Shown here in pieces: positions 1 through 64,000 of a stretch of DNA of 64,000 bases. Below the pieces are notes generated by a model. The model was not told the DNA's origin, searched no databases, and saw nothing but the letters and a program-made list of their open reading frames with translations. The translations under genes were made by a program, and so were the position numbers. Source of the DNA: Microtetraspora niveoalba (GTDB lineage: Bacteria; Actinomycetota; Actinomycetes; Streptosporangiales; Streptosporangiaceae); the NCBI RefSeq assembly GCF_001570405.1, contig NZ_BBYM01000022.1, forward strand, positions 62,001-126,000. Direction: 5' to 3'. Position 1 is the first letter of the stretch, and every line of letters begins with the position of its first letter.

Positions 1-43
1 CCGACGGCCGAGCGCGGCGGTGGAGGCGGGGCGGAGGCCGTGA
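1..43 (+). CDS. Possible 3' end of an upstream gene (partial)
   Basis: A reading frame open from the window edge stops with TGA at 41-43, giving only about 13 residues. It cannot be identified from sequence. By context it could be the C-terminus of the DadA-like FAD subunit that usually precedes the 2Fe-2S and FAD/BFD subunits in D-hydroxyproline dehydrogenase clusters; that is inference only. Confidence 0.2.
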   Translation, partial: RRPSAAVEAGRRP

Positions 44-108
44 GAGGCGGGCACGGGCGCGGACACGGCGCGGGCGGTGCCGTGACACATCTGGACGAGG
101 GAGGCGGC

Positions 109-396
109 ATGACCGGGGCTTCGCCGTACCGGCTGGTGGGGGCGCGACCCGAGCCGGAGTTCGAGGTGCGCGTGGACGGGCGGCCGGTGCCCGTCGTGCC
201 GGGCCAGACCGTGGGCGCGGCGCTGCACGCCGCCGGCGTCCGGACCTGGCGTACGACCCGGTTCGGCGGGCGGCGGCGCGGCCTGTTCTGCGGGATCGGC
301 GTCTGCTTCGACTGCCTGGTCACCGTCAACGGCGTGGAGAACCTGCGGGCCTGCCTGACCGAGGCCCGCCCCGGAGACGAGGTGACGACCTCATGA
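109..396 (+). CDS. (2Fe-2S)-binding small subunit of a D-hydroxyproline/proline dehydrogenase-type complex
   Basis: A 95-residue ferredoxin-like protein. Four cysteines (C61, C66, C69, C82) in the pattern CX4CX2CX12C form a plant-type [2Fe-2S] site within a short Fer2 fold, as in HcnA-like small subunits. The ATG at 109 is preferred over an in-frame ATG-like start at 40 because GGGAGG lies just upstream and the 23 extra residues would be low-complexity Gly/Arg. It overlaps the next gene by ATGA (393-396), which implies translational coupling. In hydroxyproline operons such a subunit passes electrons between the FAD-oxidase subunit and the NAD(P)/FAD subunit. The substrate is inferred from neighbours; opine or glycine-type dehydrogenase is possible from sequence alone. 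Confidence 0.85.
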   Translation: MTGASPYRLVGARPEPEFEVRVDGRPVPVVPGQTVGAALHAAGVRTWRTTRFGGRRRGLFCGIGVCFDCLVTVNGVENLRACLTEARPGDEVTTS

Positions 397-1853
397 CGGC
401 GGACGCGGCGACGTACGACCTGGTGGTGGTCGGCGCTGGGCCGGCGGGCCTGGCGGCGGCGGGCGTGGCGGCGCGGGCGGGCCTGCGCGTGGCGGTGCTC
501 GACTCGGGGGCGCGCGTCGGCGGCCAGTACTTCCGCGCGCTTCCCGACGGCTTCCGCGCCGCCCGGCCGTGGGCGCTCCATCATGGGTTCTCCCGGTTCG
601 TACGGCTCCGCGACGGACTCGACGGCGCCGACGTCCTGCTGAACCACCGGGTCTGGGCGGCCGGGCCCGCGCCCGGCGGAGGTTTCGCCGTCCACTGCCT
701 GGCGGGCCGGGAGGAGCGGGCCGGGACCGTCACCGGTGCGCGGCTGCTCATCGCGACCGGCGCGCACGACCGCGTCCTGCCGTTCCCCGGCTGGGACCTG
801 CCCGGGGTGATGACGGCGGGCGGCGCGCAGGCGCTACTCAAGGGCAACCTCGTCGTCGCCGGGCGCCGCGTCGTGGTGGCCGGGACCGGTCCGTTCCTGC
901 TTCCCGTCGCCACCTCGCTGGCCGCCGCCGGGGCGAAGGTCGCCGGGGTCTTCGAGGCGGGCGGCAGGTTCGCGCTCGCGCCCCGCGCCCTCACCCGGCC
1001 CGGCAAGGCCGCCGAGGCCCTCGCGTACGGCTGGGGCCTGGCCCGGCACCGCGTGCCGTACAAGGGGGGCCGGGCGGTGGTCGCCGCGCACGGCGACGGC
1101 GAGCTGACCCACGTGACGGTCGCCAGGGTGGACGCCGAGTGGCGGCCGTACAGGGGCGGTCACGAGACGGTCGAGTGCGACGTCCTCGCCGTCGGCTACG
1201 GGTTCACGCCCCAGCTCGACCTCGCGGCGCAGCTCGGCTGCGCGATCGGCGCGGACGCGGCGGGCGGCCCGGCCGTGCGGGTGGACCGGCACATGCGGAC
1301 CGGCGTCCCCGGCGTGTACGCGGCGGGGGAGACCACGGGCGTGGGCGGCGCCGACTTGGCCGAGCTCGAAGGGCTGATCGCGGGCCGCGCCGTCGTGGCC
1401 GACGCACTCGGCGTTCCGGCGGGCACCGGCGTGGGAGCCCGGCCCGAGCCCGGAACGGGTTTCGGACCCGGGATCCGGTCCGAGGCCCGTGTCGGCGCGC
1501 GCCTCGAAGCGCGTCGGCGGCGCCTGACCGGGTTCGCGCGGGCGCTGCTGCGCGCCTACCCCGTGAAGGACGGCTGGACCTCCTGGCTGCGTGACGACAC
1601 CCTGATCTGCCGCTGCGAGGAGGTGCCGTACGGCCGGGTCAAGGAGGCCCGGGACCTGGGCGCCGCCGACGCGCGCTCCATCAAGCTGCTGGCCCGGCCC
1701 GGGATGGGCTGGTGCCAGGGACGGATCTGCGGCGAGGCCGTGGCCCGCCTCGCCGGTGAGGAGCCGGGACCGCCCCGGCGGCCGGTCGCCCAGCCCGTAC
1801 GGCTCGGCGACCTCGCCGCCATGGATGAGAGGACATCTGATGACGACTCGTGA
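393..1853 (+). CDS. FAD/NAD(P)-dependent oxidoreductase with C-terminal BFD-like 2Fe-2S domain (D-hydroxyproline dehydrogenase subunit)
   Basis: A 486-residue pyridine nucleotide-disulfide-type oxidoreductase. An FAD-binding GAGPAG motif lies at residues 14-19 and a second Rossmann GTGPF motif near 165. The C-terminal 90 residues form a BFD-like iron-sulfur domain with CRCEE (about 406) and CQGRICG (about 440-446). This is the architecture of HcnB-like large subunits of heteromeric amino-acid dehydrogenases. With the preceding 2Fe-2S subunit and the following deaminase and epimerase genes, it is best read as part of a D-hydroxyproline dehydrogenase that oxidises cis-4-hydroxy-D-proline to pyrroline-4-hydroxy-2-carboxylate. 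A Gly/Pro/Arg-rich linker near residues 345-370 separates the two domains. The gene overlaps the next one by 14 bp. Confidence 0.85.
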   Translation: MTADAATYDLVVVGAGPAGLAAAGVAARAGLRVAVLDSGARVGGQYFRALPDGFRAARPWALHHGFSRFVRLRDGLDGADVLLNHRVWAAGPAPGGGFAVHCLAGREERAGTVTGARLLIATGAHDRVLPFPGWDLPGVMTAGGAQALLKGNLVVAGRRVVVAGTGPFLLPVATSLAAAGAKVAGVFEAGGRFALAPRALTRPGKAAEALAYGWGLARHRVPYKGGRAVVAAHGDGELTHVTVARVDAEWRPYRGGHETVECDVLAVGYGFTPQLDLAAQLGCAIGADAAGGPAVRVDRHMRTGVPGVYAAGETTGVGGADLAELEGLIAGRAVVADALGVPAGTGVGARPEPGTGFGPGIRSEARVGARLEARRRRLTGFARALLRAYPVKDGWTSWLRDDTLICRCEEVPYGRVKEARDLGAADARSIKLLARPGMGWCQGRICGEAVARLAGEEPGPPRRPVAQPVRLGDLAAMDERTSDDDS

Positions 1854-2733
1854 GAAACCGTGGCGCGGAGTGATGGTGGCGACCGCGCTGCCGCTGCGGG
1901 ACGACCTGGCCGTCGACCACGACGCGTACGCCGAACACTGCCGGTGGCTGGTCGCCGAAGGCTGCGACGGCGTGGTGCCCAACGGCTCCCTGGGGGAGTA
2001 CCAGACGCTGACGCCCGAGGAGCGGGCGAAGGTCGTGGAGACCGCGGTCGCGGCGGTCGGGGGCGACCGCGTCATGCCGGGGATCGCCGCCTACGGGGCC
2101 CTGGAGGCCCGCCGCTGGGCCGAGCAGGCGCGTGACGCGGGGTGCGGGGCCGTGATGCTGCTGCCGCCGAACGCCTACCGGGCCGACGAGCGGGCGGTCC
2201 TGGCGCACTACCGCGAGGTGGCCGCGGCCGGGGTGCCCGTCGTGGCCTACAACAACCCCATCGACACCAAGGCGGACCTCACGCCCCGGCTGCTCGCGGC
2301 GCTGCACGCCGAGGGGCTCATCGTGGGAGTGAAGGAGTTCACCGGGGACGTGCGGCGGGCGTACGAGATCGCCGAGCTCGCCCCCGGGCTCGACGTGCTC
2401 ATCGGCTCCGACGACGTGCTGCTGGAGGTGGCCCTCGCCGGGGCGGTCGGCTGGGTCGCGGGCTACCCGAACGCGCTCCCGGCCGCGACCGTCGCGCTCT
2501 ACCGCGCGGCCGTGGCCGGCGACCTGGAGACGGCGCTCCCGCTCTACCGGTCCCTGCACGCGCTGCTGCGCTGGGACTCCAAGACGGAGTTCGTCCAGGC
2601 GATCAAGCTGTCGATGGACGTCGCCGGGCGGTACGGCGGCCCGTGCCGCCCGCCGAGGCAGCCGTTGACGGCCGAGCAGGAGGCCGCCGTACGCGCCGCG
2701 ACCGAGAAAGCGCTCGCCGAGGGGCTCCGCTAG
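1840..2733 (+). CDS. DHDPS/NAL-family lyase, probable 1-pyrroline-4-hydroxy-2-carboxylate deaminase
   Basis: A 297-residue TIM-barrel protein of the dihydrodipicolinate synthase family. The Schiff-base lysine is in GVKEFTGD and the conserved tyrosine in AYNNP. The start at ATG 1840 is set by GAGAGGA at 1827-1833; the longer frame from 1756 would overlap the upstream gene by almost 100 bp. Position between dehydrogenase subunits and a hydroxyproline epimerase points to the HypD role: deaminating and dehydrating Pyr4H2C to 2-oxoglutarate semialdehyde. A classical DapA is unlikely because no lysine-pathway gene is nearby. The semialdehyde dehydrogenase needed to finish the pathway is not in the window. 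Confidence 0.85.
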   Translation: MTTREKPWRGVMVATALPLRDDLAVDHDAYAEHCRWLVAEGCDGVVPNGSLGEYQTLTPEERAKVVETAVAAVGGDRVMPGIAAYGALEARRWAEQARDAGCGAVMLLPPNAYRADERAVLAHYREVAAAGVPVVAYNNPIDTKADLTPRLLAALHAEGLIVGVKEFTGDVRRAYEIAELAPGLDVLIGSDDVLLEVALAGAVGWVAGYPNALPAATVALYRAAVAGDLETALPLYRSLHALLRWDSKTEFVQAIKLSMDVAGRYGGPCRPPRQPLTAEQEAAVRAATEKALAEGLR

Positions 2734-2835
2734 TGCGGGGGCGCGACCGGGACGACCCCGTCGCTCCACGAAAGGTGACCGGGAGGGCCGCCGCCGCACG
2801 GTCGGCGGACGCGCGGGCCGTCGGGGAGGGGTGAG

Positions 2836-3837
2836 ATGAGGACGAAGCGGGTCTTCCACGCGGTGGACTCCCATACCGAGGGCATGCCCACCCGTGTGAT
2901 CACCGGCGGTGTCGGGGTGATCCCGGGCGCGACCATGGCCGAGCGCCGCGAGCACTTCGTGAAGAACCTCGACCACGTCCGAACGCTGCTGATGTACGAG
3001 CCGCGCGGGCACTCGGCGATGAGCGGGGCGATCCTGCAACCGCCCACCAGGGCCGACGCCGACTTCGGCGTGCTCTACATCGAGGTGTCCGGCTGCCTGC
3101 CGATGTGCGGCCACGGGACCATCGGCGTCGCCACGGTGCTGGTGGAGACCGGGATGGTCGAGGTGACCGAGCCGGTGACGGTGATCCGGCTGGACACCCC
3201 GGCCGGCCTGGTCACGGCCGAGGTGCGGGTCGAGGACGGCGCGGCGACCGCGGTCACCATCACCAACGTGCCGTCGTTCAGCGTCGCGCTCGACTGTACG
3301 GTGACGGTCCCGGGGCTCGGGGAGGTCGGCTACGACCTCGCGTACGGCGGCAACTTCTACGCGATCCTCCCCGTCGAGTCGGTCGGGCTGCCGTTCGACC
3401 GGTCGCGCAAGCAGGAGATCCTCGACGCCGGCCTCGCCGTGATGGCCGCGATCAACGAGCGGGACGAGCCGGTGCATCCGGAGGATCCCGGGATCCGCGG
3501 CTGCCACCACGTCCAGTTCGTCGCCCCGGGGTCGGACGCCCGGCACTCCCGGCACGCGATGGCGATCCACCCCGGCTGGTTCGACCGCTCGCCGTGCGGC
3601 ACGGGAACGAGCGCGCGGATGGCCCAGTTGCACGCGCGGGGCGAGCTGCCGCTGGACGCGGACTTCGTCAACGAGTCGTTCATCGGCACCCGGTTCGTCG
3701 GCCGCCTGGTCGCGGAGACGACGGCCGGGGACCTGCCAGCGGTGGTCCCCACGATCACCGGGCGGGCCTGGGTGACCGGTACCGCCCAGTATTTCCTCGA
3801 CCCCCGCGACCCCTTCCCGGCCGGCTTCCTGCTGTAG
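2836..3837 (+). CDS. Proline racemase family protein, probable 4-hydroxyproline 2-epimerase
   Basis: A 333-residue protein with both proton-transfer cysteines of the family: C91 in MCGHGT and C254 in RSPCGTGTS. The two-cysteine arrangement is that of proline racemase and 4-hydroxyproline 2-epimerases, which invert C2 of trans-4-hydroxy-L-proline to give cis-4-hydroxy-D-proline. The N-terminal HAVDSHTEGMPTRV segment is typical of the epimerase group. GGGAGGGG precedes the ATG. The 102-bp gap after the deaminase gene and the hairpin straight after the stop suggest it is the last gene of the first transcription unit. Plain proline racemase activity cannot be excluded from sequence. Confidence 0.88.
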   Translation: MRTKRVFHAVDSHTEGMPTRVITGGVGVIPGATMAERREHFVKNLDHVRTLLMYEPRGHSAMSGAILQPPTRADADFGVLYIEVSGCLPMCGHGTIGVATVLVETGMVEVTEPVTVIRLDTPAGLVTAEVRVEDGAATAVTITNVPSFSVALDCTVTVPGLGEVGYDLAYGGNFYAILPVESVGLPFDRSRKQEILDAGLAVMAAINERDEPVHPEDPGIRGCHHVQFVAPGSDARHSRHAMAIHPGWFDRSPCGTGTSARMAQLHARGELPLDADFVNESFIGTRFVGRLVAETTAGDLPAVVPTITGRAWVTGTAQYFLDPRDPFPAGFLL

Positions 3838-3840
3838 CCG

Positions 3841-3866
3841 CGCCGGACGGACCGGCCGGTCCGGCG
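3841..3866. terminator. GC-rich hairpin after the epimerase gene
   Basis: An inverted repeat CGCCGGAC (3841-3848) / GTCCGGCG (3859-3866) with a 10-nt loop begins 3 bp after the stop codon. There is no T-tract, so it is a weak terminator or mRNA-stability hairpin separating the catabolic genes from the transporter operon. Confidence 0.4.
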
Positions 3867-3984
3867 GGGCACGGGACGAGCGACCGCGCCCGTGTCCCGC
3901 CGGGGCTCGCGCACGCCTCCGGCGGGTCCGTACAGAGGGCTCCGCCCGGCTCCTCACAGCCCGCTAACGGTCCGGTATCAGACC

Positions 3985-4019
3985 TTGACCCGATCTTCCG
4001 GGACGTGCAATGTCACATT
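3985..4019 (+). promoter_or_regulatory. Predicted promoter of the liv operon with an overlapping inverted repeat
   Basis: TTGACC (3985-3990) and CAATGT (4008-4013) are spaced by 17 bp and fit a housekeeping sigma promoter, with a start point near 4020 and a leader of about 24 nt. The -10 element is overlapped by a perfect short inverted repeat AATGT-C-ACATT (4009-4019), followed by a second CACATTC copy. The repeat is a candidate operator for the GntR/FCD regulator encoded at the end of the island (inference). Confidence 0.5.
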
Positions 4020-4043
4020 CCACATTCGGAAGAGGAGGCGCGG

Positions 4044-5219
4044 ATGCGCAAGCTCTATGGGACGGCTCTCACGGCCGTCATGGCGTCGGCGGCCCTGCTG
4101 ACCGCGGGGTGCGGACAGGGGCTGCTCGGCGGCGGCGACGACGCCGGCTCCGGCGAGAAGAAGGACCAGCCGATCATGCTCGGCATGCTGATCCCGCAGT
4201 CGGGCAGCGAGGCGGCGATCGGCCCCTACATGAGCAACGCCGCCCAGATGGCCGTGGACGAGATCAACGCCAAGGGCGGCGTGCTCGGCCGCAAGCTGGA
4301 GCTGAAGACCGCCGACGACGCCTGCGACCCGCAGACCGCCGCCGCGGGCGCGAACAAGCTGGTGACCGCGGGCGTCGACGTCTCGGTCGGCGGATACTGC
4401 TCCGGCGCCACCCTCCCCACTCTGCCGATCTTCGACAAGGCCGGCGTCCCGATGATCATCCCGGTCGCGAACTCGCAGGAGCTCGTCGACCAGAAGCTCA
4501 AGAACGTCTTCCTCATCAACGGCACCGGCGGGCAGCAGGCCGCGGCGGCGGCCGCCTGGATGACCAAGGAGGGTGCCGCCAAGGTCGCCCTCATGCACGA
4601 CAACACCAGCTATTCCAAGGACCTCGCGGTGCGCACCCAGAAGCTGCTCGACGAGCCGGGTGGCCCGGAGACCGCGATCCTGGAGGCGGTCACGCCCAAG
4701 GAGAGCGACTACAGCGCCAACATCAACAACGTGCTGGCCAAGAAGCCCGACTACGTCTACTGGACCGGCTACTTCCAGGAGGCCGGCCTGCTCGCCCGGC
4801 AGTTCCGCCAGGCGGGCTACAAGGGCAAGATCATGGTCGGCGACGGCTCGGTCTCGCCCAAGCTGATCGAGATCGCCGGCGCCGAGGCGGCCGCCGGTGT
4901 GTACGCCACGATGACGCAGACGCCGGAGACGCTCCAGGGCGCCGAGACGTGGATCGCCGACTACAAGAAGAAGTTCGGCTCCGACCCCGGCCCGTACTCC
5001 AACCAGTCCTACGACGCGGTGCGGCTCGCCGCCGAGGCGATCACCAAGGCGGGCGGCACGGACGGGCAGAAGATCGTCGCCGCGCTCGAGGCGATCGACG
5101 GGTTCCCGATGTTCTCCGGACCGCTCAAGTTCACCCCCGAGCACACCCTGAGCACCGGCGGCTTCCAGATCCTGGTCGTCAAGGACGGCGCGTTCGCCCT
5201 CCAGGACGCCCTCCAGTGA
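4044..5219 (+). CDS. livK: Branched-chain amino-acid-type ABC transporter substrate-binding lipoprotein
   Basis: A 391-residue periplasmic-binding-protein type I (Leu/Ile/Val-BP) lipoprotein. The signal peptide ends in the lipobox LTAGC, with lipidated Cys23, followed by a short Gly/Asp/Lys linker; the mature domain starts near residue 45. The ATG at 4044 follows AGAGGAGG by 5 nt and fixes the start. It leads the complete Liv set (two permeases, two ATPases), all overlapping. Located inside a hydroxyproline catabolic island, it most likely captures hydroxyproline or a related imino acid on the cell surface; Liv-type receptors are hard to assign from sequence, so the ligand is inferred from neighbours. 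Confidence 0.9.
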   Translation: MRKLYGTALTAVMASAALLTAGCGQGLLGGGDDAGSGEKKDQPIMLGMLIPQSGSEAAIGPYMSNAAQMAVDEINAKGGVLGRKLELKTADDACDPQTAAAGANKLVTAGVDVSVGGYCSGATLPTLPIFDKAGVPMIIPVANSQELVDQKLKNVFLINGTGGQQAAAAAAWMTKEGAAKVALMHDNTSYSKDLAVRTQKLLDEPGGPETAILEAVTPKESDYSANINNVLAKKPDYVYWTGYFQEAGLLARQFRQAGYKGKIMVGDGSVSPKLIEIAGAEAAAGVYATMTQTPETLQGAETWIADYKKKFGSDPGPYSNQSYDAVRLAAEAITKAGGTDGQKIVAALEAIDGFPMFSGPLKFTPEHTLSTGGFQILVVKDGAFALQDALQ

Positions 5220-5237
5220 CGTTCGGGGAATCGTGAC

Positions 5238-6131
5238 ATGTCGCAGTTGGTCTGGAACGGACTCTTCGTCGGGTCGTTCTACGCGCTCGTGGCGCTGGGC
5301 TACAGCATGGTCTACGGGATCATCAAGCTGCTCAACTTCGCCCACGGCGACCTCTACATGCTCGGCGCGTTCATCGGCTTCGCCGTACTCGGCGCGGCCG
5401 GCGGCGTGTCCGCCGCGATGGCGCTGCCCCTCCTGCTGCTCGTGCTCGTCCTCACCATGGGCGTCACCGGCCTCGCCGGGGTCGTGCTCGAACGCGTCGC
5501 CTACCGGCGGCTGCGCGGCGCCCCCCGGCTCTCGCTGCTGATCACCGCGGTCGGCGCGTCCTTCGCCCTGGAGTACGGCATGCGCGCCGCCGCGGGAGCG
5601 GACCCGCGGGTGTACCCGGTGCGGCTGGGCGGCACCTCCCTGGAGGTGCTCGGCGCCCGGGTCACCCTCCAGCAGCTCGCCCTGGTCGCTGTGGCCGTCC
5701 TCCTCATGATCGGCCTCAACCTGCTCGTCACCCGCTCACGCGAGGGGCGCGCCATGCGGGCCGTCGCCCTCGACCCCAGGGCCGCCGCGCTCATGGGCAT
5801 CGACGTGGACGCCGTCATCTCCCGGACCTTCTTCCTCGGCTCCGCCCTCGCGGGCGCCGCCGGGGTCATGGCCGGGGCGCACTACGGGAAGATCGACTTC
5901 ATGATGGGCTTCCTGATCGGCCTCAAGGCGTTCACGGCGGCCGTCATCGGCGGCATCGGCAACATCCCCGGCACGATGCTCGGCGGTCTGCTCCTCGGCC
6001 TGCTCGAGTCGTTCGGCACCTTCTGGCTCGGCGGCGAGTGGCGGGACGTCTTCGCCTTCGGCGTGCTCATCCTCTTCCTGACCGTGCGGCCGACCGGCCT
6101 GCTCGGCGAACGCGTCACGGAGCGGGTGTGA
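5238..6131 (+). CDS. livH: Branched-chain amino-acid-type ABC transporter permease (LivH)
   Basis: A 297-residue polytopic membrane protein with about eight hydrophobic segments. It carries typical LivH stretches: GYSMVYGIIKLLNFAHGD at the N-terminus and IGGIGNIPGTMLGG near residue 235, which corresponds to the EAA-like loop that docks on the ATPase. It starts 19 bp after livK and its stop overlaps the GTG of livM (GTGTGA), so the permeases are translationally coupled. It forms the channel with LivM. Confidence 0.92.
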   Translation: MSQLVWNGLFVGSFYALVALGYSMVYGIIKLLNFAHGDLYMLGAFIGFAVLGAAGGVSAAMALPLLLLVLVLTMGVTGLAGVVLERVAYRRLRGAPRLSLLITAVGASFALEYGMRAAAGADPRVYPVRLGGTSLEVLGARVTLQQLALVAVAVLLMIGLNLLVTRSREGRAMRAVALDPRAAALMGIDVDAVISRTFFLGSALAGAAGVMAGAHYGKIDFMMGFLIGLKAFTAAVIGGIGNIPGTMLGGLLLGLLESFGTFWLGGEWRDVFAFGVLILFLTVRPTGLLGERVTERV

Positions 6132-7174
6132 CCGGGCCGGGCGAGGGCACGCCGCCCGCCGCCCCCGCCTCCGCCGCGTCCTCCACGGCCGCCCCAACGG
6201 CCGATCCGGCGGCCCCGCCCCGCCGCACCGGCCGGCGCGGCGCCGGGCCCCGCTCGATCGCCTCCCGGCTGATGGAGAACCGGTGGGCCGGGCTGGCCGG
6301 GCTCGCGGTCGCGCTGCTCGCGCCGTTCGTCGACGCCACGCCGTACGCGTTGTCGGTGATGACCAACGCCGCCATCTTCGTGATGCTCGCGGCCGGGCTC
6401 AACATCGTCGTCGGATACTGCGGCCTGCTCGACCTCGGCTACGCCGCCTTCTTCGCGGTCGGCGCGTACACGAGCGGGGTGTTGTCCACCCGGTTCGATC
6501 TGCCGCTGGTCGCCACGCTGCCCGCCGTGCTGGTGGTCACCGTGATCGCCGGCCTGGTCATCGGAGCGCCGACGCTGCGGCTGCGCAGCGACTACCTGGC
6601 GATCGTCACGCTGGGCTTCGGCGAGATCATCCGGGTGACCGCGAACAACCTCGACGTGACCGGAGGGCCGTCCGGGATCTACGGCATCCCCGGGCTGACC
6701 GGGGGCCCGGTCTCCTTCTACTACCTGACCGTGCTCATCGTCGCGCTCGCCGTGGTCGGCGCCGCCCGGCTGGGCCGGTCGCGCCTGGGCCGGGCGTGGC
6801 GGTTCGTGCGCGAGGACGAGGACGCCGCCGAGGCCATGGGCGTGCACACGTACAAGGTCAAGATGGCGGCGTACGTCGCCGGGGCGATCTGGGGCGGGCT
6901 GGCCGGGGTCCTGTTCGGCGCGCACCTGTCGGCGATCTCCCCGACGAGCTTCACGTTCCTGCAGTCCGCGCTGGTGCTGATGGCCGTCGTGCTCGGCGGC
7001 ATGGGCTCGATCAGGGGCGTCGTCGTCGGCGCCGTGGTCATCAGCGTGCTGCCCGAGCTGCTGCGCGACCTGGCCGACTACCGCTACCTCGCCTTCGGCG
7101 TGCTGCTGATCATCGTGATGCTGGTCCGGCCCCAGGGGCTGTGGCCGGCCAGGTCCAGGGAGGTCGCCAAGTGA
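6128..7174 (+). CDS. livM: Branched-chain amino-acid-type ABC transporter permease (LivM)
   Basis: A 348-residue permease of the LivM type. GTG 6128 overlaps the livH stop and is preferred over an upstream in-frame ATG inside livH. The first 45 residues are an Ala/Pro/Arg-rich cytoplasmic extension; about eight to ten membrane segments follow. Conserved family features are GYCGLLDLGYAAFFAVGAY, TLGFGEIIRV and the loop GGMGSIRGVVVGA near the C-terminus. It pairs with LivH and is driven by LivG and LivF. The disordered extension is longer than in many homologues. Confidence 0.92.
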   Translation: MTGPGEGTPPAAPASAASSTAAPTADPAAPPRRTGRRGAGPRSIASRLMENRWAGLAGLAVALLAPFVDATPYALSVMTNAAIFVMLAAGLNIVVGYCGLLDLGYAAFFAVGAYTSGVLSTRFDLPLVATLPAVLVVTVIAGLVIGAPTLRLRSDYLAIVTLGFGEIIRVTANNLDVTGGPSGIYGIPGLTGGPVSFYYLTVLIVALAVVGAARLGRSRLGRAWRFVREDEDAAEAMGVHTYKVKMAAYVAGAIWGGLAGVLFGAHLSAISPTSFTFLQSALVLMAVVLGGMGSIRGVVVGAVVISVLPELLRDLADYRYLAFGVLLIIVMLVRPQGLWPARSREVAK

Positions 7175-7998
7175 ACGGCCCGCTGCTCTCCGTCGAGGAC
7201 CTGCGGCTCGCCTTCGGCGGCGTGCTCGCCATCGACGGGCTGACCTTCGCCGTCGGCGAGGCCGAGATCGTCTCGGTGATCGGCCCGAACGGCGCGGGGA
7301 AGACGTCGGCGTTCAACTGCGTGACCGGCTTCTACCGGCCCACCGCGGGAGCCGTACGGCTGCGCGGGCGGGACATCACCGGCCTGCGGCCGTCTGCGGT
7401 GGCCGCGCTCGGCGTCGCGCGCACCTTCCAGAACCTGCGGCTGTTCGGCGAGATGTCCGTCCTCGACAACGTCCGCGCGGGCACCCACCTGCGTATCAGG
7501 CAGAACGTCCTCGACGCGCTGCTGCACACCCCGCGCTACCGCAGGAGCGAACGCGAGAGCACCGAGCGGGCCCACCACTGGCTCGATTTCACCGGGCTGC
7601 GCGGCGACCGGTACGGCCCCGCCCGTGCCCTGCCGTACGGCGAGCAGCGGCGGGTGGAGATCGCCAGGGCGCTCGCCCGCGAACCCGACCTGCTGCTGCT
7701 CGACGAGCCCGCCGCCGGGCTCAACCACGGCGAGAAGGCCGAGATGCTCGACCTCATCCGCCGCATCCGCGAGCTGGGCGTCGCGATCGTACTGATCGAG
7801 CACGACATGGGGCTGGTGATGGACGTCTCGGAGCGTGTGGTCGTGCTCAACTTCGGGAGGGAGATCGCCGACGGGCCCCCCGACGAGGTGCGGCGCGACC
7901 CCGAGGTCGTCGAGGCGTACCTCGGGCGGGACGCCGACGAGGACGAGATCGAGCAGGCCAGGGCGAGCGTGGCGGGAGGGCGCGATGGCGGCGCTTGA
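7171..7998 (+). CDS. livG: ABC transporter ATP-binding protein (LivG)
   Basis: A 275-residue ATPase. The Walker A GPNGAGKTS lies near residue 37, the signature region is PYGEQRRVEIARAL, the Walker B DLLLLDEPAAGLNHGE, and the switch histidine is in LIEHDMG. The signature reads YGEQR instead of SGGQ, as is common in LivG. The GTG start at 7171 overlaps the livM stop. The C-terminal tail of about 25 residues is acidic and rich in Asp/Glu. It energises the Liv permease pair with LivF. Confidence 0.93.
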   Translation: MNGPLLSVEDLRLAFGGVLAIDGLTFAVGEAEIVSVIGPNGAGKTSAFNCVTGFYRPTAGAVRLRGRDITGLRPSAVAALGVARTFQNLRLFGEMSVLDNVRAGTHLRIRQNVLDALLHTPRYRRSERESTERAHHWLDFTGLRGDRYGPARALPYGEQRRVEIARALAREPDLLLLDEPAAGLNHGEKAEMLDLIRRIRELGVAIVLIEHDMGLVMDVSERVVVLNFGREIADGPPDEVRRDPEVVEAYLGRDADEDEIEQARASVAGGRDGGA

Positions 7999-8698
7999 CA
8001 TCGACGGGCTGGACGTCCACTACGGCGGCGTCCACGCCCTGCGCGGGCTGTCCCTGACGGTCGGGGAGGGGGAGGTCGTCGCCCTGCTCGGCAACAACGG
8101 CGCGGGCAAGACGACCACGTTGTCGGCGGTGTCGGGACTGGTGCGGCCCAGCGGGGGACGCGTCGTGTACGAGGGCCGCGACATCACCGGCGCCAAGCCG
8201 AGCGGGATCGTCCGGCTCGGCCTGGTCCACGTCCCCGAGGGGCGGCGCGTGTTCAGCACGCTCAGCGTCCACGACAACCTCCTGCTCGGCGGGTACGCGG
8301 TGGGCGACCAGGCGGAGGTCAGGCGGCGGATCGACCGCGTGTACGCCCTGCTGCCCCGCCTGGCCGAGCGCAGCGGGCAGCAGGGCGGCACGCTGTCCGG
8401 CGGCGAGCAGCAGATGCTCGCCATCGGCCGGGCGCTGGTCACCGGCCCCCGCCTGCTGCTGCTCGACGAGCCGTCCATGGGCCTCGCCCCGCTCGTGGTC
8501 GCCGCCGTCATGGACGTGATCAGGGAGATCAACGCCGAGGGCACGGCGGTGCTGCTGGTCGAGCAGAACGCCAGGGCCGCCCTGAAGATCGCGCACCGCG
8601 GATACGTCATCGAGAACGGCGCGTGCGTCCTGTCGGGGACGGCCGCCGACCTGCGGGACGACACCCGGGTCGCCGAGGCGTATCTGGGGGGAGCGTGA
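7985..8698 (+). CDS. livF: ABC transporter ATP-binding protein (LivF)
   Basis: A 237-residue ATPase with Walker A GNNGAGKTT, the LivF-specific VHVPEGRRVFSTLSVHDNL, signature LSGGEQQMLAIGRAL, Walker B LLLLDEPSMGLAP, and the switch region LLVEQNA. The ATG at 7985 lies inside the end of livG (14-bp overlap). Its own stop overlaps the GTG of the second racemase-family gene, which ties the transporter to hydroxyproline metabolism. Confidence 0.93.
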   Translation: MAALDIDGLDVHYGGVHALRGLSLTVGEGEVVALLGNNGAGKTTTLSAVSGLVRPSGGRVVYEGRDITGAKPSGIVRLGLVHVPEGRRVFSTLSVHDNLLLGGYAVGDQAEVRRRIDRVYALLPRLAERSGQQGGTLSGGEQQMLAIGRALVTGPRLLLLDEPSMGLAPLVVAAVMDVIREINAEGTAVLLVEQNARAALKIAHRGYVIENGACVLSGTAADLRDDTRVAEAYLGGA

Positions 8699-9834
8699 CC
8701 GGCGCCGGCGGCGCGCCCGTGGAGCGCCCCACCGGGGCGCGAGCCGCGGAGGCCCACGAGGTGCGCACGGTCGACTACCACACCGCGGGCGAGCCGTTCC
8801 GGATCGTGGTCTCGGGCGTGCCGGAGATCCCCGGCGCGACCGTGCTCGACCGCAGGACGGCCGCCTCCGCTCCCGAGGTGGACGTCGTGCGGCGGCTGCT
8901 CTGCCACGAGCCGCGCGGCCACGCCGACATGTACGGCTGCTTCCCGGTCCCGCCCGACGGCCCTCCCGCGCGGTCTCCCGACGAGCCGCCCGGCGAGCGG
9001 CGTGGCGGCCTCACGGACGCCGGGCCCGTCGAGCCACCTCCCGGCTGGACCGCGGCCGACCTCGGCGTGCTCTTCTGGCACAAGGACGGCTACTCCACCG
9101 CCTGCGGCCACGGCACCATCGCGCTCGGCGCGTACGCCGTGGAGTACGGCCTGGTCGCGGCGGACCCCGACGGCGAGACCACCGTCGAGATCGACGTGCC
9201 GTCCGGCCGGGTGCGGGCGCGGGTGCGCTGCGCGGGCGGCCGGGTCGAGGCGGTGACGTTCCGGAACGTGCCCTCGTACGTGATCGCCCGGAACGTGCCC
9301 GCCCGGGGCGTCGCGGTGGACGTGGCGTACGGCGGCGCGATCTACGCCTGCGTGCCCGCCGCCGCCTTCGGCCGGTCCACGGCGGCCGGGGACCTGACCG
9401 AGCTGATCGCCCTCGGCCGGCAGGTCAAGGCCGCGCTCGCGGACCATCCGTCCGCCCGGCACCCGCGCGACGACCGGCTCTCCGGGATCTACGGCGTGAT
9501 CTTCTACGACGACCTCGGGTCGGACGGCGACCGGCACCACCAGCGCAACGTCACCGTCTTCGCGGACGGCGAGGTCGACCGCTCGCCCTGCGGATCCGGC
9601 ACGGCCGCCCGGCTGGCGCTGCTCGCCGACGGCCGCCCCGACCCCCGCGCGGTCACGCTGCGGCACGAGGGCGTCGCGGGCGGCGTGTTCCTGGCGAGCG
9701 TGGCCGGCGTGACCGAGGAGGCGGGACGCCCGGCGATCGTCCCGGAGATCGAGGGCACGGCGTTCCGCACCGGAGAGCACCGGTTCCTCCTGGATCCCCG
9801 CGACCCCCTCGGTCCCGGGTTCACCCTCCGGTGA
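8695..9834 (+). CDS. Second proline racemase family protein, L3HYPDH-like (possible trans-3-hydroxy-L-proline dehydratase or epimerase)
   Basis: A 379-residue family member clearly different from the one at 2836. C137 sits in TACGHGTIAL and C299 in RSPCGSGTAAR. The stretch GVLFWHKDGYSTACGHG resembles the L3HYPDH/trans-3-hydroxyproline dehydratase clade, in which the second position is usually Thr; here it is Cys. A Pro/Asp-rich insertion of about 30 residues (roughly 86-118) interrupts the domain before the first catalytic cysteine. The neighbouring OCD-family reductase would use the pyrroline-2-carboxylate made by a dehydratase, which favours that role, but two cysteines could support epimerisation. 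The start GTG 8695 overlaps livF. Confidence 0.8.
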   Translation: MTGAGGAPVERPTGARAAEAHEVRTVDYHTAGEPFRIVVSGVPEIPGATVLDRRTAASAPEVDVVRRLLCHEPRGHADMYGCFPVPPDGPPARSPDEPPGERRGGLTDAGPVEPPPGWTAADLGVLFWHKDGYSTACGHGTIALGAYAVEYGLVAADPDGETTVEIDVPSGRVRARVRCAGGRVEAVTFRNVPSYVIARNVPARGVAVDVAYGGAIYACVPAAAFGRSTAAGDLTELIALGRQVKAALADHPSARHPRDDRLSGIYGVIFYDDLGSDGDRHHQRNVTVFADGEVDRSPCGSGTAARLALLADGRPDPRAVTLRHEGVAGGVFLASVAGVTEEAGRPAIVPEIEGTAFRTGEHRFLLDPRDPLGPGFTLR

Positions 9835-10035
9835 GGCCGTCACCGGCGCGCGGCGCGATGGCCGCCACCCCGGCGGAACGGGGCCGGGGACGACCGTGTG
9901 GGAGGAAGGGAACGCCCCGGCGAGGCCGGGAAAGACGGGACCGGGAGACGAGACCGAGGAGCACGGGGCAGAAGGAGACGGGCCGCACGAGACGGGACCG
10001 ACCGGGACGGGGAGCGAGATGAGGAGGACGCGCGG

Positions 10036-10998
10036 ATGAACGGACCGCCCCACCTGGACGGCGACACGGTGTGCGCGCTCGTGCCGCCGGGCCGGGCCGT
10101 ACAGGTCCTGGAGGACGCCCTGCGCGGCGGCCTCGACCCCGAGCAGGCCTCGCCGCGCCCGGTGGTCGACGTCCCCGCGGGGCAGTTCCTCCTCATGCCC
10201 GCGTCCTGGGGCGCGTACGCGGGGGTGAAGGTCGCGACCGTCGCGCCCGGGAACCCCGCGCGCGGGCTGCCCCGGATCCAGGCCCTCTACCTGCTGCTCG
10301 ACGCCGCCACGCTCAGCCCGGTCGCCACGATGGACGGCACCGCGCTGACCTCGCTGCGCACCCCCGCCGTGTCGGCGCTCGCCGTACGGCATCTCGCGCC
10401 GCCGGACGCCCGCGCTCTCGTGGTCTTCGGCAGCGGCCCGCAGGCGTGGGGGCACGTGGCGGCGCTGCGCGGGGTGCGCCCGGTCGAGGAGGTCACCGTG
10501 GTGGCCCGCGACCAGGACCGCGCGGCCCGGCTGGCTGAGCGGTGCGCCGCCGTGGGCCTGGCCGCGCGCTCCCATCCGGCGTCCGGCCGGGACTGGCGGC
10601 GCGCCGTCGAGGAGGCCGACCTGGTCGCCTGCTGCACCACCGCCCGTACGCCGCTGTTCCCCGGCGGCCTGGTCCGCGACCGCGCCGTGGTCGTCGCCGT
10701 CGGGTCGCACGAACCGGACGCCCGCGAGCTGGACGACGGCCTCGTCGCCCGCTCCACGGTCGTCGTGGAGTCCCGGGCGGCGGCCCTGGCGGAGGCCGGC
10801 GACCTGGTCGTCCCCCTGCGGGCCGGTAGGATCACGGCTGACCACCTCGCCGGGAACCTCGCCGAACTCGTCGCCGGCCGGGTGGCCCCCGGCCCCGGCC
10901 CCCGCGTTTTCAAGAGCGTGGGCATGGCCTGGCAGGACCTGGTGGTGGCCTCCGCGGCGTACGAGGCGTGGACCGCCCGGCGGGGGGATCTCCGGTGA
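10036..10998 (+). CDS. Ornithine cyclodeaminase/mu-crystallin family protein, probable delta1-pyrroline-2-carboxylate reductase
   Basis: A 320-residue Rossmann-fold protein with the NAD(P) motif VVFGSGPQAWGH near residue 135 and family segments such as MDGTALTSLRTPAVSALA. In hydroxyproline clusters OCD-family enzymes (LhpI-type) reduce pyrroline-2-carboxylate to L-proline, completing the trans-3-hydroxyproline route started by the dehydratase. ATG 10036 is set by GAGGAGGA at 10021-10028; the frame extends upstream to 9898 but the extension is Arg/Gly/Asp low-complexity. The 201-bp gap before it is purine-rich in its second half and shows no gene. It overlaps the regulator gene or ends just before it. 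Confidence 0.8.
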   Translation: MNGPPHLDGDTVCALVPPGRAVQVLEDALRGGLDPEQASPRPVVDVPAGQFLLMPASWGAYAGVKVATVAPGNPARGLPRIQALYLLLDAATLSPVATMDGTALTSLRTPAVSALAVRHLAPPDARALVVFGSGPQAWGHVAALRGVRPVEEVTVVARDQDRAARLAERCAAVGLAARSHPASGRDWRRAVEEADLVACCTTARTPLFPGGLVRDRAVVVAVGSHEPDARELDDGLVARSTVVVESRAAALAEAGDLVVPLRAGRITADHLAGNLAELVAGRVAPGPGPRVFKSVGMAWQDLVVASAAYEAWTARRGDLR

Positions 10999-11018
10999 GC
11001 ACGAAAGAGGGTAGTGAC

Positions 11019-11720
11019 ATGGCGCCTACGGCCGCGGACGGGCTCGGCCTGCCGTTGGTGGGCGAGCGGCAGAGCCTGCGCGAGCAGGTGGCGCAGGCGC
11101 TGCGGGACGCCCTCGTCGCGGGCGAGATGCGGCCGGGTGTGGTCTACTCCGCGCCGGTGCTCGCCGCGCAGTTCGGCGTCTCCGCGACCCCCGTACGCGA
11201 GGCGATGCTCGACCTGGCCAAGGAGGGCCTGGTCGAGGCGGTGCGCAACAAGGGCTTCCGGGTCACCGAGATGACCGACCGCGACCTGGACGAGATCACC
11301 GAGATCCGCCAGCTCATCGAGGTCCCGACGGTGGCCAGGCTGGCCGGCAGCCGCCCCGTCGCCGACTTCGAGGAGCTGCGGCCGGTCGCCGAGGAGATCG
11401 TCTCGGCCGCGCGGCGCGGCGACCTGATCGCCTACGTCAACGCCGACCTGCGCTTCCACCTGGGGCTGCTGAGCCTCTCCGGCAACACCCACCTCGTCGA
11501 GGTGATCCGCGACCTGCGCGGCCGGGCCCGCCTGTACGGCCTGCGCGGCCTGGCCGAGCGCGGCATACTGATCGACTCGGCCGGCGAGCACGTCGGCATC
11601 GTGGACGCCCTGGTACGCGGCGACGCCGGGGCGGCCGAGCAGATCATGAGCCACCACATCCAGCACGTACGCGGCATCTGGGCCGACAAGCCCGAGGCCC
11701 GGCGCGCCACGCGGGAGTAG
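11019..11720 (+). CDS. GntR-family (FadR/FCD subfamily) transcriptional regulator of the hydroxyproline island
   Basis: A 233-residue regulator. The N-terminal winged helix has LREQVAQALRDALVAGEM followed by the recognition segment FGVSATPVREAMLDLAKEGL. The C-terminal FCD ligand domain carries metal-binding-type Asp/His positions (NADLRFHLGLL, and SAGEHVGIVDAL). ATG 11019 follows AGAGG at 11006-11010; GTG 10995, overlapping the upstream stop, is an alternative. FCD proteins usually sense small carboxylates and repress adjacent catabolic operons, so hydroxyproline or a pathway intermediate is the likely inducer (inference). Confidence 0.88.
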   Translation: MAPTAADGLGLPLVGERQSLREQVAQALRDALVAGEMRPGVVYSAPVLAAQFGVSATPVREAMLDLAKEGLVEAVRNKGFRVTEMTDRDLDEITEIRQLIEVPTVARLAGSRPVADFEELRPVAEEIVSAARRGDLIAYVNADLRFHLGLLSLSGNTHLVEVIRDLRGRARLYGLRGLAERGILIDSAGEHVGIVDALVRGDAGAAEQIMSHHIQHVRGIWADKPEARRATRE

Positions 11721-11755
11721 CCCCGGCCCCGCACGGGAAGTGAGGCCCGGACGGC

Positions 11756-12688
11756 TCAGCCGGACCTGGTCGCGCCGATCGACGCGACGACGACGCAGCC
11801 GATCGCCGCCCATTCGCGCATCTCCAGGAACTCCCCGAGCACGAAGAGGCCGACCAGCGCGGCGACGGCGGGTTCGAGGCTCATGAGGATGCCGAAGACC
11901 CGCTTCGGCATCCGCCGCAGCGCCTCCAGCTCGATCGAGTACGGGATGACCGAGGAGAGCAGCCCGACCCCGGCCCCCAGGAGCAGGATCTCGGGGCGCA
12001 GCAGGTCGGCGCCGCCGGAGGCCACCCCGACGGGGGCCACGGCGATCGTGGCGACCACCATGGCGAGGGCGAGGCCGCTCGACCCGGGGAACCGGGCACC
12101 GGTGGCGGCCGACAGCAGGATGTACGCCGCCCACATCGCGCCCGCGAGCGCGGCGAACCCGATGCCGACCCAGTTGGCGCCGCCCGCCTGGCCCCACGGG
12201 GCGAGCAGGACCACCCCGGCGGCGGCCAGCCCGACCCACACCAGGTCGAGCCGCCGCCGGGACGCGACGACGGCCACGGTGAGCGGCCCGATGAACTCGA
12301 TCGTGACCGCGATGCCCATCGGAAGCCGGGCCAGCGCCTCGTAGAAGGAGAGGTTCATCAGGCCGAGGCTGAGCCCGAACGCCATGCCCACGGCGAGGTC
12401 GCGCCGGGTGAGCCCCCTCAGGCGGGGACGGGCGACGGGCACGAGGATGACCGCGCCGATCGCGATCCGCAGGAACACCACGGCGGACGGCGGCAGCTCG
12501 GCGAAGAGGTTCTTGGCCAGACCGGCCCCCACCTGCACGGACAGGACCGCGAGCAGCACCAGCCCCGGCGGGGGGATCGAGTCCGACGCCGCCCGCAACA
12601 GCGCGCCCGGGCGCATCCCGCCCCGCCGCCCCCGGAACGGCCCGATCCGGTACGGCTCCGCCGCCCCCCCAACGGGTTCAGCCGTCAT
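11756..12688 (-). CDS. EamA/DMT-family transporter (RhtA-like exporter)
   Basis: A 310-residue, about 10-helix drug/metabolite transporter with two EamA repeats; the second ends in LMSLEPAVAALVGLFVLGEFL, the typical EamA signature. RhtA-like members export threonine, homoserine or other amino acids. The ATG at 12688 is favoured by GGGGAGG upstream; an extended frame begins at 12754. It is convergent with the GntR gene (35 bp between stops) and has its own upstream region. The substrate is unknown. Confidence 0.85.
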   Translation of the reverse strand: MTAEPVGGAAEPYRIGPFRGRRGGMRPGALLRAASDSIPPPGLVLLAVLSVQVGAGLAKNLFAELPPSAVVFLRIAIGAVILVPVARPRLRGLTRRDLAVGMAFGLSLGLMNLSFYEALARLPMGIAVTIEFIGPLTVAVVASRRRLDLVWVGLAAAGVVLLAPWGQAGGANWVGIGFAALAGAMWAAYILLSAATGARFPGSSGLALAMVVATIAVAPVGVASGGADLLRPEILLLGAGVGLLSSVIPYSIELEALRRMPKRVFGILMSLEPAVAALVGLFVLGEFLEMREWAAIGCVVVASIGATRSG

Positions 12689-12855
12689 CCGGCCGCCACC
12701 TCCCCATACATCCGCACATATCCGCCGGCCGCCGCGGGAACGGCGGCCGGACACACGACCCGAGCGTCAGAACCTATCGCCCCGGTCGTCGCCGGCCCGC
12801 ACCGAGGTGGGCCCCCGGCCCCATGCCCGGTGGCGGGTGCGGATTCCGGGCGGGC

Positions 12856-13623
12856 CTACTCCCAGCGGAAGGTGCGTCCGGCCACGCCGAGCGTGACCAC
12901 CGCCCACACGAGCAGCACGAGGACCGGGCCGGCGGGGAACCCGCCGCCGGAGGCGAGCACCGAGCGCATGCCGTTCGTCAGCGCGGTGATCGGCAGCAGC
13001 TCCAGGATCGGCTGGATCCCCTCCGGGAACCTGGCGATCGGGAACACGACGCCGCCGAGCCCCAGCAGGACGAGGTAGACGAGGTTGGCCGCGGCCAGCG
13101 TGGCCTCCGCCCGGAGCGTCCCCGCGATCAGCAGGCCGAGCCCGCTGAACGCGGCGGTGCCGAGCACGATCAGCAGCGCGATCCACAGCGGGTCGCCGTG
13201 CGGGGACCAGCCCATGGCCAGCGCCACCGCGCAGATCACCGCGACCTGGATCACCTCGACGCCGAGGACGGCGGCCGTCTTGGCGAGCATCAGCCCCGGC
13301 CGCGACAGCGGGCTGGCCCCCAGGCGCTTGAGCACGCCGTACCGCCGCTCGAAGCCGGTGGCGATGGCCTGGCCGGTGAACGCCGTCGACATGACGGCGA
13401 GCGCCAGGACGCCGGGGGCGACGAAGTCGACGCGGGGCCCGGTCACGCTGATCAGCGGAGCCCGTGAGAAGCCGACGAGCAGCAGCACGGGGATGATCAG
13501 GGTGAGCAGGAGCTGCTCGCCGTTGCGGAGCATCGCGCGCATCTCCGCGCCCGCCTGCGCCAGCACCATCCGGGGCAGCGGGGCCGCCCCCGGCCGGGGG
13601 GCGAAGTCGAGCGTCGAGGTCAT
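12856..13623 (-). CDS. ABC-2 type transporter permease
   Basis: A 255-residue permease with six predicted membrane spans. The N-terminal cytoplasmic part leads into GEQLLLTLIIPVLLLVGFS; the late segment RFPEGIQPILELLPITALTNGMRSV is typical of ABC-2 exporters (first 20 residues of that segment are diagnostic). It lies 52 bp downstream of its ATPase partner. A homologous permease/ATPase pair lies next to sufR in M. tuberculosis (Rv1457c/Rv1458c, from memory), so the arrangement appears conserved. The exported substrate is unknown. Confidence 0.88.
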   Translation of the reverse strand: MTSTLDFAPRPGAAPLPRMVLAQAGAEMRAMLRNGEQLLLTLIIPVLLLVGFSRAPLISVTGPRVDFVAPGVLALAVMSTAFTGQAIATGFERRYGVLKRLGASPLSRPGLMLAKTAAVLGVEVIQVAVICAVALAMGWSPHGDPLWIALLIVLGTAAFSGLGLLIAGTLRAEATLAAANLVYLVLLGLGGVVFPIARFPEGIQPILELLPITALTNGMRSVLASGGGFPAGPVLVLLVWAVVTLGVAGRTFRWE

Positions 13624-13675
13624 CGCGTGGTCCGTTCGGAGTGGGCCGGCCGGGCCGGGACCCGGGTGTGAGGGG

Positions 13676-14623
13676 TCATCGCAGCTCCCGGCCGGTGAGT
13701 TCGAGGAAGACGTCTTCGAGGGTGCGCCGTTCGATGCTGAGGTCCTCGGCGGTGACGCCCTCGCTGGCGCACCACGCGGTGACCGTCGCGAGCAGGCCGG
13801 GAGCGACCTGCCCCTCGATGATGTAGTGCCCGGCGGGAGACTCCTTGGCGGCGCTTCCCTGTGGCAGGGCGCTGAGCAGCTCGTCGAGGTTCAGCCCCGG
13901 ACGGGCGCGGAAGCGGAGCTGGCGCTCGGCTCCGGTCAGCGTCGCGGGGGTGCCCGCGGCGACGACCCGCCCGTGGTCGATGATGATCACCTGGTCGGCG
14001 ATCTTCTCCGCCTCGTCCATGTAGTGGGTCGTGAGCACGACCGAGACCCCGGCCTCGCGCAGGCCGGTGACCACGTCCCAGCAGGCGTACCTGGCCTGCG
14101 GGTCGAGCCCGGCGGTGGGCTCGTCGAGGAAGACCAGCTCGGGCCGCCCGACGATGGCCCCGGCCAGGGACAACCGCTGCTGCTGCCCGCCCGACAGCCG
14201 CCGGTACGGCGTGCGCGCGTGCTCGGCGAGGCCGAGCCGGTCGAGGAGCGCGGCGGGGTCGAGCGGGTGCGCGTGGAAGCGGGCCATCAGGCGCAGCCAC
14301 TCCCCGGCGCGCATCGCGGGCGGCACGCCGCCGGCCTGGAGCATCACGCCGACGCGGGCCTTGAGCGACCGGTCGGACGGGGCGAGGCCCAGCACGCGCA
14401 CCTCGCCGCCGTCGGCCTGGCGGAAGCCCTCGCAGATCTCGATCGTGGACGTCTTCCCCGCGCCGTTGGGGCCGAGGATCGCCGTGACGCGGCCGCGCGC
14501 GCACGACAGCGTCAGCCCGTCGACCGCGGTGGTGCGGCCGTAACGCTTGACGAGGTCGCGCACCTCGACCGCGGGCGCGCCGTCGGCGCCCTCCGCGAGT
14601 CGCGTGTTCGCGGCGTCCGGCAT
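13676..14623 (-). CDS. ABC transporter ATP-binding protein (daunorubicin/ABC-2 exporter type)
   Basis: A 315-residue ATPase with Walker A GPNGAGKTS, signature LSGGQQQRLSLAGAI, Walker B LVFLDEPTAGLDPQ and H-switch TTHYMDEAE. A C-terminal domain of about 90 residues is typical of DrrA-like exporters. Tandem ATGs at 14626 and 14623 follow GGGAG by 4 and 7 nt; the second is preferred. It is transcribed divergently from the suf operon and partners the permease downstream. Confidence 0.9.
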   Translation of the reverse strand: MPDAANTRLAEGADGAPAVEVRDLVKRYGRTTAVDGLTLSCARGRVTAILGPNGAGKTSTIEICEGFRQADGGEVRVLGLAPSDRSLKARVGVMLQAGGVPPAMRAGEWLRLMARFHAHPLDPAALLDRLGLAEHARTPYRRLSGGQQQRLSLAGAIVGRPELVFLDEPTAGLDPQARYACWDVVTGLREAGVSVVLTTHYMDEAEKIADQVIIIDHGRVVAAGTPATLTGAERQLRFRARPGLNLDELLSALPQGSAAKESPAGHYIIEGQVAPGLLATVTAWCASEGVTAEDLSIERRTLEDVFLELTGRELR

Positions 14624-14824
14624 CATGGTTCTCCCGCCTGCCGTCCGCACCGTGGCAGATCTCGGGGCACACCGTGGACAGCAGTCCCCACGCTCCCGGC
14701 CTCCCCCCAGCCAGATGGGACACACTTCTTGACGAAACGAGTCTAGGGAGGCGGCGGCGTGCCCCGGCCGCCGGAGCCCTCTCCGCGCGAGGCGCGGTCT
14801 CCGCCCGCGACCCGGGCGACTGTG

Positions 14825-14841
14825 TTAGGTAAGGCTACCCT
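14825..14841. promoter_or_regulatory. IdeR/DtxR-like iron box upstream of the suf operon
   Basis: TTAGGTAAGGCTACCCT matches the 5' part of the IdeR/DmdR consensus (TTAGGTTAGGCTAACCTAA) at 15 of 17 positions; counting the next two bases the match is 15 of 19. It lies about 115 bp upstream of the sufR start and within the divergent intergenic region shared with the ABC exporter, so iron-dependent control of either unit is possible. Binding is inferred from sequence alone. Confidence 0.65.
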
Positions 14842-14903
14842 GCGTGACAAATTACATTCCGGACGGCCTCGGCTTCCGTTTGTGGCGCGGGAAGGAATTA
14901 CGG

Positions 14904-14919
14904 CACACTGATGTTGTGA
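14904..14919. promoter_or_regulatory. Predicted SufR operator
   Basis: ACACT-GATGT-TGTGA (14905-14919) matches the ACACT-N5-TGTGA inverted repeat described for mycobacterial SufR (recalled from the literature). It forms the near-perfect dyad CACAC-N5-TTGTG. It lies 39 bp upstream of the sufR ATG at 14958, where a repressor of its own operon would be expected, and argues against the longer frame starting at 14844. Confidence 0.7.
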
Positions 14920-14957
14920 AATACGTGCCCGGGAAGACGAACGTCGAGAAGGCCGCC

Positions 14958-15743
14958 ATGGCGCGGCGTTCCGGCACGTCCGAGAGCACGACCGAGAACA
15001 CGACCGGGAACAGGGTCGAGAGCAGGGCCGAGATCGCCGTCGGCGGCGCGTTGTCCGCCGAGCGCGGCACGCGGGCGCGGGTCGCGCGTCTCATCCTCGA
15101 ACACGGCCCCGTGACGGCCGCCGACCTGGGCGAGCGGCTGGGACTCACCCCCGCCGCCGTCCGCCGCCACCTGGACACGCTGCTCGCCGACGGGATGATC
15201 GAGCCCCGGAAGGCGCGGCCGCGCGGCCAGCGGGGCAGGGGGCGACCGGCGAAGCTGTTCGCGATCACCGACGCGGGCCGCAGCGCCTTCGTCCACGCCT
15301 ACGACGACCTGGCGGGCAGCGCGCTGCGCTTCCTGGCTGATCGGCTCGGGGGCGAGGCGGTGTCCGACTTCGCGCGGGCGCAGGTCTCCCACCTGGTCGA
15401 CAGGCTGGAGTCGGTAATGCGCGAGGTCCCCGCCGACCAGCGGATCCGCGTGCTGGCCGAGGCACTGTCCGCCGAGGGCTACGCCGCGTCCGCGACGGAG
15501 ACCGCCGTCGGGGGAGAGCAGCTCTGCCAGCACCACTGCCCGGTCGCGCACGTCGCCGCGGCGTTCCCGCAGCTCTGCGAGGCCGAGACCGAGGCGTTCG
15601 GGCAGCTTCTCGGCACACCGGTGCAACGCCTGGCCACGATCGCCAACGGCGACGGGGTCTGCACCACACACGTGAGTCCTCACGCGCTGGCCGTACGGCA
15701 CGCGCGCAGTCCTGAAACCACGAGCAAGGAGTCCGGAAGGTGA
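14958..15743 (+). CDS. sufR: SufR, iron-sulfur-cluster-sensing repressor of the suf operon
   Basis: A 261-residue regulator. An ArsR/MarR-like winged helix ([19 protein letters not shown] and the following recognition helix) precedes a dimerisation region and a C-terminal cluster-binding motif C190-X3-C194-X12-C207, matching the 4Fe-4S site of actinobacterial SufR. ATG 14958 follows GAGAAGG by 5 nt and leaves the operator upstream; the frame is open from GTG 14844 but that start would place the operator inside the gene. Its stop overlaps the GTG of sufB (GTGA). Holo-SufR is expected to repress the operon. Confidence 0.92.
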
Positions 15744-17152
15744 CTGTCACCGACCGCCCGGAGCTGGAAGGCCTCGGGAATTACAAGTTCGGCTGGGCCG
15801 ACTCGGACGTGGCCGGCGCCGCGGCCCGCCGTGGCCTGTCCGAGGAGGTCGTCCGCAACATCTCCGAGCTCAAGAACGAGCCGGAGTGGATGCTGGACCT
15901 GCGCCTCAAGGGCCTGCGGCTGTTCGGGAAGAAGCCCCTGCCGACGTGGGGGTCGGACCTGACCGGCATCGATTTCGAGAACATCAAGTACTTCGTCCGC
16001 TCCACCGAGAAGCAGGCCGCCTCTTGGGACGAGCTGCCCGCCGACATCAAGAACACCTACGACAAGCTCGGCATCCCCGAGGCGGAGAAGCAGCGCCTCA
16101 TCGCCGGTGTCGCCGCTCAGTACGAGTCGGAGGTCGTCTACCACAAGATCCGTGAGGACCTTGAGGAGAAGGGCGTCATCTTCGTCGACACCGACACCGG
16201 CCTGCGCGAGCACGAGGAGCTCTTCAAGGAGTACTTCGGCTCGGTGATCCCGGTCGGCGACAACAAGTTCGCCTCGCTGAACACCGCGGTCTGGTCGGGC
16301 GGCTCCTTCATCTACGTGCCGCCGAACGTGAACGTCGAGATCCCGCTGCAGGCCTACTTCCGGATCAACACCGAGAACATGGGCCAGTTCGAGCGGACCC
16401 TGATCATCGTGGACGAGAACTCCTACGTCCACTACGTCGAGGGCTGCACCGCGCCGATCTACTCGTCCGACTCGCTGCACTCGGCGGTCGTCGAGATCAT
16501 CGTGAAGAAGAACGCCCGCTGCCGGTACACGACCATCCAGAACTGGTCGAACAACGTCTACAACCTGGTCACCAAGCGCGCCGTGGCGTACGAGGGCGCG
16601 ACCATGGAGTGGATCGACGGCAACATCGGCTCCAAGGTCACGATGAAGTACCCGGCCGTCTACCTGATGGGCGAGCACGCCAAGGGCGAGACGCTGTCGG
16701 TCGCCTTCGCCGGCGAGGGCCAGCACCAGGACGCCGGCGCCAAGATGGTGCACCTCGCGCCCAAGACGTCGAGCACGATCGTGTCCAAGTCCGTCGCCCG
16801 CGGCGGCGGCCGCACCTCCTACCGCGGCCTCGTCCAGATCGAGGAGGGCGCGGCCGGGTCGGCGTCCACGGTCAAGTGCGACGCGCTGCTCGTCGACCAG
16901 ATCAGCCGCTCCGACACCTACCCGTACGTGGACGTCCGCGAGGACGACGTGTCGATGGGGCACGAGGCCACGGTCTCCAAGGTCTCCGAGGACCAGCTCT
17001 TCTACCTGATGAGCCGCGGCCTGAACGAGGACGAGGCGATGGCGATGATCGTGCGCGGCTTCGTCGAGCCGATCGCCAGGGAGCTCCCGATGGAGTACGC
17101 CCTGGAGCTGAACCGCCTGATCGAGCTGCAGATGGAAGGGGCCGTCGGCTGA
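15740..17152 (+). CDS. sufB: Fe-S cluster assembly protein SufB
   Basis: A 470-residue scaffold subunit of the SufBC2D complex. Characteristic SufB segments include the N-terminal Tyr/Lys-rich region, [18 protein letters not shown] and [16 protein letters not shown], then the C-terminal helical [14 protein letters not shown] that contacts SufC. No intein is present, unlike the M. tuberculosis homologue. GTG 15740 overlaps the sufR stop, preceded by AAGGAG. Its stop overlaps the sufD start by one base (TGATG). Confidence 0.97.
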
Positions 17153-18285
17153 TGGGTCTGGAAACGATGCCGGTGTCCAAGCTCCACGCGGAGTCGTCGT
17201 ACGACCCGGCCGACTTCCCGGTGCCGACCGGCCGCGAGGAGGAGTGGCGGTTCACGCCGCTGTCCCGTCTCAAGGGTCTCCACGACGGCACGGCCGCGCC
17301 CACGGGCAACGTCGTGATCGACGTGGACGCGGCGCCCGAGGTGACCGTGGAGACGGTCGGCCGCGACGACGCCAGGATCGGCGCCGCCTACGTTCCGTCC
17401 GACCGGGTCAGCGCCCAGGCGTACGCGTCGTTCGAGAAGGCGACCGTCATCACGGTGCCCCGGGAGGCCGTCGCCTCCCGGCCGACCGTGGTCAGCCTGC
17501 GCGGCCTCGGCGAGGGCGCGGGCCACGGCGCCGCCTTCGGCCACATCGTGGTCAGGGTCGAGCCGATGGCGCAGGCGGTGCTGGTCCTCGACCACACCGG
17601 CAGCGCGGTCTATGCCGACAACGTCGAGTTCGCGGTCGGCGAGGGCGCCACCCTCAAGGTGGTCAGCCTGCAGGACTGGTCCGACGGCGCCGTCCACGTC
17701 TCCCACCACCACGCCCAGCTCGGCAAGGACGCGACGTTCCGGTCCTTCGTGGTGACGCTCGGCGGCGACCTCGTACGGCTCTCGCCGTCCGTGTCGTACA
17801 CCGCGCCGGGCGGCGACGCCGACCTGACCGGGCTCTACTTCGTGGACGCCGGGCAGCACCTGGAGCACCGGCTCTGGGTGGACCACGCCGTGCCGAACTG
17901 CCGCAGCAACGTGACCTACAAGGGCGCGCTGCAGGGCGACGGGGCGCACGCCGTGTGGATCGGCGACGTGATCATCCGGGCCGAGGCCGAGGGCACCGAC
18001 ACCTACGAGCTCAACCGGAACCTCCTGCTCACCGACGGCGCCCGCGCCGACTCGGTGCCCAACCTGGAGATCCTCACCGGCGAGGTCGCCGGGGCGGGCC
18101 ACGCCTCCGCCTCCGGCCGTCTCGACGACGAGCACCTCTTCTATCTGCAGGCTCGCGGCATCCCGTACGAGGAGGCCAGGCGCCTTGTGGTGCACGGCTT
18201 CTTCGCCCAGCTCCTGGACAAGATCGAGGTCGAGGAGATCCGCGAGCGCGTCCTGTCCGCGGTGGAGGCTGAGCTCGCACGATGA
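17152..18285 (+). CDS. sufD: Fe-S cluster assembly protein SufD
   Basis: A 377-residue beta-helix protein paralogous to SufB and its partner in SufBC2D. The N-terminal REEEWRFTPLSRLKG segment and the C-terminal EDEHLFYLQARGIPYEEARRL-like region (first part of it) are typical of SufD. ATG 17152 overlaps the sufB stop. It overlaps the Rieske gene by 4 bp (ATGA). It takes part in iron recruitment and cluster assembly on the scaffold. Confidence 0.96.
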   Translation: MGLETMPVSKLHAESSYDPADFPVPTGREEEWRFTPLSRLKGLHDGTAAPTGNVVIDVDAAPEVTVETVGRDDARIGAAYVPSDRVSAQAYASFEKATVITVPREAVASRPTVVSLRGLGEGAGHGAAFGHIVVRVEPMAQAVLVLDHTGSAVYADNVEFAVGEGATLKVVSLQDWSDGAVHVSHHHAQLGKDATFRSFVVTLGGDLVRLSPSVSYTAPGGDADLTGLYFVDAGQHLEHRLWVDHAVPNCRSNVTYKGALQGDGAHAVWIGDVIIRAEAEGTDTYELNRNLLLTDGARADSVPNLEILTGEVAGAGHASASGRLDDEHLFYLQARGIPYEEARRLVVHGFFAQLLDKIEVEEIRERVLSAVEAELAR

Positions 18286-18596
18286 GTTTCGAGAAGGTCT
18301 GCAAAGTCAGTGACATCCCCGACGACGGCGCCCTGGGCGTCGAGGTGGGGGACGTCCCGGTCGCGCTCGTGCGCACCGGCGACGAGGTCTTCGCGCTGCA
18401 CGACGTGTGCTCGCACGCCGAGGTCAAGCTGAGCGAGGGCGAGGTCTACGACCACACCCTGGAGTGCTGGCTGCACGGCTCCTGCTTCGACCTGCGAACG
18501 GGCAAGCCCACCGGCCCGCCCGCGACCAAGCCCGTGAACGTCTACCGAGTCAAGATCGACGGCGATGACGTGTACGTCTCGCTCTCGAAGGAGTAA
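18282..18596 (+). CDS. Rieske-type ferredoxin (non-heme iron oxygenase ferredoxin-like) inside the suf operon
   Basis: A 104-residue Rieske [2Fe-2S] protein. The ligands are in CSHAEVKL (C-X-H) and CWLHGSCF (C-X2-H), separated by 15 to 17 residues. No oxygenase gene is nearby. It overlaps sufD by 4 bp and is followed 3 bp later by sufC, so it is cotranslated with the assembly machinery. This placement is known in several actinobacteria; a role as electron donor or as a client during cluster assembly is inferred. The name bphF-like ferredoxin would be misleading. Confidence 0.93.
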   Translation: MSFEKVCKVSDIPDDGALGVEVGDVPVALVRTGDEVFALHDVCSHAEVKLSEGEVYDHTLECWLHGSCFDLRTGKPTGPPATKPVNVYRVKIDGDDVYVSLSKE

Positions 18597-18599
18597 TAC

Positions 18600-19346
18600 G
18601 TGTCAACCCTTGAGATTCGTGACCTGCACGTCGCCGTCGGCGACAAGGAGATCCTGCGCGGGGTCAACCTGACCGTAAGCGCGGGCGAGACGCACGCGAT
18701 CATGGGGCCGAACGGCTCCGGCAAGTCGACCCTCGCCTACGCGGTCGCCGGCCACCCGAAGTACACCATCACCTCCGGCAGCGTGCTGCTCGACGGCGAG
18801 GACCTGCTCGCGATGTCCGTGGACGAGCGGGCCCGGGCCGGCCTGTTCCTCGCGATGCAGTACCCCGTCGAGGTGCCCGGCGTCAGCGTCTCCAACTTCC
18901 TGCGCTCCGCGGTCACCGCGGTGCGCGGCGAGGCCCCGAAGCTGCGCGACTTCGCCAGGGACCTGAAGAACGGCATGGACGCGCTCTCCATCGACCCGGC
19001 GTTCGCCCAGCGCAACACCAACGAGGGCTTCTCCGGCGGTGAGAAGAAGCGGCACGAGATCCTCCAGCTCGAACTGCTCAAGCCGAAGATCGCCGTCCTG
19101 GACGAGACCGACTCCGGCCTCGACGTCGACGCGCTGCGCGTCGTCTCCGAGGGCATCAACCGGTTCCGCGCCACCGGCGACACCGGTGTGCTGCTGATCA
19201 CCCACTACACCCGCATCCTCCGCTACGTGAAGCCCGACTTCGTGCACGTCTTCGCCGGCGGCCGGATCGTCGAGGAGGGCGGCCCCGAGCTGGCCGACAA
19301 GCTGGAGGACGAGGGTTACGAGTCCTACGTGAAGGCGTCCGCGTAA
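18600..19346 (+). CDS. sufC: Fe-S cluster assembly ATPase SufC
   Basis: A 248-residue ABC-type ATPase. Walker A GPNGSGKST, SufC-specific MQYPVEVPGVSVSNFLR, signature FSGGEKKRHEILQL and Walker B IAVLDETDSGLDVDAL, in which LDETDSG is diagnostic for SufC. GTG 18600. It drives conformational change of SufBD. It ends by overlapping the sufS start (TAATG). Confidence 0.97.
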   Translation: MSTLEIRDLHVAVGDKEILRGVNLTVSAGETHAIMGPNGSGKSTLAYAVAGHPKYTITSGSVLLDGEDLLAMSVDERARAGLFLAMQYPVEVPGVSVSNFLRSAVTAVRGEAPKLRDFARDLKNGMDALSIDPAFAQRNTNEGFSGGEKKRHEILQLELLKPKIAVLDETDSGLDVDALRVVSEGINRFRATGDTGVLLITHYTRILRYVKPDFVHVFAGGRIVEEGGPELADKLEDEGYESYVKASA

Positions 19347-20608
19347 TGAGCGTTCCGAGCTTCGACGTGGAGAGGGTCAGGAAGGACTTCCCGATCCTCT
19401 CCCGCGAGCTGCCCGGCGGCCGGCCGCTGGTCTATCTCGACTCGGGCAACTCCTCCCAGAAGCCCGCCCAGGTGATCGACACGATGCGCGACCACCTGGC
19501 GCAGCACTACAGCAACGTCGGCCGGGCGCTGCACGCGCTCGGCAGCGAGTCCACCGAGGCGTACGAGGCGGCCCGCGACAAGATCGCCCAGTTCGTGGGC
19601 GCGTCCTCGCGGGACGAGATCGTCTTCACCAAGAACGCCTCCGAGGCGATCAACCTGGTCGCCTACGGCTTCGGCAACCCCGTGAACACCGACGACAGGT
19701 TCCGGGTCGGCCCCGGCGACGAGATCGTCATCACGGAGATGGAGCACCACTCCAACATCGTGCCGTGGCAGCTCCTCGCCCAGCGCACCGGCGCGACCCT
19801 GCGCTGGTTCTCCGTCACCGACGAGGGCCGTCTCTCCCTCGACGACCTCGACGAGCTGGTCAACGAGCGCACCAAGATCGTCTCGATCGTGCACCAGTCG
19901 AACGTGCTCGGCACGGTCAACTCGATCTCGCCCATCCTGGCGCGGGCCCGCGAGGTCGGCGCGCTGATGATGATCGACGCGTCGCAGTCGGTGCCCCACC
20001 AGCGGGTGGACGTGACCGACCTCGACGTCGACTTCGTCGCGTTCACCGGGCACAAGATGCTCGGCCCGTCCGGGATCGGCGTGTTGTGGGGCCGCCGCGA
20101 GCTGCTCGACGCCATGCCGCCGTTCCTCGGCGGCGGCGAGATGATCGAGGCGGTCTGGATGGACCACTCGACGTACGCCCCGGTGCCGCACAAGTTCGAG
20201 GCGGGGACGCCGCCGATCGTCGAGGCCGTCGGCCTCGGCGCGGCCGCCGACTACCTCACCTCGATCGGCATGGACGCGATCAAGCAGCACGAGCGGGAGC
20301 TCACCGCCTACGCCCTCGACGCGCTGGCGGAACTCCCCGGGCTGCGGATCGTCGGACCCCGCACGGTCATCGCGCGGGGCGGCACCGTCTCGTTCACCCT
20401 CGACGGCATCCACCCGCACGACGTCGGCCAGATCCTGGACGACGTGTTCGGCGTGGCCGTACGGGTAGGACACCACTGCGCCCGGCCTCTTCACCTGCGG
20501 TTCGGAATTCCCGCGACAACTCGGGCGTCGTTCTACCTGTACAACACGACGGCGGAGATCGACGCCCTGGTTCGCGGCCTCCACCATGTCCAGAAGGTGT
20601 TCGGCTGA
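19346..20608 (+). CDS. sufS: Cysteine desulfurase SufS
   Basis: A 420-residue PLP-dependent class V aminotransferase-fold enzyme that mobilises sulfur from L-cysteine. PLP lysine K237 lies in TGHKMLGPSGIG and the persulfide cysteine C378 in VGHHCARPLH, on a short loop as in group II desulfurases. It is followed 3 bp later by sufU, its Zn-dependent sulfur acceptor. Confidence 0.97.
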   Translation: MSVPSFDVERVRKDFPILSRELPGGRPLVYLDSGNSSQKPAQVIDTMRDHLAQHYSNVGRALHALGSESTEAYEAARDKIAQFVGASSRDEIVFTKNASEAINLVAYGFGNPVNTDDRFRVGPGDEIVITEMEHHSNIVPWQLLAQRTGATLRWFSVTDEGRLSLDDLDELVNERTKIVSIVHQSNVLGTVNSISPILARAREVGALMMIDASQSVPHQRVDVTDLDVDFVAFTGHKMLGPSGIGVLWGRRELLDAMPPFLGGGEMIEAVWMDHSTYAPVPHKFEAGTPPIVEAVGLGAAADYLTSIGMDAIKQHERELTAYALDALAELPGLRIVGPRTVIARGGTVSFTLDGIHPHDVGQILDDVFGVAVRVGHHCARPLHLRFGIPATTRASFYLYNTTAEIDALVRGLHHVQKVFG

Positions 20609-20611
20609 GCC

Positions 20612-21046
20612 ATGATCGCTGAATCCATGTACCAGGAGCTCATCCTGGAGCACTACAAGCATCCGCAGGGCCGCGGGCTGCGCGAGCCGTACGACGCCGA
20701 GGTGCACCACGTGAACCCGACCTGCGGGGACGAGGTCACGCTGCGGGTGAAGCTCGACGACGGCAAGGTCCTGGACGTCTCCTACGACGGCCAGGGCTGC
20801 TCGATCAGCCAGGCGGCGGCCTCCGTCCTGCACGAGCTCGCCACCGGCTCCACCGTCGAGGAGACCCTCTCCGTCGTGGACGAGTTCACCAGACTGATGC
20901 AGGGCAGGGGCCAGATCGAGGCCGACGAGGACGTGCTCGGCGACGCCGTCGCCTTCGCGGGCGTGGCCAAGTTCCCCGCCCGGGTCAAGTGCGCGCTGCT
21001 GTCCTGGATGGCGTTCAAGGACGCCGTCCTGCGGAGCCAGGCGTGA
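20612..21046 (+). CDS. sufU: SufU, zinc-dependent sulfurtransferase
   Basis: A 144-residue SufU. The three conserved cysteines are in NPTCGDE, GQGCSISQA and KCALLSW, with Asp next to the first cysteine, as expected for the Zn site of SufU-type (not IscU scaffold) proteins. The start IAESMYQELILEHYKHP matches the usual N-terminus. It accepts persulfide from SufS for delivery to SufBCD. Confidence 0.96.
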   Translation: MIAESMYQELILEHYKHPQGRGLREPYDAEVHHVNPTCGDEVTLRVKLDDGKVLDVSYDGQGCSISQAAASVLHELATGSTVEETLSVVDEFTRLMQGRGQIEADEDVLGDAVAFAGVAKFPARVKCALLSWMAFKDAVLRSQA

Positions 21047-21074
21047 CCGCTCGAACGAACGTAAGGAGGATGGC

Positions 21075-21440
21075 GTGAGCAAGCCGACCGAGACCCCCAC
21101 GGCGACGTTCGACGGAGAGACCTCCCTCGACGACGTCCTGGAGGCGCTCAAGGACGTCGTGGACCCCGAGCTGGGGATCAACGTGGTCGACCTCGGCCTG
21201 GTCTACGGGGTCAACCTCGACCCCGCCGGCGAGGGCGAGCGGCCCATCGCCACGATCGACATGACGCTGACCAGCGCGGCCTGCCCGCTGACCGATGTCA
21301 TCGAGGACCAGGCCAACTCGGCCCTCGCCGACCTCGCGTCCAGCGTCGTGATCAACTGGGTGTGGCTCCCGCCGTGGGGCCCGGACAAGATCACCGACGA
21401 GGGCCGCGACCAGCTCCGCATGCTGGGCTTCAACGTCTGA
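21075..21440 (+). CDS. sufT: SufT / MIP18-family (DUF59) Fe-S assembly factor
   Basis: A 121-residue DUF59 protein with DPELGINVVDLGLVYGV and the conserved cysteine in SAACPLTDVIE. DUF59 proteins at the end of actinobacterial suf operons help mature a subset of iron-sulfur proteins. GTG 21075 follows AAGGAGGA. It is the last gene before a strong hairpin, so the operon ends here. Confidence 0.93.
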   Translation: MSKPTETPTATFDGETSLDDVLEALKDVVDPELGINVVDLGLVYGVNLDPAGEGERPIATIDMTLTSAACPLTDVIEDQANSALADLASSVVINWVWLPPWGPDKITDEGRDQLRMLGFNV

Positions 21441-21478
21441 GTCTCCCCACCGGACCTCGTCGTCCGGACGGACCTCTC

Positions 21479-21512
21479 GGGCCGCCCCCGGCTTCCGCGC
21501 CGGGGACGGCCC
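21479..21512 (+). terminator. Terminator hairpin of the suf operon
   Basis: Arms 21479-21492 and 21499-21512 pair over 13 base pairs with a single C.A mismatch and a 6-nt loop, followed by GTTCCC. It starts 38 bp after the sufT stop. The T-tract is short, as is common in high-GC actinobacteria. Confidence 0.75.
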
Positions 21513-21685
21513 GTTCCCGTGCCGAGCCCCGAGGGCACACACGGCGCCCCGTCCCCGATCCACGCCGACGTGCCGAGCGGGGCGGCCGCGCCGGGTCGCC
21601 GCCACCGTCCGTGTCGCCTCCGGGCCCGGCTCCGGCGCACCGACGGGAGCCCGTGCGGCCGGGCCCGGGGGCGATCGACGTGATG

Positions 21686-22076
21686 TTGGTCGCTCCGGGA
21701 ATGGTGTAAGGTTGCATCTCGTTATGCCCGAAGCGACTTGAATGACGGTGTCCGTGACAAGGCCGCTCGTATCCATGCGGGTGCCGTGCACGTCTGCGGG
21801 AACACCGAGGTCGCCGGATTGACCGCAGTGCCGCATCGCGCGTCGCGCGCACAGCGCGGCACCGCCGCTTGACGCAGGGGCCTGCCCGCCGGACGGCCCG
21901 GCGGCGCCGGACTTCCTGACCCCCAGGGGCGCGAGACTCCCTGGACGCCCCACGCACCACCCCTGCGTCCGATTGATGTACGGCAAGGGCCGTACCCGTC
22001 CTGGCTCGTCCTTTCGCAGAAGTGACGTGCCCATCCGTGTTCCGACACGCTGTCCTCTACGAAAGGCACGAACCCC
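21686..22076 (+). promoter_or_regulatory. Promoter and long leader of the DEAD-box helicase gene
   Basis: Between sufT and the helicase there are 636 bp without a supported gene. A weak promoter TTGGTC (21686-21691) / TAAGGT (21707-21712) with a 15-bp spacer would give a leader of about 355 nt. A perfect 7-bp stem GTACGGC / GCCGTAC (21978-21995, loop AAGG) lies about 80 nt before the start codon. Cold-shock helicase genes often have long regulatory leaders, so post-transcriptional control is plausible. The first part (21513-21685) holds nothing recognisable. Confidence 0.4.
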
Positions 22077-24302
22077 GTGACCATGCTCGACGCCGGCCAC
22101 ATCGCTTCCACGCCTGACGCCGACGCGCGCACTCCGGCCGCCGATCCCGCGCCGGACGCCCAGACGCCCTCCACGGAACTCACCGTGGACGCGCCGCAGG
22201 AGTCGGGAGCACCCGTTCCTTCCGGCGACTTCGCCGAGCTCGGCCTGCCCAGGCCGCTCGTGTCCGCCCTGGCCCGCGAGGGCATCACCGCGCCGTTCCC
22301 GATCCAGCGGGCCGCCATCCCGGACATTCTCGCGGGCCGCGACGTCCTCGGCCGGGGCCAGACCGGCTCCGGCAAGACGCTCGCCTTCGGCCTGCCCACC
22401 ATGGCGCGCATCGCGGGCGAGCGCGCGCTGCCCAAGCGTCCGCTCGCCGTCATCCTTGTCCCCACGCGTGAGCTGGCCCTCCAGGTCGCCGACGCCCTGG
22501 AGCCCCTCGGCCGGGGGCTGTCCCTGCGGACCAAGACCGTCGTCGGCGGCATGTCCATGGGACGGCAGATCGAGGCGCTCCGCCGGGGCGTCGAGGTCGT
22601 CGTCGCCACCCCGGGACGGCTGACCGACCTCATGGAGCAGGGCGAGTGCTCGCTGGAGGACGTTCAGGTCACCGTGCTCGACGAGGCCGACCACATGTGC
22701 GACCTCGGCTTCTTCCCCGTGGTGAGCGCGATCCTGGAGGCCACCCCCTCCGACGGCCAGCGGCTGCTCTTCTCCGCCACCCTCGACGGTGACGTGGACA
22801 AGCTCGTCCAGCGCTTCCTCACCGACCCCGTGACGCACTCGCTCGCTCCGGAGACCTCGCCGGTCGAGACCATGGAGCACCACCTCTTCCAGGTCCACCG
22901 CGACGACAAGGTGGACGTGACCGCCGAGATCGCCAACCGCGAGGGCCGTACGATCCTGTTCGTCCGCACCCAGCACGGTGTGGACCGTGTGGTCAAGCAG
23001 CTCGCCCGCGTCGGGGTACGCGCCGGCGGCCTGCACGGCGGCAAGCGGCAGAACCAGCGCACCCGCATCCTCGGGGAGTTCCGCGAGGGCACCGTGAGCG
23101 TGCTCGTCTGCACGGACGTCGCCGCCCGCGGCATCCACGTCGACGACGTCAGCCTCGTGCTCCACGTCGACCCCCCGATGGACCACAAGAGCTACCTGCA
23201 CCGGGGCGGCCGTACGGCCCGCGCGGGGGAGAGCGGCAGCGTCGTGACCCTCGTCATGCCGAACGAGCGCCGCTCCACCGACGCGATGACCCGCCGCGCC
23301 GGCATCACCCCGTCGAAGCACCGGGTGCGCCCGGGCGACGCGGTGCTCGCCGAGGTCGCCGGCGCGCGGCAGCCCAGCGGCGAGGCGATCCCCGTGTGGG
23401 AGCCCGACGTCCGCAAGCCGCTGCGCCAGCGCCGCGAGGGGCCGGGCGGAGAGGGCCGCTCCCGCCGCTTCGGCGACCGCCGCGAGCGCCGGTTCGACCG
23501 TGACGGCCGTCCGGGCCGGGACGGCGGGCGCCCCTTCGAGGCGCGGGGGAACGGTGAGGGCGGCACCTGGCAGGGCAACGCCGAGCGCGCCGGTGCCGAG
23601 GGCCGCGGAGACCGTCCGTACCGGGAGGACCGCCCGTTCCGCGGGGACCGCGGCGACCGTCCGTTCCGTGGGGACCGTGAGGGCGGGTCGTTCCGCGGTG
23701 AGCGCCGGGGCTCCTACCAGGGGGACCGCGCGTCGCAGCAGGACCGTCCGTTCCGCGGGGACCGCGACGGCGGTTCCTACCGCGGCGACCGTCCGTTCCG
23801 CGGGGACCGTGAGGGCGGATCGTTCCGGGAGGGGCGCGGTGAGCGCTCGTTCCGTGAGGACCGTCCGTTCCGCGGCGACCGTGAGGGCGGGTCGTTCCGG
23901 GATGAGCGCCGGGGCTCCTACCAGGGGGACCGCGCGTCGCAGCAGGACCGTCCGTTCCGCGGGGACCGCGACGGCGGCTCCTCCCGCGGCGAGCGGGACG
24001 GCCGCCCCTTCCGGGGCGACCGCGACGGCGACCGCCGCTACCAGGGCGACCGGTCGCGCGGCTCCTTCGGCGAGGGCCGGGGCTCGTACGGCGGCCACCG
24101 CGGCCAGAACGGGGAGGGCCGCTCCGAGCAGCGCGGCGGACACCGGGACGGTGAGCGCGCCGGGCACCGGGACGGCTACCGCGGCGAGCGCCGCCCGGAC
24201 AGCCGCGGTGACTTCCGCGCGCCGCGCGGCGGGGGCTTCCGGCAGGGCGGCCGCCCCGGGGGCCGCGCCGGCGGTCCGTCGGGCAAGCGTTACGGCCGGT
24301 GA
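22077..24302 (+). CDS. DEAD-box ATP-dependent RNA helicase with RG/RD-repeat tail
   Basis: A 741-residue helicase. The core (about 45-430) has the Q motif FPIQ, Walker A GQTGSGKT, PTRELALQ, TPGRLTD, DEAD (VLDEADHM), SAT (FSATLDG) and motif VI HRGGRTARAGE. From about residue 450 to the end it is a low-complexity tail of DRPFRGDR- and GGSFR-like repeats, strongly basic/acidic and rich in Arg/Gly/Asp, which would bind RNA and promote condensates. GTG 22077 is preferred because GAAAGG lies 10 nt upstream. It probably acts in cold-shock RNA unwinding or ribosome assembly. The tail contains an exact 75-bp internal repeat. Confidence 0.92.
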   Translation: MTMLDAGHIASTPDADARTPAADPAPDAQTPSTELTVDAPQESGAPVPSGDFAELGLPRPLVSALAREGITAPFPIQRAAIPDILAGRDVLGRGQTGSGKTLAFGLPTMARIAGERALPKRPLAVILVPTRELALQVADALEPLGRGLSLRTKTVVGGMSMGRQIEALRRGVEVVVATPGRLTDLMEQGECSLEDVQVTVLDEADHMCDLGFFPVVSAILEATPSDGQRLLFSATLDGDVDKLVQRFLTDPVTHSLAPETSPVETMEHHLFQVHRDDKVDVTAEIANREGRTILFVRTQHGVDRVVKQLARVGVRAGGLHGGKRQNQRTRILGEFREGTVSVLVCTDVAARGIHVDDVSLVLHVDPPMDHKSYLHRGGRTARAGESGSVVTLVMPNERRSTDAMTRRAGITPSKHRVRPGDAVLAEVAGARQPSGEAIPVWEPDVRKPLRQRREGPGGEGRSRRFGDRRERRFDRDGRPGRDGGRPFEARGNGEGGTWQGNAERAGAEGRGDRPYREDRPFRGDRGDRPFRGDREGGSFRGERRGSYQGDRASQQDRPFRGDRDGGSYRGDRPFRGDREGGSFREGRGERSFREDRPFRGDREGGSFRDERRGSYQGDRASQQDRPFRGDRDGGSSRGERDGRPFRGDRDGDRRYQGDRSRGSFGEGRGSYGGHRGQNGEGRSEQRGGHRDGERAGHRDGYRGERRPDSRGDFRAPRGGGFRQGGRPGGRAGGPSGKRYGR
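23699..23977 (+). repeat. Exact 75-bp direct repeat in the helicase tail
   Basis: Positions 23699-23773 and 23903-23977 are identical over 75 bp, with an offset of 204 bp (68 codons) that preserves the frame. Similarity extends about 25 bp upstream of each copy with few mismatches. The identity at wobble positions indicates recent duplication or gene conversion. Confidence 0.9.
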
Positions 24303-24405
24303 CGTCGGAGCCGAGTCCCGCTCTCCTGCCGCACCGTGAGGTAGGCCACGCCGCTCGACGGCGTGGTCCGGCGGACGGCCGCTGAGCCGTCACCCATCCA
24401 TCTGA

Positions 24406-24442
24406 CAGGCGCCGGTGTCCCGCGCGGGGACACCGGCGCCTG
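24406..24442 (+). terminator. Strong terminator hairpin after the helicase gene
   Basis: A perfect 16-bp stem (24406-24421 with 24427-24442) and a 5-nt loop GCGCG, followed by CCGTTTCC. It lies about 100 bp after the helicase stop and is one of the longest perfect stems in the window. Confidence 0.8.
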
Positions 24443-24471
24443 CCGTTTCCCGCGACCGGTTCCCGTGACCC

Positions 24472-24609
24472 GGTGTCTCCACGCGCCGGGTGCTCCCCGG
24501 CCGGTCTCCCACAACCCGGTGTCGCCATGCGCCCGGTGCTCCCCGGCCGGTCTCCCACGACCCGGTGTCTCCACGCGCCGGGTGCTCCCCGGCCCGTCTC
24601 CCGCGACCC
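24472..24609. repeat. Tandem array of three 46-bp units
   Basis: Units 24472-24517, 24518-24563 and 24564-24609 each start with GGTGTC and end with ACCC, with only a handful of substitutions between them; degenerate partial units flank both sides (about 24445-24471 and from 24610). The 480-bp interval between the helicase and esterase genes therefore contains the terminator, this array and the esterase upstream region, but no supported gene. Unit length is not a multiple of three, so it is not a coding repeat. Confidence 0.9.
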
Positions 24610-24783
24610 GTGTCCCCTGGGGCGGTGAGGGACCGGTTTCGCGGGCCGGCGGAGCGGCCTCACCGGGCGAGCCGGTCCTCCGGTACGGTTCCACCTCACC
24701 GGGATCGCGCCGAGCGCCTCCCGGCGCCGTCCCCCTCCGGCGGGATCCCCCTCCCGCGCGCCTGCCGTTAGGAGCAGTCCCCC

Positions 24784-25749
24784 GTGTTCGTCGACCTGCC
24801 GCTCGACCAGCTCCGCGCCTACCTGCCCGCACGGGACGAGCCCGCCGACTTCGACGAGTTCTGGGCGCGGACCCTGCGCGAGGCGCGCGCGTACGACCTG
24901 GCGGCCGTCTTCGCGCCCCACGACGCCCATCTCGCCCGGGTCGACGTGTACGACGTGACGTTCGCCGGGTTCGGCGGGCACCCGATCAAGGGGTGGCTGC
25001 TCACGCCCGCGTCCCCGGACGCGCCGCTGCCCTGCGTCGTCGAGTTCGTCGGCTACAACGGCGGGCGGGGACTGCCGCACGACTGGCTGCTGTGGCCGTC
25101 CGCCGGATACGCGGCCTTCGTGATGGACACCCGGGGCCAGGGCGGCGGATGGCGGCAGGGGGACACGCCGGACCCCGCCCCCGGCACCGGCCCCGAGACC
25201 GCCGGGAAGTTGACGCGGGGCGTGCTCGACCGGGAGGACTACTACTACCGGCGCCTGTACACCGATGTCGTGCGCGCCGTCGAGGCCGCCGCGACGCATC
25301 CGGCCGTGGACGCGGAGCGGATCGCGGTCGCGGGCGGCAGCCAGGGCGGCGGCATGGCGCTGGCCGCCGCCGCGCTCGCCCCCGGCGTCCGCTACGCCTT
25401 CGTCGACGTGCCGTTCATGTGCCACATCCGCTACGCCGCGCAGATCACCGAGGCCCTGCCGTACGGCGAGCTGGGCCGGTTCTGCGCGGTCAACCGGGAC
25501 CGGGTCGAGGACGTCTTCGCCACCCTCGCCTACTTCGACGGGACGAACTTCGCGGCCAGGGCGTCGGTGCCCGCGCGGTTCTCCGTCGGGCTGCGCGACG
25601 AGATCACCCCGGCCTCGACCGTGTTCGCAGCCTACAATCACTACGCCGGTCCCAAGGAGATCTCGGTGTGGCCGTTCAACGGGCACGAGGGCGGCCAGTC
25701 GTCCCAGTCCCTGGAACACCTGAAGACCGCCCGGAAGATCTTCGGCTGA
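24784..25749 (+). CDS. Acetylxylan esterase / cephalosporin C deacetylase family protein
   Basis: A 321-residue alpha/beta-hydrolase of the AXE1 family (carbohydrate esterase 7 type). The nucleophile serine is in GGSQGGGMA, the acid in GLRDEITP and the histidine in NGHEGGQ. The N-terminal [14 protein letters not shown] and the mid-region DTRGQGGGW are family hallmarks. No signal peptide, so it is intracellular and deacetylates imported acetylated xylo-oligosaccharides or similar small esters. GTG 24784 follows TAGGAG. It stands alone, without sugar-uptake genes. Confidence 0.9.
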
Positions 25750-25886
25750 CCCGGCACGCGGCCACCCGCCCGTGCGGACGCCGGCGCCCGGCGGTCGGCG
25801 CGTACGGAGGGGGAGTGGCGGGACGCGCCCGGTCACGCGGACCGACTACGCTGGTTCCGCATCGCCCGACGACCCTGAAAGAGATC

Positions 25887-26150
25887 ATGAAGACCTTCGA
25901 AGAGCTGTACGCCGAGCTGTCGGAGAAGGCGCGCACCCGGCCCCCGGGCTCGGGCACCGTGGCCGCGCTGGACGCCGGGGTCCATGCCATCGGGAAGAAG
26001 GTCGTCGAGGAGGCCGCGGAGAGCTGGATGGCGGCCGAGCACGAGTCCACCGAGCGGGCGGCGGAGGAGATCTCCCAGCTCCTCTACCACGTGCAGGTCC
26101 TCATGCTGGCGCGCGGCATCGGGCTCGACGAGGTCTACAAGCATCTCTAG
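25887..26150 (+). CDS. hisE: Phosphoribosyl-ATP diphosphatase HisE
   Basis: An 87-residue all-alpha MazG-like pyrophosphatase catalysing the second step of histidine biosynthesis. The metal-binding signature is EEAAESW and the later [14 protein letters not shown] 25887 follows GAAAGAG. A TACGCT element at about 25848 may be its -10. It lies 70 bp before hisG, the standard actinobacterial hisE-hisG pair, separate from the main his operon. Confidence 0.95.
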
Positions 26151-26220
26151 GCCGCCACCCGGCGGCCGAAACGCGTCCAATGACCTCGTCATCCGCGTCC
26201 CGAAGGGTTTCCGTCACACC

Positions 26221-27066
26221 ATGCTGCGTCTCGCCGTACCGAACAAGGGCGCGCTCGCCGAAGCCGCGCAGACCATCCTGAAAGAAGCCGGGTACCGCCC
26301 GCGCACCGACAGCAAGGAGCTCGTGGTCGTCGACCCCGAGAACTCCTGCGAACTGTTCTTCCTGCGTCCCCGCGACATCGCCGTCTACGTGGGCGAGGGG
26401 ACGCTCGACGCGGGCATCACCGGCCGCGACATGCTGTTCGACTCCGGCGCCCCGGCCGAGGAGGTCGTGCCGCTGGGCTTCGGCCGGTCCACGTTCCGCT
26501 TCGCCGCGCCCGCCGGGCGGTACGGCAGCGTCACCGACCTGGCCGGCCTGCGGATCGCCACCTCCTACGCCGGTCTCCTCAGCAAGTACCTCGCCGAGGA
26601 GGGCATCGACGCCCGGGTCATCAAGCTCGACGGCGCCGTGGAGACGGCGATACGGCTCGGCGTCGCGGACGCCGTCGCCGACGTCGTGGAGACCGGCACC
26701 ACGCTGCGCAACGTCGGGCTGGACGTGTTCGGGGAGCCCATCGCCCACTCCGAGGCCGTGGTCATCAAGCGGACCGGCGCCGCGGAGACCAACGGCTTCC
26801 AGCAGCTCATCCGGCGGCTGCAGGGCGTCCTCGTCGCCCGCGACTACGTGATGATGGACTACGACATCCGCGTGGAGCGGATCGACGAGGCCATCGCGAT
26901 CACGCCGGGCGTCGAGGGGCCGACCGTTTCCCCGCTGCACCGCGAGGGCTGGGTGGCCGTCCGGGCGATGGTGCCGCGCAAGGGCCACCAGCAGATCATG
27001 GACCAGCTCTGGGAGATCGGCGCGAAGGCCATCCTGATCACCGCGATCTACGCCTGCCGCCTCTGA
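26221..27066 (+). CDS. hisG: ATP phosphoribosyltransferase HisG (long form)
   Basis: A 281-residue enzyme catalysing the first committed step of histidine synthesis. The catalytic domain runs from RLAVPNKGALAEAA; the PRPP-binding loop is ADAVADVVETGTTLR. The C-terminal about 75 residues, ending MDQLWEIGAKAILITAIYAC, form the regulatory HisG_C (ACT-like) domain that binds histidine, so no HisZ is needed. The start at 26221 matches the family; no strong ribosome site is seen. Confidence 0.96.
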   Translation: MLRLAVPNKGALAEAAQTILKEAGYRPRTDSKELVVVDPENSCELFFLRPRDIAVYVGEGTLDAGITGRDMLFDSGAPAEEVVPLGFGRSTFRFAAPAGRYGSVTDLAGLRIATSYAGLLSKYLAEEGIDARVIKLDGAVETAIRLGVADAVADVVETGTTLRNVGLDVFGEPIAHSEAVVIKRTGAAETNGFQQLIRRLQGVLVARDYVMMDYDIRVERIDEAIAITPGVEGPTVSPLHREGWVAVRAMVPRKGHQQIMDQLWEIGAKAILITAIYACRL

Positions 27067-27180
27067 CGCCCACCGGGTGATCTTTCGGAGCCCACTGCGG
27101 CGGTGCGGGTGGCAGTCTGGGAGGGGACGGCCACCCGCGGGCCGTTCCCCCGCGGTCTCCCCTGAGAAATCGGTGACTCC

Positions 27181-27816
27181 ATGGCGAGAACGGACATCCA
27201 CCACCCTCTCTTCGCGCGGCTCTATCCCCGCATAAGCCAGACCCAGGAACGTCACGGCATGACCGCCCACCGCCGGACCCTGCTGGAGGGGCTTTCCGGC
27301 CGGGTCGTCGAGGTGGGGGCGGGCAACGGGCTGAACTTCGCCCACTACCCGCCCGCCGTCACCCGTGTGATCGCGATCGAGCCCGAACGCACGCTGCGCG
27401 AGCTGGCCGTACGCGCCGCCGCGAAGGCCCCCGTCCCCGTCGAGGTGCTGGACGGCGTGGCCGAGGCGCTCCCCGTCGCCGACGAAAGCGTCGACGCGGT
27501 GGTGGTCTCGCTCGTGCTGTGCTCGTTCTCGGATCCGGACGCGGCGCTGCGGGAGGCGCGGCGGGTGCTCGTCCCCGGAGGGCGGCTGTGCTTCCTGGAG
27601 CACGTACGCGCCGACACCCCCGGCATGGTCCGCTTCCAACGGCTGCTGGACGCCACCGTTTGGCCGCGCCTGGCGGGCGGCTGCCACACCGCCCGCGACA
27701 GCGCGGCGGCGATCGAGCGGGCCGGGTTCGCCGTCGAACGGATGCGACGTTTCCACTTCGCCGGGATCCGCGGCCCCGCCACGTATTTCATCCTCGGCGC
27801 CGCCCGCCGCCCGTGA
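27181..27816 (+). CDS. Class I SAM-dependent methyltransferase
   Basis: A 211-residue Methyltransf_11-type enzyme. Motif I is VVEVGAGNGLNFAHYP, the acidic motif II is AIEPERTLRELA, and the post-motif region VVVSLVLCSFSDPDAALREARRVL matches UbiE/PmtA-like proteins that act on lipids or small molecules (first 20 residues of it are diagnostic). The substrate cannot be assigned. It stands alone, convergent with the kinase gene. Confidence 0.85.
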   Translation: MARTDIHHPLFARLYPRISQTQERHGMTAHRRTLLEGLSGRVVEVGAGNGLNFAHYPPAVTRVIAIEPERTLRELAVRAAAKAPVPVEVLDGVAEALPVADESVDAVVVSLVLCSFSDPDAALREARRVLVPGGRLCFLEHVRADTPGMVRFQRLLDATVWPRLAGGCHTARDSAAAIERAGFAVERMRRFHFAGIRGPATYFILGAARRP

Positions 27817-27922
27817 CCGGCCCCGGCGGAGCCGTCGCGAGGTGGGGCGGGGTCGCCGGACGAACGCCCCGCCGCGTCCCCGGGCGTCGGGGCCGGGACG
27901 CGCCGCGCGGGCCGGAGCCGGG

Positions 27923-29509
27923 TCAGTGGCGGCGGCCGGACAGCAGGCCGGACCGGCTCAGATAGTCGATCAGCGGCCCGCTGGAGGCCAGCCGGCCCTT
28001 CCGCTGCGCCTTGCTCAGCGTCCTGCCGAGGTCGCGCAGCTTCTTCTGCGCCTTCCCGTTGTCGCCGTCCGCGAGCTTCTCCCGGATCTCCTCGATCTCC
28101 TCGCGCACCTTCTCGGCCGTGTCGGAGTCGATGCCGCGCTGCCGCTCCTGAGCGGTCACCGCGCTCTCCAGCCCGGCCAGCCACGCCTGCGGCCCGGTCG
28201 CCGTCCTGGACACGGCCGGTGACGGAGCCGCCGACGGCGTGACGGACGGGACGGCGGTCGGCGTGGGCGTCGCGGACCGGCTCTGCCGGGCGGGCGCGGG
28301 TGTCGTGGCCGCCGCCGTGGCGGAGGCGTCCGGCGGAGGCGGCGAGGACGGGGAGGCCAGCCACACCACGGCCAGGACGGGAAGGACCGCCGCCGCCGCG
28401 ATCATCACCCCCTTGCGCCGCGACATCCCGCCGCGCTTCCCCCGTACTGGCGCGCTCATGGTGGGCCCGCCCGGGGGCCACAAGCCCGAGGCGGCGGAGG
28501 TCCCCGCCATAGGGGAGGTGAACCCGTCCGGGCCGCCATGGGTCGGGCCCGCGTACCCCGGGACGGCGGGGCCGCCGGCGGCGTGGCCGGACGGAGGCCA
28601 CCCGGGAGCCTGTCCGCCCCCGCCGAGGACGGCGGTGCCGCCCATGTCGAGCAACGCCGTGTCGCCCGCCCGCGCGGGGGGAGGAGGCGGGGCGGCCATC
28701 GTCCGGGCGATCACCTCGCCGGCGGTCGGCCGGGCGCGCGGCTCCTTCTCCAGCAGCGCCAGCACCAGCGCCTCCAGGTCGGCCGGGAGATCGGGCCGGT
28801 AGCGGCGCGGCGGCGGGGGCGGCTGCTGGACGTGCTGGAAGACCAGCTCGGCCGACGACCCGGCGAACGGCGGGTGACCGCACAGCAACTCGTAGCACAC
28901 GCAGCCCAGCGCGTACATGTCGCTGGCCGCGTCACCGGGGCGTCCCATGATCTGCTCAGGCGACAGGTACGCCGCGGTTCCGACGATCATGCCGACCGCG
29001 GTCAGCCGTCCCGCCGCCTCGTCCGCCAGCCGGGCGATCCCGAAGTCGACCACCTTGACCTGGCCGCCGTCGGTCAGGTGCAGGTTGGCGGGCTTGATGT
29101 CGCGGTGCACGACCCCGGCCCGGTGCGCGGCGTCCAGGCCGACGGCCACCTGCCCGACGAGGTGGCGGACCTCGTCCACCCCCAGCGGCCCCCGCGCCGC
29201 CAGCTCCTCGGCCAGGCTGCGGCCCGAGAGCAGCTCCATCACGAGGTACGGCCGCCCGGTGTGCTCGCCCACGTCGTACACGCTGACCACGTTGGGGTGG
29301 ACCACGCGCGCGGCGGTGCGGGCCTCCTGGGCGAACCGGGCCCGCATGGACGGGTCGGACGCCTCGGCCGCGAAGAGCTTGACCGCCACCGGCCAGTCGC
29401 GGACCAGGTCATGGCCGCGCCACACCTCGGCCATGCCGCCCCGGCCGATCGGCGTGTCCAGCCGGTAGCGGTCGCCGAGCACGGAGGAGACCCCCACCCA
29501 GCCGTTCAC
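27923..29509 (-). CDS. Transmembrane Ser/Thr protein kinase (PknB-like, no PASTA)
   Basis: A 528-residue Hanks-type kinase. N-terminal kinase domain (about 12-270): IGRGGMAEVWRG, AVKLFA, HRDIKPANLHL, DFGIARLAD and YLSPEQ. A Pro/Gly-rich juxtamembrane region and one membrane span (GVMIAAAAVLPVLAVVWLAS) follow. The extracellular part is a Ser/Thr/Pro linker and a C-terminal charged helical segment with KVREEIEEIREKLADGDNG, not PASTA repeats. Start: GTG 29509 after AGGGAG; ATG 29530 and TTG 29539 are in frame. The HRDIKPANLHL loop has Leu-His where Asn-Val/Ile is usual. Confidence 0.88.
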   Translation of the reverse strand: MNGWVGVSSVLGDRYRLDTPIGRGGMAEVWRGHDLVRDWPVAVKLFAAEASDPSMRARFAQEARTAARVVHPNVVSVYDVGEHTGRPYLVMELLSGRSLAEELAARGPLGVDEVRHLVGQVAVGLDAAHRAGVVHRDIKPANLHLTDGGQVKVVDFGIARLADEAAGRLTAVGMIVGTAAYLSPEQIMGRPGDAASDMYALGCVCYELLCGHPPFAGSSAELVFQHVQQPPPPPRRYRPDLPADLEALVLALLEKEPRARPTAGEVIARTMAAPPPPPARAGDTALLDMGGTAVLGGGGQAPGWPPSGHAAGGPAVPGYAGPTHGGPDGFTSPMAGTSAASGLWPPGGPTMSAPVRGKRGGMSRRKGVMIAAAAVLPVLAVVWLASPSSPPPPDASATAAATTPAPARQSRSATPTPTAVPSVTPSAAPSPAVSRTATGPQAWLAGLESAVTAQERQRGIDSDTAEKVREEIEEIREKLADGDNGKAQKKLRDLGRTLSKAQRKGRLASSGPLIDYLSRSGLLSGRRH

Positions 29510-29655
29510 CGCGACCAGCTCCCTACACATAGCCGTCAAAGGATGACGAACACCATAACGGAGCGATCAATGGTTCCGGTCCGATCTCCTCCCGGCCTCA
29601 CGCCCCGGCCGGAGGGCGCGACGTGCCCGCCGCGGCCCCCTCCCCGGCGGCGTGG

Positions 29656-31197
29656 TCAGCGGGAGGGAGCGGCGCCGGCGACGTGGCGGATCAGGTCGCC
29701 GACGCGGACGATGCCCATGCAACGGCCCACCTCGTCGACCACCACCAGATCGTCGTAGACCCGGGACGCGTCCCGGCCCGCGAGCTGCATCGCGGCGATC
29801 GCGGGCGTCGTCCTGGGCACCGTCCGCGCCGCGTCCGCGATGCGACTGGCCGGCTTCTTCGCGTGCAGGGCGTGGCCGTACGCGCCGGCCATGAAGAGCA
29901 GGAAGCGGCTCCGGTCGGCGCTCCCCACCGGCCGCTGGTACTCGTCCACGAGGACGACGCTGGTGATCGACGGCTCGGAGCCGAACGCCGCGACCACGTC
30001 CTCGGCGGTCGCCTCGGAGGACAGCGTCACACCGGGGAGCAGGAGTTCCTGGACCCGCGGCCCGAGCAGCACCGCCGCGGGAGTGGCGTCCGGTACGGGC
30101 AGCGGGACGCGCACCCGGACCCGGCCACCGGACGGCTTCCAGTCGATCGGCGCGAGCAGCGGACCCTGCGCCAGCCGGATGCCCCATCCGCGCGTCGCCG
30201 CGAGCTGGGCCTCCTCCCGCAACGCGGGGGCGAGCACGTGCGCGCCGAGGGCGCGCGCCACCCCGACGAGCGACTCGGCGAGCGCGCTCCCGCGCGGGTC
30301 GCGCGGCACCCGCGCCACCAGGTCGCGGCCCAGCACGACCACGTACGGCGAGGCGTCGGCGAGCAGGTCGAGGGGCAGCGGCGCGCTGCCGAGCCCGCCG
30401 AAGGCGATGAGATATCCGGCGGCCCGAAGGCCGTCGATCCCGGCGAGGAGGGCGCGGCGGCCGGTCTCGGGGATCTCCCCCTCGACCACCAGGATCAGCT
30501 CGCGCGGCCTGCGGCCGGAGGCGCGCACCGCCTCGTGCAGCGGGGCGAGGCCGCCGGAGCCGCCGATCACCGCGCGGGCGGGGACCGGCAGCATGAGCGG
30601 GAGGAGGGCCGCCGCCCGGGACGCGGCGAGCAGGCCCCGCACGGTGTCGGAGACGTCGGAGGGCACGCGCCCGGAGACCTCGCCCGCCGCCACCTCGACC
30701 GCGACGACCCCGCCGGTGTCGAGGTCCACGACCGGCAGGAAGACCGGTGCGGCCCCCTGACCAGCCCCCTGACCATGAACACCGGGGTTCGCCCCCGTGG
30801 AACCGTACGGGGGACCGGAAGCACCTGGCCCTGACGTGCCGGTCGACCTGACCAGGTGGCCGGAAGCACCCGGGCCCGCGCCGGCCGATCCGGCCAGGTG
30901 ACCGGGAGCCTCGAAGCCTGCCGCAGCGGAGCCGGGCGCGTGGCCGGGAGCCTCGAAGCCTGCCGCAGCGGAGCCGGGAGCACCCGGGCCCGCGACGGCG
31001 GAGGTGTAGGGGCGGTCTGAGGACGCCGGGGCCGCCGGGGCCGATGGGGAAGCCCCCGACGGGTGGCCCGGACCACGGAGGCCCGGGGCCGGGTACCCGA
31101 GCGTGTGACCCGGAGCGCTCGGATCCGCAGCGGAGGAGCCGGACACGGCGTCCGGGGCGGCCTGGGCGGGCGCCGCGTAGGGAAGGGGGACCGACAC
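29656..31197 (-). CDS. Degenerate EAL domain - CBS pair protein with Pro/Gly/Ala-rich repeat N-terminus
   Basis: A 513-residue protein of three parts. Residues 1 to about 145 are low-complexity with GFEAPGH- and GPGASGH-type repeats. About 145-350 resembles an EAL fold: VFLPVVDLDTGGVVAVEV stands where EALLR should be, LILVVEGEIPE in place of the ELTE strand, and LIAFGGLGS in place of the catalytic DDFG. The metal ligands are thus missing and c-di-GMP hydrolysis is not expected. The C-terminus (about 385-510) is a CBS pair of the kind found in EAL-CBS-GGDEF proteins, ending DDLVVVDEVGRCMGIVRV. It may act as a nucleotide sensor; function unknown. Confidence 0.7.
   Translation of the reverse strand: MSVPLPYAAPAQAAPDAVSGSSAADPSAPGHTLGYPAPGLRGPGHPSGASPSAPAAPASSDRPYTSAVAGPGAPGSAAAGFEAPGHAPGSAAAGFEAPGHLAGSAGAGPGASGHLVRSTGTSGPGASGPPYGSTGANPGVHGQGAGQGAAPVFLPVVDLDTGGVVAVEVAAGEVSGRVPSDVSDTVRGLLAASRAAALLPLMLPVPARAVIGGSGGLAPLHEAVRASGRRPRELILVVEGEIPETGRRALLAGIDGLRAAGYLIAFGGLGSAPLPLDLLADASPYVVVLGRDLVARVPRDPRGSALAESLVGVARALGAHVLAPALREEAQLAATRGWGIRLAQGPLLAPIDWKPSGGRVRVRVPLPVPDATPAAVLLGPRVQELLLPGVTLSSEATAEDVVAAFGSEPSITSVVLVDEYQRPVGSADRSRFLLFMAGAYGHALHAKKPASRIADAARTVPRTTPAIAAMQLAGRDASRVYDDLVVVDEVGRCMGIVRVGDLIRHVAGAAPSR
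30902..30978 (-). repeat. 35-bp direct repeat in the linker-coding part of the EAL-CBS gene
   Basis: Copies at 30902-30936 and 30944-30978 are identical over 35 bp with a 42-bp (14-codon) period, encoding repeated GSAAAGFEAPGH peptides. The synonymous identity points to recent slippage within the low-complexity N-terminal segment. Confidence 0.85.
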
Positions 31198-31556
31198 GGG
31201 TTGAATTGTGCTGCCCCTCTACCGGTGACCGGAGGGGCGGGAAGTGAAGTTCACCCACATTTCCCCTCCCGTTCTGTCGGGATATATCACCGCAGGTCTG
31301 GCACGTCATCGGGAGGCTCCGGCGGCCCTTCCAGCCCCGGCGTCACCGTCGCGCCCGCCTCGTCTCGCGTGCTCGTTCCCTGGGATCACCCGCCGCGCTC
31401 GTCTCGCGTGCTCGTTCCCGGCAGCGCGTCAGTGGCAAGCTCCGGCGGCCCTTCCGGCTCCGGAATCACCCGCCACGCCCGCCCCATCTGATGCAGGGCC
31501 GCGCTCGGTCCCCGGCGCGTCCCGGCAATGCGCGGCGCGGGATAACCTCGGGTCCC
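31198..31556. promoter_or_regulatory. Divergent intergenic region between EAL-CBS and acVLRF1 genes
   Basis: This 359-bp gap has no supported gene. For the minus-strand gene, ATGACG (31304-31309) and TATATC (31281-31286) form a 17-bp-spaced promoter, followed by a 7-bp stem GCCCCTC / GAGGGGC (31213-31238) in the leader. The right part carries imperfect direct repeats: GCTCCGGCGGCCCTTCC occurs near 31317 and 31440, and CTCGTCTCGCGTGCTCGTTCCC twice between 31360 and 31420 (22-nt element; first 20 bases shared exactly). Confidence 0.45.
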
Positions 31557-32312
31557 ATGACGGCACGACCGGCCGCGGGCGGAGGCAGATGGGTGACGGT
31601 CGCCCCCGAGCGCGTCGAGCGCTGGGCCGACGGCTTCACGGCCCGGCACGGCGCCGCGGAGGCGACGGCGACCCCCGATCTCGTACGGCTGACCGCGGCG
31701 GACGGCGCGGTGGCGGAGTTCCACGTGCCCTTCCCACCCCTGACCGAGGAAGAAGCAGCGGACGCCGCCGGACGGGCGCCCGGCCGCGGGGCGGGCGACG
31801 ACCCGGTGGCGGCGCTCGCCGCGCACGCGCGGCGAGACCGGCTGGTCGGCGTCCTTCTCGTACGGCTCGGCGGCCACGCGGCGGGCGTGTTCGACGGGGA
31901 GCGGCTCGTGGCGTCCAAGGTCGGCTCCCGGCAGGTCCACGGCCGCAGCGCGGCGGGAGGGTGGTCGCAGCAGCGGTTCGCGCGGCGCAGGGAGAAGCAG
32001 TCCGCCGAGGCGCTGGAGGCCGCGGCCGACGTTGCCGTCCGCGTGCTGCTGCCGTACGCGGGGGAGCTGGAGGCGGTCGTGCTCGGCGGGGACCGGCGCG
32101 CGGTCGAGGGCGCGCTTCGCGACCGGCGGCTGGCGCCGCTGCGCGCTCTGGAACGCCCGCCGTTCCTCATGGTGCCCGACCCCCGGCTGGCCGTGCTGAA
32201 GGAGACCCCGGCGACGTTCCGAGCGGTCCGCGTCCGCGTCGTCGACCACCCCGGCACGCCGGAGGGTGCCGATCCCGTCGAGGGGCCGGCGCCGGGCCTC
32301 GATCGGGGCTGA
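31557..32312 (+). CDS. acVLRF1-family peptidyl-tRNA hydrolase (actinobacterial Vms1-like release factor)
   Basis: A 251-residue protein of the actinobacterial VLRF1 family, related to Vms1/ANKZF1 that release nascent chains from stalled 60S-type complexes. The hallmark is VGSRQVHGRSAAGGWSQQRF, where the loop with conserved Gly/Gln residues corresponds to the catalytic loop of eRF1-like release factors. The C-terminal half, with EAVVLGGDRRAVEGAL, resembles an eRF1 domain-2/3 fold. ATG 31557 fits; the frame extends to 31491 without support. By analogy it acts in ribosome rescue. Confidence 0.8.
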   Translation: MTARPAAGGGRWVTVAPERVERWADGFTARHGAAEATATPDLVRLTAADGAVAEFHVPFPPLTEEEAADAAGRAPGRGAGDDPVAALAAHARRDRLVGVLLVRLGGHAAGVFDGERLVASKVGSRQVHGRSAAGGWSQQRFARRREKQSAEALEAAADVAVRVLLPYAGELEAVVLGGDRRAVEGALRDRRLAPLRALERPPFLMVPDPRLAVLKETPATFRAVRVRVVDHPGTPEGADPVEGPAPGLDRG

Positions 32313-32641
32313 ACCGGTACACGCGCGGCGGCGACGGCGGAAGCGCCGCGATCCCGGCGTCTCGATCTCGCGCACACCCTGACACCCGTCTCGTCAACAC
32401 AAGGCGCGTCTCGGCGAAGACCGTGACACCCGGCTCGTGAACACGAGGCGCCCCTCCCGGGAATCCTGGGATGTGATCTCACGGACCCGGGACGAACGCT
32501 GGACAGGCCGTACACTGGGCGGTATGCGCGCTCCCGATTGATCGATTCCCCGAGCTCGCGCGGACCCGCTCTCTTCTCCGTTCCGGTGTCCGTGCGACCA
32601 CGCGCCGGTCCTGACCCCACCACACGGGATTCCCCTTAATC
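32313..32641 (+). promoter_or_regulatory. Upstream region of the ABC-F gene: diverged 33-bp repeat pair and predicted promoter
   Basis: No gene is seen in this 329-bp gap. A 33-bp element beginning TGACACCCG occurs at 32380-32412 and 32424-32456 with 28 of 33 positions identical. TGGACA (32500-32505) and TATGCG (32523-32528) with a 17-bp spacer form a candidate promoter, giving a leader of about 105 nt before the ABC-F ATG, which lacks a clear ribosome-binding site. ABC-F genes often have regulatory leaders; no leader peptide is recognisable here. Confidence 0.4.
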
Positions 32642-34240
32642 ATGATCATTGCTACTGATGTCGAGCTGCGCGCCGGGTCCCGGCTGCTCATCGAGGGCGC
32701 CTCGTTCCGGGTGAACCCGGGCGACAAGATCGGCCTGGTCGGCCGCAACGGCGCGGGCAAGACCACCCTGACGAAGGTGCTCGCGGGCGAGGGCATCCCC
32801 GCCTCCGGCTCGGTCACCGCCGCCGGCAGCATCGGCTATCTGCCGCAGGACCCGCGCTCGGGCGACCTGAGCACCCTCGCCCGCGACCGGATCCTCTCCG
32901 CGCGCGGGCTGGACGAGGTGCTGCGCGAGCTGCGCGCCGCCGAGCAGGGCATGGCCGCCGACGACCCGCGCGTCCGCGACCGCGCCGTGCGCGCGTACGG
33001 CCGTCTGGAGGACCGCCTGCACGTCCTGGGCGGCTACGCGGCCGAGTCGGAGGCCGCCTCGATCGCCTCCAGCCTCGGCCTGCCCGACAGGGTGCTCACC
33101 CAGCCGCTGGAGACCCTGTCCGGAGGGCAGCGCCGCCGGGTCGAGCTGGCCCGGATCCTCTTCAGCGGAGCGGAGACTCTCCTGCTTGACGAGCCGACAA
33201 ACCACCTCGATGCAGACTCGATCGGGTGGCTTCGTGATTTTTTACGATCCCACCAGGGCGGCTTGGTGATCATCAGCCATGACGTCAACCTACTTGAAGC
33301 GACGGTAAACCGGGTTCTGCACCTCGACGCCAACCGCTGCGTGATCGACACCTACAACGTCGGCTGGAAGGCGTACCTCGCCCAGCGGGAGACCGACGAG
33401 AAGCGCCGCAAGCGCGAGCGGGCCAACGCCGAGAAGCAGGCGTCGGTGCTGCTGGCCCAGGCCGACCGGATGCGGGCCAAGGCCACCAAGGCCAAGGCCG
33501 CGCAGGACATGGAGCGCCGCGCCCGCCGGATGCTGGCCGGCGTGGAGGGCGAGCGGCGCAGCGACCGGGTCGCCAAGCTGCGCTTCCCCGAGCCCGCCCC
33601 CTGCGGCAAGACCCCGCTGACCGCCGCCGGGCTGTCCAAGTCGTACGGCTCGCTGGAGGTGTTCACGGACGTGGACGCCGCCGTGGACCGGGGCTCGCGG
33701 GTGGTCATCCTCGGCCTCAACGGCGCGGGGAAGACCACGCTGCTGCGCCTGCTCGGCGGCATCGAGGAGCCCGACACCGGCGAGATCCGGCCCGGGCACG
33801 GCCTCAAGCTGGGCTACTACGCGCAGGAGCACGAGACCCTCGACTCCGGCCGCACCGTCCTGGAGAACATGCGCTCGGCCGGTCCCGACCTGGCCGACGT
33901 GGAGCTGCGCAAGGTGCTCGGCTCGTTCCTCTTCAGCGGCGACGACGTGGACAAGCCGGCCGGCGTCCTGTCCGGCGGGGAGAAGACGCGGCTCGCCCTG
34001 GCGACGCTGGTGTTGTCGAGCGCCAACGTACTGCTGCTCGACGAGCCCACCAACAACCTCGACCCCGCTTCGCGTGAGCAGGTCCTGTCGGCGCTGCGTT
34101 CGTACGCCGGGGCGATCGTGCTCGTCACACACGACGAAGGGGCCGTCGACGCACTTCAGCCCGACCGAGTGATCCTTTTGCCGGACGGGGTAGAGGACGC
34201 CTGGAGCGACGAATTTTCCGATCTTGTGGCCCTCGCCTGA
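32642..34240 (+). CDS. ABC-F family ATPase (ribosome-associated; Rv1473-like)
   Basis: A 532-residue protein with two ABC domains and no membrane segment. First domain: GRNGAGKTT, LSGGQRRRVELARIL, LLLDEPTNHLD. Second: GLNGAGKTT, LSGGEKTRLALATLVL, LLLDEPTNNLD. The linker (about 250-320) is Lys/Arg/Ala-rich and helical like the P-site tRNA interaction motif. ABC-F proteins act on ribosomes, as translation factors or in resistance to ribosome-targeting antibiotics. The N-terminus resembles mycobacterial Rv1473. Codon 201 is TTA (33242-33244), in a block from about 33180 to 33320 with many A/T-ending codons. Confidence 0.9.
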   Translation: MIIATDVELRAGSRLLIEGASFRVNPGDKIGLVGRNGAGKTTLTKVLAGEGIPASGSVTAAGSIGYLPQDPRSGDLSTLARDRILSARGLDEVLRELRAAEQGMAADDPRVRDRAVRAYGRLEDRLHVLGGYAAESEAASIASSLGLPDRVLTQPLETLSGGQRRRVELARILFSGAETLLLDEPTNHLDADSIGWLRDFLRSHQGGLVIISHDVNLLEATVNRVLHLDANRCVIDTYNVGWKAYLAQRETDEKRRKRERANAEKQASVLLAQADRMRAKATKAKAAQDMERRARRMLAGVEGERRSDRVAKLRFPEPAPCGKTPLTAAGLSKSYGSLEVFTDVDAAVDRGSRVVILGLNGAGKTTLLRLLGGIEEPDTGEIRPGHGLKLGYYAQEHETLDSGRTVLENMRSAGPDLADVELRKVLGSFLFSGDDVDKPAGVLSGGEKTRLALATLVLSSANVLLLDEPTNNLDPASREQVLSALRSYAGAIVLVTHDEGAVDALQPDRVILLPDGVEDAWSDEFSDLVALA

Positions 34241-34354
34241 TCTTAATTTGAGCGGGTAGGGATCTTTTCCGGCTGAGTAGGTAGCCGATCCCGCCGAAAT
34301 GACTGATCATGGCCTGAGTAACGCTGCGGAAGTCTGGCACTACAGGAGGTACTC

Positions 34355-34570
34355 GTGGCCGAGACTCTGAAGAAGGGCACCCGGGTGACCGGGGCCGACC
34401 GTGAAAAGCTGGCCAGCGATCTCAAGAAGCGGTACGCCGCGGGTGAGAGCATCCGCGCGCTGGCCGCTTCGACCGGCCGGTCCTACGGGTTCATCCACCG
34501 CATCCTGAGCGAGTCCGGCGTGGCTCTGCGCGGGCGCGGCGGGGCGACCCGAGGGAAGTCCAAGCGCTAG
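34355..34570 (+). CDS. Small helix-turn-helix protein (Rv1473A-like)
   Basis: A 71-residue basic protein. The central LKKRYAAGESIRALAASTGR, followed by SYGFIHRILSESGV, forms a Hin/resolvase-like helix-turn-helix; the C-terminus RGRGGATRGKSKR is a basic tail. This small family is conserved across actinobacteria. GTG 34355 follows AGGAGGT. It lies 115 bp after the ABC-F gene, as in mycobacteria (from memory). Probably DNA-binding; the target is unknown. Confidence 0.88.
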   Translation: MAETLKKGTRVTGADREKLASDLKKRYAAGESIRALAASTGRSYGFIHRILSESGVALRGRGGATRGKSKR

Positions 34571-34698
34571 ATCCGCCTCGCGGGCGCGCGACCGCAGCCG
34601 CACGTTCCCAGACGCCGTGCGGTCCCGCCAGGAGCCATCAGAACGATATTCGGTAGGCTCGGGCGGGACCGCGGAAACGACGGACGCAGGAGCTGTGG

Positions 34699-35517
34699 AT
34701 GACGGACGCGACACTTGGGGGGAGCACGGAGACGATCTCGGCGAGCGAGCTCGCGGAGATCGGACTGCGCTGTGAGGTGGACGGCGAGATCGCGACCATC
34801 ACCCTGGACCGGCCGGAACGGCGAAACGCCCAGACGTTCGCCACCTGGTCGGCACTGGCCCGGATCGGGGACACCCTCCCCGGCCAGGTACGGGTGGTCG
34901 TGGTCCGTGGTGAGGGGCCGTCCTTCTCAGCGGGCATCGACCTGCGCATGTTCACGCCCGAGGGGGTGCCCGGGCAGGGATCGTTCGGCACGGTCGCCAC
35001 GCTCGACGACACGGCCTTCGAGCAGGCGGTCGCCGAGGCCCAGCGCGGTTTCCTGTGGCTCCGCCGGCCCGACATCGTCTCCATCGCCGCCGTCCAGGGC
35101 CACGCGATCGGAGCCGGATTCCAACTGGCGCTCTCCTGCGACCTGCGGATCGTCGCCGAGGACGTCAAGTTCTGCATGAAGGAGCCGGCGCTCGGGCTCG
35201 TTCCCGATCTCACCGGCACCAAGCCGCTGGTCGACATCGTCGGGGTGTCCCGGGCCGTCGAGATCTGCCTGACCGCCCGCACCGTGGGCGCCGAGGAGGC
35301 GTTCCGGCTCGGCCTGGCGGAGCTGGTGGTTCCGGGTGAGGAGCTGCCGGCGGCCGTACGGGACCTCGCGGCGGCGCTGCTCGGCACGAACAGGGACGCC
35401 GCGACCGCGACCAAGCGCCTGCTCCAGGCCGCCCCCGGGCGGACCCTGGAGGAACAGGCCGCGGCCGAACGCTCCGAGCAGGCGGCGCGCATCCGTGCCA
35501 TGTTCGCCGCGAGCTGA
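34699..35517 (+). CDS. Enoyl-CoA hydratase/isomerase family protein
   Basis: A 272-residue crotonase-fold protein. The oxyanion-hole segments are FSAGIDLRMF and IGAGFQLALSCDLRIV, and the second catalytic Glu region corresponds to EPALGLVPDLTGT. ATG 34699 after AGGAG. It follows the small HTH gene, matching the neighbourhood of echA12 (Rv1472) beside Rv1473 in M. tuberculosis (recalled). The acyl-CoA substrate is unknown. Confidence 0.88.
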   Translation: MTDATLGGSTETISASELAEIGLRCEVDGEIATITLDRPERRNAQTFATWSALARIGDTLPGQVRVVVVRGEGPSFSAGIDLRMFTPEGVPGQGSFGTVATLDDTAFEQAVAEAQRGFLWLRRPDIVSIAAVQGHAIGAGFQLALSCDLRIVAEDVKFCMKEPALGLVPDLTGTKPLVDIVGVSRAVEICLTARTVGAEEAFRLGLAELVVPGEELPAAVRDLAAALLGTNRDAATATKRLLQAAPGRTLEEQAAAERSEQAARIRAMFAAS

Positions 35518-35562
35518 CGCCGGAATGGGCGGTATCCTCCCCGGTGCTTCACAAGCGGGAGG

Positions 35563-37449
35563 ATGAGCGTGGCGATGATGGGCGGGGGCTACGGCCCCCA
35601 GGTGATGCGGTCGCTCCGGCGTGACAGCTCGGTGACCAAGGAACGGCTGGCGCCGGGCACAGTGCGGCGCATCGCGGGGTATGCCCGGCCCTTCAAGGGC
35701 CAGATCGTCGGCTTCCTCGCGCTGGTGGTGGTCGGCGCCCTGATCGTGGTCGCCAACCCCCTCCTGATGAGGTCCGTCATCAACGACGGCATCATCCCCA
35801 AGCGTGTCGACGTCGTGGTCTGGCTGGCGGTCGCCATCGCGGCGCTCGCCGTGGTCGACGCCGGCATCGGCCTGGTCCAGCGGTGGTTCTCCGCCCGCAT
35901 CGGCGAAGGGCTGATCTACAACCTCCGCACCGAGGTCTTCGACCACGTCCAGCGCATGCCCGTGGCGTTCTTCATGCGGGCGCAGACCGGCGCGCTGGTG
36001 TCCCGGCTGAACAGCGACGTCATCGGCGCGCAGCGGGCCCTCACGAGCACGCTGTCGTCCGTGGTCTCCAACGTCGTCAGCCTGGTCGTCGTGCTCGGCG
36101 CGATGCTCGTGCTGTCCTGGCAGATCACCCTGGTCGCCCTGGTCCTGCTGCCGATCTTCATCCTCCCGGCGAAGTGGGTCGGGCGGCGCATGTCGGCGCT
36201 CACCCGCGAGCAGATGCAGCTCGACGCCGAGATGAGCTCGATGATGACCGAGCGGTTCAACGTCGCCGGCGCCATGGTCGCCAAGCTGTACGGCAGGCCG
36301 GAGGACGAGGCGGTCCACTTCGCCGGGCGGGCCGGGCGGGTGCGCGACGTCGGCGTCATCGTGGCGATGTACGGCGCGGTCTTCCGGATCGCGCTCGGCC
36401 TGGTCGCCGCGCTCGCCACCGCGCTCGTCTACGGCATGGGCGGCGCGCTGGCCGTGAACGGCGTCTTCGAGCTGGGCACGCTGGTCGCGCTCGCCGCCCT
36501 GCTGATGCGCCTGTACGGCCCGCTCACCAGCCTGTCGAACGTGCACGTCGACGTGATGACCGCGCTGGTCAGCTTCGACCGGGTGTTCGAGGTGCTCGAC
36601 CTGAAGCCCATGGTCGCGCAGGCGCCGGACGCCCGCCCCATCCCCGGCGGTCCGGTGACGATCGAGTTCGACGACGTGCACTTCCGCTATCCCGCGGCGT
36701 CCGAGGTGTCGCTGGCCTCGCTCGAGTCCGTCGCCCGGCCGGACACCGGCCCCTCGCAGCCGGTGCTCAACGGGGTGTCGTTCACCGCGCGGCCCGGCGA
36801 GCTGGTCGCGCTGGTCGGCCACTCCGGCGCGGGCAAGACCACCCTCACCTCACTGGTGTCCCGCCTCTACGACGTGAACGAGGGCGCCGTCCGCCTCAAC
36901 GGGCTCGACGTCAGGGACGCCACCATGGACAGCATCAGGGACACGGTCGGCGTCGTCATGCAGGACTCGCACCTGTTCCACGACACGATCGGCAACAACC
37001 TGCGCTACGCCCGGCCGGAGGCGACCGACGAGGAGATCTGGGAGGCGCTGCGGGCCGCGCAGATCGGCGACCTCGTGAGCGCCCTTCCCGAGGGGCTGGA
37101 CACGGTGGTCGGCGACCGCGGGTACCGGCTGTCCGGCGGCGAGAAGCAGCGGGTGGCGCTGGCCCGGCTGCTGCTGAAGGCCCCCGACGTGGTCGTGCTC
37201 GACGAGGCCACCGCCCACCTCGACTCCGAGTCCGAGGCGGCCGTGCAGAAGGCGCTCAAGATCGCGCTGGCCGGGCGCACCTCCCTGGTGATCGCGCACC
37301 GGCTCTCCACGATCAGGGAGGCCGACACGATCCTGGTGATCCAGGACGGCCAGGTCGTGGAGCGGGGCGGCCACGACGAGCTGCTCGCCCGCGACGGCGC
37401 CTACGCCGAGCTCTACCGGACCCAGTTCACAGGTAGCCCAGACGCGTGA
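35563..37449 (+). CDS. ABC-type exporter, fused membrane and ATPase domains
   Basis: A 628-residue half-transporter. The six-helix exporter domain (about 35-330) has VSRLNSDV-type coupling helices. The nucleotide-binding domain has Walker A GHSGAGKTT, Q-loop VMQDSHLFHDTI, signature LSGGEKQRVALARLL, Walker B VVVLDEATAHLDSES and H-loop IAHRLSTI. The ABC domain is interrupted by a short Ser/Ala-rich insertion (SEVSLASLESVARPDTG) before the Walker A strand. The ATG directly abuts GGGAGG (35557-35562), so GTG 35569 may be the true start. The homodimer substrate is unknown (lipid or drug type). Its 3' end overlaps the convergent sulfotransferase gene by 23 bp. Confidence 0.9.
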   Translation: MSVAMMGGGYGPQVMRSLRRDSSVTKERLAPGTVRRIAGYARPFKGQIVGFLALVVVGALIVVANPLLMRSVINDGIIPKRVDVVVWLAVAIAALAVVDAGIGLVQRWFSARIGEGLIYNLRTEVFDHVQRMPVAFFMRAQTGALVSRLNSDVIGAQRALTSTLSSVVSNVVSLVVVLGAMLVLSWQITLVALVLLPIFILPAKWVGRRMSALTREQMQLDAEMSSMMTERFNVAGAMVAKLYGRPEDEAVHFAGRAGRVRDVGVIVAMYGAVFRIALGLVAALATALVYGMGGALAVNGVFELGTLVALAALLMRLYGPLTSLSNVHVDVMTALVSFDRVFEVLDLKPMVAQAPDARPIPGGPVTIEFDDVHFRYPAASEVSLASLESVARPDTGPSQPVLNGVSFTARPGELVALVGHSGAGKTTLTSLVSRLYDVNEGAVRLNGLDVRDATMDSIRDTVGVVMQDSHLFHDTIGNNLRYARPEATDEEIWEALRAAQIGDLVSALPEGLDTVVGDRGYRLSGGEKQRVALARLLLKAPDVVVLDEATAHLDSESEAAVQKALKIALAGRTSLVIAHRLSTIREADTILVIQDGQVVERGGHDELLARDGAYAELYRTQFTGSPDA

Positions 37450-38308
37450 GCTCCTCGCGCGCCACCTTCTCCACCAGTGCGAGGTCGGTGGCCGACAGCC
37501 GCGCCCGCCACGACCCCGCCTGCGGGGGCGCCGTGCCGTACAGCGCGACCGACGACAGCGAGGCCCCGAGGAACGCCGACACCGCCTCGACGGCCTCGGC
37601 CGGGTCGGCGACCACGTCCTCGTAGCGGAGCGTCAGCAACTGCTCGCGGGGCAGCTCCCTGCGCAGCGCCGCGCTGAGCCGTACGGCGGAGCGCCAGCGC
37701 AGGGCGCACTTGCCCGCGGCGGGCATCGCCAGCCAGCGGTCCCGGTGGTCGGCGGACCGCACCCCGAGGAAGGGGCTGGGGAACTCCGCGTCCTCGCTGA
37801 GCATGTGGGGGCGGAACCACGCCATGCAGGCGGGGTCGGCCAGCATGTCGGCGACCACGTCCCTGCCGTCCCTGATGACCTGGACGAACCGGGCGTCGGG
37901 GAACGCCTGCAGCAGCACCGGCGCGCTGTAGAGCAGGTCGGGGCCGGCGTCGCCGTACGTGTCCGGGGCGGCGGCCTCCCGCACGCAGGGGCCCTCGCCG
38001 ACCGCGCCGCCCGCCTCCCGGCAGGCGGCGGGGCATCCGGCGCAGGCGTCCGGTCCGATCCGCCACGCCTCGGCCAGGGCGTCCCTGATCACGCTCGGCG
38101 CGCCGCCGCTGCGGGCGATCGACGGCCGCCGCGCGAACGCGTAGACGACGCGGGTCACGGCGGGCCGGCCCATCGTCACATGGAAGCCGGCGGAACGTTT
38201 CAACGCGCGGGCCAGGAGCTCCGCGCCGGAATGCGGAGCGCCGAGCACGAACACCGGACGGCGGACCTTGACGCCGTTGACAACCAGGATGTGTGTCGGA
38301 GGTCGCAT
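37427..38308 (-). CDS. Sulfotransferase family protein
   Basis: A 293-residue P-loop protein. The N-terminal PVFVLGAPHSGAELLARAL corresponds to the 5'-phosphosulfate binding loop of PAPS-dependent sulfotransferases and ARFVQVIRDGRDVVADM to the 3'-phosphate site. A Cys cluster (CAGCPAACREAGG) in the middle may bind metal or form disulfides and is not common in the family. ATG 38308 gives the conserved start; a longer frame to 38476 overlaps the divergent carboxypeptidase gene. The acceptor is unknown. Confidence 0.8.
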   Translation of the reverse strand: MRPPTHILVVNGVKVRRPVFVLGAPHSGAELLARALKRSAGFHVTMGRPAVTRVVYAFARRPSIARSGGAPSVIRDALAEAWRIGPDACAGCPAACREAGGAVGEGPCVREAAAPDTYGDAGPDLLYSAPVLLQAFPDARFVQVIRDGRDVVADMLADPACMAWFRPHMLSEDAEFPSPFLGVRSADHRDRWLAMPAAGKCALRWRSAVRLSAALRRELPREQLLTLRYEDVVADPAEAVEAVSAFLGASLSSVALYGTAPPQAGSWRARLSATDLALVEKVAREELTRLGYL

Positions 38309-38369
38309 AGGTACGGCTAGTCTGACAGCCTTTGCGAGGTGAACGAACGCAGCGACACCGGGTTGTGCC

Positions 38370-39293
38370 GTGGCTGAATTTCCGCGCCGGCTCCGTCCCG
38401 GCGACACCGTCGCGATCGTCGCCCCTTCGGGGCCGGTCGACCCGGCGCTGCTGGAGCGCGGCGCGGACGTCCTCAAGGGGCTCGGCCTCGACGTGGTCGT
38501 CGGCTCGCGCGCGCTCGGCAGGCGCGGCTTCCTCGCCGGACCCGACTCCGCCCGCGTCGTCGACCTCCAGGCCGCCTGGTGCGATCCGGAGGTGTCCGCG
38601 GTGATCTGCGCCAGGGGCGGCTACGGCGCCACCCGGCTGCTCGAACCGCTCGACTGGGACGCGTTGCGCGCGGCCGGGCCCAAGATCCTGCTCGGGTCGA
38701 GCGACGTCACCGCGCTCCACGTCGCGTTCGCCCGCGCGCTGGGCGTGGCGACGCTCTTCGGCCCCATGCCCGCCTGCTCCCTCCTCGGCGGACCCGACGG
38801 CCCCGAGCCGGAGACCCTGGCCCGCCTGCGGGCGGCCCTGTTCGAGGGCGAGCCGGCCGCCCCGGTCCACGGCGACCGGGTCCTCCTGCCCGGCCGGGCC
38901 GAGGGGCCGTTCGGCGGCGGCAACCTCAGCCTGCTCGCCGCCCTCTGCGGCACGCCGTACGGCTTCCGCGCGGACGGGCACATCGTGGTCCTGGAGGACG
39001 TGGGCGAGGCGCCGTACCGGATCGACCGGATGCTCACGCAGCTTCTCCAGGCCGGGAGCCTCGACGGCGCGGCCGGGTTCGCGCTCGGCTCCTGGGAGGG
39101 CTGCGGCGACCCGGACGAGGTGCTGGACGTGCTGGCCGAGCGGCTCGCGCCGCTCGCCGTGCCGATCGTCGCCGGTCTCCCGATCGGCCACGGCTCACCA
39201 CAGTTCAGTGTGTGGATGGAGGCGGATGGGGTTATCGATACAGAATCGTGCTCTGTGACGGGCCTCTTCCGCGATCCGGACGAGGCACCCTGA
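38370..39293 (+). CDS. LD-carboxypeptidase (S66 family)
   Basis: A 307-residue serine peptidase of the LdcA/MccF family. The nucleophile serine is in LGSSDVTALH, the Glu in VLEDVGEAPYRID and the His in PIGHGSPQ, completing the Ser-Glu-His triad. No signal peptide, so it is cytoplasmic and cleaves L,D bonds in recycled murein tetrapeptides or in peptide antibiotics. GTG 38370. Divergent from the sulfotransferase (61-bp gap). Confidence 0.9.
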   Translation: MAEFPRRLRPGDTVAIVAPSGPVDPALLERGADVLKGLGLDVVVGSRALGRRGFLAGPDSARVVDLQAAWCDPEVSAVICARGGYGATRLLEPLDWDALRAAGPKILLGSSDVTALHVAFARALGVATLFGPMPACSLLGGPDGPEPETLARLRAALFEGEPAAPVHGDRVLLPGRAEGPFGGGNLSLLAALCGTPYGFRADGHIVVLEDVGEAPYRIDRMLTQLLQAGSLDGAAGFALGSWEGCGDPDEVLDVLAERLAPLAVPIVAGLPIGHGSPQFSVWMEADGVIDTESCSVTGLFRDPDEAP

Positions 39294-39335
39294 AACCCGC
39301 CCGGAAAATTCCTGGCGCGGCGGAGGGATGGTGCT

Positions 39336-40283
39336 TTGGGACTCTTGCGGCGACTGCGCGGCCGGAAGCGGCCTGACCTTCCCGCACCGAGATCCGTCGA
39401 GGACGTCGACCTCGACTCCCTGCTCGCCCTGGTCGCCGAGACCATGGGCTTCACCTGCTCGTTCGCCCCGGACGGGGCGTCCCTGACGATGGGCTCCCCG
39501 CCGCCCGGCGACGGCCGGCCGGCCCAGGTCCGGGTGGTCAACCTGGTCGGCCTGCGGCGCGAGGCCGTCCGCCGGTCGCGCGAGGACTGGCCGATGCTGG
39601 TCTCCGAGCACCTCGCCCACGCCGTGTCCGGCGAGCCGTTCGACGCGTGCAACCTGGCGCCGATCCGGCCGCTGCTGCGCACCCGGGTGCGCGCCGCCGA
39701 CGACCCGGCGATCCCCGACCCGTCCAGGATCATCGGCCGCCACCTCAGCGCCGACCTGATCGAGGTGCTCACGATCGGGGCCCGGCCGGTCCGCCCCGAG
39801 GAGGCGTTCTGCTGGCCCATCCCCCCGGCCGAGGCGCTCGACGTCGCCGTGGCGAACGCCCTGGCCGACGAGCGGCCCGCGGTGTCGCGGATCGACCTCG
39901 GCGGGGTGCGGGCGGGGCTGCTGGCCGCCCCCAGCGCGGCCGCGCACCTGCGCAGCCTGGAGCGGTACGTCCCGGTGCCCGACGACGGCATGCTGGTCGC
40001 GCTGCCCCACCCCGGGGTGGTCGCCCTCCACCCGGTCGACGGCATCGGCGTGGTGCGCGCGATCGAGCGGCTGCGGATCTTCGCCCAGCGGGAGTACGAC
40101 GAGCGGCGCGACGGGCTCAGCCCGCACGTCTACTGGTGGCACATCGACGCCGGCCACGGGTGGCGGCTCACCCGCATCCAGGCCGACGTGGTCGCCCAGG
40201 ACGGCCAGACCCGCCTCGTCATCGCGCCGCCGCCGGAGTTCGCCCGGCTCCTCGCCAGGATCGCCGGCCGGACCAGGCCCTGA
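39336..40283 (+). CDS. Hypothetical cytosolic protein
   Basis: A 315-residue protein without a recognised domain. It has a basic N-terminus (LLRRLRGRKRPD), no signal peptide or membrane segment, and conserved-looking aromatic stretches HVYWWHIDAGHGWRLTRI near the C-terminus and ERLRIFAQREYDER before it. The only usable start is TTG 39336, about 9 nt after GGAGGG; ATG and GTG nearby are out of frame. It follows the carboxypeptidase by 42 bp and may be cotranscribed. DUF1444-like relation is a guess that I do not assert. Confidence 0.75.
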   Translation: MGLLRRLRGRKRPDLPAPRSVEDVDLDSLLALVAETMGFTCSFAPDGASLTMGSPPPGDGRPAQVRVVNLVGLRREAVRRSREDWPMLVSEHLAHAVSGEPFDACNLAPIRPLLRTRVRAADDPAIPDPSRIIGRHLSADLIEVLTIGARPVRPEEAFCWPIPPAEALDVAVANALADERPAVSRIDLGGVRAGLLAAPSAAAHLRSLERYVPVPDDGMLVALPHPGVVALHPVDGIGVVRAIERLRIFAQREYDERRDGLSPHVYWWHIDAGHGWRLTRIQADVVAQDGQTRLVIAPPPEFARLLARIAGRTRP

Positions 40284-40321
40284 TCACGGCGCCGTGAGCG
40301 CCGGGCGGGGAGGACGGGCCG

Positions 40322-42121
40322 TCAGCGGCTGAGCGCCTGCCCGGTGTGGATCAGCGGCACGTGGCTGAACGCCTGCGGGAAGTTGCCCGCCAGCCGGCCG
40401 CGGCGCGGGTCGTACTCCTCGGCGAGCAGGCCGACGTCGTTGCGCAGGGACAGCAGCCGCTCGAACAGCTCGACCGCCTCCTCCCTGCGGCCCACCATCG
40501 CCCTGGCCTCGGCCAGCCAGAAACTGCAGGCGAGGAACGCGCCCTCGGCGCCCGGCAGGCCGTCCACCGCGTTGTCATCCGCGACCGGATAGCGCAGCAC
40601 GAAGCCGTCCGTCATCAGCTCGCGCTCGACCGCCTCGATCGTGGAGCGCACCCGCGGGTCCTGGGCCGGCAGGAAGCCGACGATCGGGATCATCAGCAGC
40701 GCCGCGTCCAGCTCGCGGGAGCCGTACGACTGGGTGAACGTGCCGCGCTCGGCGTCGTAGCCCTTGTGACAGACCTCCGCGTGGATGCGGTCGCGCAGAG
40801 CCGCCCAGCGCTCGACCGGGCCGGTGCGCTCCAGCTCGCGGACCAGCCGGACGGCCCGGTCGGCGGCCACCCACGCCATGACCTTGGAGTGGACGAAGTG
40901 CCTGCGGGGGCCGCGGACCTCCCACAGGCCCTCGTCCGGCTGCTCCCAGCCGGTCTCCAGGAAGTCCATCAGCTTGCGCACCAGCGACCAGGCGTGGCTG
41001 TTGGGCGGCAGCCCCTCGCGGCGCGCGACGTACAGCGTGTTGACGACCTCGCCGTAGACGTCGAGCTGGAGCTGGGTCGCCGCGCCGTTGCCGACGCGGA
41101 CGGGGCGGGACTCCTCGTAACCCGGGAGCCAGTCGAGCGTCAGCTCGGGCAGCCGCCGCTCGCCGGCCACGCCGTACATGATCTGGATGTCCTCGGGGCG
41201 GCCGGCGACGGCGCGCAGCAGCCACTCGCGCCAGGCGCGCGCCTCGTCGAGATAGCCGGAGCCGACGAAGGCGTCGAGCGTCATGGTGGCGTCCCGCAGC
41301 CAGCAGAAGCGGTAGTCCCAGTTGCGCACGCCGCCGAAGTCCTCCGGCAGCGACGTGGTGGGGGCGGCGACGATCCCGCCGGTCGGCGAGTATGTCAGCG
41401 CCTTCAGAGTGATCAGCGAGCGGACCACCGCCTCCCGCCAGCGCCCCGTGTAGTCGCAGGCGGCGACCCACTCCTTCCAGAGCTGCTCGGTCTCGGCGAG
41501 CTGGTCGAACGGGTCGATGCGCTCGGGGGCGGGCCGATGGGAGGGGTGCCAGGTGAACACGAACGGCACCCGGTCGCCGGCCGAGACGGTGAACGACCCG
41601 GTGTGGCGGTAGTCCCCGCCCCTCAGCGGCACGGGGGAGTGCAGCCACACCGCGTCGGGGCCGCCCACGGCCAGGATGTGGCCGTCCACGCGGCGCACCC
41701 ACGGCACGATGCGGCCGTAGTCGAACCGCACGCGGATCTCGGTGGCCATCTCGACGGTTCCCGACAGCCCCTCGACGATCCGGACCAGGTCGGGGTTGGC
41801 CTGCCGGGGCGGCATGAAGTCCGTCACCTTGACCGCGCCGGTCGGCGTCTCCCAGACGGTCTCCAGGATCAGCGTCTCGTCCCGGTAGGACCGCCGGGTT
41901 GCCATGCTCTCCGGCCCGTCCCCGCCGGATCCGGCGGCGAACGCGGCCGCCGGGGCGATCCTCCAGCAGCCGTTGGAGGCGTCGCCGAGCAGGGCGGCGA
42001 AGCAGGCGGGGGAGTCGAACCGGGGGAGGCAGAGCCAGTCGATCGAGCCGTTCCGCCCGACGAGGGCGGCGGACTGCATGTCTCCGATGAGGGCGTAGTC
42101 CTCGATCCGCATGCGGATCAC
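40322..42121 (-). CDS. Glycoside hydrolase family 15 protein (glucoamylase/trehalase type)
   Basis: A 599-residue cytosolic GH15 enzyme. Hallmarks: SIDWLCLPRFDSPACFAALL near the N-terminus, NWDYRFCWLRDATMTLDAF with the substrate-binding Trp-Arg-Asp, and an (alpha/alpha)6 barrel to the end. Actinobacterial members of this length include the trehalases of mycobacteria, so trehalose or maltodextrin hydrolysis is likely. GTG 42121 lies one base after the yczE stop and ATG 42112 is an alternative matching most homologues; either way it appears cotranscribed with yczE. Confidence 0.9.
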   Translation of the reverse strand: MIRMRIEDYALIGDMQSAALVGRNGSIDWLCLPRFDSPACFAALLGDASNGCWRIAPAAAFAAGSGGDGPESMATRRSYRDETLILETVWETPTGAVKVTDFMPPRQANPDLVRIVEGLSGTVEMATEIRVRFDYGRIVPWVRRVDGHILAVGGPDAVWLHSPVPLRGGDYRHTGSFTVSAGDRVPFVFTWHPSHRPAPERIDPFDQLAETEQLWKEWVAACDYTGRWREAVVRSLITLKALTYSPTGGIVAAPTTSLPEDFGGVRNWDYRFCWLRDATMTLDAFVGSGYLDEARAWREWLLRAVAGRPEDIQIMYGVAGERRLPELTLDWLPGYEESRPVRVGNGAATQLQLDVYGEVVNTLYVARREGLPPNSHAWSLVRKLMDFLETGWEQPDEGLWEVRGPRRHFVHSKVMAWVAADRAVRLVRELERTGPVERWAALRDRIHAEVCHKGYDAERGTFTQSYGSRELDAALLMIPIVGFLPAQDPRVRSTIEAVERELMTDGFVLRYPVADDNAVDGLPGAEGAFLACSFWLAEARAMVGRREEAVELFERLLSLRNDVGLLAEEYDPRRGRLAGNFPQAFSHVPLIHTGQALSR

Positions 42122-42122
42122 G

Positions 42123-42740
42123 CTAATACGTTCGGGCGGGTACGGCGCGCAGAGCTCTCATGAAGAACTGGGTCGTCGGCCCGATCGCGAGGGCGAAGAC
42201 GATCGTCCCGACGCCGACGGTGCCGCCGAGGAGCCAGCCCACGGCGAGCACGGTCAGCTCCACCAGGGTCCTGGCCGCGCGGATCGACAGGCCGAGGCGG
42301 TTCAGCCCCACCATCAGCCCGTCACGCGGCCCGGCGCCGAACCCCGCGCCGATGTAGAGGCCGGACGCGGCGGCGATGCACACGATGCCGCCGAGCAGGA
42401 ACGCCCACTCCACGAGCCAGAAGGACGCCGGGGGGACCAGCGCCATGGTGACGTCGGCGCAGGTCCCGACCACCAGGACGTTGCTGATCGTGCCGAGACC
42501 GGGACGCTGGCGCAACGGGATCCACAGCAGCAGCACGAGGGCGCCCACGAGGTTGATGCACAGGCCGATCGACCAGCCGGTGCGGAAGGACATCCCCTGG
42601 TGGAAGACCTCCCAGGGGTCGAGACCGAGCCCGGAGTGGACCAGCAGGCCGATGCCGGCGCCGTAGCCGGCCAGCCCGACGTACAGCCGCAGGAGCCGGG
42701 CGGGCAGGGAGCCGGCGCGGGGCAGTGAGAGTTCGCTCAT
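42123..42740 (-). CDS. yczE: YczE/YitT-family integral membrane protein
   Basis: A 205-residue membrane protein with five to six spans. Conserved segments are GLGLDPWEVFHQGMS, GTISNVLVVG and GAGFGAGPRDGLMVGL, as in YczE/YyaS proteins. ATG 42740 is used rather than 42785, which lies across the operator. It is transcribed divergently from a MocR-type regulator, the standard yczE-yczR pairing. The transported or sensed molecule is unknown. Confidence 0.85.
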   Translation of the reverse strand: MSELSLPRAGSLPARLLRLYVGLAGYGAGIGLLVHSGLGLDPWEVFHQGMSFRTGWSIGLCINLVGALVLLLWIPLRQRPGLGTISNVLVVGTCADVTMALVPPASFWLVEWAFLLGGIVCIAAASGLYIGAGFGAGPRDGLMVGLNRLGLSIRAARTLVELTVLAVGWLLGGTVGVGTIVFALAIGPTTQFFMRALRAVPARTY

Positions 42741-42779
42741 AGTGGTTCCATGGTCCGGGCCATTGGCTTGCATATAAAG

Positions 42780-42800
42780 GTCCAATCCGGAAAATTGGAC
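42780..42800. promoter_or_regulatory. Inverted-repeat operator between yczE and the MocR regulator gene
   Basis: GTCCAAT (42780-42786) and ATTGGAC (42794-42800) form a perfect 7-bp dyad with a 7-bp spacer. Related half-sites occur on both sides: TGGTCC (42751-42756), CCATTGG (42760-42766) and GGACC just inside the regulator gene. TATAAA at 42773-42778 may be a -10. The repeat ends 2 bp before the regulator ATG, so binding would block a leaderless transcript. Confidence 0.65.
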
Positions 42801-42802
42801 TT

Positions 42803-44230
42803 ATGGACCGATATCTTAGTGCGCGGCAACTGGCCCGGCTCGTGGAGGTGCCGCCCGAGACGAGGCCCTACTACAGGGCCCTCGCCGAGGCCGTGCGGTC
42901 GCTCATCCTCGACGGCCGCCTCGCCGTACGCGTGCGGCTGCCGGCGGAGCGGCACCTCGCCGAGGAGCTGGGCGTCAGCCGCACCACGGTCACCACGGCC
43001 TACGACCGGCTGCGGGAGCAGGGCTACCTGCGGAGTCGCCAGGGGGCCGGAAGCTGGACCGCGCTGCCCGACGCCACCGCGCTCGGCGTCGAGGGCCCGT
43101 GGGTCGTCACCGACGACGAAGGACGGCTCCCGCTGCACTGCGCCGCCCCGCCCGCCACGCCGTACCTGGGGGACGCCGTCGCGGCGGCGGCCGAGGCCTA
43201 CCCCCGGTACGCGCTGGGCATGGGGTACGACCCCGTCGGCGTCGCGCCGCTGCGCGAGGCGGTCGCCCGCAGGTACCGCGAGCGCGGCGTCGCCACCCGG
43301 CCCGACCAGATCATGATCACCGCCGGGGCCCAGCACGCCATCCACCTCGTCATGTCGCTGCTGGTCGGTGCGGGAGACCCGGTGCTGGTGGAGTCGCCCA
43401 CCTTCTCGCACGCGATCGACGTCGCGCGGCAGCGCGGGGCACGCCTGGTCCCGGTCGGCATCCAGGAGGACGGCTGGCACATGGACCTGCTCGCGGGCGC
43501 GATCCGGCAGTCCGCCGCCCGCCTCGCGTACGTCATCCCGGACTTCCAGAACCCCACCGGCCACCTGATGGGGGACGAGGACCGGGCCGTGCTCGTGGCC
43601 GCCGCCCGCCGCCACGACACCGTCCTGCTGGCCGACGAGACCTGGGCCGAGCTGGCGCTCGACGACGTCGGCGCCCGCAGGCCGCTGGCCTCCTTCGACA
43701 CCGACGGCCGGGTGATCAGCGTCGGCTCGGCGTCCAAGCTTTGGTGGGGCGGCCTGCGCGTGGGCTGGATCCGCGCCACCGCCGCGCTGATCAGGAGGCT
43801 CGCCCTGTACCGGGCGTCCGTGGACATCTCCGGCGCGATCGTCGAGCAGCTCGCGGTGGCCCACCTGTTCGAGCGGCTGGAGGAGACCCGCGCCGACCGG
43901 TGCCGCTCGCTGCGCGCCTCGCGGGCCGCGCTCGTCGCGGCCCTGCGCGACGAGCTGCCCGCGTGGTCCTTCACCCCGCCCCCGGGAGGCGGCTCTCTCT
44001 GGATCAGGCTGGACGCGCCCGTCGCGACCCCGCTCGCCGACGCGGCGGCGGCCAGGGGCGTGCGGATCGCGCCCGGCCCGTGGTTCGGCGTGGACGGGAC
44101 GCTCGAACGCTACGTCAGGATCCCGTTCACCCAGCCGCCCCACGTCCTCACCGACGCCGTCCACCGCATCGCCGCCGGGACCGGTTCGTACGGCTACCGC
44201 CCGGCCGAGCCCCTCACGCCGACCCTCTGA
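42803..44230 (+). CDS. MocR-type (GntR-aminotransferase fusion) transcriptional regulator, YczR-like
   Basis: A 475-residue fusion. The N-terminal GntR winged helix (about 20-90) contains LPAERHLAEELGVSRTTVTTA; the C-terminal type I aminotransferase-like domain has the PLP lysine in SVGSASKLWWGGLRVGW and the aspartate region VIPDFQNPTGH. It has no ribosome-binding site and probably a leaderless mRNA. Pairing with divergent yczE indicates YczR-type control of that gene and of the downstream GH15. PdxR-type control of pyridoxal synthesis is less likely as no pdxS/T gene is near. Confidence 0.88.
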   Translation: MDRYLSARQLARLVEVPPETRPYYRALAEAVRSLILDGRLAVRVRLPAERHLAEELGVSRTTVTTAYDRLREQGYLRSRQGAGSWTALPDATALGVEGPWVVTDDEGRLPLHCAAPPATPYLGDAVAAAAEAYPRYALGMGYDPVGVAPLREAVARRYRERGVATRPDQIMITAGAQHAIHLVMSLLVGAGDPVLVESPTFSHAIDVARQRGARLVPVGIQEDGWHMDLLAGAIRQSAARLAYVIPDFQNPTGHLMGDEDRAVLVAAARRHDTVLLADETWAELALDDVGARRPLASFDTDGRVISVGSASKLWWGGLRVGWIRATAALIRRLALYRASVDISGAIVEQLAVAHLFERLEETRADRCRSLRASRAALVAALRDELPAWSFTPPPGGGSLWIRLDAPVATPLADAAAARGVRIAPGPWFGVDGTLERYVRIPFTQPPHVLTDAVHRIAAGTGSYGYRPAEPLTPTL

Positions 44231-44828
44231 CGCCGCGCGCCAGGGGCGCGCGCCAGCCGTACCGCATGGCGAGGATGCGGAACACGAAGGCGAGCACGGC
44301 GGCGGACAGGGTGGCGACGAACCCGCGCACGCCCGCCGCGTACAGCACGGCCATCGCCGTGGAGCCGAGCATCGCGGGCAGGGCGTAGAGCTGGCGGTCG
44401 TAGAGCAGGGTCGGCATCTCGCCGGACAGGACGTCGCGGATGACGCCTCCGCCCACGGCGGTGCAGACGCCGAGGAGCACGGCGTGCAGGGGGGACAGGC
44501 CGTAGTGCAGCGCCTTGGCGGTCCCGACCGCGCAGAACAGGCCGAGGCCCGCCGCGTCGAAGACCAGCACGCCCGGCATGGCGCGCTCCACCTGCGGGTG
44601 CCAGAAGAACGCGATGACGGTGGCCGCGATCGGCACCAGCAGGTATCCGGTGTCGCGGAACGCGGCCGGCTGCACTCCGATGAACAGGTCGCGCATGACG
44701 CCGCCGCCCACCGCGGTGAAGAACGCGAGCACCGCCATGCCGACCATGTCGAGCCGTTTGCGTACGCCCTCCAGCGCTCCGGACAGGGCGAAGACGAAGA
44801 TTCCGGCGAGGTCGAGCACGGGGGTCAC
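44214..44828 (-). CDS. Trimeric intracellular cation channel (TRIC/UPF0126) family protein
   Basis: A 204-residue membrane protein with seven predicted spans and two internal repeats, each with the glycine-rich motif: FFTAVGGGVMRDLFIG and GVCTAVGGGVIRDVLSG. This duplicated GGGxxRD pattern is diagnostic for bacterial TRIC channels. It overlaps the 3' end of the convergent MocR gene by 17 bp. Confidence 0.9.
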   Translation of the reverse strand: MTPVLDLAGIFVFALSGALEGVRKRLDMVGMAVLAFFTAVGGGVMRDLFIGVQPAAFRDTGYLLVPIAATVIAFFWHPQVERAMPGVLVFDAAGLGLFCAVGTAKALHYGLSPLHAVLLGVCTAVGGGVIRDVLSGEMPTLLYDRQLYALPAMLGSTAMAVLYAAGVRGFVATLSAAVLAFVFRILAMRYGWRAPLARGVRGSA

Positions 44829-44834
44829 GGCTGC

Positions 44835-46331
44835 TCAGTCTCCCATAAGGCGTGACAACCTCCGCGTGAAGACCAGCATGACGACGCCCGCGGCCACGGC
44901 GGCGAGGGCGAGGATCAGGTAGTACATCGGCAGCGGCACCACGGCGGTCAGCCGGTACGCCTGCCCACCGACGGAGTCGCCCAGGGCGACGGCGAGGAAC
45001 CAGACGCCCATCATCTGGTTGACGAACGCCTGCGGCGCGAGCTTGTTGGTGACCGACAGGCCGACCGGGCTGAGGAACAGCTCGCCGAGCGTCTGCACGA
45101 GGTAGACCGAGATCAGCCACATGATCGACACCTTGGCCGGGCCGGACGCCGCGTTCGCCGCCAGGGCCATCACCACGAAGCTGAGGCCGATCAGCACGAG
45201 CGCGACCGCGAACTTGAGCGGCGTGCCGACCCGGTCGCCCGCCTTGATCCAGATCTCGGCGAACACCGGCGCCAGGATGATGATCGCGATGGAGTTGACG
45301 TTGGACACCCAGCCGGGCGGCACGTCGAAGCCGAGGACGTTCAGGTCCGTCCGCTGCTGGGCGAAGAGCGTCAGCGCCCCGCCCGCCTGGTCGTAGATCA
45401 TCCAGAAGACCGCGGCCGCGACGAACAGCCACACGTACGCGGTCAGCCGGGTGCGCTCCTCCGGCGTGATCTCGTGCGAGCCGGTGAAGAGGAAGGCGAA
45501 GTACGCCGCCGGGACCGCGGCGGACAGAACCGTCAGCACGATCGTGAACCGGTCCAGGGTGAGGCCCCCGGTGGCCGCCCACAACCCCAGCGCGGCGGCC
45601 GCCGCCAGCCCCGACGGCACCGCGACCCGGAGGAACCGGGCGCGCTCCTCCGGGGTCAGCCGGTGCTCCGGAAGCTCGCCCGCGCCCTTCAGATGCCGCT
45701 TGCCCAGCACGTACTGCGCGAGCCCGAAGGCCATGCCGACCGCCGCCGCGCCGAACGCGAGATGCCAGCGGTCGCCCCGCTGGAGCCACGGCACCACCTG
45801 GATCCCGGCGAACGCCCCGACGTTGACGCCCATGTAGAACACCGAGTAGCCCGAGTCGCGCCGAGCGTCGTCCTCGTTCCGGTAGAGGTCGCCGACCATG
45901 GCGGAGATGTTCGGCTTCATCAGGCCGCTGCCCAGCGCGATCAGGGTGAGGCCCAGCCACACGAACCCCCCGCCCATCGGGACGGCCATGCTCACGTGCC
46001 CCCCCATGATCACGATCCCGCCGTACAGCACCGCCCGGCGCGGGCCGAGGACGCGGTCGGAGATCCAGCCGCCGGCGAGCGCGAGCAGGTAGACCGACGC
46101 GATGTACACGCCGTAGACGCCGATCGCGGTCACGCCGGGCAACCCCATCCCGCCGCGGCCCGGGGGAGCGGTGAGGAACAGGACGAGGATCGCCCGCATG
46201 CCGTAATAGCTGAACCGCTCCCACATCTCGGTGCCGAACAGCGTCGCCAGGCCGCGCGGATGCCCGAAGAACGTCCGCTCGCGCGCCCGCCCCCGGGCCC
46301 CGATGTCCTGTTCACGCACGTCCCGGACCAC
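44835..46331 (-). CDS. Proton-dependent oligopeptide (POT/PTR2) transporter
   Basis: A 498-residue MFS transporter of the POT family with 14 predicted spans. The ExxER motif is in TEMWERFSYYGMRAILVLF, and the PTR2 signature lies around GGWISDRVLGPRRAVLYGG. It imports di- and tripeptides with protons. The GTG 46331 start follows a G-rich leader; GTG 46319 is an alternative. It ends 6 bp before the TRIC gene start, so the two are probably cotranscribed (POT first). Confidence 0.92.
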   Translation of the reverse strand: MVRDVREQDIGARGRARERTFFGHPRGLATLFGTEMWERFSYYGMRAILVLFLTAPPGRGGMGLPGVTAIGVYGVYIASVYLLALAGGWISDRVLGPRRAVLYGGIVIMGGHVSMAVPMGGGFVWLGLTLIALGSGLMKPNISAMVGDLYRNEDDARRDSGYSVFYMGVNVGAFAGIQVVPWLQRGDRWHLAFGAAAVGMAFGLAQYVLGKRHLKGAGELPEHRLTPEERARFLRVAVPSGLAAAAALGLWAATGGLTLDRFTIVLTVLSAAVPAAYFAFLFTGSHEITPEERTRLTAYVWLFVAAAVFWMIYDQAGGALTLFAQQRTDLNVLGFDVPPGWVSNVNSIAIIILAPVFAEIWIKAGDRVGTPLKFAVALVLIGLSFVVMALAANAASGPAKVSIMWLISVYLVQTLGELFLSPVGLSVTNKLAPQAFVNQMMGVWFLAVALGDSVGGQAYRLTAVVPLPMYYLILALAAVAAGVVMLVFTRRLSRLMGD

Positions 46332-46483
46332 CCCCGAACCGCCCCCCGGCGGGTATTACCGATGACTGCCCCGTGTCCGTGGGGGCAAGCGCGGTTCCGC
46401 CCGGGAAGTGGGTCTTGTCGCGGTCCGCCCGATGTGGTGCGATGCAGGCCACTCGGCCGAGACTCCACGTACTTGGAGGCGCC
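46332..46483. promoter_or_regulatory. Divergent promoter region of the POT transporter and acyl-CoA ligase genes
   Basis: On the minus strand TAATAC (46353-46358) is a good -10 element 22 bp before the POT start codon. A short stem GCCCC / GGGGC lies near 46368-46386. On the plus strand GGAGG at about 46475 is the ribosome site of the ligase; its promoter is not obvious. Confidence 0.35.
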
Positions 46484-48313
46484 ATGCCTGGGGTCCTTGA
46501 GGAGCGCGCCGCGATCGAACGCGAGATCGCGGGCCTGACGATCTGCGAACAGCTCAGGCGGGTCGCCGCCGAGCATCCCGACGCCCCCGCCTACTCCGAC
46601 CCGACGGAGGACGGCTGGAGCACCCTGACCTACGGCGAGGCGCGGCGGCGGGTGCTGGAGATCGCGGCGGCGTACGCCGCGCTCGGCGTCGCCCCCGGCG
46701 ACGCCGTCGCCCTGATGACGGTCAACCGCGGCGAGCACGTCCTCGCCGACCTCGGAGCGCTCCACGCGGGCGCCGTGCCCTGCTCGATCTACAGCACCTT
46801 CGCCCCCGGCCAGGTGGCGTTCATCGCCCGCGACGCCCGGGCCGTGGTGGCCGTCGTCGGCGCCGCCGAGCTGGCCCGGTGGGAGCCGATCCTCGACGGG
46901 CTGCCCCTGCTGCGGAAGGTCGTCGTGCTCGACGGCCCGGCTCCCGGCGGCGACCGCTTCCTGGCCTGGGAGGACTTCCTGGCCCTCGGCGCCGCGCGGC
47001 TGGCCGCCGAGCCCGAGGCGGTCGAGGCGCGCTGGCGGGCCGTCACCCCCGGCGACCTGGCGACCGTCCTGTACACCTCCGGCACCACCGGCGACCCGAA
47101 GGGCGTCCCCCTCACCCACGCCAACGTGGCCTACGAGGTCGCGGCGACCGACAGGATGACGGGCCTGCCCACCATGGGCACGCAGATCTCCTACCTGACC
47201 TACGCCCACATCGCCGAGCGTGTGCTCAGCCTCTACCTGCCGCTCTTCAAGGTCTCCCACACCCACTTCTGCACCGACCTGGCGAACCTGGCCGGCACGC
47301 TCGCCCGGGTCAGGCCGGTGATGTTCTTCGGCGTGCCGCGCGTCTGGGAGAAGATGGCCGCCCGGCTCCAGGCGCTGCTCGCCACCCAGCCCGAGGAGCG
47401 GCGGGAGCAGGTCGCCGCCGCCATGGCCGCCGGGCTCGCCTACGTCGAGGCCGGTCAGTACGGCTCCGCCGTCACGCCGGAGATCCAGGCCGCCTACGAC
47501 CGGGCCGACGCCGCGCTGCTCGCACCGATCCGGTCGCTGATCGGCCTCGACCGGGCCGCCTGGCTCGCCACCGCCGCCGCGCCCATGCCGGCCGAGGTGC
47601 AGCGCTTCTTCGCCGGCCTCGGCATGAAGGTCCTCGACGTGTACGGCATGACCGAGACGACCGGCGCGTTCACCGCCAACAGCCCGGCGGCGTACAAGCT
47701 GGGCACGGTCGGCAGGGCCGAGCCGGGCGTCGAGGTGCGGCTCGCCGCGGACGGCGAGATCCTGACCCGGAGCCCGCTCAACACCGGCGGCTACCTCAAC
47801 CGGGCGGACGAGGCGCTCTTCGACGGGGACGGCTGGCTGCGCACCGGGGACGTCGGCTCCGTCGACGAGGACGGCTTCGTCCGGATCGTGGACCGCAAGA
47901 AAGAGCTGATCATCACCGCGGGCGGCGAGAACATCTCCCCGGCCAACATCGAGAACGCGCTCAAGGAGCACCCCCTGATCGGCCAGGCCCTCGCGTACGG
48001 CGACCGCAGGCCGTACCCGGTGGCGCTGCTCACCCTGGACGCCGAGGTGGCCCCCGGCTGGGCGCGGGCCCGGGGCATCGAGTTCACCGGCCTCGCCGAC
48101 CTGGCCGAGCACCCCGACGTGCTGAAGGCGGTCGAGGCCGCGGTCGACGCGGCGAACGCCGGGCTCGCCCGGGTGCAGCAGGTGAAGAGGTGGCGGCTGC
48201 TGCCCGTCGAGTGGACGCCTGAGACCGAGGAGCTCACCCCCAGCCTCAAGCTCAAGCGGAGGGTCGTCCACGCCCGCTACGCCGACCTGATCGACGCGAT
48301 GTACGAGGAGTGA
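46484..48313 (+). CDS. AMP-dependent acyl-CoA ligase (long-chain FadD15-like)
   Basis: A 609-residue adenylate-forming enzyme. P-loop motif LYTSGTTGDPKGVPLTH, A5 motif VYGMTETTG, A7 region GDGWLRTGDVG and the A8 hinge IVDRKKELIITAGGENI are all present. The length and the PRVWEKM segment fit the long-chain fatty acid ligases (FadD15/ACSL type). ATG 46484 after TTGGAGG. It activates fatty acids for degradation or lipid synthesis; the specific chain is not predictable. Confidence 0.92.
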   Translation: MPGVLEERAAIEREIAGLTICEQLRRVAAEHPDAPAYSDPTEDGWSTLTYGEARRRVLEIAAAYAALGVAPGDAVALMTVNRGEHVLADLGALHAGAVPCSIYSTFAPGQVAFIARDARAVVAVVGAAELARWEPILDGLPLLRKVVVLDGPAPGGDRFLAWEDFLALGAARLAAEPEAVEARWRAVTPGDLATVLYTSGTTGDPKGVPLTHANVAYEVAATDRMTGLPTMGTQISYLTYAHIAERVLSLYLPLFKVSHTHFCTDLANLAGTLARVRPVMFFGVPRVWEKMAARLQALLATQPEERREQVAAAMAAGLAYVEAGQYGSAVTPEIQAAYDRADAALLAPIRSLIGLDRAAWLATAAAPMPAEVQRFFAGLGMKVLDVYGMTETTGAFTANSPAAYKLGTVGRAEPGVEVRLAADGEILTRSPLNTGGYLNRADEALFDGDGWLRTGDVGSVDEDGFVRIVDRKKELIITAGGENISPANIENALKEHPLIGQALAYGDRRPYPVALLTLDAEVAPGWARARGIEFTGLADLAEHPDVLKAVEAAVDAANAGLARVQQVKRWRLLPVEWTPETEELTPSLKLKRRVVHARYADLIDAMYEE

Positions 48314-48356
48314 GCCCGGCGGCGCGGCGAGCCGCACCCGCGCGACGTTTTGCCAT

Positions 48357-48378
48357 CCGGGGTGGTTTTCCACCCCGG
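48357..48378 (+). terminator. Perfect 9-bp hairpin between the ligase and secreted protein genes
   Basis: CCGGGGTGG (48357-48365), loop TTTT, CCACCCCGG (48370-48378). It lies 44 bp after the ligase stop and 35 bp before the next start codon, so it may terminate ligase transcription or sit in the leader of the secreted-protein mRNA. Confidence 0.55.
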
Positions 48379-48412
48379 GGGCATTACCCGGGCCTGCCTA
48401 CGGTCTTCGGCC

Positions 48413-49243
48413 ATGAGCAGACGTCTAATCGCCAGGGCGGCCGTCGCGGCCGCCGTTCCGCTGGCCGCTCTCGGGGCGGCGCAGACGCCGGCGTTGGCCG
48501 ACGACGAGCTGGCCATCCGATCCGTCACCGTGCAGCCGGGCGACCCGGTCGTCGGGCCGTCGGGATCAGTGAAGCTGGTGATCGACGTGGTGGCGCGCGG
48601 GGCGCGCGGCGACCACGGGGTCACCGTCAAGGTCGATCCGGGGCCGCCTCCGGCCGCCTCCAGCGGGCAGACCGGAGGCGCCGCGCAGGCGGTCGTCCGT
48701 CCCGCCGCGTCCCCCGGGCGCGCGCCCGCGATCAACGGGAACTCCGGCTCCGTCTCCGTCTCGGGCACCCAGTCCACCCAGGGCGACCGGGCCACGGGAC
48801 GGTTCACCGGGTGGGAGAAGTGGCGGTTCCAGCCGGAGACGGCGCTGTCCCGCTGGCATCCGAGCGGCCAGTGGACCGTGGTCGCCACCGCCAAGGGCGC
48901 GAACGGCGCCACGGTCAGCAGCTACACGACCTTCTACCTCAGGCGGGCGACGCGGCTCGAGGGCGTCAGCGTGAACCGCGACGCCGACGGCGCGCGCGTC
49001 ACCGGGACCCTCCTGCGGGTGGACCCGAACGGCCAGGTCGACTACCGGCCCTTCGCCGGGCGGGACGTCAGGCTCCGCTTCCGCGAGGAGGGGTCGTCCG
49101 ACTGGAAGGACATGGGCACCGCCACCACCGACAAGGACGGCTGGTTCGAGGGCCGGGCGCCGGTCAAGACCGCCGGCACCTGGCAGGTCGAGTTCCCGGG
49201 AAGCGCGCACTACGCGTCGGACACCGGCGTCGTCTCGGGCTGA
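48413..49243 (+). CDS. Secreted two-domain protein A (paralogue of the next gene)
   Basis: A 276-residue exported protein. Signal peptide about 1-30 (RRLIARAAVAAAVPLAALGA, cleavage after ALA). Mature domain 1 (about 32-165) begins IRSVTVQPGDPVVGPSGSV, an Ig-like beta-domain; domain 2 (about 175-276) begins ATRLEGVSVNRDADGARVTG and ends AGTWQVEFPGSAHYASDTG, with a second beta-sandwich pattern. No catalytic motif or anchor is seen. The downstream gene has the same order of domains. Function unknown; such pairs may act in the cell wall or bind polymers. Confidence 0.8.
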   Translation: MSRRLIARAAVAAAVPLAALGAAQTPALADDELAIRSVTVQPGDPVVGPSGSVKLVIDVVARGARGDHGVTVKVDPGPPPAASSGQTGGAAQAVVRPAASPGRAPAINGNSGSVSVSGTQSTQGDRATGRFTGWEKWRFQPETALSRWHPSGQWTVVATAKGANGATVSSYTTFYLRRATRLEGVSVNRDADGARVTGTLLRVDPNGQVDYRPFAGRDVRLRFREEGSSDWKDMGTATTDKDGWFEGRAPVKTAGTWQVEFPGSAHYASDTGVVSG

Positions 49244-49389
49244 TACCACCCTTTCCTGAGGGCTGGTTGCGAATTCGTGATGTTTTAACTGTGAATGGGA
49301 GGCAACTTTCCTCTCCCTTTGCGCGTCTTTGACGTAGGCGCGCCCCAATCCCGGGGGCGCGTTCGCAACGGGGAGAGGAAAGAACCCTC

Positions 49390-50334
49390 ATGGTGAAACG
49401 CACCACCGCCGCGCTGGCGGCGGCCGTCCTGGGCGTCACGGCGCTCGCGACGGTCACGCCGGCCTTCGCGGATGTACCGGACACCTCCAGCAGCCCGGAG
49501 GTCACCCAGACGCCCGAGCCCTCCTCCTATCGCGCGGACTCCCAGATCGTGTCGGTCGACGTCACCCCCGGCACGGTCGTCGTCCGCCGGCACGGCTCTG
49601 TCCGCGTGACCGCGACGGTCCGGACCAAGGACGTCAAGGACGTCAAGATCGACGTCATCGAGCCCCGCGGCGGCCACGGCCACGGCGGCGGCCACGGTCA
49701 CTGGGCGGCGAAGAAGGACGACAACCCGGGCGACCGGCACCACGGGCCCAAGTGGGACACGAAGTCGGCGTCCTGGGACTTCGACTGGAGCCACAAGACG
49801 GGCACCTGGACGGTGCACGTCGAGGCGCTCGGCTACGACGGCAAGGTCAGGACCGCCGACCGCACCTTCTCGGTGAAGCACGACGACTGGCGCCGCCCGC
49901 CGGCGCCGAGGGGGCCCAAGGCCACCCGCATCAGCGGCTTCGACGCCACGCCCGAGCCGGTGAGGAAGGGCCGCACGCTCAACCTCCAGGGCCGCCTCGA
50001 CGTCGCGCAGTGCTACAGCGACTGGTACTACGACTGGGACGGCTACAACGGCCGCTGGGGCCGGGGTGACGACTGCCGCGAGAGCCGGGGCTACTGGCAC
50101 GACTGGCACTGGCTCGGCGGCGAGGACATCGACGTGTACTTCCAGCCGCGGGGTTCCCGGGCCTGGAAGTTCGTCCAGACCGTCGAGACCGACGGCTCCG
50201 GCCGCTTCTCCACCCGGGTCCGGGCCTTCCAGTCCGGCACCTGGGCCGTGCGCTTCGACGGCGACCGCCGTCTGAAGGGCTCGGAGGCGTCCGACTACGT
50301 CAAGGTCGTCGGCTACGGCTGGGGCCACCGCTGA
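49390..50334 (+). CDS. Secreted two-domain protein B (paralogue of the previous gene)
   Basis: A 314-residue exported protein. Signal peptide about 1-27 (KRTTAALAAAVLGVTALATV, cleavage after AFA). Domain 1 starts IVSVDVTPGTVVVRRHGSV, matching the start of domain 1 of the previous protein. A His/Gly-rich loop (GGHGHGGGHGHW) follows, a likely metal-binding spot. Domain 2 starts ATRISGFDATPEPVRKGRTL and ends SGTWAVRFDGDRRLKGSEAS; it contains an insert rich in Trp/Tyr/Asp with two cysteines. GGGGAGAGG precedes the ATG. Function unknown. Confidence 0.82.
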   Translation: MVKRTTAALAAAVLGVTALATVTPAFADVPDTSSSPEVTQTPEPSSYRADSQIVSVDVTPGTVVVRRHGSVRVTATVRTKDVKDVKIDVIEPRGGHGHGGGHGHWAAKKDDNPGDRHHGPKWDTKSASWDFDWSHKTGTWTVHVEALGYDGKVRTADRTFSVKHDDWRRPPAPRGPKATRISGFDATPEPVRKGRTLNLQGRLDVAQCYSDWYYDWDGYNGRWGRGDDCRESRGYWHDWHWLGGEDIDVYFQPRGSRAWKFVQTVETDGSGRFSTRVRAFQSGTWAVRFDGDRRLKGSEASDYVKVVGYGWGHR

Positions 50335-50458
50335 CCGATGCGTGAGCCGGGGCGCTGACCCGGGGGTCCGTCCGGATCCCCGGCCACGCCCCGGCCGTTC
50401 GCCGGAACACGGCACGACGTCGCGCGCGACGGCACGTACGCCGCCGCGCGTGACGCTC

Positions 50459-50489
50459 CGCCCGGCTCCCTTCGTGAGGGAGCCGGGCG
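50459..50489. terminator. Terminator hairpin between convergent genes
   Basis: A perfect 12-bp stem CGCCCGGCTCCC / GGGAGCCGGGCG (50459-50470, 50478-50489) with a 7-nt loop, followed on the plus strand by TCCGTCTTTCC. It would end transcription of secreted protein B. Confidence 0.8.
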
Positions 50490-50516
50490 TCCGTCTTTCC
50501 CGGGGACCCGGCCGTG

Positions 50517-50558
50517 CCGGTCACGCGGGGCCGGTCACGCGGGGCCGGTCAGGCGGGG
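50517..50558. repeat. Three tandem 14-bp units at the 3' end of the ICMT-like gene
   Basis: CCGGTCACGCGGGG occurs at 50517-50530 and 50531-50544, and with one change at 50545-50558. The stop codon of the methyltransferase (50549-50551) lies in the third unit, so slippage here could change its C-terminus. Confidence 0.8.
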
Positions 50559-51112
50559 CCGGGCGGGGGCTCCGGGCACGAGGGTGGAGGCGCGGCCCGG
50601 CACGCGGCGGCCAGGGCCGCCTCCTCGCACCTGATCCGCACCACCATCAGAGCCGCGTTGAGCACGGTGAACCCGGCCGCGGTCAGCCACGCGGAGTGGA
50701 CCAGCGGCAGCGCCGCGCCCTCCACCGCCACGGCCACGTAGTTCGGGTGGCGCAGCCAGGCCGCCCGGTACGGCCCGCGGCGCACCGGCGGCATCCCCGG
50801 CACCACGATCACCCGGGTGTTCCACCGCGGGCCGAGCGAGACGACGCACCACCAGCGCAGCCCCTGGGCGGCGAGGACCAGCGCGAGCATCGGCAGGCCG
50901 AGCGCCGGGACGAACGGCCGCCCGGCCAGGCGCACCTCGACCAGGCAGGAGACGAGAAGGCCGGTGTGCAGCGCCACCAGGGCCGGATAGTGCGCCCGCC
51001 CGCTGACCACGCCGCCCCTGGCCAGGCTCCACCGGGTGTTGCGCCGGGCCACGACGAGCTCGGCGACGCGTTCCGCCGCGACCGCGAGGACGAGCAGGGT
51101 GTACCAGCTCAC
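50549..51112 (-). CDS. Isoprenylcysteine carboxyl methyltransferase-like membrane methyltransferase
   Basis: A 187-residue membrane protein with four to five spans. The catalytic C-terminal region has RGPYRAAWLRHPNYVAVAVE and a later Glu in RIRCEEAAL, as in ICMT-like enzymes. It starts 7 bp after the type III PKS stop and is certainly cotranscribed. Partners of this type methylate phenolic lipids made by type III PKSs (SrsB-like in alkylresorcinol pathways). The last 20 residues are Pro-rich low complexity. Confidence 0.85.
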   Translation of the reverse strand: MSWYTLLVLAVAAERVAELVVARRNTRWSLARGGVVSGRAHYPALVALHTGLLVSCLVEVRLAGRPFVPALGLPMLALVLAAQGLRWWCVVSLGPRWNTRVIVVPGMPPVRRGPYRAAWLRHPNYVAVAVEGAALPLVHSAWLTAAGFTVLNAALMVVRIRCEEAALAAACRAAPPPSCPEPPPGPA

Positions 51113-51119
51113 GACGCCG

Positions 51120-52175
51120 CTACCAGCGCAGCAGGACGAGCTCGGAGCAGAAGCCGGGCCCCATGGCGAGGAGGACGCCCGGCGAGCCGGGGGGAGGCGG
51201 GTGCGGCGACGACAACGTGTCCCGCAACACGAACAGCACGGAGGCGGAGGACAGGTTCCCCGCCTCGGCCAGCGAGCGCCAGGTCACGTCCAGCGCGCCG
51301 TCCGGCAGGCGGAGGGCGGCGGCGACGGCCTGGAGCACCTTCGGCCCGCCGGGATGGCAGACCCAGGCGGTCACGTCCTCGATCGACAACCCCTGGTCGG
51401 ACAGGAAGCCCCGCATGTCGTCGGCCAGGTGGGTGCGCACCAGCTCGGGGATGCGCACGTCCAGCACCACCTGGAAGCCGCTGTCGCGGACGTCCCACCC
51501 CATCACCCGCTCGGAGGCCGGGTACAGGCGGCTGCGCGTGGCCACGACGGCGGGGCCGGAGCCGGGCCGCTCGTCGCCGCACGCGACGACGGCGGCCGCG
51601 CCGTCCCCGAAGAGGCCGCTCGCGATCAGGTTCGCGATCGAGGAGTCGTCGCGCTGGAGGGTCAGGGAACAGAGCTCCACCGTGAGCAGCACGGCCACGT
51701 CGCGGGGCGCGCCGCGCAGGTAGTCGTGCAGCCGTGAGATCCCGGCCGCGCCGGCCACGCACCCGAGGCCGAAGACCGGGACCCGCTTGACGTCGGGGCG
51801 CAGCCCGAGCCGTCCGGCCATCCTGGCGTCCAGCGACGGCGCGGCCACGCCGGTGGTCGAGGCGACGATGATCATGTCCACGTCGCTCCCGTCCAGGCCG
51901 GCCGCCTCGAGGGCGGCGGCCACCGCCTCCGCGCCCAGATCGGCCGCCGCGTCGACGTAGACCTCGTTCGCCGCGCCGAACCCGTCGAGCTTGGCGTACT
52001 CCTCGATGGGCAGCGCGAGGTGGCGGTGCCGGACGCGGGTGCTCGTGTGCAGCCGGTCGAGGAGGGGGCGGGCGTCCTCGGGGATCGGGCACAGCTCCGC
52101 CAGCCGGTCCGTGATCTCCTCCTGGGCGTACCGGTTCGGGGGAAGGACGCATTGAACGGCGGCGATTCGCGTCAT
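51120..52175 (-). CDS. Type III polyketide synthase
   Basis: A 351-residue chalcone-synthase-fold homodimer. The catalytic triad is intact: C139 (FGLGCVAGAAG), H274 (WVCHPGGPKV) and N307 (AEAGNLSSAS). It condenses an acyl starter with malonyl-CoA units. With the ICMT-like partner the product is probably a methylated alkylresorcinol, alkylpyrone or similar phenolic lipid. The GPGFCSEL motif near the C-terminus is conserved. No hydroxylase gene is adjacent, in contrast to srsABC. Confidence 0.93.
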   Translation of the reverse strand: MTRIAAVQCVLPPNRYAQEEITDRLAELCPIPEDARPLLDRLHTSTRVRHRHLALPIEEYAKLDGFGAANEVYVDAAADLGAEAVAAALEAAGLDGSDVDMIIVASTTGVAAPSLDARMAGRLGLRPDVKRVPVFGLGCVAGAAGISRLHDYLRGAPRDVAVLLTVELCSLTLQRDDSSIANLIASGLFGDGAAAVVACGDERPGSGPAVVATRSRLYPASERVMGWDVRDSGFQVVLDVRIPELVRTHLADDMRGFLSDQGLSIEDVTAWVCHPGGPKVLQAVAAALRLPDGALDVTWRSLAEAGNLSSASVLFVLRDTLSSPHPPPPGSPGVLLAMGPGFCSELVLLRW

Positions 52176-52192
52176 GGGAACCCCCTTACGGA

Positions 52193-52216
52193 GGGAAGAA
52201 TAACGCTATTCATCCC
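52193..52216. promoter_or_regulatory. Inverted repeat upstream of the type III PKS gene
   Basis: GGGAAGAATA (52193-52202) and TATTCATCCC (52207-52216) pair at 9 of 10 positions around ACGC. It lies 18 bp upstream of the PKS start codon, over the likely -10 TATTCT, so an operator is the simplest reading. On the plus strand it is followed by CTTTTTG and resembles a terminator, but no plus-strand gene precedes it. Confidence 0.5.
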
Positions 52217-52333
52217 TTTTTGCCCGGATCTGGCGGCGTCACTCCTGTCGCCGTCCGCCGCGTGGGGCGGGAGGGGCGGAGCCGGTCCCGCGTGGAGAGC
52301 GGGACGGACGGCGCCGCGGGCGTGTGGCACAGT

Positions 52334-53197
52334 ATGGCCGTGACGAACCTGTACATAAGGAACGCGAACGCCGGAGATCTCGACGCCGTCGCCGCGATCG
52401 CCCGCGCGACCGGCCAGGGCGAGGAGTGGACCGGAGCGGACCCGGCGTACGTCGGTCACCTGCTCGCCCACGGCCGGGTGGTCGTCGCCGAGCGGCAGGG
52501 CGCGGTGACCGGGTTCGGCGCGACCCGCCGCATCGGGGACGGGCCCGGCGCGGTGACCATGTTGTGCGACCTGTTCGTCGATCCCCGCGCGCACGGCCTC
52601 GGAGCGGGGAACGCCATGCTGGCGACCCTCTGGCAGGACGCCCCGCGGCGGATGACCTTCAGCAGCCTGCACGCGCACGCGCTGCCGCTGTACACACGAT
52701 CGGGCCTGGACGCCTGGTGGCCGCTCCTCTACCTGGGCGGCGACGTGCGCGCCCTCCGGCTCCCGGGCGGATGGGCCGTCACCGAGACCTCGCCCGGCGA
52801 GGCCGCCGCGCTCGAACTGGGGTGGACCGGCGTCGACAGGTCCGCCGACCACGCCGCCTGGGCCGCCCGTCCCGGCGGACGGGCGGTCCTCGCGTCCCGC
52901 GACGGCGTGGTCGCCGCGGCGGCCGCCGTGGCCGGGACCGGGCCGGAGTACGGCATCGCGCACCTGGCCGCCGACCCCGGCGCGGGCGCCGGCGCCGCCA
53001 GGGACGCGGTCGTCGCCGTGCTCGCGTCGCTGGACCCGCCCGGAGGCCGGGCCCGGGTCTGCCTGCCCGCCCCCCACGTCGCGACGCGCCCGCTGCTCGC
53101 CGCCGGATGGCACAGCGAGGAGATGGACGTCTTCATGGCCACCGACCCCGGCCTGCTCGACCCGCGCCGCTGCGTGCCCTCGCCCGCGCTCGCCTGA
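52334..53197 (+). CDS. GNAT-family N-acetyltransferase, two GNAT domains
   Basis: A 287-residue protein. The first GNAT domain (about 1-140) has the acetyl-CoA-binding region LFVDPRAHGLGAGNAMLATL. The second (about 145-275) is degenerate, with AHLAADPGAGAGAARDAVVA in the corresponding place. ATG 52334 is chosen; the frame extends upstream to 52220 without conservation. There is no ribosome-binding site, which suggests a leaderless mRNA. The substrate is unknown. Confidence 0.85.
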   Translation: MAVTNLYIRNANAGDLDAVAAIARATGQGEEWTGADPAYVGHLLAHGRVVVAERQGAVTGFGATRRIGDGPGAVTMLCDLFVDPRAHGLGAGNAMLATLWQDAPRRMTFSSLHAHALPLYTRSGLDAWWPLLYLGGDVRALRLPGGWAVTETSPGEAAALELGWTGVDRSADHAAWAARPGGRAVLASRDGVVAAAAAVAGTGPEYGIAHLAADPGAGAGAARDAVVAVLASLDPPGGRARVCLPAPHVATRPLLAAGWHSEEMDVFMATDPGLLDPRRCVPSPALA

Positions 53198-53308
53198 GCG
53201 GGCCGGTGATGCGGTGGGACGCAGGAATCATCGTCGCCGGGCGGCTGTTGCCGGGGGGGAGACGTCAGGTCATAGGCTTGTGTTCACCGAACGTCCGGGA
53301 GGTCCCCC

Positions 53309-54298
53309 TTGCTGGTTGACTCATTCGGCCGGGTCGCGACAGACCTGCGCGTCTCGCTGACCGACCGGTGCAACCTGCGCTGCGCGTACTGCATGCCGCC
53401 CGAGGGGCTGGACTGGCTGCCCAAGCCCGAGCTGCTCACCGCCGACGAGATCGTCCGCCTGGTCGCGATCGGCGTGGAACGGCTCGGCGTCACGGAGGTG
53501 CGCTACACCGGGGGCGAGCCGCTGCTCCGCCGGGAGCTGGTGGAGATCGTCGCCGCGACCGCCCGGCTGAGCCCCCGCCCCCAGGTGTCGCTGACCACCA
53601 ACGGCATCGGCCTGGCCCGGCTCGCCGCCCCGCTGGCGGAGGCCGGGCTCGACCGGGTCAACGTCTCGCTCGACACCCTGGACCGCGACGTGTTCGTCCG
53701 GCTCGCGCACCGCGACCGGCTGCCCGACGTCCTCGACGGGCTGGCCGCGGCGGTCCGGGCCGGGCTCACGCCCGTCAAGATCAACAGTGTGCTGATGCGC
53801 GGCGTCAACGAACACGAGGCCGTCCCGCTGCTGCGGTTCAGCCTGGAGCACGGCTACGAGCTGCGTTTCATCGAGCAGATGCCCCTGGACGCTCAGCACG
53901 GCTGGCGGCGCGAGGACATGATCACCGCCGACGAGATCCTCGGCCTGCTCAACGGTTCCTTCGACCTGGTCGAGGACGAGCCGGGCCGCAGGGGCAGCGC
54001 CCCCGCCGAGCTGTTCCTCGTGGACGGCGGCCCGGCCCGGGTGGGCGTGATCGGCTCGGTCACCCGCCCGTTCTGCGGCGCCTGCGACCGCGTCCGGCTC
54101 ACCGCCGACGGCCAGATCCGCAACTGCCTGTTCGCCACCGAGGAGTCCGACCTCCGCGCGGCCCTGCGGTCCGGCGCGTCCGACGACGACCTCGCGGCCC
54201 GCTGGATCGCCGCGGTGGGCGGCAAGAAACCCGGCCACGGCATCGACGACCCGTCCTTCCTCCAGCCGTCCCGGCCCATGTCGGCCATCGGAGGCTAG
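53309..54298 (+). CDS. moaA: GTP 3',8-cyclase MoaA
   Basis: A 329-residue radical SAM enzyme for molybdenum cofactor synthesis. N-terminal cluster motif TDRCNLRCAYCMP (CX3CX2C); C-terminal second cluster CGACDRVRL...NC (CX2CX13C) for GTP binding; C-terminal Gly-Gly. The start is TTG 53309, since GGGAGGT at 53297-53303 is 5 nt upstream and the DSFGRVATDLRVSLT sequence begins at once. TAGGCT at 53273-53278 is a possible -10. Confidence 0.95.
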   Translation: MLVDSFGRVATDLRVSLTDRCNLRCAYCMPPEGLDWLPKPELLTADEIVRLVAIGVERLGVTEVRYTGGEPLLRRELVEIVAATARLSPRPQVSLTTNGIGLARLAAPLAEAGLDRVNVSLDTLDRDVFVRLAHRDRLPDVLDGLAAAVRAGLTPVKINSVLMRGVNEHEAVPLLRFSLEHGYELRFIEQMPLDAQHGWRREDMITADEILGLLNGSFDLVEDEPGRRGSAPAELFLVDGGPARVGVIGSVTRPFCGACDRVRLTADGQIRNCLFATEESDLRAALRSGASDDDLAARWIAAVGGKKPGHGIDDPSFLQPSRPMSAIGG

Positions 54299-54304
54299 CC
54301 GGCC

Positions 54305-54901
54305 GTGCCGTACGACGCGGTGATCCTGGCCGGCGGGCGCGCCCGGCGGCTGGGCGGCCTGGACAAGCCGGGAGCGCCGGTCGGCGGACGGTCCCTGATC
54401 GAGCGAGTGGCCGGGGCCGTGACCGCGGCCCGGACCCTCGTCGTCGTCGGCCCCCCGCGCCCCGGCCGCGGGCTGGAGCGCGCCGTTCACACGCGGGAGG
54501 ACCCGCCCGGCTCCGGACCGGTCCCGGCGCTGCGGGCCGGGCTCGCCCTCGTCACCGCGGAGCGGTTCGCCCTGCTCGCCGCCGACCTGCCGTTCCTGGA
54601 CGAGGGTCACGTGGCGGCGCTCCTCGCCGCCGCGCGCGAGCCGGGCGCTCCCGGCGCCGTGCTGGTGGACGACGAGGGCAACGAGCAGTGGCTCACCGGC
54701 GTCTGGCGGACGGAGCCGCTCCGCGAGGCGCTCGCCGGGTACGACGGCCGCTCGCTGCGCGGGCTCCTCGGGCCGCTCGGACCCGTGGCCGTCCGCCTCG
54801 GCGCCCGCGCGGACGGGTGCGCCCCGTGGTTCGACTGCGACACGATGGATGATCTCGACCGGGCGCGCCGGAGCCGAGTGACGAGCGAGGAGACCGCATG
54901 A
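54305..54901 (+). CDS. mobA: Molybdenum cofactor guanylyltransferase MobA-like
   Basis: A 198-residue nucleotidyltransferase. The N-terminal AVILAGGRARRLGGLDKPG is the MobA-type signature for GTP/Mg and LLAADLPFLDEGHV the metal-binding DxP region. GTG 54305 is 6 bp after the moaA stop. It overlaps the next gene by 4 bp. Confidence 0.92.
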   Translation: MPYDAVILAGGRARRLGGLDKPGAPVGGRSLIERVAGAVTAARTLVVVGPPRPGRGLERAVHTREDPPGSGPVPALRAGLALVTAERFALLAADLPFLDEGHVAALLAAAREPGAPGAVLVDDEGNEQWLTGVWRTEPLREALAGYDGRSLRGLLGPLGPVAVRLGARADGCAPWFDCDTMDDLDRARRSRVTSEETA

Positions 54902-55155
54902 ACGTGCTGGAGGAATGGACCGCCCTTGTCTGCCGCGAGCTGGGGGTCGACCCCGGGAAGGTGGACCGCAACGCGGTGCTCGACCTGACCCGCGACGTGG
55001 CGCACGGCGTGGCCAGGCCCGCCGCGCCGCTCACCGCCTATCTGGTCGGGCTGGCCCAGGGGGCGGGCACGGCCCCCGCGGACGCGCTGGAGCGGCTGTC
55101 CGCCATGGCCCGAAACTGGGAGCAGGCGACGACCGAAACCATGAAGGACGCCTGA
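54898..55155 (+). CDS. DUF6457 domain-containing small protein
   Basis: An 85-residue alpha-helical protein with LDLTRDVAHGVARPAAPLTAYLVG, typical of a small family found directly downstream of mobA in actinobacteria (first 20 residues are the conserved core). ATG 54898 overlaps the mobA stop. A role as MobA accessory factor is inferred from the coupling. Confidence 0.85.
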   Translation: MNVLEEWTALVCRELGVDPGKVDRNAVLDLTRDVAHGVARPAAPLTAYLVGLAQGAGTAPADALERLSAMARNWEQATTETMKDA

Positions 55156-55534
55156 CGGAACGGCCCTGAGGGACGTGGCCGGCGGGACGCTCCACGCGCC
55201 CCGCCGCGTTCCCGGGCGCCCTCCTCGTGGCCTGGACGCCACCGTGCGGCGCTCCGCACGCCCCCTGGGGGCAACCTATGCGGTGCCCGCGCACGTCCCT
55301 GGGCCCGTCGGCCCCTGGGGCCTCACCGCGGAGCTCGGGAACACGCACGGCCCGCCTCGTACGCGATCCTCCCGCCGGGGCCCCGTGTCACGCCCCTCCG
55401 CGCCCCTGAGCGCCGGCGGGATCCCCGCCGAGATGCCCACGGCGGCGGCTGTGGGCGTCCGCGAGGCGGGATATATCGCGATATGCCGCGAAAGCCAGCT
55501 AAAACGGGAATGTGTTCGAACTAAATCGAATTCG
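55156..55534. other. Intergenic stretch with a 12-bp palindrome
   Basis: No gene is supported in this 379-bp stretch; open frames here have random-looking composition. It contains a perfect palindrome ATATCGCGATAT (55473-55484) in an unusually A/T-rich stretch (about 55470-55545). The palindrome resembles operator sites of actinobacterial HTH regulators but no regulator gene is adjacent. Confidence 0.5.
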
Positions 55535-55657
55535 GAAAAAAAGAAGGGCGGCGCCGGGTGGTTACGGGGGCAAACCACCCGGCGCCGCTTCATCGGCGTT
55601 CCGACGGGGGCCCGGAACGCCGGCACCAGCGCTCCGACGGGGGACCAGAGCGCTTGG
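55535..55657 (-). ncRNA. 6C-type small RNA (two C-loop hairpins plus terminator)
   Basis: Read on the minus strand there are three hairpins. Hairpin 1: arms AGCGCTC/GAGCGCT (55628-55654), loop with CCCCC. Hairpin 2: 10-bp stem (55594-55603 with 55613-55622), loop GGCCCCCGT. Hairpin 3: perfect 16-bp stem (55548-55563 with 55573-55588), loop also with CCCCC, followed by CTTCTTTTTTT (55535-55545), a classical intrinsic terminator. Two C-rich-loop hairpins followed by a terminator are the definition of the 6C RNA motif of actinobacteria (Rfam 6C; B11 in M. tuberculosis). Here the runs are five C rather than six. In mycobacteria 6C RNA base-pairs with G-rich mRNA sites. Confidence 0.85.
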
Positions 55658-55661
55658 CTAA

Positions 55662-55693
55662 ACTGTACACCTACAACCCATGGGATGCGTCAA
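55662..55693 (-). promoter_or_regulatory. Predicted promoter of the 6C RNA
   Basis: On the minus strand TTGACG (55688-55693) is a near-consensus -35. The -10 is either TGTACA (55664-55669, spacer 18) or TACAGT (55662-55667, spacer 20, better -10 match). Start point would be about 55657, a few nucleotides before hairpin 1. Confidence 0.6.
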
Positions 55694-55700
55694 GACTTTG

Positions 55701-56021
55701 TCACGACCCGATCTCGCGTCGATGCCGTGGTATCTCGCTTTGGTTAGCTTCCGAGGAATCCATGGGTGAGGGTTGACCTTTCCCTCGCTCATTGGCCCCG
55801 ATCACGGCAAGGTACGGCAAAACCACCGCGCCCGCGACGAACAGCGCCCGCACCGGCCAGGGCGCGGGCACCGCGACGGCGAGCACGAGGCACACGAGGC
55901 GGATGGCCATCTTGACCACGTAGCCGATCTCGCGCCGCCGGATGTCCGACGACAGCGAGGGCCTCGCGTCCGTGACCTCGTGCACTGTCCGCTTCCGGTC
56001 CCAAAGCTTCACAAACTCCAC
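55701..56021 (-). CDS. DUF3099 domain-containing membrane protein
   Basis: A 106-residue protein. VTDARPSLSSDIRRREIGYV at about 14-33 is the DUF3099 signature, followed by two membrane spans (IRLVCLVLAVAVPAPWPV and LFVAGAVVLPYLAVIGA) and a polar tail. GTG 56021 or GTG 56012 may be the start; the first has a G-rich site upstream. It is hidden at the end of a long shadow frame. Its transcript would run into the 6C gene. Function unknown. Confidence 0.8.
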   Translation of the reverse strand: MEFVKLWDRKRTVHEVTDARPSLSSDIRRREIGYVVKMAIRLVCLVLAVAVPAPWPVRALFVAGAVVLPYLAVIGANERGKGQPSPMDSSEANQSEIPRHRREIGS

Positions 56022-56096
56022 GGTAGACCCCGCATGGTGCGGGCGCGAAAGCGCCGTCGCGATACGAGCATGAGTCCGAGCGAGAGGGAGGACGTC

Positions 56097-56309
56097 ATGT
56101 CGGATCGGACCTATCGGGTGACAGAAATAGTCGGCACTTCGGGGGAGAGCGTCGACCACGCCATCCGCAACGGCATCCGGCGGGCGGCCGAGACGCTGCG
56201 GCACCTCGACTGGTTCGAGGTGATCGAGGTACGCGGCCACATCGAGGACGGGGAGGTCGCCCACATCCAGGTCGGGCTGAAGGTCGGCTTCCGCCTGGAG
56301 GACGCCTGA
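56097..56309 (+). CDS. Dodecin family flavin-binding protein
   Basis: A 70-residue dodecin. It has the typical YRVTEIVGTSGESVDHAIRN start, the flavin-stacking tryptophan in LDWFEVIEVRG and the C-terminal VGLKVGFRLED strand. Dodecamers store flavins or CoA. ATG 56097 follows GAGGGAGGA. The stop codon is part of a 15-bp terminator stem. Confidence 0.93.
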   Translation: MSDRTYRVTEIVGTSGESVDHAIRNGIRRAAETLRHLDWFEVIEVRGHIEDGEVAHIQVGLKVGFRLEDA

Positions 56310-56341
56310 GGCGCGGCCGTCGCCGGGACGGCCGCGCCTCA
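56307..56341. terminator. Bidirectional terminator between dodecin and pmbA
   Basis: A perfect 15-bp stem (56307-56321 with 56327-56341) and 5-nt loop GCCGG. The 5' arm starts with the TGA of the dodecin gene, and the hairpin lies 36 bp from the end of pmbA on the other strand. No T-tract on either side. Confidence 0.7.
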
Positions 56342-56377
56342 GGGGACGGCGGGCAGGGGGAGCGGCGCTCCCTCGGG

Positions 56378-57756
56378 TCAGTTCGCCTGGCTGACCGTCG
56401 ACATGTTGAAGTCGGGCACCCTGATCGCCGGCATGACCGTGCGGGTGAAGTAGTCGTTCCACTCGCGCGGCAGGGTCTGCTCGCTCCGCCCGACCTCGGT
56501 CAGCCGGCCGAGCAGGTCGACCGGTGACTCGTTGAACCGGAAGTTGTTGACCTCGCCGACGACCTCGCCGTTCTCCACGAGGTAGACGCCGTCCCTGGTC
56601 AGGCCGGTGAGCAGCAGCGACTGCGGGTCCACCTCGCGGATGTACCACAGGCAGGTGAGCAGCAGCCCGCGCTCCGTGCCGGCGACCATCTCCTCCACCG
56701 AGCGGCCGCCGTCCGGACCCGTCATGATCAGGTTGTCGATCGACGGGGTGACCGCGAGGCCGGTCAGTTCGGCGGAGTGCCGGGTCTGCACCAGGTTGGC
56801 CAGGCTTCCCCCGGAGATCCAGTCCGTCGCGCCGAGGGCCAGGCCGTTGTCGAAGACCGACTGCTCCCGGTTCGACGCGTGCGCGACGACGAACGGCGCG
56901 CACGCGATGCCCGGGTGGGCCGGGTCGCTGTAGAGGCGCACCGGGGTGTCCGAGAGGCGCTCTCCGACCCGCGTGCCGCCGCCCGGCTTGGAGAAGACCG
57001 TGCGGCCGTCGCCCGCGTCCCTCGCCCCGGCCGCCCAGTAGAGGCAGATCATCAGGTCGGAGACCGCGCTCGGCGGCAGGATCGTCTCGTACCGCCCGGC
57101 CGGGAGGTCCACCCGCCGCTTGGCCCAGTCGAGCCGCCGGGCGAGCGCCGCGTCGAGTGCGGCCACGTCCACGTCCGAGAAGTCGCGGGTCGCCACGCCC
57201 GTCCACGCCGAGCGCGACATGTCGGCCGACTTGGCGTTGAGCTCCAGCCGTCCCGTCGGCTGGTCGTGGCGGGCCCGCAGCCCGCGCGACGTCCCGGCGA
57301 AGGTGGAGGTCACGATGTGCTCGGCGAAGCCGTACAGCCGCCTGCCGGAGGACTCGGCCGCCGCGAACGACTCGCCGAGCGCGGGCGCGAAGTCGCGGAA
57401 GACCTCGATGGTGGTCGGCTCGACGCCGCGGTCCCAGTCGCCCGCGGAGGCGCCCTCCGGCAGCGGCCGGGCGTCCTCCGACGGCTGGGCGTCCCGGGCC
57501 GCCCGATCGGCCGCGGCCACCACGTCGGCGAGCTGGTCGGGACGCACTGCGGCCCGGGAGACCACGCCCGCGCTCTGCCCCACGATCGAGATCACGGTCA
57601 GTCGCGACGACCGCGCCACGCCGTTGGTGGTGAGGGTGTTGCCGGCGAAGCGCAGGTTCGCCGTCGACCCCTCCTCCACGATCACCACGCAGTCGTCGGC
57701 GCGGCTGAGCGCGAGGGCGCGCTCGACCGTCTCCTGGGGAGTGCCCATGCGCTCGT

Positions 57757-57760
<4 letters not shown>
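56378..57760 (-). CDS. pmbA: TldD/PmbA family protein, PmbA (TldE) subunit
   Basis: A 460-residue TldE-type subunit that lacks the HExxxH zinc motif. Conserved elements are SGVVSRAAV-like early strands, [16 protein letters not shown] in the middle and [16 protein letters not shown] near the end. GTG 57760 overlaps the tldD stop (GTGA) and follows GGAGGG by 6 nt. The TldD/E heterodimer degrades unfolded peptides and matures some ribosomal peptides; no precursor peptide is apparent here. Confidence 0.9.
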
Positions 57761-59250
<1,490 letters not shown>

Positions 59251-59264
59251 GTCCACGATCCTAA

Positions 59265-60032
<768 letters not shown>

Positions 60033-60112
60033 CCATCTGGAAGCATCCCGGAAGGCATTCCGGCACGGACGAGAACGGGTGGCCGAGGGCCACCGGGAAC
60101 TGGAGCTGACAC

Positions 60113-60877
60113 ATGGGTCTGCTGGACGGCAAACGCCTGCTGGTCACCGGCGTCCTCACCGACTCCTCGATCGCCTACAGCGTGGCGAAGCTCGCTCAGG
60201 AGGAGGGCGCGACCATCGTGCTGACCGGCTTCGGCCGCCTCAGCCTCGTCGAGCGCATCGCCAGGAGGCTGCCCGAGCCCCCGCCGGTGATCGAGCTGGA
60301 CGTGCAGAACACCGAGCACCTCGACACGCTCGCCGACCGGGTGGGCGAGCATCTGGGCGGGCTGGACGGCGTCGTCCACTCCATCGGGTTCGCGCCGCAG
60401 ACCTGCCTGGGCGGCAACTTCCTCAACACGAGCTGGGAGGACGTGGCGACCGCCGTCCACGTCTCCACCTACTCCTTCAAGTCGCTCGCCGTCGCGTGCC
60501 TGCCGCTGATGAAGGACGGCGGCGCCGTCGTCGGCCTCGACTTCGACGCCAGCAAGGCGTGGCCCGTCTACGACTGGATGGGCGTGGCCAAGGCCGGTCT
60601 GGAGTCCTGCTCCCGCTATCTCGCCCGCGACCTCGGCAAGCACGGCATCCGGGTCAACCTGGTGGCCGCCGGGCCGCTGCGCACCATGGCCGCCAAGAGC
60701 ATCCCCGGCTTCCAGGAGTTCGAGGAGAGCTGGCCGGAGAAGGCGCCCCTCGGCTGGGACCTGACCGACACCGAGCCCGCCGCCCGCGCCTGCCTCGCCC
60801 TGCTCTCCGACTGGTTCCCCGCCACCACCGGGGAGATCGTGCACGTCGACGGCGGCGTGCACGCGATGGGGGGCTGA
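60113..60877 (+). CDS. fabI: Enoyl-ACP reductase FabI (InhA-like)
   Basis: A 254-residue NADH-dependent reductase. VTGVLTDSSIAYSVAKLAQE at the N-terminus is the InhA-type cofactor loop, and YDWMGVAK carries the catalytic Tyr-X6-Lys; LDFDASKAWPVYDWMGVAK closely parallels InhA. It completes the elongation cycle after fabG, 80 bp downstream of it. hemH, which follows inhA in mycobacteria, is absent. Confidence 0.95.
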   Translation: MGLLDGKRLLVTGVLTDSSIAYSVAKLAQEEGATIVLTGFGRLSLVERIARRLPEPPPVIELDVQNTEHLDTLADRVGEHLGGLDGVVHSIGFAPQTCLGGNFLNTSWEDVATAVHVSTYSFKSLAVACLPLMKDGGAVVGLDFDASKAWPVYDWMGVAKAGLESCSRYLARDLGKHGIRVNLVAAGPLRTMAAKSIPGFQEFEESWPEKAPLGWDLTDTEPAARACLALLSDWFPATTGEIVHVDGGVHAMGG

Positions 60878-60937
60878 TCCCCCTGCCGCGCCGCGCCTCC
60901 GGCGCGGTGACACGCCGGTTGTCCGGCCCCTGACGCC

Positions 60938-60966
60938 CGCGCCGCCGCACTCGTCGTGCGGCGGCG
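60938..60966. terminator. Terminator hairpin after fabI
   Basis: A perfect 12-bp stem GCGCCGCCGCAC / GTGCGGCGGCGC (60938-60949, 60955-60966) with loop TCGTC. It lies 60 bp after fabI and also faces the 3' end of the minus-strand repeat-protein gene. The remaining 138 bp to 61104 are CCGTTC-rich and hold no gene. Confidence 0.7.
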
Positions 60967-61104
60967 CAGTCGGCGTTCAGGCCCGGCGTCCGTGCCGTTC
61001 CCGGGCCCGCCACTCGGGCCGTTCCTCCGGCCGTCTCCAGGCCGTTCAGGGCCGTCGCCGAACCGTTCGGCCCGGCACCCGTGCCGTCCCTCCGGTCCGC
61101 TTCC

Positions 61105-62292
61105 TCAGGCCATGCGGTGGCGGCCCGGCGAGCCGGAGAGCCGGATGCCCTCGAAGGGCATCGACTCGGGCGGGTTCGCGCGGGCGCGGCGCGCCGACAC
61201 CACGCGGGTGGCGAGCACCGCCGACAGCAGCAGCGCCGCGGTCAGCGCCGTCTCCAGCCCGTTGTTCGACCGCCGCGCCGGGATCGCCGCGCCCTTCATG
61301 TGCGTGGCGAGCCCCGGAACGTACTGCCCCGGCCAGAGCAGCGGGATGCCGACGTCGTCCGGGTCGACCGCGATGTCGATCGGGCGGATCGGCCTGCCCC
61401 CGTCGATCAGGTTCGGCCGGTTCTCCGGCGGGCGGGTGGGTTCGGTCGGCAGGGTGCCGTCCCCGTTCTCACCGCGGACCGCGCCCGCCTCGTTCTCGTC
61501 CGCCGCGCCCTCGCGGGTGGGCTTCGCCGTCCCGCCGGTTCTGTCGCAGCGGTCGTCGCGGGCCGCCGTGAGGCACCCGTCCTCCACCGTCCGCGTCAGC
61601 CCGCCGGTCAGGTCCACCGCGTCCCCCACCGCGCCGCCGACACCGCTCACGACCTCTCCGACGGCGCCGCCGGCACCGCCCACCGCGTCGCCGACGCCTC
61701 CCACGACGCCGCCGAGCCCGCCTCCGGACGCCCCGCCGCCCGCGCCGCCCAGCGTGTCGCCCACGCCCTTCACCGTGCCGCCCAGCGTGTCCGCGACCCC
61801 GCCGACGGTGCCTCCCAGGGTGTCGGTCACACCGCCGACCGTGTCGCCCAGCGTGCCCGTCACCCCTCCCACGGTGTCGCCGAGCGTGCGGGTCACGCCG
61901 CCCACGGTGTTCCCGAGGCCGCCGCCGAGCCCGCCCACCGTGTCGGTCACGCCGCCGACGGTCGTGCTCAGCGTGCCCGTCACGCCGTTCACGGTCTTGC
62001 CGAGGGTGTCGGTAACGCCGTTGACCGTGCCGTTCACCGTCCCGGTCAGTCCGCCGACCGCCGTGTCGACCGCCTTGCCGATCCCTGACGTCGCGCCGCC
62101 GGTCGCCGTGTCCAGCGTGCCCGTCACGCCGTGGACCACGGAGCACAGGCCGTCGGTCACGCCGGACAGGACCCCGCCGCCCGTGCAGTCGGCCGCCTGC
62201 GCGGGCTCGGCCGCCAGCAGTGGGACTCCCACGGTGAGGGCAACCGCCAGCGCCCCCGCAGAGATCGCGGACGTATGACGTCCGATCTCCAT
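61105..62292 (-). CDS. Secreted 11-residue-repeat protein with C-terminal membrane anchor
   Basis: A 395-residue exported protein. Signal peptide about 1-33 ends in AQA. A Cys pair (DCTGGG, DGLCSV) starts the mature chain. About residues 50-225 are imperfect 11-mers of the form TVGGVTDTLGG, some 15 to 18 copies. A second Cys pair (EDGCLTAARDDRCDRTGG) closes the repeat. A polar linker is followed by one membrane span (GLETALTAALLLSAVLATRV) and a basic tail, so it is probably anchored in the membrane with the repeat outside. ATG 62292 after GGGGAG. No homologue recognised. Confidence 0.8.
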   Translation of the reverse strand: MEIGRHTSAISAGALAVALTVGVPLLAAEPAQAADCTGGGVLSGVTDGLCSVVHGVTGTLDTATGGATSGIGKAVDTAVGGLTGTVNGTVNGVTDTLGKTVNGVTGTLSTTVGGVTDTVGGLGGGLGNTVGGVTRTLGDTVGGVTGTLGDTVGGVTDTLGGTVGGVADTLGGTVKGVGDTLGGAGGGASGGGLGGVVGGVGDAVGGAGGAVGEVVSGVGGAVGDAVDLTGGLTRTVEDGCLTAARDDRCDRTGGTAKPTREGAADENEAGAVRGENGDGTLPTEPTRPPENRPNLIDGGRPIRPIDIAVDPDDVGIPLLWPGQYVPGLATHMKGAAIPARRSNNGLETALTAALLLSAVLATRVVSARRARANPPESMPFEGIRLSGSPGRHRMA

Positions 62293-62617
62293 ATGCTCCC
62301 CTTCCCGAAACCAGGACTCGTCGTTCGCCCGCTCGTCGGTCGCGTCCGGGCCGGCCTCCCACCCGGCCGCCGCTGCCCCGCGCGGCGGCTCTGTCCCGGC
62401 GTCGCCGTACCGTGGACGCGGGCCGCATGTGAGCGGGATGGGCGGCATATGTCGGACGCTCCCTACGGCTCCCACTCTTTTCCTAAGCGCCCTGATTTTT
62501 CGCCGAAAGTTGCGATTCGGTATCGACGCGTGATACGCGAGAAGAACTCTCGTTCTTTCGGCCGGTCCCGTCACACGAAGGCGGGCACGCGCGCCGCGCC
62601 GCGATGTGGGGGCCGCG
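62293..62617. other. Intergenic region upstream of the repeat protein
   Basis: No gene in this 325-bp region. It holds two inverted repeats: GTATC-N7-GATAC (62520-62536, centred on ACGCGT) and AAGAAC-TCTC-GTTCTT (62542-62557). The first may be an operator; the second, read on the minus strand, lies about 60 bp after the aldo/keto reductase stop and may be a weak terminator. The stretch 62475-62560 is A/T-richer than its surroundings. Confidence 0.4.
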
Positions 62618-63556
62618 TCAGGAGTCGGAGACGTCGTCCAGGGCCTCGCGGATCTCCCGAGGAAGGGTGAGCGTCTCGGCCTCCAGGACCCCGAGGAGCT
62701 GGGCGTGCGTACGCGCCCCGACCACGGCGGCCGACACGCCCGGCCGGTCCCTGACCCACGAGAGGGCCACCGCGAGCGGCGAGACGCCGAGGCCGTCGGC
62801 CGCCGTCGCCACCGACTCGACGATCCTGCGGCAGCGTTCGTCCAGGTACGGCCGGACGAACTCGGCGAAGTGCGGCGTCGCGGCGCGGGAGTCGGCGGGG
62901 ATGCCCGTCCGGTACTTGCCGGTCAGCACGCCCCGCCCGAGGGGCGACCAGGCGAGGAAACCCGCGCCGACGTGCGCGGCTGCGGGGAGCAGCTCCTGCT
63001 CGGGCTCCCGCGCGAGCAGGGAGTACTCCGCCTGGGCGCACACGATGGGGGCGCGGGAGTCGCCGGAGCGCTGCCACACCGCCGCGGCGGCGAGCTGCCA
63101 CCCGGCGTAGTCGCACACCCCGGCGTACGCGGTGCGTCCCGTGGACACGGCGAGGTCGACGGCGGCGAGCGTCTCCTCGAGGGGGACGTCGGGGTCGAAG
63201 GCGTGGAGCTGCCACAGGTCCACCTCCTCCAGCCCGAGCCGGGTCAGGGAGGCGTCCAGGGCCCGGATGAGGTGCCTGCGTGACGCGTCGCGCCTGCCGC
63301 CGGCCGTCAGCACCGCCTTGGTGGAGATCACCAGCTCGTCGCGCCGGACCACGTCGCGCAGCAGCCGGCCGATCAGCAGCTCGGCGTCGCCGCCGCCGTA
63401 GACGTCGGCCGTGTCGATCAGCGTGCCCCCGGCCTCGACGAACGCGGTGAGCTGCGCGGTCGCCTCCTCGGCCCCGGTGTCGCGGGCCCAGGTCATCGTG
63501 CCGAGCCCCACCCGGGACACCGAGAGACCGCTGCGCCCGACAAGTCGCTGATCCAT
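62618..63556 (-). CDS. Aldo/keto reductase
   Basis: A 312-residue TIM-barrel NADPH oxidoreductase. Tetrad: Asp in LIDTADVYGGG with its Tyr, Lys in VISTKAVL, His in LWQLHAFD. The C-terminal NADPH-binding region is SAAVVGARTHAQL. ATG 63556. It is divergent from uppP with a 44-bp gap. The substrate is not predictable. Confidence 0.92.
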   Translation of the reverse strand: MDQRLVGRSGLSVSRVGLGTMTWARDTGAEEATAQLTAFVEAGGTLIDTADVYGGGDAELLIGRLLRDVVRRDELVISTKAVLTAGGRRDASRRHLIRALDASLTRLGLEEVDLWQLHAFDPDVPLEETLAAVDLAVSTGRTAYAGVCDYAGWQLAAAAVWQRSGDSRAPIVCAQAEYSLLAREPEQELLPAAAHVGAGFLAWSPLGRGVLTGKYRTGIPADSRAATPHFAEFVRPYLDERCRRIVESVATAADGLGVSPLAVALSWVRDRPGVSAAVVGARTHAQLLGVLEAETLTLPREIREALDDVSDS

Positions 63557-63600
63557 TGTGAGGCAAGGTTATCGTGTCGGACCGTTTAGGCTGGCCCATC

Positions 63601-64000
63601 GTGGACTCTCTCCAGGCCATCGTGCTGGGCATCGTGCAGGGGCTGACCGAATTCCTGCCGATCTCCAGCTCCGCGCATCTGCTGATCGTGCCGAAGCTGC
63701 TGGGGTGGTCCGATCCCGGCGCCGCCTTCACCGCGGTGATCCAGCTCGGCACCATGCTGGCGGTGCTGATCTACTTCTGGCGCGACATCGTGCGGATCCT
63801 GTGGACCTGGCTGCGCAGCCTGTGGACCCCCGACCTGCGCGGCCACCTGGACGCCCGGATGGGCTGGTACATCGGCCTCGGGACCGTTCCCATCGGCGTC
63901 GCCGGCCTGCTGTTCAAGGACGCGATCGAGGGTCCCGCGCGCAACCTCTGGCTGAACGCGAGCATGCTCATCGTCTTCGGCCTGCTGCTGCTCGCCGCGG
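63601..64000 (+). CDS. uppP: Undecaprenyl-diphosphatase UppP (BacA), 5' part, truncated by the window edge
   Basis: An open frame of 133 residues without a stop. The start is GTG 63601 and the protein opens with [20 protein letters not shown], followed by ISSSAHLL, the catalytic (E/Q)-rich and SSSxH motif of UppP. Several membrane spans follow. It recycles undecaprenyl pyrophosphate for wall synthesis and confers bacitracin tolerance. TAGGCT (63587-63592) would place the mRNA start at the GTG, so it may be leaderless. Confidence 0.93.

Follow-up and report, generated by a model that had tools for sequence, protein, structure and literature searches.

The gene at positions 61105..62292 (−) of the window, by which we mean the whole 64,000-nucleotide stretch analysed here, raises the question of what a secreted protein built around 11-residue repeats might do, and how such a gene is controlled. 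In coordinates, strand and layout it is as originally predicted: one uninterrupted frame that begins with ATG and runs for 395 codons before its stop, encoding a secreted protein anchored in the membrane by a single helix. The signal peptide, recognised by eye, spans residues about 1–34 (SAISAGALA...AQA; 62191..62292 (−)), and its residues S11, G13 and L15 are nearly invariant. It is followed by a first cysteine pair, C36 and C50, with a spacing of 14 (62143..62187 (−)), by the hendecad tract at residues 55–190 (61723..62130 (−)), which lag-11 identity, unit scoring and hydrophobic moment support, and by a second pair, C240 and C249 (61546..61575 (−)). Among the 49 aligned members of the family described below, C36 is invariant, and C50 and the second pair are nearly so. 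A charged, Pro-rich linker leads from C240/C249 to the motif IPLLWPG just outside the membrane (residues 316–322; 61327..61347 (−)), where P321 is invariant and L319 and W320 nearly so; a W-P/G type motif is found in 48 of the 49 members. Hydropathy places the transmembrane helix with its Arg-rich stop at residues 349–371 (ALTAALLLSAVLATRVVSARRAR; 61180..61248 (−)), and the invariant columns here are T348, L350, T351, L355, A358 and R363. The predicted cytoplasmic tail (residues 372–395, ending ESMPFEG...GRHRMA; 61108..61179 (−)) carries the invariant positions P379, R393 and A395. The final Ala is present in 47 of the 49 members and the remaining two extend beyond it, which leaves the reading of ...GRHRLA as a C-terminal degron a speculation. 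Both cysteine pairs and the single C-terminal helix had been claimed and were confirmed, and secretion with membrane anchoring is supported by the signal peptide, the hydrophobic helix and the basic residues. We rejected a lipoprotein: a lipobox-like string occurs in one of the 49 members and is absent from the window protein. In that one member (L067:6703-7683 (−)) the string lies near the signal cleavage site, unlike in the other 48.

The window protein had no match at E 1 or better in Pfam and NCBIfam, so the original statement that no known family was recognisable holds. Across the 49 members we obtained four matches of the Pfam/NCBIfam type at E 0.003–0.01, each in one or two members and to unrelated families that do not include the chaplins; a match of the window protein to FtbJ had E 0.0098. 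The family profile gave no match to PDB sequences at E 0.1. Judging from the alignment, the protein is a member of a so far unnamed family of 49 distinct proteins, which is most conserved at both ends and keeps the layout described above except in L063, where the second cysteine pair is missing. The gene is single-copy in its own genome, where two other matches reached only E 0.0038 and 0.0076, and it is present in all four genomes examined of the window's genus. A single-sequence search at E 0.001 or better matched 92 of the 200 genomes of the same GTDB family, some of these matches spanning only the low-complexity centre. Of 150 genomes in the order, the 49-protein profile matched 68 (two of them weakly, at about E 5e-4 with in-frame stops), all but one in the same GTDB family; the exception (G200, E 2.6e-15) carries the match on a contig other than that of its aldo/keto reductase. 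The class sample yielded matches in 24 of 394 genomes, 16 of them in the same GTDB family. The other eight (E 1.6e-6 to 5.7e-4) covered only model positions 24–206 of 298, and six contained in-frame stops, so that the 394 genomes contained no convincing match outside the GTDB family, and no characterised homologue. One member each was found in Microbispora amethystogenes and M. triticiradicis of the Streptosporangiaceae, from which we take the GTDB family to be the Streptosporangiaceae. The open-licence literature searched held no description of the gene or of its upstream element, which is weak evidence, since a gene without a name is difficult to find in print.

The gene also occupies a constant place. 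An aldo/keto reductase gene (62618..63556 (−)) lies upstream on the same strand and a fabI-like enoyl reductase gene (60113..60877 (+)) is convergent with it, both named from reading. Among 40 regions fetched around family matches the former was present in all 40 and the latter in 36, one of the four misses (L049) being a contig end; the family gene itself is in all 40 by construction, because the regions were chosen for holding a match. In some regions uppP lies further along. In one (L047:7321-10021), about 2.7 kb separate the repeat gene from the aldo/keto reductase.

The predicted 11-residue periodicity was confirmed. The lag-11 identity over residues 53–184 was 0.579, whereas 10,000 shuffles averaged 0.189 and never exceeded 0.314; the lag-22 identity was 0.49. 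Matches to the consensus GVTDTLGGTVG at six or more of 11 positions occurred in 12 windows, 11 of them non-overlapping, and at five or more positions in 17 windows, several overlapping. The repeats are thus real, but the count of fifteen or more was somewhat generous: about 11–12 are clear and a decayed Gly/Val-rich stretch accompanies them. The hydrophobic moment of the same tract was 1.39 at 98.2 degrees, the angle of a hendecad, and 0.66 at the 100 degrees of a plain alpha helix. For the family we evaluated the first 60 residues after the second cysteine in 43 members, six of the 49 being left out for an extra or missing cysteine. The moment peaked at 96–98.5 degrees in 34 of the 43, and at 98.2 degrees it was significant (p 0.01 or better, 5,000 shuffles) in 39, falling short in L060 (p 0.25), L066 (0.07), L055 (0.013) and L064 (0.019); a 60-residue stretch cannot separate 98 from 100 degrees, whereas the 132-residue window tract can. 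Lag-11 identity was 0.38–0.51 in five proteins, those from the window's genus and its sister, and low (0.08–0.15) in L011, L030, L050, L053, L055, L058 and others; in L014, L016 and L031 it was 0.16–0.19 despite a significant moment at 98.2 degrees. The 11-residue logic therefore extends more widely across the family than recognisable repeats do. AlphaFold models showed long helices in the tract at low confidence, with pLDDT mostly 50–65 there in the window protein and below 50 throughout the tract of a Microbispora protein (mean pLDDT 37.9 and 34.8 for the two models; monomer only). Because confidence was low in both proteins, we infer the tract helix rather than take it from the models. For the right-handed hendecad coil also suggested originally, which would be a folded oligomer, the models offer low-confidence helices in a monomer. 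The original suggestion of an amphipathic 11-residue surface accordingly has the periodicity on its side and remains a lead, there being no significant homology of the apolipoprotein or synuclein type.

Tract length varies and the ends stay fixed: the distance between the inner cysteines is 162–218 residues in those five proteins from the window's own genus and its sister, and 70–163 residues in the 38 other evaluated members. The alignment of the five contains 11-residue gaps along with other gaps, and the long repeat array is a lineage elaboration within the conserved family. We regard the frame as coding because relatives keep it at the same locus and because 19 of 20 comparisons by region gave a dN lower than dS, these being point estimates on ungapped codons, without a significance test and with repeat alignments that may be misregistered. 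The lone exception was the 24-codon tail against L009 (dN 0.099, dS 0.057), and dN/dS in the repeat tract was about 0.25–0.37 in four comparisons. As a separate observation, dS was 0.15–0.29 in the helix block (61180-61377 (−)) and 0.10–0.21 in the signal-peptide block (62113-62292 (−)), below the 0.51–0.61 of the repeats in the same species pairs; this perhaps reflects constraint at the DNA level, recombination or misregistered repeats.

Beyond the original prediction, the new observations are the conserved family, its conserved ends and an upstream element that occurs once per genome. This element of 48 bp (62507-62554 (−)) has the form AACGAGA-N6-YTCRCGTATCAC-N3-TCGATACCGAATCGCAACTT and lies 99–245 bases ahead of the assigned start codons. 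Taking the best match to its right part upstream of each of 49 start codons, we counted at most two mismatches over 28 fixed positions in 40 of the 49 and at most six in 47; the other two rows had eight. The best of 980 such searches with 20 shuffled motifs had 11. Information per column was 1.72 bits in the left box, 0.45 in the N6 spacer, 1.66 in the core, 0.22 in the upstream flank and 0.67 in the downstream flank; what counts here is the contrast with the flanks and not the absolute bits, because the rows are related.

Of 200 genomes of the GTDB family, 73 (in 20 of 68 genera) carry a 20-position core of the element with two mismatches at most, as a single copy in each, and a reversed control pattern was found in none of the 200. 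For 70 of the 73 core sites a family match follows downstream at no more than 1 kb, with the core oriented toward it. Five of these 70 (G190, G121, G179, G195 and G100) stand 600–780 bases from the match because the match is partial. Among the remaining three, the gene proved on reading to be properly placed in G171 and G196, and in G070 the contig ends about 650 bases past the core. The core was found in 15 of 388 genomes of the class sample, all within the GTDB family, and in none of the 348 class genomes outside it, as counted from the listing. Some genomes that bear the gene have no core at two mismatches, for example the g34 group (six mismatches in L049).

Several identities were considered for this DNA. 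Searches with half of the element at up to two mismatches gave no sign of further targets that would make a regulon: the right half found no second site in the window genome, and the left half found two extra two-mismatch sites in 12 genomes, compared with one control hit. A single element per genome beside a single gene is unlike an ordinary regulon operator. The arms GTATC-N7-GATAC, suggestive of a symmetric operator, are perfect in 35 of 49 rows; because the changes in the other 14 are uncompensated in the opposite arm, symmetry is unsupported as an essential feature. A LexA-like reading of GAACGAGAGTTC is true of the window's group alone and fails in the other genera compared. A scan for sigma-70 promoters found nothing. 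The spacing from AAC to CGTATC (14) or TATC (16) we take to resemble that of ECF-type promoters. We think it improbable that the conserved DNA serves instead as a leader in the RNA or contains a small open frame, even though its distance from the assigned start could place it within a 5' untranslated region and the RNAalifold energy of −0.73 kcal/mol is lower than in any of 60 column shuffles, whose minimum was −0.42. That energy comes from a single weak hairpin of three pairs in 46 distinct rows, Rfam holds no family matching the element at the gathering threshold, and the invariant positions, by reading, ignore codons and share no common start codon.

Secreted proteins with a C-terminal hydrophobic helix are known from other mycelial actinomycetes. 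The closest working analogues are SspA of Actinoplanes missouriensis, a sortase-anchored protein that acts on the spore surface and whose mature part is predicted to be disordered (PMC13293333), and CwpA and CwpB of the same species, which are sortase-anchored surface proteins (PMC13251363). The Actinoplanes proteins carry a sortase pentapeptide, whereas the family studied here has none and continues into a conserved tail after the helix. The 90 C-terminal residues contain no LPXTG or LAXTG motif, nor a looser form of it, in any of the 49 proteins. A whole-protein scan with six motifs listed in PMC13251363 matched only at residues 12–76 of four of the 49, which we consider N-terminal chance matches. 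The long chaplins and rodlins of Streptomyces are likewise secreted surface proteins of mycelial actinomycetes (PMC4255298); the family differs from them in the lack of LAXTG near the C terminus. Since there is no sortase motif near the helix, we conclude that this is not a wall protein of the chaplin or SspA type, and the database matches reported above likewise spoke against chaplin membership; homology to a described cell-wall or chaplin-like protein, named originally as what would refute the reading, was not found in these searches. By analogy with SspA and the chaplins, the family may nonetheless act as an envelope or spore-surface component.

An 11-residue amphipathic unit is shared with alpha-synuclein, perilipins, LEA proteins and apolipoproteins. 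These types are richer in charge and anchored differently, and the family differs from the synuclein and perilipin types in its Thr/Gly/Asn polar face, signal peptide, cysteine pairs and helix anchor. The match of alpha-synuclein to the window protein was non-significant (E 0.76), and a Perilipin match in one of the 49 members (E 0.0034) was not significant given the number of searches.

Our main reading, to which we give a probability of about 0.45, is that of a lineage-specific, regulated, membrane-anchored envelope protein with an amphipathic 3-11 helix, its function being predicted from sequence. The protein would be exported by Sec, and its cysteine pairs would form disulfides outside the cell. 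The tract would form the 3-11 helix, with a Thr/Gly/Asn face that is mostly uncharged, and would rest against the membrane, envelope lipid or further copies of itself; repeat number would set the length of the tract and hence be free to change. The C-terminal helix would hold the protein in the membrane and the conserved tail would dock a cytoplasmic partner. The dedicated element, most simply a promoter with a protein-binding site, would activate the gene when a particular condition arises, which might be a stage in the growth of hyphae or in sporulation. A more ambitious version is doubtful but worth stating: that the roughly 48-bp element is a private control element kept in 20 genera and recognised by a regulator that is dedicated to it or highly selective, perhaps as an ECF-type promoter with a long operator, and that the protein is a lineage-defining envelope component whose hendecad helix would serve as a length-tunable ruler or a lipid-face coat.

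The repeats might instead be a flexible, disordered spacer that keeps the N-terminal cysteine domain off the membrane through the wall, the hendecads being a by-product of duplication. Low AlphaFold confidence, the varying tract length and the Gly-rich composition would all fit such a spacer, as would the example of SspA, likewise predicted to be disordered and active on the spore surface (PMC13293333). We nevertheless find a spacer unlikely: the 98.2-degree moment is significant even in members with low lag-11 identity, for which duplication alone is insufficient, and dN is below dS within the tract. That the repeats are Gly-rich low-complexity drift and have no function is scarcely credible given the fixed locus, the conserved ends and the excess of dS over dN; the eight weak class matches outside the GTDB family, six of them with in-frame stops, do show that the tract can be imitated by GC-rich DNA of low complexity. 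A different possibility is a one-pass sensor, in which the outside part would sense the state of the wall or membrane, the tail would signal to a cytoplasmic partner and the element would provide feedback control. This would suit the block from the LWP motif through the helix to the tail, which holds most of the invariant columns of the 49-protein alignment. Only 21–35 residues follow the hydrophobic window in family members, however, the window protein gave no Pfam or NCBIfam domain, and none of five tracked flanking genes reads as a regulator, and we consider the odds of a sensor small.

What makes the locus worth attention is above all the element tied to the gene and the breadth of conservation, and not the repeats alone. 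PMC4255298 lists Streptosporangium among mycelial genera without WhiG and WhiI, so that Streptomyces cannot simply serve as the model for how the relatives of Streptosporangium control and build their surfaces. A widespread anchored protein with a single-copy element supplies a defined gene and a defined DNA bait for its regulator. The family also offers a natural series of repeat lengths in which a largely uncharged 11-residue amphipathic helix can be tested outside the cell.

The same locus was also read in 15 of 20 reductase-centred regions, mostly from genomes without a family match, between the reductase and fabI or beyond (the other five being L130, L131, L138, L140 and L144). The family is present in four of the 15 (L126–L129). 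Four of the 11 family-less regions, from genera that lack the family, encode a secreted protein of about 220 residues with one cysteine pair and a C-terminal helix (L132:2437-3096, L134:2579-3253, L135:2166-2837 and L137:2562-3233, all (−)); in the seven others, with the cut-offs applied for length and GC, no small protein of this kind was seen. Like the family, this protein is encoded between the reductase and fabI and has a signal peptide (by eye), a cysteine pair about 15 residues apart and a C-terminal helix; by reading, it differs in having no hendecads, LWP motif or GRHRLA tail. The best match to the element core in these four regions had eight to nine mismatches. A large frame adjoins the gene in these regions; in L134, the one compared with Pfam, it is RecD2-like (a helicase). 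Alignment of the protein to the family by hhalign gave a probability of 82 and E 1.1e-5, limited to roughly the first 60 residues. The protein may therefore be a remote orthologue of the family, but a match of this kind can arise from signal peptides alone.
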